Origin: a virus
IMG/VR virus record: IMGVR_UViG_3300045920_000127
Span: 1-27,004 of that record
DNA: 27,004 bases
Direction: 5' to 3' (one strand)
The notes under the pieces were generated by a model. The model made no database searches. It worked only from the letters and a program-made list of their open reading frames with translations, and had not been told where the DNA came from. Positions 1 to 27,004 of this stretch are shown piece after piece (position 1 is the stretch's first letter; every line of letters starts with the position of its first letter). The position numbers and the translations under genes are program-made.

Positions 1-2
1 CG

Positions 3-998
3 TATCTCAAGCCAGGCGCCGGCGTTCGCTACGCAGGAGATCCGGCGCTCGCGGGTCGGGCGGCGATCGCCACGGAGCTGTGGTTCCGCCCCTCGACGAC
101 CTCGAAGCTCCCGGACCAGGCGCTCCCGCTGGGCGTCGAGGACATGCAGCTCGCCGGGATCGAGGAGGCCTGGGCCAAGCCGCTGATGATCTCGCGCCCG
201 CTCCGCCCACTCGAGCGCGCGGTCAATCTCCACGAGATCGACCGGCGCTGCAAGCTGACGGCGACCCGCATGCTCCAGACGGTGCGCCCGATCGGCCGCC
301 AGATGGCCGAGGCGATGGTGAAGGCCTGCCGGGAGTGCGGCGAGGACAACATCCAGTCCCTCATGGACTACCGGGTGCCGCTGCAGGGCAAGATGGCCTC
401 GGCGTGCAAGACCTACCTCGCGGACATGTTCGACTTCGGGCAGGCCCAGGTGCGCGAAGAGCTGGCCCGGCAGCACCGCCAAGCGCAGAACCCGGAGAGC
501 GATCTCCTGCTGGCGGAGCCGCCGCGGCCCATCGACAACGAGAAGCGCGCCCGGGACGTCATCAACCTGAAGGCCGACCTGCTCTCGCGGCGCTGGGCGG
601 AGCGCCTCAAGGAATCCGCCATGAACGTGATGCTGGCGGCCGCGCGCAGCGGGATGCCCCCGGGCGAGGCCGCGCAGCGCATCCAGGAGGCCGCGGACGA
701 GATCACCGATCGCTCGTCGCGCCAGCTCGTGATGAACACGCTCGGGGACGCCTTCGGCCTCGGGCGCCAGGTGGAGGCCCACCGGCAGCGCGACTACATC
801 GGCGAGGCCGAGTACTCCGCGATCCTCGACGAGAACACCTGTGACCCGTGCCGTCAGCTCGACGGACGCACGGGGCAGCTGGACGAGCCGGCGATGCAGG
901 TGCCGAACCCGAACTGCGCCGGCGAGCGCTACGGCTCGAGCTGTAGGTGCGTTCTCGTTTTTAGATATCGTGGACCATCCGGGGGCAGTGGGTCATGA
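3..998 (+). CDS. Portal / MuF-like head morphogenesis protein, C-terminal part (5' truncated by window)
   Basis: The frame is open from the window edge, so only the last 331 residues are visible and the start lies upstream. The middle is helical and charged. The C-terminus carries the Cys signature of phage Mu gpF-type minor head proteins: CDPCRQLDG, then a Pro/Asn/Cys stretch (PNPNCAG) and SCRCVLVF. In that family (established knowledge) the domain lies at the capsid vertex near the portal and helps head assembly. The first 60 residues (FRPSTTSKLPDQ, then RPLRPLERAVNLHEIDRR) do not look like a MuF start, so I infer a portal-MuF fusion or a long MuF protein. The last 11 codons (RYRGPSGGSGS) lie inside the antisense gene at 929-1765 and may be acquired sequence. 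Confidence is good for the MuF-type end and moderate for the portal fusion. Confidence 0.7.
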   Translation, partial: YLKPGAGVRYAGDPALAGRAAIATELWFRPSTTSKLPDQALPLGVEDMQLAGIEEAWAKPLMISRPLRPLERAVNLHEIDRRCKLTATRMLQTVRPIGRQMAEAMVKACRECGEDNIQSLMDYRVPLQGKMASACKTYLADMFDFGQAQVREELARQHRQAQNPESDLLLAEPPRPIDNEKRARDVINLKADLLSRRWAERLKESAMNVMLAAARSGMPPGEAAQRIQEAADEITDRSSRQLVMNTLGDAFGLGRQVEAHRQRDYIGEAEYSAILDENTCDPCRQLDGRTGQLDEPAMQVPNPNCAGERYGSSCRCVLVFRYRGPSGGSGS

Positions 999-1765
999 AC
1001 CAGCTGGCCATCCCCGCGCATAACGACCCACGCTCTTGGGCGGCGCACGATCCGGGCGATCGCTGCGGCAGCCTCCTCCGTCAGGCCAGTGGAGCCGATC
1101 CAGACGTAGCAGCATCGCCAGCCCATGGCATTGAGCGCCGCGACCCGCCGCTGGATCTTCGGTATTCGACGCGGGTTCGAGTTGGCAGCGTGCACCTCGA
1201 TGTCCAGGGCACCGATTGCCAGGTCAAGGTTGTAGGGCCCCACCGCGCGCTGCGGCTGAACGCGCAAGCCGAGGTGCCCGAGCATGATCTCCAGCTCGGT
1301 CTCCCAGCGGCCCCGCTTCCGCAGACTCCGCGCTGCGGTTCGGGCGCCGTTCGCCCGCGCCGTCTCGGTGTGTGCCCCTGCGGTCAAGGCGGCTCTAGCC
1401 GCGGTGTCCATCCGGCTCAGCCGGAGACGCAGGCTCGCCGAGCGGCCTCGGCGCGCCACGCCCGCGATGCGGAGCAGCCGAGCGACCACAAGCCGGCCGA
1501 CGCCAAAGGCTTCTGCCAAGGCTTTCTCCGACTCGCCAGCCCGGTACCGAGCCAGAACCGCGTCGCGGATGTCGGCGTGGCGATCGGCATGTGCCATGAG
1601 GAGGGCCTCACGACGCGGGCGCGCCGTCACCCCGGCCAGACCAAGGTATCGCTGGATCGACGCAACGCTCACCCTCAGTTGGGTGGCCACCTGGGTATAG
1701 CTCAGGCCGCCCTGATAGAGCTCAGCCGCGAGTGCTTCAAGGTCTGGGCGGCGGGGCCGTGGCAT
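929..1765 (-). CDS. Putative free-standing homing endonuclease: HTH domains plus Vsr/DUF559-like nuclease
   Basis: This 278-residue protein is the only minus-strand gene supported. Residues 8-46 and 64-103 each look like a helix-turn-helix (LSYTQVATQLRVSVASIQRY; EKALAEAFGVGRLVVARLL) and would bind DNA. A basic linker follows to about 153. Residues 154-235 resemble the small PD-(D/E)XK fold of Vsr/DUF559 and EDxHD homing nucleases: WETELEIML, then VGPYNLDLAI (D181), LDIEVH (E190, H192), and a helix leading to WRCCYVWIG. I chose the ATG at 1765 because the alternative at 1801 lies inside the ribosome binding site and start of the opposite gene. No Shine-Dalgarno precedes it; a TATATC box 8 nt upstream could allow a leaderless message, but this is weak. 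Its orientation and overlap with the MuF gene end fit an insertion. It could instead be a DNA repair or recombination nuclease. Confidence 0.65.
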   Translation of the reverse strand: MPRPRRPDLEALAAELYQGGLSYTQVATQLRVSVASIQRYLGLAGVTARPRREALLMAHADRHADIRDAVLARYRAGESEKALAEAFGVGRLVVARLLRIAGVARRGRSASLRLRLSRMDTAARAALTAGAHTETARANGARTAARSLRKRGRWETELEIMLGHLGLRVQPQRAVGPYNLDLAIGALDIEVHAANSNPRRIPKIQRRVAALNAMGWRCCYVWIGSTGLTEEAAAAIARIVRRPRAWVVMRGDGQLVHDPLPPDGPRYLKTRTHLQLEP

Positions 1766-1799
1766 GCGTAGAGATATATCACAACAGGAGGTCAAGCCC

Positions 1800-2642
1800 A
1801 TGGTGACGGAAATGCTGGTGCAGGCGCAGCCCCAGATCGTGATGCCCCGGACGATCTACCAGGCCGATTGCTGGGAGCACTTCCACCCGCTCCGCCTGGG
1901 CGAGTACCGCTGCTCGACGCCAGGCGGCGACTGTCCGCTCGTGAAGGCCCGGGCGGCGGTGCGGTGGCACCTGAAGTGGTCGGAGGTCTACCACAACATC
2001 GTGGTGACGGCGGGCCTGAACCACGTCATGTCTCGGCTCATGCGGTCCTCGGCCGTGGGCGGGGCCACCCTGGGCTACAACGACGGCCGCCGGCTGCCGA
2101 CCGCCTGGATCGCCTCGACCGCGTACTCGGTGGGCGACGTCGTGCGGCCGACTGGGGCCTCGGCCCAGGATCCGAACAACCGCTTCTTCGTCTGCCAGGT
2201 GGCGGGCACCTCGGCGGGCTCGCAGCCGACCTGGCCGAACACCGCGGGCGGCACGGTCACCGACAACACCGTCACGTGGGCAGAGGGAAGCCAGTGGTAC
2301 ATCGGTCTCGTGAACGGGCCGACGGAAACCGACTACAACCCGGCCGACACGATGGCCTCGCACGCCGGGTGGACGGAGAACGTGACCTACTCGAACACGA
2401 CCCGGGTGGCCTACATTCCGGGTGCGGTGTCGGCGGGCTCGTGCAACAACTCCGGGAACCTGGCGGCGTTCAACATCAACGGCAGCGCCACGATTTCGGG
2501 CTCGTTCCTGACCGACATCCAGACCAAGGGCGGCACCGCCGGACTGCTCTACGGTGTCGGGGCCTACACGGGCGGCGATAGGTCGCTGACGGGGGGCGAT
2601 ACCCTCAACGTCACAGTGACTACGAGCGCCACGTCGGCATAG
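1800..2642 (+). CDS. Phage virion structural protein with an inserted binding-type module
   Basis: This 280-residue protein starts at an ATG with AGGAGG about 8 nt upstream. Residues 50-100 (VVTAGLNHVMSRLM) and 164-280 (WYIGLVNGPT, DTMASHAGWTENVTYSNTTR, GGTAGLLYGVGAYTGGD, GDTLNVTVT) resemble a phage virion protein family that I recognise by pattern and whose exact role is unsettled. Residues 102-162 form a separate unit, AWIASTAYSVGDVVRPTG then FFVCQVAGTSAGSQPTWP and VTDNTVTWAEG. This reads like the short beta modules reused in phage fibres and carbohydrate-binding proteins, and it splits the parent fold. The N-terminus has several Cys and His residues (CWEHFH, YRCSTPGGDC). The protein opens the accessory cassette and is followed after 9 nt by the next gene. 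A capsid-decoration or fibre role is inferred. Confidence 0.6.
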   Translation: MVTEMLVQAQPQIVMPRTIYQADCWEHFHPLRLGEYRCSTPGGDCPLVKARAAVRWHLKWSEVYHNIVVTAGLNHVMSRLMRSSAVGGATLGYNDGRRLPTAWIASTAYSVGDVVRPTGASAQDPNNRFFVCQVAGTSAGSQPTWPNTAGGTVTDNTVTWAEGSQWYIGLVNGPTETDYNPADTMASHAGWTENVTYSNTTRVAYIPGAVSAGSCNNSGNLAAFNINGSATISGSFLTDIQTKGGTAGLLYGVGAYTGGDRSLTGGDTLNVTVTTSATSA

Positions 2643-2651
2643 GAGGCAGGG

Positions 2652-3029
2652 ATGCGACAGGAGACCGTCGAGAAGGATGGCAAGACGTCGACCGTGTGCG
2701 TGGTGGAGGCCGGCGAGGAGGACCGCGTGTGGCTCTTCGTCGATGCGGAGGGCCAAGAGGTCAGCCGGCTGAACGTTCCCGCGGGCCAGGCGGCGACGGT
2801 GAAGATGCCGCAGGGCTCGAAGCGCGAGAAGAACGCGGAGGGCTGGGAGCGCACGGTGCCGGTGCCGACCGTGGCGATCCTGGCCCCCGTGGAGACGGGT
2901 GCGGCCGCGGAGAAGCTCCTGGCCCAGACCGATCTGCCCCCGGGCTACGAGCTGATCCGGCTCTCGCACGGGGTGGTTCTGCTGCCGCCAAACGGGCAGG
3001 GGTGGAAGCTGCCGCCCAAGGGGGCCTGA
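2652..3029 (+). CDS. Hypothetical phage protein, 125 aa
   Basis: The ATG at 2652 is preceded by a clear AGGAGG site at 2642-2647. The product is small, soluble and charged, with no signal peptide or membrane segment. Visible pieces are an N-terminal beta-rich stretch (VCVVEAGEEDRVWLFVD), a central Gly/Lys part (VKMPQGSKREK), and a Pro-rich C-terminus (LLPPNGQGWKLPPKG). I do not recognise a family. It sits between the structural gene ending at 2642 and the small membrane gene starting 2 nt after its stop, so it is co-transcribed with the accessory virion cassette. It could be a minor virion component or assembly factor. Confidence 0.6.
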   Translation: MRQETVEKDGKTSTVCVVEAGEEDRVWLFVDAEGQEVSRLNVPAGQAATVKMPQGSKREKNAEGWERTVPVPTVAILAPVETGAAAEKLLAQTDLPPGYELIRLSHGVVLLPPNGQGWKLPPKGA

Positions 3030-3030
3030 G

Positions 3031-3213
3031 ATGGACATCTCGATCGCCGTCATCTGCGCCCTGATCCTGGTGGCGGCGTTCCTGCTCACGCACTTCATCC
3101 CGATGCCTTCCTGGGTGGCAGGGATCCTCTGGGGGCTGGCGGTGCTGGCCATCATCGTCATCGTCACGCGCGCCCTCGGGATCCGAACGGGTCTTGCCAT
3201 GCTCACCCTGTGA
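3031..3213 (+). CDS. Small two-helix membrane protein (holin-like candidate)
   Basis: The 60-residue product is almost wholly hydrophobic. Two predicted membrane helices span about residues 4-22 (IAVICALILVAAFLLTHF) and 28-47 (WVAGILWGLAVLAIIVIVTR), separated by a short IPMPS turn. A basic residue after helix 2 (TRALGIR) suggests a hairpin topology with both ends on the same side. The size and layout fit small phage membrane proteins, including holin or pinholin types. No endolysin gene is next to it, so a lysis role is only inferred. The start is the ATG one base after the preceding TGA, and the gene is probably translated by coupling. Confidence 0.6.
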   Translation: MDISIAVICALILVAAFLLTHFIPMPSWVAGILWGLAVLAIIVIVTRALGIRTGLAMLTL

Positions 3214-3225
3214 GGCCCTAGATCC

Positions 3226-4110
3226 GTGTGGACGATCCCGAACGACGACGGGAGCGCGCAGGCCCAGTACCAGTCCCAGCTCGACAGCGTGGACCTGGAG
3301 ATCCTGGTCCGCGCGCTGGGCGGGTCCGCGCGCGCCGGCGTGGTGACGGGGTGCGCGGTCAATGCCCAGGGCTCCCCGAACATGACCGTGCAGGTGACCG
3401 CGGGCCTCGTCCAGTTCGGGAATATCCTGAAGCCGATCACGGCCAAGACCGTCACCATCACCACCGCGCACGCGACCCTGCCCCGCTTCGATCTGATCGA
3501 GGTCAACGCGTCGGACGCCGGCTTCGCCCGGGAGGGGACGCCGGCAGTCTCGCCACGGTTCCCGTTCCCGGACACCGACCGGGTGGTGCTGGCCTCGGTG
3601 TTCGTGCCGGCCGCGATCTCGTCGATCGCCCAGGACAAGATCGTCGACAAGCGCGCCGGGGTGCCGGGGGTGGTCGTCAACCCGCGCCTCGCCGATCTCG
3701 CCAAGACGTCGGACAACACGATTGCGACCGATTCCGCGTTCTCGGCGCCCATGGCCGCGCAAGGGAAGTACCTGCTGATCCTCAAGATCTGGTACAACAC
3801 GGCAGCGAATCCGGACTTCAAGTGGCGTCTGATTGGCCCGGCCTCGCCGGCGGCGATCAATCTCAACGGCCAGTACGTGATCCCCAACGCCACCCAGCTG
3901 GTCGCCCCGTTTCGCATGACGGCCTACTCCACGTCGGACGAGACCATCCTGTCCGGCGCGACGGGCGAAGGCTGGCTGCTCGTCGAGGGGTACATCGAGA
4001 ACGGTCTCAACGCGGGATTCCTCGAGTTCCAGTGGGCGCAGAACACCTCGAACGCCACGGCCACCACGGTGCGCGGGGCGAGCTATCTGCAGCTGATTCC
4101 GGTGGGCTGA
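3226..4110 (+). CDS. Fibre/baseplate-like virion protein, paralogue A
   Basis: This 294-residue protein starts at a GTG with GAGG about 10 nt upstream. It is beta-rich, with no membrane segment. It shares an ordered set of motifs with the next gene: TIPND at the start, V-x-GC (TGCAV), RFDLIEVNASD, LASVFVPA, DKRAGVPGVV, LKIWYNTAANPDFKWRL, a FQWA strand and RGASYLQL at the end. The two genes are therefore tandem paralogues. The N-terminal layout (short leader, then a domain describing an applied value such as VTAGLVQFGNILKPI) is like the baseplate- or fibre-attachment segment of tail fibre proteins, but I cannot name a family with certainty. A receptor-contact or capsid-surface role is inferred. 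Confidence 0.6.
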   Translation: MWTIPNDDGSAQAQYQSQLDSVDLEILVRALGGSARAGVVTGCAVNAQGSPNMTVQVTAGLVQFGNILKPITAKTVTITTAHATLPRFDLIEVNASDAGFAREGTPAVSPRFPFPDTDRVVLASVFVPAAISSIAQDKIVDKRAGVPGVVVNPRLADLAKTSDNTIATDSAFSAPMAAQGKYLLILKIWYNTAANPDFKWRLIGPASPAAINLNGQYVIPNATQLVAPFRMTAYSTSDETILSGATGEGWLLVEGYIENGLNAGFLEFQWAQNTSNATATTVRGASYLQLIPVG

Positions 4111-4111
4111 G

Positions 4112-5023
4112 ATGTCGCTGACCATCCCGAACGACGAGACGACCTGGCTCAGCGAAGCCTTCTCCCTGCCCCAGGCAGTCGATTTCGCGATCCTGGCCGC
4201 GGCGTGCGGCCCCCGGCCCACGGGCGTGCTGTGGGGCTGCCGCGCCTACTGGGATGGGTCATCGACGATCCACGTGGACCCGGGCACCGTCCTGCTGGAC
4301 GGGGCCTTTGCCATGACGCCGACCACCCCCGTGGATTGCACCAGCGACGTGCTCAGCCGGATTGATCTCATCCAGGTCATTCCCGTCGCGGAAAGCGTCG
4401 CGTCGGTCCAGATCAAGAGCGGGGCCTACTCCGAGACGCCGCGCGCGCCCCTGCCGGACCCGGGGTGCGCCGGTGTGGCGGTGGTCTATGTGCCGGGCAA
4501 GGTGAATGACTACTTCCCGCCGCTCGGGCCCGAGTTCGTGCTCGACAAGCGCGTCTTTCTGCCCGGCACGGTCCGGCGATCCAAAAAGGTCGACGAGAGC
4601 CGGTCGACTCTGACGGCGACCGACGATGACTACCTGGCCCTGCCGATCCCGAAGGGTCACGTGACCCATGTCACGATCAAGGTCTGGTACAACACCAACG
4701 CGACCGCGGACTTCATCTGGTCCCTCGTGCTGCGGGACGGGAACGGGGTGTCATTCGCGCCGCCCACCGTGCTGGTGAACTACCAGTACACCCGGCCGAC
4801 CGTGGTGACCCTCGTGGCGCCGGTGTTTTCATCGTCGCTCCCGTCGGGCATAAGCGTGAATGCGTCGGGGACGGGCGACGCCTGGCTTCTGATCGACGCG
4901 GCGATCGGCGGGGACGCCACGCGCGACGGCGTCCTGAAGTTTCAGTGGGCCACGACCGGGGCCGGCGCGGCGATTCTGCGCGGGTCGAGCTACGCGATTG
5001 CGCGGGGCCAGGGCTGGGCCTGA
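4112..5023 (+). CDS. Fibre/baseplate-like virion protein, paralogue B
   Basis: This 303-residue protein begins at an ATG one base after the previous stop. It repeats the order of the upstream paralogue: LTIPNDE, VLWGCRAY, RIDLIQVIPV, VAVVYVPG, DKRVFLPGTV, IKVWYNTNATADFIWSL, LKFQWA and ILRGSSYAI. The WYNT-DF-W block (about residues 191-205) is the best conserved; the segments between blocks have diverged strongly. Its stop overlaps the ATG of the next gene in a TGATG. Paired, diverged copies are common among receptor-binding proteins, but the function here is inferred. Alternatively both could be capsid-surface proteins. Confidence 0.6.
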   Translation: MSLTIPNDETTWLSEAFSLPQAVDFAILAAACGPRPTGVLWGCRAYWDGSSTIHVDPGTVLLDGAFAMTPTTPVDCTSDVLSRIDLIQVIPVAESVASVQIKSGAYSETPRAPLPDPGCAGVAVVYVPGKVNDYFPPLGPEFVLDKRVFLPGTVRRSKKVDESRSTLTATDDDYLALPIPKGHVTHVTIKVWYNTNATADFIWSLVLRDGNGVSFAPPTVLVNYQYTRPTVVTLVAPVFSSSLPSGISVNASGTGDAWLLIDAAIGGDATRDGVLKFQWATTGAGAAILRGSSYAIARGQGWA

Positions 5024-6021
5024 TGTGGCTGCCCATCCAGCCGTTCACGCTGCGCGGCATCAACTCCACGGTGGGGCACCCGGACGGCGGGTACCGGGTC
5101 CGATCGTGGGGCTGCCCGTACCCCACGCTGCTCTGGTGTTCCACCGCCTCCCCGCTCGGCACGACGCACCAGGCCCGGCTGCCGGACATGACCCCGGGGA
5201 TCACCTGGCTCCTGGCGGTGCTGACCCAGCCGCGCGTGTCGATCACGTGGCCCGCGGCGCCGAACGGCCCCTGGACCTCGCTGCTGACCGGCGACGCGCA
5301 TGGCGTGGCCTCGCGACTGGCGATGGCGATGCGGACGGCGAGCGGGGCCGAGTCCAAGTTCGTGACCTACACGACGTCGGCCTCGGCGCGCTGCATGGCA
5401 ATCGCGATCGCCATGACCGGCCTCTACCCGGGCTCGACGCCCGAGTTCCAGGTCGGCTGGGACGAGTTCGTGGCGGCTCCCCCGTACCCGAGCCTCACGC
5501 CGTCGTGGGGGGTGGAGGGGGAGCGGACGACCTGGCTCGCGTTCACCGGGACCGTGGACGCCGACAACGACCTGCCCTTCCATCACGCGCTGGAGGATGC
5601 GCTCCGCATCCGCGCCATCCTGATCGACCCCACGGATCGTCACGAGCAGCTGGATCTGTGCCGGCTCGATCAACCACTCGCCACCTGGACTCCGTCGGCG
5701 CTCCTGTCATCCTCCTCCGGCCTGCTGCTTGAGTGCACGGCGGTCACGATGGCGCTCAGGGCCAATACGACGGCCTGCGAGTTCACCGCGGCCTCGAGCA
5801 TCGACGGGCGGATCCGGTTGACCCTGTTCCTGCACCAGCTGACCGGCAAGGTCCTCACCATGCGGCTCATCAACGGGCACACGGTGAGCCGGAAAGCCAC
5901 GGTGAGTGGGCCCGGGGGGAGCTACGAGGTGACGGCCGCACCCGGGGCCACGGAGACGCTCGACATCTCGGCGGGACTGCTCTCGCTGGACAACATCAGC
6001 TATGGGACGAGCCAGGCCTGA
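5023..6021 (+). CDS. Hypothetical beta-rich virion protein, 332 aa
   Basis: The ATG overlaps the preceding stop (TGATG), which fixes the start better than an in-frame ATG at 4945 inside the upstream gene. No family is recognised. The protein is rich in Thr, Ala, Leu and Trp, has no signal peptide or membrane helix, and contains a repeated beta-strand pattern. The N-terminal third includes WGCPYPTLLW; the middle has FQVGWDEFVAAPPYPSL; the C-terminal 110 residues (LLLECTAVTMALRANTT to LLSLDNISYG) look like a separate beta-sandwich. It sits in a run of fibre-like genes with no gaps, which supports a structural role. Confidence 0.5.
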   Translation: MWLPIQPFTLRGINSTVGHPDGGYRVRSWGCPYPTLLWCSTASPLGTTHQARLPDMTPGITWLLAVLTQPRVSITWPAAPNGPWTSLLTGDAHGVASRLAMAMRTASGAESKFVTYTTSASARCMAIAIAMTGLYPGSTPEFQVGWDEFVAAPPYPSLTPSWGVEGERTTWLAFTGTVDADNDLPFHHALEDALRIRAILIDPTDRHEQLDLCRLDQPLATWTPSALLSSSSGLLLECTAVTMALRANTTACEFTAASSIDGRIRLTLFLHQLTGKVLTMRLINGHTVSRKATVSGPGGSYEVTAAPGATETLDISAGLLSLDNISYGTSQA

Positions 6022-6714
6022 ATGGCCTTCGGCGATGTCCTCATCCTCGCGGAGAACACCAACACCTCGCAGCTCACCGCCTATCCCACGTCCAGCTATA
6101 CGCCGACCGCGGGCCGGCTCATCGTGGCCGGGACGCTGATCACGGCCAGCAGCGCGCCGGGTACGCCCACGCTCACTGGGAACGGGCTCACGTGGTCGCT
6201 CATCGACGAGATCGGCTACAGCACGCTGGCGGCGCCCACCAAGCTCCTGAGCGTCTTCCAGGCCCCGGTGATCTCACCGTCGTCCGGGGCGTGCGAGATC
6301 GCCAGCAGCAGCGGGACGCTCACGTCCTGCACGTGGTCGATCGTCGAGCTCGACCTGGCCGCGCTCGTGGGCGGGATTGTCCAGGCCCAGAAGGCCGGTA
6401 GCGACGTGACCCAGACCTCCGCGCTGGTCCCCATGAACCCGTTCGCGGATGCCGGCAACCTGGCGCTGGCGTTCTCGGTCCTGAACAACCAGCAGGCCCA
6501 GACCGAGCGCCCGAACTGGAACCGCATCAGCGATCTGCCGGGCACCGCGCCGGCGACGGGGTTTCTCTCGCAGTACTTCCTGGGTGACGATGGGGACGCC
6601 AGCGCCTCATGGGGCTCGGTCACGCGGTGGGCTATGATCGCCCTCGAAATCAAGGCCCAGGTGGCGCCGGCCCAGGTGTGGCGTCGACAGGTCCCGATGA
6701 TGCTGATGCGGTAG
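6022..6714 (+). CDS. Hypothetical phage structural protein, 230 aa
   Basis: The ATG follows the previous TGA directly. The product is beta-rich and Ser/Thr/Ala-rich, with a pattern (LIVAGTLITASSAPGTPTLT, WSLIDEIGY, WSIVELDLAA, WAMIALEIKA) seen in many uncharacterised phage surface proteins whose sandwich fold resembles concanavalin-type or fibre domains. This resemblance is by eye only. A short basic C-terminal tail (VWRRQVPMMLMR) ends the protein. Its location among other virion-like genes suggests a structural part, perhaps a fibre or decoration. Confidence 0.5.
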   Translation: MAFGDVLILAENTNTSQLTAYPTSSYTPTAGRLIVAGTLITASSAPGTPTLTGNGLTWSLIDEIGYSTLAAPTKLLSVFQAPVISPSSGACEIASSSGTLTSCTWSIVELDLAALVGGIVQAQKAGSDVTQTSALVPMNPFADAGNLALAFSVLNNQQAQTERPNWNRISDLPGTAPATGFLSQYFLGDDGDASASWGSVTRWAMIALEIKAQVAPAQVWRRQVPMMLMR

Positions 6715-6729
6715 GAAAGGACGAGGGCT

Positions 6730-7212
6730 ATGGGACGCATGTATCGACTGCCGATGCCGGCGATCGCGATCACCGCCCAGCAGGATTTCTATGAGATCCA
6801 GTCGCCGACCGATGCCGTGACCAAGGTGCACCGGATCATCCTGAGCCAGCTGACGGAGGTCGGCGACGCCCAGGAAGAGCAGCTGTCGATCCGCGTGAAC
6901 CGCGGGACGGGCACCGTCACGAGCGGCAGCGGCGGAACGACCCTGACCCCGCAGCCCATCGAGGCGGGCGACGTCGGCTACGGGGGCGTCGTGGAGATCA
7001 ACAACACGACGAAGATGGCCGTCGGAACGGGCACGCTCGTCAACCTCGGCGAGTACTCCTGGAACGTGCGCATGGAGCGGGACTTCGTGTATACCCCGGA
7101 AGGGCGCGAGGTCATCTCGCCCGGCAGTCGGCTGACGTTCGAGCTGGCCACGACGCCGGCGGATCCCATCACGGTCAAGGGCACGGTCGAGATCGAGGAG
7201 GTGGGCGGATGA
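6730..7212 (+). CDS. Hypothetical conserved-type virion protein, 160 aa
   Basis: The start ATG has an AGGAAAGGACGAGG purine run just upstream. The protein looks like a single compact beta-barrel domain: an N-terminal strand (YRLPMPAIAITAQQDFYEI), a helix (HRIILSQLTEVG), a Gly/Thr-rich loop (TGTVTSGSGGTTLTPQP), and C-terminal strands (WNVRMERDFVYTPEGREVI, GSRLTFELATTPADPI). This profile, containing a loop rich in SGSGGTT, is common in small proteins encoded beside phage fibre genes. No enzymatic motif is seen. Its stop overlaps the next start as ATGA, showing coupling. Confidence 0.5.
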   Translation: MGRMYRLPMPAIAITAQQDFYEIQSPTDAVTKVHRIILSQLTEVGDAQEEQLSIRVNRGTGTVTSGSGGTTLTPQPIEAGDVGYGGVVEINNTTKMAVGTGTLVNLGEYSWNVRMERDFVYTPEGREVISPGSRLTFELATTPADPITVKGTVEIEEVGG

Positions 7213-7685
7213 GCTGGAAGGGGACGGTCCTGACGCCCGAGACGGTGCCCCCGGCCATCCGGGCGGACCTGATGCGCAAGGCCAACCGCCGCCACCCGCG
7301 CGATCCCGCGGCCGCGATGGCCGCCCACGAGGTGCTCGTGGCCGAGTATGCCCAGGCGCACAACGAGCGCTTCCGTGTCGTGGCGTATGACGGCGAGGTG
7401 CCGGTGATCGCCGAGGAACTGGAGGCGCGAACGCTCAAGCGCCTCTCGCCGAAGGCGCGGCGGATCGCCACGGCCCTGCTCCTGAGCACGCCCGACGTGC
7501 GGGCGGAAGCGCTCGGGGCCTTCGAGGCCTCGGGCGCGCTGCGCTCGGTCCTGGAGCCCGTGCCGGCCGCTGCGGCTGAGAGCGCCCCGCCACAGGCACC
7601 ACCGCCGCCGCCCCCATCCCGCCAGCCGGCGCCAGCCTCCAGCCGTCCATCGCATACGCCGCCTGGACGCTCGACCCGGCGGTAG
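7209..7685 (+). CDS. Hypothetical protein with Pro-rich tail, 158 aa
   Basis: The start overlaps the previous stop (ATGA). Residues 1-105 are helical and charged, with a run (RRHPRDPAAAMAAHEVLVAEYAQAH) that could be a helical hairpin. Residues 118-158 are low complexity: Pro runs (PPQAPPPPPPS) and an Arg/Ser-rich end (PPGRSTRR). The tail is probably disordered. I recognise no family. The position, between a small barrel protein and the repeat protein, suggests an adaptor or a linker for the fibre-like structures, but this is inference only. Confidence 0.45.
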   Translation: MSWKGTVLTPETVPPAIRADLMRKANRRHPRDPAAAMAAHEVLVAEYAQAHNERFRVVAYDGEVPVIAEELEARTLKRLSPKARRIATALLLSTPDVRAEALGAFEASGALRSVLEPVPAAAAESAPPQAPPPPPPSRQPAPASSRPSHTPPGRSTRR

Positions 7686-7694
7686 CCCCGTCGC

Positions 7695-9083
7695 GTGTCG
7701 ACCGGGGTCTTCCGGCGCTATCCGCGGCGGTACCCGCGGGCCTGGATTGCCGGCGCGCCGGCGGGCGGCGTGGTCTCGGCGTCGATCGACTACGGCCTGA
7801 CCGCGGCGGTGCCGGCAGCGACCACGGCGATCGCAGGGAAGTCGATCGCGTACGGGGTGGTCGTCAACGCCCCGGCTTCGGCCAGTGCCGTGCGCGCCGC
7901 GGCCCTGCCGCTCGGGGTGATCGAGGCGCTCGGCCTGGGCCGCGTCCTGTCGGCCGGCGCATCGCTCTCGCTGACGACCGTGGAGGGGCTCGTGCTCGCG
8001 GCGAGCCGCACCGCGGCCGCCGCGCTGGCGCTGGGCGTCACGGAAGCGCTGACGCCGACCGCGGGCCTCCTGGCGGTGGCGTCGCTGACCCTCGGCACCC
8101 AGACGGCCCTGATCCTGAACGGGCTTCCGCCGGGGGCGAGTCTGGACCTCGGGATCACGACCGGGCTGGCCCAGAGCGCGGGCCTCCTGGCGGTGGCCTC
8201 GATGCCGTTCGGGGTCACGGGCGCGATGGCCCCGGCCCCGCAGACCACACGCGAGGGGACCCTCGCCCTGTCGGTCGAGATCGGGTTGGTCCAGGTTGGC
8301 GCCGCGGTCCTCCAGGCGGCGCTCGGGCTCGGGCTGACGTCGCTCCAGAGCCAGCAGGCCGGCACGGTCGCCTCGGCCCTGATCACCTACCCCGTGCTGG
8401 AGCAGCTTGGCCTGGTGGCGGGCGGGAGCCTCATGGCAGCCCAGACGCTGGCCGCGGTGATGGGGTTCACCCCGGCCGCCGCGCCGAGCGGTGTGAGCGT
8501 CCTCGAGCTGGGTACGCAGCTCGCCCTGACCCTGCCGGCGCCGAACGCGATCATGGCGGCGATCCTGTCCATGGGGGTGCAGCATGGGATGGCGCTGGCG
8601 GGCGGCGCGATGCTGCAGGCGCTGCAGGCCCTGGGGATCACGACGGCGTTCCTGCCCGAGCCGGCGGGCGGGACCCAGCAGGCGCCGCTGACGCTGTCGC
8701 TCACGACGGACCTGGCGCTCGCGGCCTCCCGCGTGTCGGCGGCGCTCCTCAGCCTGACGTCGATCCCGGCGCTGTCTCCGGATGCTCAGCACCAGCTCGG
8801 GCGCGCGCTGGCCCTGACGATCCAGCAGGAGCTGGCCCTGCACACGCAGACGGCGCAGTCGGCGCTGATCCAGTACGGGCTGACGGCCAGCCAGGTGCAG
8901 CTCGGCGGGATGGTCCACCAGGCGGTGATGAGCCTGGCGGCGTCGCTCGTGCTGGCCCAGAACGGGGCGCTGTTCTCGGCGATCGGCCACCGCATCCGCT
9001 TCACGGGCGAGCAGATGCGGGCGGCCACCATGACGGGCGAGTCGATGGGCGGCGCGTCGCCGAAAGGGGAACGATTGGTATGA
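7695..9083 (+). CDS. Solenoid-like protein built of about twenty ~20-residue repeats
   Basis: This 462-residue protein (GTG start) is almost entirely a degenerate repeat of about 19-21 residues from about residue 27 to 430. The unit reads L-G-[VI]-T-x-[AG]-L, followed by 8-10 variable residues rich in Ala, Gly, Pro and Ser, then A-x-x-L. Examples are LGVTEALTPTAGLLAVASLT, LGITTGLAQSAGLLAVASMP, LGITTAFLPEPAGG and LSLTTDLALAASRVSAALLS. A 20-nt stretch is identical at 8061-8080 and 8178-8197, showing duplication in place. A short C-terminal segment (FTGEQMRAATMTGESMGGAS) differs. The N-terminus is basic (FRRYPRRYPRAW). Regular period and small hydrophobic residues fit a beta-solenoid or stacked fibre shaft. 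No catalytic motif is seen. A long fibre or spike is inferred, and a membrane association cannot be excluded. Confidence 0.6.
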   Translation: MSTGVFRRYPRRYPRAWIAGAPAGGVVSASIDYGLTAAVPAATTAIAGKSIAYGVVVNAPASASAVRAAALPLGVIEALGLGRVLSAGASLSLTTVEGLVLAASRTAAAALALGVTEALTPTAGLLAVASLTLGTQTALILNGLPPGASLDLGITTGLAQSAGLLAVASMPFGVTGAMAPAPQTTREGTLALSVEIGLVQVGAAVLQAALGLGLTSLQSQQAGTVASALITYPVLEQLGLVAGGSLMAAQTLAAVMGFTPAAAPSGVSVLELGTQLALTLPAPNAIMAAILSMGVQHGMALAGGAMLQALQALGITTAFLPEPAGGTQQAPLTLSLTTDLALAASRVSAALLSLTSIPALSPDAQHQLGRALALTIQQELALHTQTAQSALIQYGLTASQVQLGGMVHQAVMSLAASLVLAQNGALFSAIGHRIRFTGEQMRAATMTGESMGGASPKGERLV

Positions 9084-9457
9084 GGCCCAACTCCTACTGG
9101 CACAGTACCGAGCGGACGACGGGGGCGTACACGGTGAAGGCCCTGAAGGACGAGGACGGGATCGTCCTGACGAGCCTCGATACCCTGACCCTCTCGGTGT
9201 GGGATCTCAAATCGGGCGCGATCATCAACGGGCGCGACCGGCAGGACGTGCTCAACCAGAACGACGTGACGTTCAATGGGGACGGCTCTCTGCTCTGGCG
9301 CGTCCAGGCCGCCGACCGGCCGATCCTGGACGACACGCAGGACTGGGAGGACCACGTCGCCATGTTCGAGTTCACCTATGCGGGCGGGGGGCGAACCGGC
9401 CACTGGGTGCTCCAGGACCGGATCGACAATCTCCAGAAGGTGCCGGCGACGCCGTGA
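9080..9457 (+). CDS. Hypothetical phage protein, 125 aa
   Basis: The start overlaps the stop of the repeat protein (ATGA) and the stop overlaps the GTG of the polyvalent gene (GTGA), so all three are translationally coupled. The product is a soluble beta domain: VKALKDEDGIVLTSLDTLTL, then WDLKSGAIINGRD, VTFNGDGSLLWRVQAADRPI and WEDHVAMFEFTYAGGG. This alternation resembles the small Ig-like domains seen in phage BppU-type N-terminal baseplate modules, but the match is only suggestive. A virion accessory role is inferred from its neighbours. Confidence 0.5.
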   Translation: MRPNSYWHSTERTTGAYTVKALKDEDGIVLTSLDTLTLSVWDLKSGAIINGRDRQDVLNQNDVTFNGDGSLLWRVQAADRPILDDTQDWEDHVAMFEFTYAGGGRTGHWVLQDRIDNLQKVPATP

Positions 9458-12400
9458 GCGCGAAGTGGGACGTGGTTCTGGCCGAGCGCCTGCTGGCGGA
9501 CAAAGAGCGCTCGGGCATCGAGGCGTTCATGCGCGGCACCGGGCGAAAGCGCGGCGGCGGCGAACAGGGTGGCGGCGGTGGTGACGAGGACGACGGAGAC
9601 TGCAAGTGGGTCACCATCCGCGGTAACCCCGTCTGCCTGACGCCGGGTCATGGTGGCCACCGGAAGGGCGAGTCCATCGCGAAGTCCCAGGCGGCCTACT
9701 CCGATGTACCCACGGGGAAGGGGGGCCGCGTGCGCGCGGTGTCCCGGATCTGGAACCCGACCGCCGAGAACACCTGGCGGGGCTCCGGTGCCGTGACACC
9801 GAAGTGGCCCAAGGGCGTCGAGCCCGGAAGAGTGCTCGACCGCTTCCGCTTCAACACGACGTCGATGTCCGCTTCCGGCCACATCGAGGAGGACGAGAAC
9901 CAACGCAAGCGGGCCGTCATCCACGAGGTGGTCAACGACACGCCGAGCCTCCTGACGTCGCAGGAGCGGCGAAACCAGCCGACCGGATCCTACCCGTCGC
10001 GCGCCGGCGAATCCCGCACCCTGCTCCGCGAGCTGATGGTCAGCCTGCGCGACAAGGGGGTGCGGGAGGCCATCCTGCCCCCCAGGGTGGTCGGGGCGGG
10101 CGCCGAGCCGTGGATGGCGTACCAGTCCACGCGCGGGGACAAGCCGTACCCGCGGAGCTGGCCCGGAATGAGCGTGCAGTTCGGCCGCGCCGAGCCCAGG
10201 CCAGGAGTCGTGGCGGGTCCAGGCCTCGGCGATGCGACGGCGCGCCCGGTTCCGCCCCATCGCATCCTCGATCGCCTCAAGGCCAAGCCGGTCACGGACG
10301 CGGGCGGCAAGATCACGGGCTACCGGGTGAACGTCGAGGAGATGCAGTACCTCTGCGAGATGGCATGGCCCGAGGATCGCGTCCTGGCGGATCCGGAGCG
10401 GCGGCGCGTGGTGGCCGCCTTCGACTTCGACGGCACGCTGGCCCAGTACCAGGGGTGGGGCGACGGGACACCGGGCGATCCGATCCCGGGCATGCGCGAG
10501 GTCATCGACCAGCTGCAGGCCGCCGGCGCCGAGGTCCTGATCTTCTCGACGCGGGATGCCGACCAGATCCGGGCCTGGCTCACGAAGCACGAGTGGCCGG
10601 CCCTGGAGGTGACGAACAAGAAGCACCCGCGGATCACGGTGTACATCGACGACCGGGCCCTCGAGTACGAGCCCGAGACGCTCGACACCCTGGCCGTCCG
10701 GGTCATGAACTTCCGCCCGTGGTGGCAGACGGTCGACCACCAGCTGGCGGACGAGGACGACGACTGCACCTGGATCACGATCGACGGCCGCCACATCTGC
10801 ATCCAGCCCAAGCACGCCTGGCATGACCGGACGCCGCGCGTGAAAGTCAGCCGCGCGCCGCACTGGCGACGTGAGCCGATCGAGGGCAAGCGCATCAGCT
10901 GGTCCCAGCAGGGGAAGATGGGGGAGCGCCTGGCGATCGCGCATCTCAAGCGCCTTGGGTTCCGGGACGCGCGGCCGGCCACGAAGATCTCGAACTTTCC
11001 CGTCGACCTGGTGCACGGGGACACCCTGGTCGAGGTCAAGACGGGGCTCGCCAGCAACACGCAGAAGAGCCAGCACTGGCGGACCACGATCGGCGAGCCC
11101 GGCAAGGCGGAGCGGCGCTGGCTGCGCGAGCTGGACCGGGACAAGAAGCTCCGGTGGAACGCCGAGAAGATGCGCCAGATCCATCTCCGCAAGCAGGCGG
11201 TCGTGAAGGCGCTCTCGCGCGAGCTGGGCCGTCCGATCAAGACGGAGACCGTCGCGCTCATCCTCGACCCGGGCCGGCGCAAGGCCGACGTGTACCGCTT
11301 CGAGGGCTTCCCCAGGCGCGTGGGATGGCGCTCGCCCACGGCCCAGCAGGGCTACGTGACCACCTACGACTACAAGCTGAGCGAGGACCTGTGGGACGTA
11401 CCGGCCCCGCCGCTGCGGCCGGACGTCTACGAACTCGCCGAGCCCGAGGCGGAGCCCGCTGATCCGGAGACGGTCGATGACGAGGCCGACGACGACGCGG
11501 ACTGGCCGTCCTGGGTGCCGCTGGGCGTGCGCGCCGAGGTCGAGGGTGCGCTGTCGCGCTGGAGCCGCGACGTCGAGAAGGCGATCGCGAAGGAGGACAG
11601 CCGGTCGCTCGCCGAGGAGGACGACGACGAGTGCATCTGGCGCATGATCGGGGGCCACCCGGTCTGCATCCGCGCGAGCCACGCGGAGCACGGCCGCGGC
11701 GAGCGACCGGACCGTGGGGCCCCCCGGGAGACCCGGCGGTTCCGCTCCGAGACCACCCCACGCGCCCCGAAGCCCCCGGCGAAGGGCATCAACCCGGAGC
11801 CCTTGACCACCCGGGTGGCGAGCCCTCGGCTCTTCAGCCCGGTTGCCCGGGCGGTGCCGCTGGGCCATCGCTACGGGGAAAAGCCGTCCGGCGACCCGGA
11901 GGGCCACCTGAACTCGGTGTTCCGCGTGACGCTGGAGAACGGCAACGACGCGGTGTGGAAACCGGCCGCCGGCGAGCACAGCGCGTTCTCCGGCGCCGAT
12001 CCCGCCAAGCTGAAAGGATTCACGCAGGACCTCCGGGCGTTCGGCCAGCCAGGCACCTACTGGAAGCGCGAGGTGGCGGCCTCCCGGATCGCCCGGGCGG
12101 TGGGCATGGAGGACCTGGTGCCGTCCACCGACCCGGCCTCGTTCGGCACCGAGCACGGGGCGCTTCAGACGTTCCAGCGCGGGGTGAGCCCCATGACCCT
12201 CGGGCGCGATCTCTACGGCAAGCGGCTCGAGGACGTCGAGCGCGCGGTGCTGTACGACGCGGTCATCGGGAACTTCGACCGCCACTTCGGCAACTGGCTG
12301 GTGGCCCCCACCGGCAAGCTGATCCTGATCGACCATGGCCACGCCTTCCCGCGCACCCAGGTCGTGAAGCACCCGGGGGACCTCCGGGAAGGTCTCCGGG

Positions 12401-12597
12401 CAGGCGGCGAAATGAACCGCGAGATCCCGGAGGCCGTGAAGGAGCCCTGGAAGAAGATCGAGAGCCAGCTCCCGACGCTCCTGCGGGGTCTTTCGTCGGC
12501 CACCATCAAGACGACGCGGCAGCGGCTCGGCCTCGCCCTCAAGCCAGGCCAGACGTGGATCGGCCTGCGGCGCGACCTGGAGCGGCCGTTCAAGTAG
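9454..12597 (+). CDS. Polyvalent protein: HAD phosphatase, PD-(D/E)XK nuclease and HipA/PI3K-like kinase modules with three zinc-knuckle linkers
   Basis: This 1047-residue protein starts at the GTG overlapping the previous stop. Three knuckles share exact spacing C-x10-C-x4-H-x2-H: C50/C61/H66/H69, C438/C449/H454/H457 and C727/C738/H743/H746. Each follows an acidic run (for example LADEDDD, LAEEDDD). After knuckle 1 comes an unknown region (70-315), then a HAD module: DFDGTL (D324, D326), FSTRD (366), NKK (389-390), YIDD (D399, D400). After knuckle 2 comes a nuclease-like module: GERLAIAHLKRLGF (E491), NFPVDLV (D518), VEVKTG (E527, K529), as in Holliday resolvase-like PD-(D/E)XK enzymes. After knuckle 3 comes a kinase-like module: VWKP (K836), E873, GNFDRHFGNWL (D942, N947), LILIDHG (D960), as in HipA/PI3K/Fam20-type kinases. 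All key residues are present. By family precedent it may be packaged and injected, but targets are unknown. The nuclease and kinase calls rest on motif order. Confidence 0.8.
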   Translation: MSAKWDVVLAERLLADKERSGIEAFMRGTGRKRGGGEQGGGGGDEDDGDCKWVTIRGNPVCLTPGHGGHRKGESIAKSQAAYSDVPTGKGGRVRAVSRIWNPTAENTWRGSGAVTPKWPKGVEPGRVLDRFRFNTTSMSASGHIEEDENQRKRAVIHEVVNDTPSLLTSQERRNQPTGSYPSRAGESRTLLRELMVSLRDKGVREAILPPRVVGAGAEPWMAYQSTRGDKPYPRSWPGMSVQFGRAEPRPGVVAGPGLGDATARPVPPHRILDRLKAKPVTDAGGKITGYRVNVEEMQYLCEMAWPEDRVLADPERRRVVAAFDFDGTLAQYQGWGDGTPGDPIPGMREVIDQLQAAGAEVLIFSTRDADQIRAWLTKHEWPALEVTNKKHPRITVYIDDRALEYEPETLDTLAVRVMNFRPWWQTVDHQLADEDDDCTWITIDGRHICIQPKHAWHDRTPRVKVSRAPHWRREPIEGKRISWSQQGKMGERLAIAHLKRLGFRDARPATKISNFPVDLVHGDTLVEVKTGLASNTQKSQHWRTTIGEPGKAERRWLRELDRDKKLRWNAEKMRQIHLRKQAVVKALSRELGRPIKTETVALILDPGRRKADVYRFEGFPRRVGWRSPTAQQGYVTTYDYKLSEDLWDVPAPPLRPDVYELAEPEAEPADPETVDDEADDDADWPSWVPLGVRAEVEGALSRWSRDVEKAIAKEDSRSLAEEDDDECIWRMIGGHPVCIRASHAEHGRGERPDRGAPRETRRFRSETTPRAPKPPAKGINPEPLTTRVASPRLFSPVARAVPLGHRYGEKPSGDPEGHLNSVFRVTLENGNDAVWKPAAGEHSAFSGADPAKLKGFTQDLRAFGQPGTYWKREVAASRIARAVGMEDLVPSTDPASFGTEHGALQTFQRGVSPMTLGRDLYGKRLEDVERAVLYDAVIGNFDRHFGNWLVAPTGKLILIDHGHAFPRTQVVKHPGDLREGLRAGGEMNREIPEAVKEPWKKIESQLPTLLRGLSSATIKTTRQRLGLALKPGQTWIGLRRDLERPFK

Positions 12598-12793
12598 CGC
12601 GTCACGCGCCCGTCACGGTTCCGGGCTCACTAAGCGATGGGCGGGTAAGGCCGCTGAGCGAGACACCTGCGGACGCGGGCCGGGACGCGCCCACCCCGGC
12701 GATTCACGCGCAGGACCGCGGCGCCCCGAGGACGGCGCTGGTGGTGTGGTCATGAGCGGCGAGCGCGTGCGGTACGGTCTCGCAGGAGGGAAG

Positions 12794-12823
12794 TTGACGT
12801 CACGCTAGCCCGCATGCGATAAG
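12794..12823 (+). promoter_or_regulatory. Candidate sigma70 promoter
   Basis: TTGACG (12794-12799, five of six to consensus) is followed after 18 bases by GATAAG (12818-12823, four of six). Transcription would start near 12830. This lies in the largest gene-free stretch of the window, upstream of the head genes. It is a good candidate by eye but untested. Confidence 0.4.
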
Positions 12824-12829
12824 GTCAAT

Positions 12830-12912
12830 CAACGCGCTCCCGGCTGTGACCGGGGGCGGCATGGCTGACCCGCAAAGGGAGGCCCGACGCGTCGTCGTCG
12901 GGCCTTTCTCTT
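12830..12912 (+). ncRNA. Candidate short hairpin RNA or leader between promoter and terminator
   Basis: From the predicted start at about 12830, RNA would form a first hairpin (CTCCCGG 12837-12843 with CCGGGGG 12850-12856, loop of six) and then the terminator hairpin at 12880-12905, giving a transcript of roughly 80 nt. It has no recognised family and no convincing open reading frame. It may be a small RNA or an attenuated leader for the head operon. Confidence 0.3.
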
Positions 12913-12913
12913 G
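12880..12913 (+). terminator. Intrinsic terminator with a 9-bp perfect stem
   Basis: AGGCCCGAC (12880-12888) pairs perfectly with GTCGGGCCT (12897-12905) around an 8-base loop and is followed by a T-rich tail, TTCTCTTGT. This is the clearest intrinsic terminator in the window. It would end transcription from the polyvalent gene or from the promoter at 12794. Confidence 0.7.
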
Positions 12914-12949
12914 TCTGGTCCTGACAACGATTCGCACGGCTCGACCCAG

Positions 12950-13036
12950 CGCCCGGAGTCATGACCCGGGCGCCGGCGAAATGCCGGGACACCGAGGGGC
13001 GGTTTCTGGTGCACCAGCCAGGAACCGCCCTTCTGT
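12950..13036 (+). promoter_or_regulatory. Tandem hairpins upstream of the head operon
   Basis: GCCCGG (12951-12956) pairs with CCGGGC (12966-12971). A longer stem follows: AGGGGCGGTTTC (12995-13006) with GGAACCGCCCTT (13021-13032), 12 bp with two wobble pairs, and an inner palindrome TGGTGCACCA in its loop. The tail TTCTGTGTTC is only partly T-rich. It could be a second terminator or an attenuator placed 37 nt before the next start codon. The rest of 12598-13068 holds no convincing gene. Confidence 0.45.
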
Positions 13037-13068
13037 GTTCTGGGGCCGGGGTCAGAGGGAGAGCAGGC

Positions 13069-13749
13069 ATGATCAAGCCGTTCAAGGGACTGGCGCTCTT
13101 CGGTCGCATCCGGACTCGCCGCGGCGAGGTCGCAACGTTCCCGGGCGCGCGCGCCTTCAACATTCTTCGGGTCACGGGCGTCGTGGCGGATCCGGAGACG
13201 ATCACCATCGGCGCCGATGTGTACGAGATCGACCTGGCGGCCGACGGCGTGACGGCCGGACGCATTCAGGTGGTTCCGGCCACGAACTCGGCGGACAACT
13301 TCCTCACGGCGTTCGCGGCCAAGGTCAACCAGAGCGGCCAGGGGATCGCCGGCGCCGGTGTCGAGGCGGTGCGCGCGCTCAAGATCAGCGCCACGGAGGT
13401 CGCCGTCTTCACGGCGACGCCGCGGGTGTCGACCATGGCGCTCGCCGAGAGCATGACGAACGGCGCCTGGGACTCGGCGGCCCTGCGCGGCGGCCTGGCC
13501 ACCTCGGAGCGCCGGATGTTCATGGACGCCCGGGTCCCGACGGCCGGCGAGGTGACGGCGGGCACGATGCACTTCGTCCTGGACTTCACGCCGCGCGCGG
13601 TGGGGATCAACGTCGTGGTCACCTCGACGGGGGTCATCAAGGCCTGGGACGGCGGCCGCGTCCTGGCGGCCGGCCTGCTCACCCTCAACAACGCCGGATC
13701 CGTGGACTGGGCCGCCACCGACACGGTCCACGTCCTGGCCATGGAGTAG
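13069..13749 (+). CDS. Phage structural protein with beta-rich virion module, 226 aa
   Basis: The start ATG at 13069 has AGGGAGAGCAGG upstream. The longer in-frame start at 12961 would place 36 residues across a hairpin and is rejected. Residues 30-100 hold a pattern seen in many phage virion proteins (ETITIGADVYEIDLAADGV, then SADNFLTAFAAKVNQSG). The C-terminal half (TMALAESMTNGAWDSAALRG, TMHFVLDFTPRAVGINVVV, DWAATDTVHVLAME) is beta-rich and resembles surface or decoration modules. There is no signal peptide. It is the first gene of the head operon after the terminator, so a minor capsid, decoration or internal role is possible. The exact family is not recognised. Confidence 0.55.
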   Translation: MIKPFKGLALFGRIRTRRGEVATFPGARAFNILRVTGVVADPETITIGADVYEIDLAADGVTAGRIQVVPATNSADNFLTAFAAKVNQSGQGIAGAGVEAVRALKISATEVAVFTATPRVSTMALAESMTNGAWDSAALRGGLATSERRMFMDARVPTAGEVTAGTMHFVLDFTPRAVGINVVVTSTGVIKAWDGGRVLAAGLLTLNNAGSVDWAATDTVHVLAME

Positions 13750-13757
13750 CCGAGGGC

Positions 13758-14039
13758 GTGAGCGTCGGAGGTCTGGATGCCGCAGAGCTGGCCCGCGAGC
13801 TGGCGCCGCTCAACCCGAGGATCTCGGTGGGCATTCGCCAGGGGGGCGCGGAGGGCAAGGGCAAGCGCATGCCATATGACAAGCTGAGCGGCCTGCCGGA
13901 CCACGTGCGCAAGCGCGGCAAGACGGCCAGCAAGCGCTGGCGGGCGATCTTCAACAGCGTGTTCGCGAAGGACGGCGAGGCGAAGGCCTTCGCGGCGGCC
14001 AACGCCTCGCTGGATGACCCGCATTCCGGGCACACCTGA
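13758..14039 (+). CDS. ChaB-like small protein
   Basis: Residues 38-85 match the ChaB pattern: MPYDKLSGLPDHVRKRG, then KRWRAIFNSVFAKDGEAKAF and AAANASL. ChaB was named as a putative cation-transport regulator, and ChaB-like domains are frequent beside phage head genes, where the role is unknown. I use the GTG at 13758, giving 93 residues, because the first 37 residues (DAAELARELAPLNPRISVGI) look like coding sequence. The ATG at 13869 would give the ChaB domain alone (56 residues) and cannot be excluded. The gene sits 6 nt before the protease gene. Confidence 0.6.
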   Translation: MSVGGLDAAELARELAPLNPRISVGIRQGGAEGKGKRMPYDKLSGLPDHVRKRGKTASKRWRAIFNSVFAKDGEAKAFAAANASLDDPHSGHT

Positions 14040-14045
14040 GACCGC

Positions 14046-15809
14046 ATGCTGAGCGACCGGATCGGTCGCGTGATCGAGGGGTACGAGCTCTCAACGTCGC
14101 TCTTCGGGGAGCCGAAGTCGAAGCTCCTGCTCTTCCCGCGCGGCCAGTTCGATCATCCGAAGTACGGCAAGATGACCTTCGACGACGAGTTCTTCGACGA
14201 GGTCGTCGCCAACTACAAGAACAAGGTGCTCGGCCGGACCGAGCCCTACATCGACTTCGACCACCAGAAGGGCCGCGCGGCCGCGTGGATCCGCGAGCTG
14301 TCGGTCGATCCCGATGGCCTGTGGGCCTCGCGCGTCGACTGGACGCCCGCCGGCGAGACGGCGGTGCGCTCGGGCGAGTACCGCTACGTGTCGCCCTGGT
14401 GGGGCTCCGTGTCCGACGCGGCGAACGGCGAGACCTACGATCGCGTGCTGCGCGGGGCCGGGCTCACGAACGTCCCCTATCTGAAGCAGCTTCCGCCGGT
14501 GGCCCAGGACGCGGTCCTTGAGGAGAGCGAGCCGCTGGTCGAGCTGATGCTCAGCGAGTTCCTGCTCGCGGGCAACCCGTACCGGGCGGCCGATGGGACG
14601 TTCACCGACGCGGCCCACGACGTCGGCGGTGGCGGTGTCGGTGGTGGTGGCGGCAAGGGCGGCGGCGCCGGGCCCGCTGCGGTCAAGGTCTCGCGCAGCG
14701 CGGCCCGGGGCGCCCAGATCGGCTGGGACCTCGGGCGCCTCTTCGGCTCCACGAAGCTCTCCGGGGCAGCGGCGACCGGCATCGGGATCGCGGCCGGTCT
14801 CGGGTCGCTGGCCGCGGCGAATCCGGATGCGGCCATGAAAGTGGCGGGCCTGGCGAAGGCCCTCGGCTCGCGTGTCATGCGTCACGGGCCGGCGATCGCT
14901 GGAACCGTCCTGGCCGGCGCGGGCATGCTCGGGCTGTCGCGCGTCGGCCGGCCCCCCGCGCCAGGGCGACAGTCACCGGCCGAGCTTGAAGTCGGCGCGG
15001 CCATGGCGCGGCAGGGCTTGCTCCCGCCCGCGGCTCCCGGTGGCGCTCCCGCGAAGCCAGCGCTGGGAGCTCTGGCGACCGGGAAAATCCAGAACGCCAA
15101 GGCCGTGCTGCGCGAGGTGCTCTCGCGCTATCGCTCGATGCCCCTCAAGCCGGAGGCGCCCGCCGCTCCAGCGGCGCCCGCCGAACCGCCCTACACGTCC
15201 TGGGTCGAGCGGCAGATCGCGTCGGGCGAGAAGGGCTCGCGAGGCACGCGGCGGCTGCGCAAGGGCGGCGGCGTCGGCTACCAGGGCGGCCGCAACGTGC
15301 GCCTCGACGACGTGCTCGCCACGTTCCGGGAGTTCCGCCTGGCGGATGAGGAGGACGACGCCCTGGAGGCCATCGACGTCGATGCCATCCCGGACGATCT
15401 CGCCGAGGCGATCCTGAAGATGCTGCAGGCCTACGTGGAGCGCGAAGAGAAGGCGCTCTCCGAGCGGCTGCATCGCACGCTGACCGGCCAGGCGCTCGCC
15501 GATGGCGACCCGGAGGACGAGGACGAGGAAGAGGACGAGGACGAGGACGAGGACGAGGATCTCGAGTCCCTGCCGAACCGGGTGCGCGCAGCCTGGAACG
15601 CGATGTACCCGATGGGCATCTCCATGAACGGCGCGCGCCATCCCTACCTCACCAAGATCTTCGAGGAGCACGTGATCGCGGAGGACGGCGAGCGGCCGAA
15701 CACGTGGTGGCAGATTCCGTGGCGAGAGGTCGGCCCACAGATCGTCTTCGACATGGCGGCCCGCATCCCGGTCCACCAGGTGTGGCTGCCTGCGGGAGCG
15801 ACCGCATGA
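14046..15809 (+). CDS. Mu gpI-like prohead protease fused to a Gly-rich, hydrophobic and acidic extension
   Basis: Residues 20-165 match the Mu gpI-type capsid maturation protease: FDHPKYGKMTFDDEFFDEVV, YIDFDHQKG (H73), AAAWIRELSVDPDGLWA, VDWTPAGETAV and EYRYVSPWW (S116). H73 and S116 are the likely catalytic residues (inference). In the family this enzyme digests the scaffold inside the prohead. The remaining 420 residues are unusual: a NPYRAADGTFTDAAHD tag (177-192), a Gly-rich run, two hydrophobic stretches around 240-300 (GIGIAAGLGSLAAAN; AGTVLAGAGMLGL), an LADEEDD helix unit near 433, an Asp/Glu tract at 488-509, and a C-terminal region starting LESLPNRVRAAWNAMY. The tag and helix unit recur in the next gene. 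The ATG start has a weak ribosome binding site. Normal gpI proteins are much simpler, ending in a scaffold domain, which here is a separate gene. Confidence 0.75.
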   Translation: MLSDRIGRVIEGYELSTSLFGEPKSKLLLFPRGQFDHPKYGKMTFDDEFFDEVVANYKNKVLGRTEPYIDFDHQKGRAAAWIRELSVDPDGLWASRVDWTPAGETAVRSGEYRYVSPWWGSVSDAANGETYDRVLRGAGLTNVPYLKQLPPVAQDAVLEESEPLVELMLSEFLLAGNPYRAADGTFTDAAHDVGGGGVGGGGGKGGGAGPAAVKVSRSAARGAQIGWDLGRLFGSTKLSGAAATGIGIAAGLGSLAAANPDAAMKVAGLAKALGSRVMRHGPAIAGTVLAGAGMLGLSRVGRPPAPGRQSPAELEVGAAMARQGLLPPAAPGGAPAKPALGALATGKIQNAKAVLREVLSRYRSMPLKPEAPAAPAAPAEPPYTSWVERQIASGEKGSRGTRRLRKGGGVGYQGGRNVRLDDVLATFREFRLADEEDDALEAIDVDAIPDDLAEAILKMLQAYVEREEKALSERLHRTLTGQALADGDPEDEDEEEDEDEDEDEDLESLPNRVRAAWNAMYPMGISMNGARHPYLTKIFEEHVIAEDGERPNTWWQIPWREVGPQIVFDMAARIPVHQVWLPAGATA

Positions 15810-17722
15810 GCCTCCGGACGACCCTCGCCGAGCACACCCTGGCCAACCCCTACCGGGACGAGGGCGGTCGGTTCACGACAGAGTCACAAGACACGGGTGG
15901 ACGCACTGGGGGCGCGGCGAAAGGCGAGGGGCGCCTCGCCAAGACCGCCAAGCGCGTCGCGAAGGCGGCGGGGGCAGCACTGGATCTCCCGGAGGCCGAA
16001 ACCCGGACGATCAGCGCCGATAGAGCGGCGGTGGGGAAGGCGATCAAGAGAGGCATCGGGCACGGTGTGGTGACCGGCCTGGTGCTCGGTCGGCGCGCCG
16101 GGCTCGTAACTGGAGCTGCGGAGGCCGTGACGCAGCTCTCCAAAGCGCCGAAGCTCCGGCGCACCGTCGACCGCGCCCTCCGCACAGTCAGTCGGGGCGC
16201 CATCAACCTGGGGCCCAAGGGTGTCGGCCAGCTGATCAATGGCCTGGTCCTCACGGGAAGCCTCGCGTACTCGGCCTACCAGATCTACAAGGGGCTGCAG
16301 TCGCTGCGGCCCCCCGGGCCGAGTCGTCAGCTGGCCGAACCCGATGTGGCCGATCGGGAGTCGTTCGAGGCTGTGCCGGAGGTGATCTGGAAGGCCCTCC
16401 TGTCGGCCCTCAAGGACTACACCAAGCATGGCGATGGCGATCGCCTGCAGCGGGACCTGGCCGCCATCGCGCCGGCCCAGTCCGAGCTATCGGAGACCCT
16501 GCAGGAGTACGCGCTGGCGAACCCGTACCGAGATCGAGAGGGCAAGTTCACCACCGAGGCCGGCGACACGGGCGGCGGCGGGCGCGGTGCAAAGACCGAG
16601 AGGCCGCGCGCGCGCAAGCGCGGCCTGGGCGGTGAATCGGTATCCGAAAGCCTGAAGGTCGGTGCCGCCACTGGCGCGACGATGGCCGTCGGCAGCGCGT
16701 TCGCCATGCCGCCGTTGCATGCGGTTGGGGCCGGCGGCCTCTCGGGGGTCGGGGCGGCGGCCTGGAATATCGGGAAGAGCCCGAAAGGCCGCGCCGCCGT
16801 CGCCAAGACCGTGCGCACGCTGAGCAACGGTGCCATCAAGATCGGCCCCAAGGCCGTGGGCCGCATCCTGAAAGGCGTTAGCGTGGCGGCCACTCTCGGG
16901 GGCAGCGCCGTGGCCATGCACGCGCTCTACAAGGCGATGGGTGGCGGAGGGGATCTCCTCGGAACCTTCCGCGACGAGCTGGCCAAGCCGGGAGGGCCCC
17001 GGGGCGGCCCGGCCCCGTTCTCCCCCTACGGTGGGAACGTGGTGAAAGAGCCCACCTATACGGGAGGAGGTCGTCCCCCCGATCCACCCGATCCGACCAT
17101 TCGCCGACCGGGCGACACGGCGGCGGTCGAGTACCGGGGCAAGACGTTCTATGGGAAGACCGAGGACGACGCCATGAACAAGCTCAGGCGAGCCCAGCTC
17201 CCCGAGCAGGGCGCATTCGTCGGAGACACGTCGACCATCTTCCGCGGAACCTCCGGGAAGCCACTCGCCCCCGGCCTCGGCATCGTCGGCTACCCGAAGA
17301 CCAGGGAGGAAGCCGCGGCGCGCACGCAGGCATTCCGGAGCACGGTGTATGGAGGCCAGAAGTTCACATCCAAGTCGAAGCCGATCCCGACGCTCGAGCC
17401 GCCCAAGGCGCGGTTGGGTGGCCTCCTGGGTCCGCCGCGCGTGGACACGCTCGAAGACCTGCTGAAGCGCCCCGGCTTCAAGCTGGCCGAGCCGGACGCG
17501 CCGGACGATCTGCCCGAACCGCTCCTGAAGGCCATGGTGTCGGCCCTCCAGGACTACGCGAAGCACGAGGACGCCGACCGTCTCCGGCGGGATCTCGCGG
17601 CGATCCAGGCGCGCGTGGACGCGGCCGCGGACCAGACGGAACCCGCACTGTCAGAACCTTCCATCGGCGAGGTCCTGGGCCAGCAGGCCCGGAGAAGCCT
17701 GCTCGCCGCGATCGCCCACTGA
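15806..17722 (+). CDS. Internally duplicated protein with two NPYRD-FTT cassettes, 638 aa
   Basis: The start ATG overlaps the protease stop (ATGA). The protein has two copies of one layout. Unit 1 (1-230): LAEHTLANPYRDEGGRFTTE (7-26), basic linker, hydrophobic Ala/Gly region with RTVSRGAINLGPKGVGQLI, a YQIYKG end, then LAEPD and a helix WKALLSALKDYTKHGDGDRL. Unit 2 (231-638): YALANPYRDREGKFTTE (N239), RTLSNGAIKIGPKAVGRIL, AMHALYKAMGG, a Pro/Gly-rich insert of about 150 residues, LAEPD, then LKAMVSALQDYAKHEDADRL (575 on). A third, more diverged copy is in the upstream protease. I recognise no family. Virion-internal proteins processed by the neighbouring protease are a reasonable guess. Hydrophobic segments could also cross a host membrane during injection. 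Confidence 0.65.
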   Translation: MSLRTTLAEHTLANPYRDEGGRFTTESQDTGGRTGGAAKGEGRLAKTAKRVAKAAGAALDLPEAETRTISADRAAVGKAIKRGIGHGVVTGLVLGRRAGLVTGAAEAVTQLSKAPKLRRTVDRALRTVSRGAINLGPKGVGQLINGLVLTGSLAYSAYQIYKGLQSLRPPGPSRQLAEPDVADRESFEAVPEVIWKALLSALKDYTKHGDGDRLQRDLAAIAPAQSELSETLQEYALANPYRDREGKFTTEAGDTGGGGRGAKTERPRARKRGLGGESVSESLKVGAATGATMAVGSAFAMPPLHAVGAGGLSGVGAAAWNIGKSPKGRAAVAKTVRTLSNGAIKIGPKAVGRILKGVSVAATLGGSAVAMHALYKAMGGGGDLLGTFRDELAKPGGPRGGPAPFSPYGGNVVKEPTYTGGGRPPDPPDPTIRRPGDTAAVEYRGKTFYGKTEDDAMNKLRRAQLPEQGAFVGDTSTIFRGTSGKPLAPGLGIVGYPKTREEAAARTQAFRSTVYGGQKFTSKSKPIPTLEPPKARLGGLLGPPRVDTLEDLLKRPGFKLAEPDAPDDLPEPLLKAMVSALQDYAKHEDADRLRRDLAAIQARVDAAADQTEPALSEPSIGEVLGQQARRSLLAAIAH

Positions 17723-17738
17723 GGAGAGGAGGCCAACG

Positions 17739-18512
17739 ATGGGCAAGTTGCTCGTTCAGCTGCGCAAGGATCTCGCCCTCGCCGAGGACGCGACGGTCGT
17801 CGAGGTCATGGACCACATGGGCCGCATGCTCGCGGACGACATGACCGAGGAGGAGAAGAAGAAGGCCGAGGAAGAGGCCGCCGCCGCCAATGCGGCGAAG
17901 AGCGCCGAGGAGGAGGCCAAGAAGGAAGAGGACAAGGAGATGTCGGAGGTGCGCGCGCTGCTCAAGATCGCCAAGCCGAAGCCGGGCGCGATCCTGACGG
18001 CGGTGCGGACTCTCACGACGTCGGCCTCCGACCACGTGCTCTCGGAGACCGCGCTGGGCCGCGAGCTTGCCGAGCTGCGCCTGTCCCACAAGGAGCTGTC
18101 AGATCAGGTCGAGGAGCTGCGCCCCGCGGCCGCGGAAGCGACGCGCCTGGCGGCCGAGGCGAAGGCCACCAAGAAGGCCACCTTCTTCGATCGCCAGCTC
18201 CACGAGGGCAAGCTGAAGCCGGCGGAGCGGTCGTTCTATGAGGCCCAGTACGACCTCAACGAGGACGCGGTGGTCAAGTTCTTCGGCGAGCGCAAGCCGG
18301 AGATCAAGCTCGGCCAGTGGCCGTCGGTCAATCGCCCGGTCGAGGAGCCCGCGGCCGGGGATCCGCGCGAGCGGGTGCTGGCCGAGGCGCAGAAGCTCGC
18401 CCTCGCCGAGAAGATTCCGCTCGACCAGGCCGTGCACCGCGTGACGGCCCAGGACCACGAGCTGGCCGAATCGGTGCGGGGCATGTACGGCCCGGCGGGC
18501 GTCCGCCGGTAA
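17739..18512 (+). CDS. Capsid scaffold-type protein
   Basis: This 257-residue product starts at ATG with GGAGAGGAGG upstream. It is highly charged and helical: a Lys/Glu-rich coiled coil (35-66), a Leu-rich coiled coil with LAELRLSHKELSDQVEEL, then FFDRQLHEGKLKPAERSFYE (149-168), typical of the C-terminal scaffolding part of Mu gpI/gpZ-type proteins (FxxxxxxGKLxPAxxxxxE). In Mu the protease and scaffold are made from one gene; here they are separate and a 638-residue gene lies between. It would guide capsid assembly and be digested by the protease. An internal ATG at 17940 follows a purine run and could give a shorter form, but purine-rich Lys/Glu codons alone explain it. Confidence 0.75.
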   Translation: MGKLLVQLRKDLALAEDATVVEVMDHMGRMLADDMTEEEKKKAEEEAAAANAAKSAEEEAKKEEDKEMSEVRALLKIAKPKPGAILTAVRTLTTSASDHVLSETALGRELAELRLSHKELSDQVEELRPAAAEATRLAAEAKATKKATFFDRQLHEGKLKPAERSFYEAQYDLNEDAVVKFFGERKPEIKLGQWPSVNRPVEEPAAGDPRERVLAEAQKLALAEKIPLDQAVHRVTAQDHELAESVRGMYGPAGVRR

Positions 18513-18545
18513 TCATCCGGCTCAGCCGGGGAAGGAGGAACCACC

Positions 18546-18950
18546 ATGACGGCAGGAATGGGCACTCTGGCGAACCCTTCGGTGGGGAACGCCAACGTCG
18601 ACCTCAGCGGGTCGGTGTACCGCTTCGTCAAGCGGCTCAGCACGGGGCTCATCGACCTGACGACGGCCGCGGCCGATCTCCCGGTCGGCGTGCTGTTCAA
18701 CAAGCCCAAGGCGGGTGAGGCGGTCAACTGCTTCACGGTCGACGGGGGCATCGTCAAGATGATCTGGGACGGGGTGGCGGGCACGCCCCTGGTCCCGGGC
18801 GTCGCGTTGAAGCTCTCGGCGGCCTCGCCGGGCGCGGTGACGCCCACGGTGACGGCCACCGACAAGGTGGTGGCCGTGCTCGAGGACGCCAACGGCGCCA
18901 CCGCGGTCGGTCACGTCATCACGGCTCAGCTCAAGGGCGGCACGCTGTAA
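18546..18950 (+). CDS. Capsid decoration protein (DUF2190-like)
   Basis: The 134-residue product has an AAGGAGGAACC ribosome binding site before the ATG. It is a beta-barrel type protein: LSGSVYRFVKRLSTGLI, then LPVGVLFNKPKAGEAVNCFT, GVALKLSAASPG and DKVVAVLEDANGATAVGHVI. This pattern (an initial value, a Gly/Val-rich barrel, an age-of-data strand with a VAVL-DA motif) matches the small decoration proteins that lie just before the major capsid gene in Mu-like and other phages. It binds to or stabilises the capsid surface in family members. Position between scaffold and major capsid gene agrees. Confidence 0.7.
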   Translation: MTAGMGTLANPSVGNANVDLSGSVYRFVKRLSTGLIDLTTAAADLPVGVLFNKPKAGEAVNCFTVDGGIVKMIWDGVAGTPLVPGVALKLSAASPGAVTPTVTATDKVVAVLEDANGATAVGHVITAQLKGGTL

Positions 18951-19013
18951 CGCCCTCGTGCCGGCGGCCCCCGACGCCGGCACGCACCCAGGGGAGAAAG
19001 TTGAGGCGCACGA

Positions 19014-19955
19014 ATGCCTCCGGCACGGCTCGACCCACGTGATGTGCGTATCGACCCGCTGCTGTCGTCGATCTCGGTGGCGTATGTGAACCGGGCCTAC
19101 ATCGCCCCGGGGATCGCGCCGGTCATCCCGAGCGACCTCGACGGCGGTCGGTACACGGAGTACAACCAGGCGGACTGGTTCCGGAACGAAGCGTCCAAGC
19201 GCGCGGCCGGCACGCGCTCGCGACGCGGCGAGTACGGGATCACCTTCTCGACCTACTTCTGCGAGGAAGTGGCGTTCTCGCGGGAAATCCCGGACGAGAT
19301 CCGGCAGAACGCGATGCAGCCGATCCGTCCCGACACCGACGCCACCAACTACGCCACGGACAAGGTCATGCTGGCGAAGGAGGTGCGGGTCGCCACCAAG
19401 ATGCGGACGGCGGCCAACTGGCCCGGCTCGGTGGCCCTGACCGGCACCAACCGCTGGAACGACTACGCGAACAGCGATCCCATCTCTGACGTCGAGGCGG
19501 GGATCGACCTGATCCACGGCCGCACGGGGTACGACGTCAACACGATGGTCCTGCCCCATCCGGTGTGGAAGAAGCTCAAGCATCACCCGGACATCATCGA
19601 CCGCATCAAGTACAGCCAGCGCGGCTTCGTGAACGTGGAGCTGCTGCAGGAGCTGTTCGAGGTCGAGCGGATCATGGTGGCCAAGCCCGTGTACACCCAG
19701 AGCAACGAAGGGCTGGCGGCCGGCGCCGAGACCTACCAGTACGTGTGGGGCAAGGACGTCTGGCTCGGCTACATCACGGGCAATCCGGGCATCCAGGAAC
19801 CGACGGCGATGTACCAGTTCGTGAGCGGCCAGCGGGCCACGCGCACCTGGCGGGAAGAGCCCGAGCACCAGGACGTGGTCGAGGCCTACGAGAAGGTGGA
19901 CGAGAAGGTGATCAGCCAGCTGCTGGGCTATCTGATCGCCACCGCGATCGACTAG
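19014..19955 (+). CDS. Major capsid protein (HK97 fold)
   Basis: This 313-residue protein is close to the length of Mu gpT (305). The N-terminal part (PLLSSISVAYVNRAYIAPGI, then YTEYNQADWFRNEASKRA) and the domain GIDLIHGRTGYDVNTMVLPH, VWKKLKHHPDIIDRIKYSQR, LLQELFEVERIMVAK are typical of HK97-fold coat proteins of this type. The C-terminus (YQYVWGKDVWLGYITG, RTWREEPEHQDVVEAYEKVD) fits the capsomer interface. A conserved pattern of decoration, major capsid and connector genes surrounds it. The ATG at 19014 has a GGGGAGAAAG site 13 nt upstream, and no N-terminal scaffold domain is present, in keeping with the separate scaffold gene. Confidence 0.85.
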   Translation: MPPARLDPRDVRIDPLLSSISVAYVNRAYIAPGIAPVIPSDLDGGRYTEYNQADWFRNEASKRAAGTRSRRGEYGITFSTYFCEEVAFSREIPDEIRQNAMQPIRPDTDATNYATDKVMLAKEVRVATKMRTAANWPGSVALTGTNRWNDYANSDPISDVEAGIDLIHGRTGYDVNTMVLPHPVWKKLKHHPDIIDRIKYSQRGFVNVELLQELFEVERIMVAKPVYTQSNEGLAAGAETYQYVWGKDVWLGYITGNPGIQEPTAMYQFVSGQRATRTWREEPEHQDVVEAYEKVDEKVISQLLGYLIATAID

Positions 19956-20031
19956 CAGCACCGCGCTTCAGGCGGGCGCAGGATCTGCGGACAGGGGACC
20001 GTCCGTTCCCGCCTCGCGCAGGAGAGACACG

Positions 20032-20631
20032 ATGCAGATGCTGGTGACGAAGGACATGACGGCCGCCGGGGTGCGGTACAAGGCCGGCGACCTGTTCAAC
20101 GTGCTGGGGGTGCAGCATCGCCAGTTCTTCGGCGACAGCCTGATGCCCATCACGGACCCGGATCTCATCAAGGCCGCCCGGCTCGGCCAGAACTGGTACA
20201 CGGTGGTCGCCCCGTTCCGATGGGCGCGCCACGACTACGCGGCGGGCGATCTGATGCGCGTCGAGGAGCGCTCGATGCTGCGGCGCCTGCCCAAGACCGA
20301 GGACGGCCAGTCGAGCGTGCGCCCCGCGACGGGCGACGAAGTGGTCGCGTGGTACCGTCGGATCCAGGCCACAGGAGCGCTCCCAGAGGACACGGGGGCA
20401 CGGGATGCCGGATTCGACGCGACCGGCGAGGACGACGACGAAGACGACGCGGGCCCGCCCCTCGTGGCCTCCGGGCGCATCGACGCGGAAACGCAGCCGG
20501 GTGAGCCCGACGACGACGAGGACGACGACGAGGACGACGACGACGAGGACGAGGACGACGGGGGCACGGTGACTCAGCCGCCGCCGCCGGCCCCGGCCGG
20601 TCGTTCCAGGGGGCGACGAGGGCGCCACTGA
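20032..20631 (+). CDS. Capsid-neighbour protein with long acidic tail
   Basis: The ATG is preceded by CAGGAGAGACACG. Residues 1-110 form a small globular domain (MLVTKDMTAAGVRYKAGDLF, GDSLMPITDPDLIKAARLGQ, FRWARHDYAAGDLMRVEERS). The C-terminal 65 residues are low complexity: an Asp/Glu tract with GEDDDEDDAG and a long DE run near 162-177, then a Pro/Arg-rich end (PPPPAPAGRSRGRRGRH). Placed directly after the major capsid gene, as many small head or head-completion proteins are. No family is recognised with confidence. The acidic tract may bind basic neighbours or metal; this is inference. Confidence 0.55.
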   Translation: MQMLVTKDMTAAGVRYKAGDLFNVLGVQHRQFFGDSLMPITDPDLIKAARLGQNWYTVVAPFRWARHDYAAGDLMRVEERSMLRRLPKTEDGQSSVRPATGDEVVAWYRRIQATGALPEDTGARDAGFDATGEDDDEDDAGPPLVASGRIDAETQPGEPDDDEDDDEDDDDEDEDDGGTVTQPPPPAPAGRSRGRRGRH

Positions 20632-21134
20632 TGCGCTACTGCGAGATCCAGGACGTCCAGGCGCTGCGGACGAACCACCCCATCACCCCTTCGTCCAAGC
20701 CCTCGACCAACGACGTCCAGACGATCATCGAGAACCTCACCTCCCGGGTGAACGGGCGGCTCTCGTCGGCGGGATACATCGTGCCGATCACCGGACCCGC
20801 GTCGCTGGAGTACCTGCGCTCGATGGTGGCGTTCGGCGCCGCCGGGATCATCCAGGACTCCCAAGCCGCCGGGATCGCGCCGGAGCTGCATGGCGTCAAC
20901 GTCGAGAATCGCTACTGGAACACCTTCGAGGTCATGCTCGAGGAGTCGGTCAGCGTCGACGGGGTGCTGTCGGACGCGCCGCGCGGCCAGGGCGAATCGA
21001 GCGCCGGCGCCAACGGGCGGCCGCTGCCAGAGAGCTTCTTCACGCGCTACCCGGACGCCAACCCGGACTCGGGCCAGTTCGGCCGCCTCTCGGGGACCGC
21101 GGTCAACCGCTTCCAGATCGGGAAGCAATACTGA
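20631..21134 (+). CDS. Head-tail connector / adaptor protein (gp36/DUF1320-type)
   Basis: The 167-residue product begins at an ATG overlapping the previous stop. It has a helical N-terminus, MRYCEIQDVQALRTNHPITP, then TNDVQTIIENLTSRVNGRL and an IQDSQAAG helix, in the manner of the small alpha-helical adaptor proteins that attach to the portal (Mu gp36/DUF1320 and HK97 gp6 type). Position between the capsid gene and the gpG-like gene agrees. The last 45 residues (PLPESFFTRYPDANPDSGQF) are loosely structured. Role: completes the head and forms the interface for the tail. Confidence 0.65.
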   Translation: MRYCEIQDVQALRTNHPITPSSKPSTNDVQTIIENLTSRVNGRLSSAGYIVPITGPASLEYLRSMVAFGAAGIIQDSQAAGIAPELHGVNVENRYWNTFEVMLEESVSVDGVLSDAPRGQGESSAGANGRPLPESFFTRYPDANPDSGQFGRLSGTAVNRFQIGKQY

Positions 21135-21586
21135 TGCTGGAGATCGCGTTCACCACCAAGGGCGAGGATCCGGCGGCGTTCGTGCTCCGCTTCGAGCGGA
21201 CGACGGAGCGCGTGGTCAACTTTCGCCCGGCCTTCATGGAGATCGCCCGGGCCCACGGGCTCTACATGGACGAGGTGTTCACGACCGAGGGGCGGACCGG
21301 CCTCGGCCAGTGGCGGGAACTAACTCCGAGCTACTCGAGGTGGAAGGAGCGGGCCTACCCGGGGATGCCGATCGGCACGCGCACGGGCGATCTGCGCCGC
21401 GACGCCGGGCGCGCGGTGATGGCGGGGTCTAACCGGATCCTCATGGGCCCCCAGGCGGTGGCCTACGCGCCCTTCTTCAACGCGGAGCGTCCCTTCCTGC
21501 CGATCAATGAGCGCCAGGAGCGCATGTACCGGGAGATCTTCCGGCGTCACGTGCTGGACGCCATCCACGGGGCCCGAGGTGCCTGA
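21134..21586 (+). CDS. Virion morphogenesis / tail completion protein (Mu gpG-like)
   Basis: The 150-residue protein starts at an ATG overlapping the previous stop (TGATG). It shows the pattern of the phage virion morphogenesis family: FMEIARAHGLYMDEVFTTEG, then TPSYSRWKERAYPGMPIGTR with TGDLRRDAG, MGPQAVAYAPFFNAERPFLP and a closing helix (RQERMYREIFRRHVLDAI). In Mu-like phages gpG joins head and tail. The gene order (connector, gpG-like, terminator) supports this. The stop overlaps the next start in TGATG. Confidence 0.75.
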   Translation: MLEIAFTTKGEDPAAFVLRFERTTERVVNFRPAFMEIARAHGLYMDEVFTTEGRTGLGQWRELTPSYSRWKERAYPGMPIGTRTGDLRRDAGRAVMAGSNRILMGPQAVAYAPFFNAERPFLPINERQERMYREIFRRHVLDAIHGARGA

Positions 21587-22077
21587 TGCCGCCCCGCATG
21601 TTCGAGGCGATCGCCACGAGCCTCCGGGACCTGCTGGTGGCCGAGCTACCGGCCCAGATCGACGCGCTCAACGCGGACCGGGCCGACGACATCGTGCTCG
21701 ACCACATCAAGGACGTGATCATCGGGGAGCGCCTGGCCCTCAACTGGCCGGCGCTCTGGGTGCACGTCGATCGCTCCCGGGTGCCGTCCGATCGGCCGGA
21801 CATGCGCCAGCTCGGGCTGGAGGGTGTGGGGGACTGGGTCTACATGGCGAGCGTCGCCATCGCGGTCACGGATCCCGACAACCCGGACAACCTGCGGCTG
21901 CGCCTCTACCGCTACGCCGAAGCCTTGGCCCTGATCGTCCGGGAGCACATGTACCACCAGACCGGGTGGTACTTCGCGCTCGGCATGGACATCTCGCTGA
22001 GCACGGCCGGGTGGGTGCGCCAGTCGCTCTGGCGACAAGACGTCCAGTTGCAGGTGGAAATCCACCGCGCTGACTAG
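21586..22077 (+). CDS. Tail terminator-type protein
   Basis: The start overlaps the previous stop. The product of 163 residues has a helix (MFEAIATSLRDLLVAELPAQ), a beta-sheet with VTDPDNPDNLRLRLYRYAEA and a C-terminal strand (SLWRQDVQLQVEIHRAD). It is not recognised by sequence alone; the pattern of a short alpha helix followed by an antiparallel sheet, plus its position after the gpG-like gene and before the tail tube gene, fit the tail terminator role of capping the tail tube and joining it to the head. Alternative: another small head-tail joining factor. Confidence 0.6.
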   Translation: MPPRMFEAIATSLRDLLVAELPAQIDALNADRADDIVLDHIKDVIIGERLALNWPALWVHVDRSRVPSDRPDMRQLGLEGVGDWVYMASVAIAVTDPDNPDNLRLRLYRYAEALALIVREHMYHQTGWYFALGMDISLSTAGWVRQSLWRQDVQLQVEIHRAD

Positions 22078-22086
22078 GAGGAGACC

Positions 22087-22290
22087 ATGCCCCCGTTCAA
22101 CCCTGGCGATCAGGTGACGGTCCCGAGCGGACCCGAGGTGCTGACGGTCGTTCCCTCGAAGCCTGGTGATCCCGCGGGATACGTCCGGGTGGACGTGCGC
22201 GCGGCCGATCCGGCGTCACCGCCCTACGAAGGCCCGGACACCGGGCCGCATGCGCTCTACGCGGAAGGCGACGTCACCCCCAGCCCCTAA
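22087..22290 (+). CDS. Small hypothetical protein, 67 aa
   Basis: The ATG is preceded by an AGGAGGAGACC site. The sequence (FNPGDQVTVPSGPEVLTVVP, then AGYVRVDVRAADPA) reads as a small SH3-like or barrel domain rich in Pro, Gly and Val. No membrane segment or signal is seen. It sits 9 nt after the terminator gene and 27 nt before the tail tube gene, a spot often held by tiny tail genes of unknown role. Function unknown. Confidence 0.45.
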   Translation: MPPFNPGDQVTVPSGPEVLTVVPSKPGDPAGYVRVDVRAADPASPPYEGPDTGPHALYAEGDVTPSP

Positions 22291-22317
22291 CGAGACGCGA
22301 CCGAGGAGGAAGAACCT

Positions 22318-23292
22318 ATGGCGGCGCCTGCCGTTCCGCTAGTCGAACGAAGGACCATCGCGCTCAAGATCGAGACGGTGTACGGCACGGACGTCTTCGC
22401 GGGGACCGTGACCCTGGCGGACGTGATGGAAGCCTACGAGATCATGCCCGAGAGCGGACCGCAGAACGTCGACATCCCGACGATGGGCGGTCTTCTGACG
22501 AACCTCGGGTCGGTGCCCGGAACGCGGATCGGTCAGGTCAGCTTCGCCATGATGCTGCGCGGCGGCGGGTCGGCCTACAGCACGACCGTCAAGCCCGCGG
22601 TGGATGTCGCCCTCCGGGCGTGCGGCATGCTGGGGACGTTCTCGGCCACGCCGACCCCGAACTGGGTCTACACCCCGAAGTCCACGGGCTTCGAGGCGGT
22701 CACCTGTTACGTGATGAACGAGTACGGCCCGACCGTGAAGCTGACCGGTGCCTTCGGGAGCGGCCAGATCATGTTCTCGATGGGGCGGCCGGTCATCATG
22801 CGGGTCACCCTGCAGGGGATCTACACGACGGAAACGGACACCCCGACCATCGTGACCAAGGCGGTGAGCACGTCGCCGGCCTGGCCGACGTTCCTGAACG
22901 CGGCCGCGGTGTGGGGGGCTTACAGCCCCGTCCTGGCGAACGCGAGCCTCAACTTCGGCAACTCGCTCGACGTCATCGAGTCGGCCAACAACGCGGCGGG
23001 CATCGCCGGCGTCATCTTCGGCACGCGTCGCCCATCGGGCTCCATCGACCCAGCGGTGACCGTGCGGGGCGCCAGCGGCTTCGACTTCATCGCGGACTGG
23101 GAAGCGGCCACGCCGCGCCTGGTGGCCTGGGGCACCAACGGTGTGCAGTACCAGCGCTGCAAGGTGGAAGCCCCGCGGGCCGTCATCCGGTCGCGGCCCT
23201 GGATCGCGCGAGGCACGAAGGCGGCCTGGCAGCTCGGCTTCGACTGCACGCCGAATCTCGGCGATGACGATTATAAGATCACCTTTGATTGA
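22318..23292 (+). CDS. Major tail tube protein
   Basis: The 324-residue protein starts at an ATG with GAGGAGGAAG upstream. It is beta-rich and follows the layout of siphovirus tail tube proteins: LVERRTIALKIETVYGTDVF at the start, ESGPQNVDIPTMGGLLTNLG, GTRIGQVSFAMMLRGGG, then TVKLTGAFGSGQIMFSMGRP and VTLQGIYTTETDTPTIVT, and FGTRRPSGSIDPAV. It lies after the terminator and before tail assembly chaperones and the tape measure gene, the normal place for the tube. No sheath gene precedes it, which fits a non-contractile tail. Confidence 0.75.
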   Translation: MAAPAVPLVERRTIALKIETVYGTDVFAGTVTLADVMEAYEIMPESGPQNVDIPTMGGLLTNLGSVPGTRIGQVSFAMMLRGGGSAYSTTVKPAVDVALRACGMLGTFSATPTPNWVYTPKSTGFEAVTCYVMNEYGPTVKLTGAFGSGQIMFSMGRPVIMRVTLQGIYTTETDTPTIVTKAVSTSPAWPTFLNAAAVWGAYSPVLANASLNFGNSLDVIESANNAAGIAGVIFGTRRPSGSIDPAVTVRGASGFDFIADWEAATPRLVAWGTNGVQYQRCKVEAPRAVIRSRPWIARGTKAAWQLGFDCTPNLGDDDYKITFD

Positions 23293-23321
23293 CTACTGAG
23301 TACTTTTCGCTTGACTAAGCG

Positions 23322-23441
23322 ATGAGCGACAAAGAGCGCGAGGGCCCGTTCCGCCGGCTGTTCTCCGCCTGCATCCGCGGGACGGCTGCCCTCCTGCGGT
23401 GGATCGCGGGTCGGTCGGGCGAGAAGCCGAAGGACGGCTGA
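23322..23441 (+). CDS. Small basic amphipathic protein, 39 aa
   Basis: This short frame reads MSDKEREGPFRRLFSACIRG, a helix TAALLRWIAG and SGEKPKDG. It is basic and amphipathic, with no full membrane helix. It has a weak ribosome binding site and is too short to be sure of. Its stop (TGA at 23439) is in the same frame as the following lipoprotein gene, only 12 nt before its ATG. It may be a real small gene in the gap between tube and chaperones or chance coding. Confidence 0.35.
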   Translation: MSDKEREGPFRRLFSACIRGTAALLRWIAGRSGEKPKDG

Positions 23442-23453
23442 AATGGCCGGGCC

Positions 23454-23651
23454 ATGGTGGTGGCCTCGATCCTCGCGGCGCTGCTGCTGACGGGGTGTGG
23501 CGTACACTTGGCGAGCGACGCCGAGTCGTCGGTCGTCTCGGCGTGCGGCAACATTCACATGGCGCATCGGCTCCTGATCGAGAAGGGGACCGTCGTGCGG
23601 ATCACGCAGTCGTGCTCGGTCATCATCGAGCAGCAGCGCGACGAGCCGTGA
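23454..23651 (+). CDS. Small predicted lipoprotein, 65 aa
   Basis: Residues 1-15 form a lipoprotein signal: hydrophobic VVASILAALL followed by the lipobox LLTGC, which puts the acylated cysteine at C15. The mature part (50 residues) has two more Cys (C31, C53), a His/Arg cluster (NIHMAHRLL) and a KGTVVRITQSC stretch, and could form a disulfide. The signal lacks the usual basic residue at the N-terminus. Small lipoproteins in phages include spanins and superinfection-exclusion factors such as T5 Llp; the sequence does not say which this is. It is placed between the tail tube and chaperone genes, an odd spot. Confidence 0.5.
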   Translation: MVVASILAALLLTGCGVHLASDAESSVVSACGNIHMAHRLLIEKGTVVRITQSCSVIIEQQRDEP

Positions 23652-23739
23652 CGATCAGGGGGCTCATCGTCGCCGCCGGTCTGCACAGCTGAAACTGCCA
23701 GTACCATAGGCGCGACCGAAGGGCATCTGGAGGCCATCT

Positions 23740-24405
23740 GTGAGTGATACGACGAACGGACTGCCGCCCGGCGCGGTCGTCCTCACCGAGGAGATGTTCG
23801 ACAAGACCTGGCACGAGTGGGTCCGCCTGCCAGGCCTGAGCGCGCGCGTGTCCAGGATGACCACCACCCAGCTGCTGCTGCGCGGGTTCCTGCGACCGCC
23901 GCGCGAGTGGGACCCGGTCGAGGTCGAGCGCGTGAAGGTGCTCGCCCTGGCCGCCCGACCGCCGATCGAGGAGGGCGCCGAGACCGAACCGGTGGAGGAG
24001 AACGAGCTGCTGGAGGCTCGCGCCCAGGAGCTCCGCCGGGACGGCGTGCACGTCGAGATCGGCATGGTGGGCTTTGCCGAGGTCGTGTCCTTCCAGCCCG
24101 TGATCCCGGGCTCCGAGGCGTGGCCGCCAGAGCATCGCCAGCAGCTGGCCGGCCAGTGGTTTCAGGCCCAGCCGCCCGAGGTCCAGGAGGCCCATCTGGA
24201 GGCACTCCTGCAGGCGCAGTACCGGATGGTGTCGGCGGGACTCCTGACGCCGCAACTCCGGCCCGACCAGGTGGTGCGCTACAAGGACGACGCGTTCTAC
24301 CTCGCAGCGCGGATCGCCGACCTGTCGGGGGTGGGGTTCGGGGCTCCCGCGGCCGAGCCCGCCGCGCCGGCCCCCGACCCTGGACGAGACGCCCCGGACG
24401 CCTGA
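23740..24405 (+). CDS. Tail assembly chaperone, short form (G-like)
   Basis: The GTG start has GGAGG at 23729-23733. The 221-residue product is helical and acidic in its centre: EEMFDKTWHEWVRLPGLSA, then MTTTQLLLRGFLRPPREWDP, an acidic helix (EEGAETEPVEENELLEARAQ) and LLQAQYRMVSAGLLTPQL, ending in an Ala/Pro-rich tail (AAEPAAPAPDP). Position between tube and tape measure genes, and a second overlapping open frame behind it, fit the G/GT chaperone pair that binds the tape measure protein during tail assembly. The stop at 24403 is 28 nt after the slip site. Confidence 0.65.
   Translation: MSDTTNGLPPGAVVLTEEMFDKTWHEWVRLPGLSARVSRMTTTQLLLRGFLRPPREWDPVEVERVKVLALAARPPIEEGAETEPVEENELLEARAQELRRDGVHVEIGMVGFAEVVSFQPVIPGSEAWPPEHRQQLAGQWFQAQPPEVQEAHLEALLQAQYRMVSAGLLTPQLRPDQVVRYKDDAFYLAARIADLSGVGFGAPAAEPAAPAPDPGRDAPDA
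24370..24377 (+). other. Predicted -2 programmed frameshift site
   Basis: In the short-form frame the codons read GCC CCC GAC. The run of five C (24371-24375) allows the P-site CCC at 24373 to slip two bases back to CCC at 24371 with full re-pairing, giving CCG ACC next and entering the downstream frame. A +1 slip would give the same frame. The downstream frame is open and coding-like from here but has no start codon until 24455. Phage Mu uses a -2 shift at a G run in its chaperone genes (established knowledge). Confidence 0.6.
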
Positions 24406-24916
24406 CGGCTGGTACGAGCTGCCCTTCCGGTCGCGCCGGTTCGGGCAGCCCGTCATGGTCCGTCTCCGCGAGGTCTCCGTCGACGAGCTGCTCGAGGCGG
24501 GGATGCCGGACCAGGTGTGCGATCCCTACGGGGTGACCTACCGGGCCATGGATGCCGACGAGCAGGTGGCGCTGCGCCTGTCCTGGGAGCACTGGATGAA
24601 CCGGCTCCTGGCCACCGCCATCGAGGAACCCGCTTTCCTGCGCGACGAGCGGAAGATCAACCTGATGGGCCCGGACCGGGATCGGGTCGGCTACGCGATG
24701 CTGCGCCGCTGGGGGATCCTCTCGGACACGCCCGGGCGGCTCGATACGACGATGAAGCGCCGCCACTTCCTCGGCATGGTGCAGCGGTTCTCGCTCCGGA
24801 TGCGCATGCTCCCGACGGACGTGCTCGCCATGCCGGCCAGCAAGTTCTGGCGAAACTACCTGATCCTGTTCGGCGACTTCGGGTCTCCCGACGAGGAGGT
24901 GATGCGCGGTGCCTGA
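24374..24916 (+). CDS. Tail assembly chaperone, frameshift extension (T-like)
   Basis: This part of 180 residues is read after the slip at 24373, giving a fusion of about 392 residues with the short form. From 24374 it encodes PTLDETPRTPDGWYELPFRS, then VMVRLREVSVDELLEAGMPD, DQVCDPYGVTYRAMDADEQV and a helical end (MKRRHFLGMVQRFSLRMRML). The coding-like segment DGWYELPFRSRRFGQPV lies before the first ATG (24455), so that ATG would cut a conserved-looking part; this supports frameshifting over separate initiation. The tape measure gene starts at 24909, overlapping its end by 8 nt with an AGGAGGTGAT site at 24894-24903. Confidence 0.6.
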   Translation, partial: PTLDETPRTPDGWYELPFRSRRFGQPVMVRLREVSVDELLEAGMPDQVCDPYGVTYRAMDADEQVALRLSWEHWMNRLLATAIEEPAFLRDERKINLMGPDRDRVGYAMLRRWGILSDTPGRLDTTMKRRHFLGMVQRFSLRMRMLPTDVLAMPASKFWRNYLILFGDFGSPDEEVMRGA

Positions 24917-27004
24917 CGAACGGCTGATGTACGAGGTGCAGGCCACCTGGCGGGACAACGCCACCCAGGGCATCCGCGAGTTCCAGCAGCAGCTCGCCAC
25001 CACGACGAAGAACACCGTCGACTGGATGGCGACGACGCGAGATGCCATCCCGATCGCCGGGCAGCTCCAGCAGCGATGGAACGAGGTCGCGCTGGCGATG
25101 CGCAACGTGGCGCCGTCGATCGCCCAGACCATGACCAACCTGACGTCGCTGCACGGCGTCATCCAGCTGGGGGCCCGGCTGATCACAGACCGGATCACCG
25201 CGACCAACAAGGCCGCGGAGAGCCAGGCTCAGTGGAACATCTCGATTCGCAGCATGACGATGGACGCGTTCGAGGCGGAGCTGGCCTCGGCCAACCGCTC
25301 ACTCGAAGAGTTCACGGTCCGCAGCGAGAGCTTCCTCGGGCGCCTGGTCAACGCCTGGACCGATGCCAAGAAAAAGTTCCAGGAAGGCCAGACGACCCGC
25401 GAACAGTTCCAGGCCGCCCAGCAACAGTTCAACGAAGCGTTTACCCTACGCGAGCTACCGCAGCTGCAGATCCGCGACCAGCTGGAGATGCTCGCCATCC
25501 AGCGACGCATGGCCGAGGCCAAGCGGGACGCATCCCGGACCGAGCAGGAAGCCGCCCAGCACGAGCGGGAGCGCGTGCTCATCATGCGCCAGCAGCGCGA
25601 GCTGCAGCTCGAGCTGGAGCGGATCGAGCTGCGCCGCCAGATCGCCGCCTCCCAGGCCATGGGGCAGACGGCCCGAGCAGAGTACTACCAGGGGCGCCTG
25701 GCTCGGGTGGACCAAGCGGGGGTCGCCGCCCAGCAGATCGAGGATCTCGAACGCCAGCCGCGACGCGGCACCGTGACGGGCACGGGCACGGTCAGCTTCC
25801 GGGAAGGCCGCCAGCTGATCGCGCCGGCGGTCGCCGCGCTGGCGCCCGAGTTTGCCGGCCCGGTCTTCCAGGGCGCCCAGGCCCTGCGCCTCGGCGGCTT
25901 CGTCGCGGCCTCGGGAGCGATGGGCGCCGGCATCGCCCTCGGTGCGATCGGCGTCGGCGTGACGGCGCTCGCCGCGTACATGAACGCCGCGAACGAGGCG
26001 GCGCAGGCGCAGGCCGCGCTGAACCTCGCGGTCCGCTCCTTCGATGTGAGCGGGCTCCATTCCCAGCTGCGCTCGCTCCACGGGGACCTGGAGCTGATCG
26101 ACGTCCGTGCGGAGTCGATCACCGGGCACTTCGTCAACATGAGCGCGGCGTTCTACAAGTTCCTGACCGGCATGCCCACGGAGCGCGAGCTGTTCGTCCA
26201 GCGCGCAGCCGCGCTGTCGGCGATTTTCGCCGAGACCGAAGGAGCGGCCGCGACGGCGCGGGCCAACCAGGCGATCATCGGCGGCCAGCAGGCCGGCGTC
26301 GGGGCCCAGCTCGAGGAGGCCCGCTTCCGTCGTGGCCTGGCGGTGTCCCCGGGGGCGATCGCGGGAGCCGTCGGGGTGGAGCGCGGCCTCATGCAGCGCC
26401 AGACCGAGCTGGAGGTGCAGAGCCTCAACGAACAGCTGCGGGAGCTCGAAGCGCAGCGGCGCAGCCGCCTGAAGCCCATCGAGGATCTCATCCGTCGCTT
26501 CGAGAACATCCCGGGCGGCGACATGGGCGAGCGCGCCGGCCAGATGAGCCGCGACATCGAGGCGCGCCTCAGGTGGGAGATGCGCACCGGCTTCCGGGAC
26601 CCCGCGCTCCCGCGATTGAGGGAAGAGCAGCAGACCATGGCGCGGGCCGCCAGAGCGGGCGGGCTCGAACAGCTGCGCACATCGGCGGAGGAAGAGTTCG
26701 AGGGCCGGCGCCAGCAGCTCATCATGCAGCGCGCCGCCGTCGAAGAGCGCGGGGCGACGGCGCGGCGCGGGCTCGACATCGAGCTGCAGCTGGGCAATCT
26801 CCAGCGCATCCAGGAGGGTCTGCAAAGCATCATCTCGGCGCGCACGCTCCTGTCGCAAGGCACCATCGAGGGAGCCCACTACGAGCGCGGCCGCGCCATC
26901 ATCCCCCAGGACATCGAGCGCGCCGGGGCCATCGAACGCGCGGAGATCGTCCAGACGCTGGACCTCGAATCGTGGACGCTCAGGAATCAGCTCACCCAGC
27001 TCGA
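24909..27004 (+). CDS. Tape measure protein, N-terminal part (cut by window end)
   Basis: The GTG at 24909 is chosen for its strong site AGGAGGTGAT six bases upstream; an ATG at 24927 lacks one. At least 698 residues are visible with no stop to the window end. The N-terminus is alpha-helical (MYEVQATWRDNATQGIREFQ), residues about 100-290 form long coiled coils rich in Gln, Glu and Arg (LQLELERIELRRQIAASQAM), a hydrophobic segment spans 331-358 (ASGAMGAGIALGAIGVGVTA), and coiled coil resumes after 360 to the end. This is the usual layout of tape measure proteins, which fix tail length and may reach the host membrane. It lies directly after the chaperone pair. Confidence 0.75.
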   Translation, partial: MPDERLMYEVQATWRDNATQGIREFQQQLATTTKNTVDWMATTRDAIPIAGQLQQRWNEVALAMRNVAPSIAQTMTNLTSLHGVIQLGARLITDRITATNKAAESQAQWNISIRSMTMDAFEAELASANRSLEEFTVRSESFLGRLVNAWTDAKKKFQEGQTTREQFQAAQQQFNEAFTLRELPQLQIRDQLEMLAIQRRMAEAKRDASRTEQEAAQHERERVLIMRQQRELQLELERIELRRQIAASQAMGQTARAEYYQGRLARVDQAGVAAQQIEDLERQPRRGTVTGTGTVSFREGRQLIAPAVAALAPEFAGPVFQGAQALRLGGFVAASGAMGAGIALGAIGVGVTALAAYMNAANEAAQAQAALNLAVRSFDVSGLHSQLRSLHGDLELIDVRAESITGHFVNMSAAFYKFLTGMPTERELFVQRAAALSAIFAETEGAAATARANQAIIGGQQAGVGAQLEEARFRRGLAVSPGAIAGAVGVERGLMQRQTELEVQSLNEQLRELEAQRRSRLKPIEDLIRRFENIPGGDMGERAGQMSRDIEARLRWEMRTGFRDPALPRLREEQQTMARAARAGGLEQLRTSAEEEFEGRRQQLIMQRAAVEERGATARRGLDIELQLGNLQRIQEGLQSIISARTLLSQGTIEGAHYERGRAIIPQDIERAGAIERAEIVQTLDLESWTLRNQLTQL

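Follow-up and report, generated by a model that had tools for sequence, protein, structure and literature searches.

In a tailed phage of the Mu-portal type, sequence analysis places among the genes of the structural operon one for a 1,047-residue protein, P0001, in which several enzyme modules are joined in one chain and a short knuckle with two cysteines and two histidines (CCHH) recurs three times with exactly the same spacing. P0001 appears to belong among the polyvalent proteins, an already known kind. The best explanation, to which we give slightly less than an even chance, is that P0001 is a polyvalent head-cargo precursor in which the tags would mark the modules for packaging and a Mu-I-like protease would cut LA[DE] motifs. 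The window, that is, the whole stretch of DNA that was analysed, is 27,004 nucleotides long and covers positions 1 to 27,004 of IMG/VR virus record IMGVR_UViG_3300045920_000127. The P0001 reading frame is free of stops in translation, and its features are as follows.

9454..12597, + strand: P0001 polyvalent protein, with knuckle 1, GNAT-like region, HAD, knuckle 2, PD-(D/E)XK, knuckle 3 and PI3/PI4K-like kinase
9601..9660, + strand: knuckle 1, CKWVTIRGNPVCLTPGHGGH, residues 50-69
9820..10353, + strand: module 1, tentatively GNAT-like, residues ~123-300, low-confidence model
10405..10728, + strand: HAD-type phosphatase, residues 318-425, with FDFDGT, FSTR and IDD motifs
10765..10824, + strand: knuckle 2, CTWITIDGRHICIQPKHAWH, residues 438-457
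10891..11388, + strand: PD-(D/E)XK nuclease-like module, residues ~480-645, with GE, PVD, VEVK and HWRTTIGEPGK
11632..11691, + strand: knuckle 3, CIWRMIGGHPVCIRASHAEH, residues 727-746
11851..12573, + strand: PI3/PI4K-like kinase, residues ~800-1040

Profiles and relatives show that P0001 combines at least two functionally unrelated domains in a single mobile-element polypeptide encoded among virion genes, in agreement with the original prediction of a polyvalent phage protein with three enzyme modules that keep their catalytic residues. The HAD module matches phrog_1238 in a profile search (E = 4.7e-12), is 44% identical to gp83 of Gordonia phage Nithya and scores below the cut-off of the Pfam HAD models. 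Along with the profile match, it has the phosphatase motif I DxDG(T), the Ser/Thr of motif II and an acidic motif IV, the conserved stretches being FDFDGT at residue 323, IFSTRD at residue 363 and ITVYIDD at residue 394. The kinase module matches PF00454 above the gathering cut-off (E = 8e-9). All 25 kinase sequences that were aligned match PF00454, and structures of PI4K2 are matched as well (E = 3e-10). The catalytic set is complete: Lys-836, Glu-873, Asp-942, Asn-947 and Asp-960 occupy positions that are invariant in the 25 sequences, and the Lys, the Glu and the second Asp lay outside the search pattern, yet are invariant. The kinase had been described as HipA/PI3K-like, and only the PI3K/PI4K-like part of this description holds; the HipA family is rejected because P0001 matches PF00454 only, with no match to HipA_C or HipA_2, and HipA_2 is weakly matched by 2 of the 25 sequences. 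The catalytic Lys, Glu, Asp..Asn and Asp of the PI4K type II and FAM20C-like atypical kinases (PF00454) are thus all present in P0001, whereas the phage head-gene context and the repeated tags belong to P0001.

The profile search that had been proposed as a check recovers the HAD and kinase modules but gives no single-sequence profile match for the PD-(D/E)XK module. Related nuclease modules with an invariant D...E-x-K are carried by 12 other viral contigs, and the Asp, Glu and Lys are invariant in 11 aligned sequences, conforming to D...(E/D)-x-K. The nuclease model has a pLDDT of 85, and its top fold matches, which are weak (E 0.24-1), are Hje, UPF0102, a restriction enzyme and RecE. A search of IMG/VR for single-protein relatives of the nuclease returned only P0001's own, and tblastn against phages and plasmids gave no significant match; the best one (E = 0.02) is a plasmid SDR gene and was rejected as a chance match. 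The assignment of this module as a PD-(D/E)XK nuclease is supported by its sequence relatives. Module 1 is homologous to the segment behind the knuckle of a portal-MuF fusion protein, P0002 (29% identity, E = 1e-13 including the knuckle). A two-sequence model of module 1 (pLDDT 52), with GNATs and Tdp2 among its weak matches, suggests that this module is probably a GNAT-like acetyltransferase region.

The pattern C-x10-C-x4-H-x2-H is found at the three knuckle positions of P0001 and nowhere else in the six frames of the window. Shuffling P0001 20,000 times never produced this spacing, and six of the seven cysteines of the protein lie inside the knuckles. C, W, I, G, C, H and H are invariant in knuckles 1-3, bearing out the prediction of three knuckles of identical internal spacing starting at residues 50, 438 and 727 with conserved W, I and G. 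The further claim that an acidic run and a knuckle precede each module is correct in that an acidic run stands before each knuckle, and is inexact because knuckle 1 heads an extra region of ~180 residues, probably GNAT-like, rather than the HAD module directly. Of the four modules, three therefore have the tag ahead of them, and the HAD module lacks a knuckle of its own.

A fourth knuckle is present in P0002 at contig positions 28944-29030, about 1 kb upstream of the window, where it joins the portal to a GNAT-like/2H-phosphoesterase/MuF extension. It had been missed in the first reading of the DNA. The end of this protein lies within the window.

3..998, + strand: C-terminal part of P0002, a portal-(knuckle-GNAT-like)-2H-MuF fusion of 1,257 residues

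Since the portal-MuF fusion of the same phage has one copy of the knuckle as well, the knuckle is, to judge from the sequence, a phage-wide tag and not a linker set peculiar to P0001 as had been thought. Among the four diverged copies in the two proteins, 7 of 20 positions are invariant and in register, including all four ligands, consistent with the proposal of a functional linker; the K3 and K4 knuckles are 58% identical. No Pfam zinc-finger profile matches the knuckle. Knuckle 2 has been modelled as a beta hairpin and turn with a pLDDT of about 80; a joint MAFFT alignment of the other knuckles on knuckle 2 and the nuclease misplaced the knuckles and was excluded from modelling. Zinc binding is plausible in view of this modelled hairpin and turn and the conserved ligands. 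Classical CCHH zinc fingers, like retroviral-type knuckles, also combine two Cys with two His a short distance apart, and the modelled hairpin and turn is a further resemblance; the P0001 knuckle differs in its spacing of C-x10-C-x4-H-x2-H, its internal W-x2-I-x-G and its repetition between enzyme modules.

In IMG/VR, the exact knuckle pattern is restricted to the virus of the window, and whole P0001 matches only itself. Cys-only and Cys-free forms of the knuckle occur in multi-domain ORFs of other phages, so that the proposed database search for the repeat recovers variants but not the exact form; a match of locus L019 to the Cys-only pattern was judged to be due to chance. In a survey of loci chosen by module patterns, and hence a non-random sample, the same nuclease and kinase modules are found in other phages behind unrelated tags, with up to six per protein. 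The unrelated tag classes are GSGNFGHAGRPG, HPRDxDGKF/NPNHDxHGRF, PAGSPxGGQF and GPRGGxYY. Tags are repeated three times in L028, in nine copies over four ORFs in L029, six times in L042, four times in L073, which has them in a second ORF too, and twice in L098, where the tag is Cys-free and of the WVTINGHHVFI type. Short-tag tblastn searches in phages, which are insensitive, gave at most one match (E = 5), to Nvie-Pro1-13. Nvie-Pro1-13 carries a related CKWVAIDGRPICI tag. Nothing relevant was found in the literature on the knuckle tag sequence or on packaging tags, and no description of repeated linker tags was found in the polyvalent-protein literature.

As comparable strings in other phages have tags of a quite different kind, these observations suggest that head-packed enzymes are sorted or cut according to a code formed by the tags. 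It is possible, though doubtful, that tailed phages encode packaging and processing in interchangeable phage-specific tags of at least five classes, one of them the CCHH knuckle, such that any enzyme behind a tag becomes capsid cargo and is freed by the head protease, the enzymes being exchanged between phages and each tag staying with its phage.

Nucleic-acid binding is common among CCHH knuckles, and so each knuckle could instead tether its module to packaged or injected DNA with no proteolysis at all. The basic flanks behind the knuckles (HRKGES, HDRTPRVKV, HGRGERPDR) are consistent with this, and DNA tethering would help the nuclease module. However, a strongly acidic run lies directly ahead of each knuckle, and relatives of the tag elsewhere lack Cys and His (L098) or are unrelated in sequence, suggesting that DNA binding is not the function shared by the tags and making this alternative unlikely. 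It is also improbable that the tags serve as seams for recombination, or as flexible spacers, in the swapping of enzyme modules, with the peptide itself doing little. The same modules do stand behind different tags in different phages, and domain shuffling is known for polyvalent and MuF proteins (PMC5512222), but the diverged knuckle copies retain the four ligands together with W, I and G, the tags are short, structured and constant in spacing, and the tag beside the nuclease is modelled with a confidence of about 80.

P0001 is encoded in a virion-component context, with the portal-MuF gene upstream and the Mu-I-like protease, a scaffold-like ORF and the major capsid protein downstream. We infer that P0001 may bind zinc, be packaged and be cleaved, packaging being suggested by this context. 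The P0001 gene itself comes after tail-side genes and before the protease gene, not adjoining the portal, and no MuF, portal or other capsid-anchoring domain was found in P0001. Both features would suit a post-infection cytoplasmic multi-enzyme scaffold that is not virion cargo, in which the knuckles would be rigid spacers or protein-contact sites. There is little chance of this, since the portal fusion has the tag and the first region of P0001 and since related module strings of other phages are fused to the portal (L049) or MuF (L068, L082, L090).

The candidate cleavage motif LA[DE] and the genes concerned are located as follows.

9478..9501, + strand: LAE (residue 9) and LAD (residue 14), candidate cleavage motifs, P0001 N-terminus
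10384..10392, + strand: LAD (residue 311), border of module 1 and HAD
10744..10752, + strand: LAD (residue 431), border of HAD and knuckle 2
11434..11442, + strand: LAE (residue 661), behind the PD-(D/E)XK module, opening an acidic-helical segment
11608..11616, + strand: LAE (residue 719), directly ahead of knuckle 3
14046..15809, + strand: Mu-I-like head maturation protease (PF10123, E = 1.2e-17), candidate processing enzyme
15803..17722, + strand: head-region ORF with two modules in tandem, both with LANPYRD..G[RK]FTTE at their head

The linkers of P0001 and P0002 contain 10 LA[DE] motifs against 1.0 expected, and the domains contain none, with domain borders that we drew ourselves and a motif noticed before being tested. 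Five head proteins have 22 against 5 expected and the other ORFs of the window 3 against 5.8; the rest of the genome, with 37 against 20 by shuffle, is also above expectation, though less so. LA[DE] is found at borders without a knuckle as well, at residue 311 of P0001 and at residues 794 (GNAT/2H) and 1096 (before MuF) of P0002, and also in the scaffold and the protease. The C-terminal extension of the protease carries an NPYRAADGTF tag together with LA[DE] sites, and in the head-region ORF, where the motif heading both modules is a second tag class of this phage, LAEPD and an amphipathic helix come after each module. LA[DE] is assumed to be the cleavage site of the Mu-I-like protease. In SPN3US, the protease cleaves head proteins and ejection proteins behind A-X-E (PMC10052503). 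For the internal and the ejection proteins, prohead-protease processing in T4 and SPN3US relies on a short motif, which in SPN3US is A-X-E and is present in the portal, the capsid, the protease and the proteins that are ejected (PMC10052503). The phage of P0001 has a candidate short motif of this kind in LA[DE], which separates enzyme modules. That the modules may be freed, as first proposed, is a reasonable model, but the sequence points to this separate motif at domain borders rather than to the knuckle as the protease-recognition tag. The knuckle, despite lying at module borders and being common to two proteins, is very improbable as the recognition site of a head or host protease, since LA[DE] also marks knuckle-less borders and a folded zinc hairpin would be a poor protease site.

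Under the preferred explanation of P0001 as a head-cargo precursor, the knuckle would bind zinc and serve as a docking or sorting tag, by which the modules would be brought together at the inner portal or head as the particle is assembled. The LA[DE] sites between domains would then be cut by the Mu-I-like prohead protease that the phage encodes, and the separate enzymes would leave the head together with the DNA to act early in the host. The nuclease may target host or competitor DNA and the kinase host proteins, and HAD and 2H may act on phosphate ends or signalling nucleotides. Unrelated short sequences would play the same tag role in other phages.

Jamet et al. (2017) reportedly described MuF polymorphic toxins, in which a phage head protein is the carrier of enzyme domains. 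P0002 likewise has a MuF domain, whereas P0001 has none and carries several enzymes in series. As P0001 does, the polyvalent proteins known from phages and from conjugative elements (PMC5512222) combine several unrelated enzymes in one chain in a virion-gene context. A 2H domain fused to MuF or the portal is a known theme of these proteins, and kinase and GNAT domains are listed among their domains (Iyer et al. 2017, PMC5512222). P0001 differs from them in that its kinase is of the PI3/PI4K-like clade and no zincin peptidase was found here; no mention of phosphatase or PI3 was found in the text of that paper (PMC5512222).

Injected proteins are hard to recognise because their enzymes are ordinary and their carriers differ. 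If the explanation given here is true, the tags would provide a sequence rule for spotting proteins injected with phage DNA, and a short head-routing tag would explain the choice of non-structural enzymes for packaging. The tagged enzymes would then be candidate agents of host takeover early in infection and of counter-defence.

The frame of the polyvalent protein P0001 translates as 1,047 codons without a stop. A six-frame scan of the window detects exactly three copies of the knuckle, a short C-x10-C-x4-H-x2-H element, at residues 50, 438 and 727 of this frame, in agreement with the original prediction. None of 20,000 shuffles of P0001 reproduces the spacing, and six of the seven cysteines lie inside the knuckles. 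The 27,004-base record matches 30.0–57.0 kb of the 108,431-base contig IMGVR_UViG_3300045978_000284, with identity at all points sampled within the loci compared, and a fourth knuckle lies at 28944–29030 of this contig, inside the 1,257-residue portal–MuF fusion P0002.

Features of the two knuckle proteins
9454–12597 (+): P0001
3–998: C-terminal end of P0002, the first ORF of the window
P0002, in order: Mu-type portal (PF06074, 8e-33), knuckle, module-1 homologue, 2H phosphoesterase (PF13563, 5.8e-7), MuF (PF04233, 2.1e-8)

The four diverged copies share 7 of 20 positions (C, W, I, G, C, H and H), which include all four putative ligands (chance about 0.007 by hand calculation). The knuckle, being common to P0001 and P0002, is a phage-wide tag.

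The kinase module of P0001 matches PF00454 above the gathering cut-off (E 8e-9). The pattern GN-x-DRH-x-GNW recovers at least 80 stretches from IMG/VR, and in an alignment of 25 sequences, all matching PF00454, the catalytic Lys, Glu and second Asp, which lie outside the search pattern, are invariant, supporting the predicted kinase as PI3/PI4K-like; its profile matches PI4-kinase type II among solved structures (3e-10). The HAD-type phosphatase is likewise borne out by phrog_1238 (4.7e-12), with the HAD motifs in position. A profile search with the nuclease module alone gives no match. The pattern HWR[AT]TIG[EQ]PG finds this module in 12 further viral contigs, and GE, D, E and K are invariant in the alignment, supporting the proposed PD-(D/E)XK nuclease; three family members match UPF0102 weakly. 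The top solved structures for its AlphaFold model (pLDDT 85) are mostly PD-(D/E)XK proteins (Hje, 3fov, a restriction enzyme and RecE), at weak E values of 0.24–1. Module 1 (residues ~123–300), absent from the original prediction, is homologous to a segment of P0002. Its model shows a GNAT-like strand and helix order; since this model is of low confidence and its weak matches include Tdp2 beside GNATs, module 1 is only tentatively named GNAT-like. Knuckles 1, 2 and 3 thus head module 1, the nuclease and the kinase, respectively, and a knuckle precedes two of the three predicted modules but not the HAD module.

One gene of the phage matches a Mu-I-like protease, for which LA[DE] is a candidate cutting site. 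Five head proteins contain 22 LA[DE] motifs against 5.1 expected from shuffling, and the remaining ORFs of the window contain 3 against 5.8; ORFs elsewhere in the genome are also above expectation (37 against 20 in shuffles). Related tripeptides lack comparable enrichment. With domain borders drawn by hand and the motif spotted before testing, all 10 LA[DE] of P0001 and P0002 fall in interdomain segments, where linker composition predicts 1.0, and the domains themselves contain none, where 1.3–1.5 would be expected. The T4 protease motif is L/I-X-E. The SPN3US protease cleaves portal, capsid and ejected proteins after A-X-E (PMC10052503).

LANPYRDxxG[RK]FTTE forms a second tag class of this phage in the ORF at 15803–17722, with a variant in the protease. 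This ORF contains a tandem pair of paralogous units, and at the head of each stands LANPYRD..GRFTTE; both contain Gly/Ala-rich hydrophobic stretches and an LAEPD acidic-helix element, which recurs in the protease C-terminus (E 2e-4). In the tail/baseplate region, the neighbouring ORFs 3226–4110 and 4112–5023 look like tandem paralogues with similar N- and C-terminal patterns. The Ala/Leu/Gly-rich ORF 7695–9083 (462 residues) has a strongly periodic sequence and matched no known family in profile searches. A ChaB-like C-terminal stretch at about 13800–14039, in the frame ending at 14039, falls under the Pfam ChaB cut-off (E 0.28).

A pattern search of IMG/VR contigs found no exact knuckle beyond this virus. 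A small number of ORFs in other phages carry a Cys-only form of the tag, C-x-W-x-T-I-x-G-x2-[VI]-C: it adjoins a 2H domain in one locus (L015, the same as L018), where a second ORF carries a variant, opens a MuF protein in L017 and terminates in C-x4-H-x-H in L014. In L098, a Cys-free tag (WVTINGHHVFI; WITLDGDHIFI) stands ahead of modules that we read as zeta-toxin-like and PI3K-like. Yet other phages carry nuclease or kinase modules of the types in P0001 behind unrelated tags repeated within the protein.

Tags in other phages
GSGNYGHAGRPG: L028, three copies
GSG[HF].GH.GRPG: L029, nine copies over four ORFs in 13.9 kb of one phage, ART-like and nuclease modules included
HPRxxDGKF: L042, six copies
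NPNHDxHGRF: L073, four copies, plus a second ORF
PAGSPEGGQF: L049
GPRGGxYY: L025, two ORFs

For four of the five tag patterns, shuffled sequences almost never match by chance; the GRF class, with 34 matches observed, gives about 4 in shuffles. A single protein of L114 combines a kinase, a HAD module and a P-loop kinase, and L049 fuses portal, 2H, tag and kinase in one chain. The L114 kinase ORF bears a Cys-bearing tag variant, CPRDEHGRC. Intein-like segments appear to interrupt the L049 portal–2H–kinase (frame from 1796) and L068 MuF–kinase fusions. Gene 13 in the head-gene region of the archaeal provirus Nitrososphaera phage Pro-Nvie1 (L013) contains CKWVAIDGRPICIKHHH, close to the first half of the knuckle.

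The domain string, common tag, structural-gene setting and border motif of P0001 are established at the sequence level. The knuckle may bind zinc, and the tag may collect cargo at the portal or the head. The LA[DE] sites would then be cut, and the cargo ejected together with the DNA to act early on host targets. P0001 is a polyvalent protein as defined by Iyer et al. 2017 (PMC5512222), who already reported 2H fusions to MuF or portal, as found here, and proposed processing by zincin peptidases, whereas candidate LA[DE] cutting is proposed here. A limited search of the open-access literature found no description of repeated interchangeable tags. On a more novel and less certain reading, the tags would be a phage packaging code.
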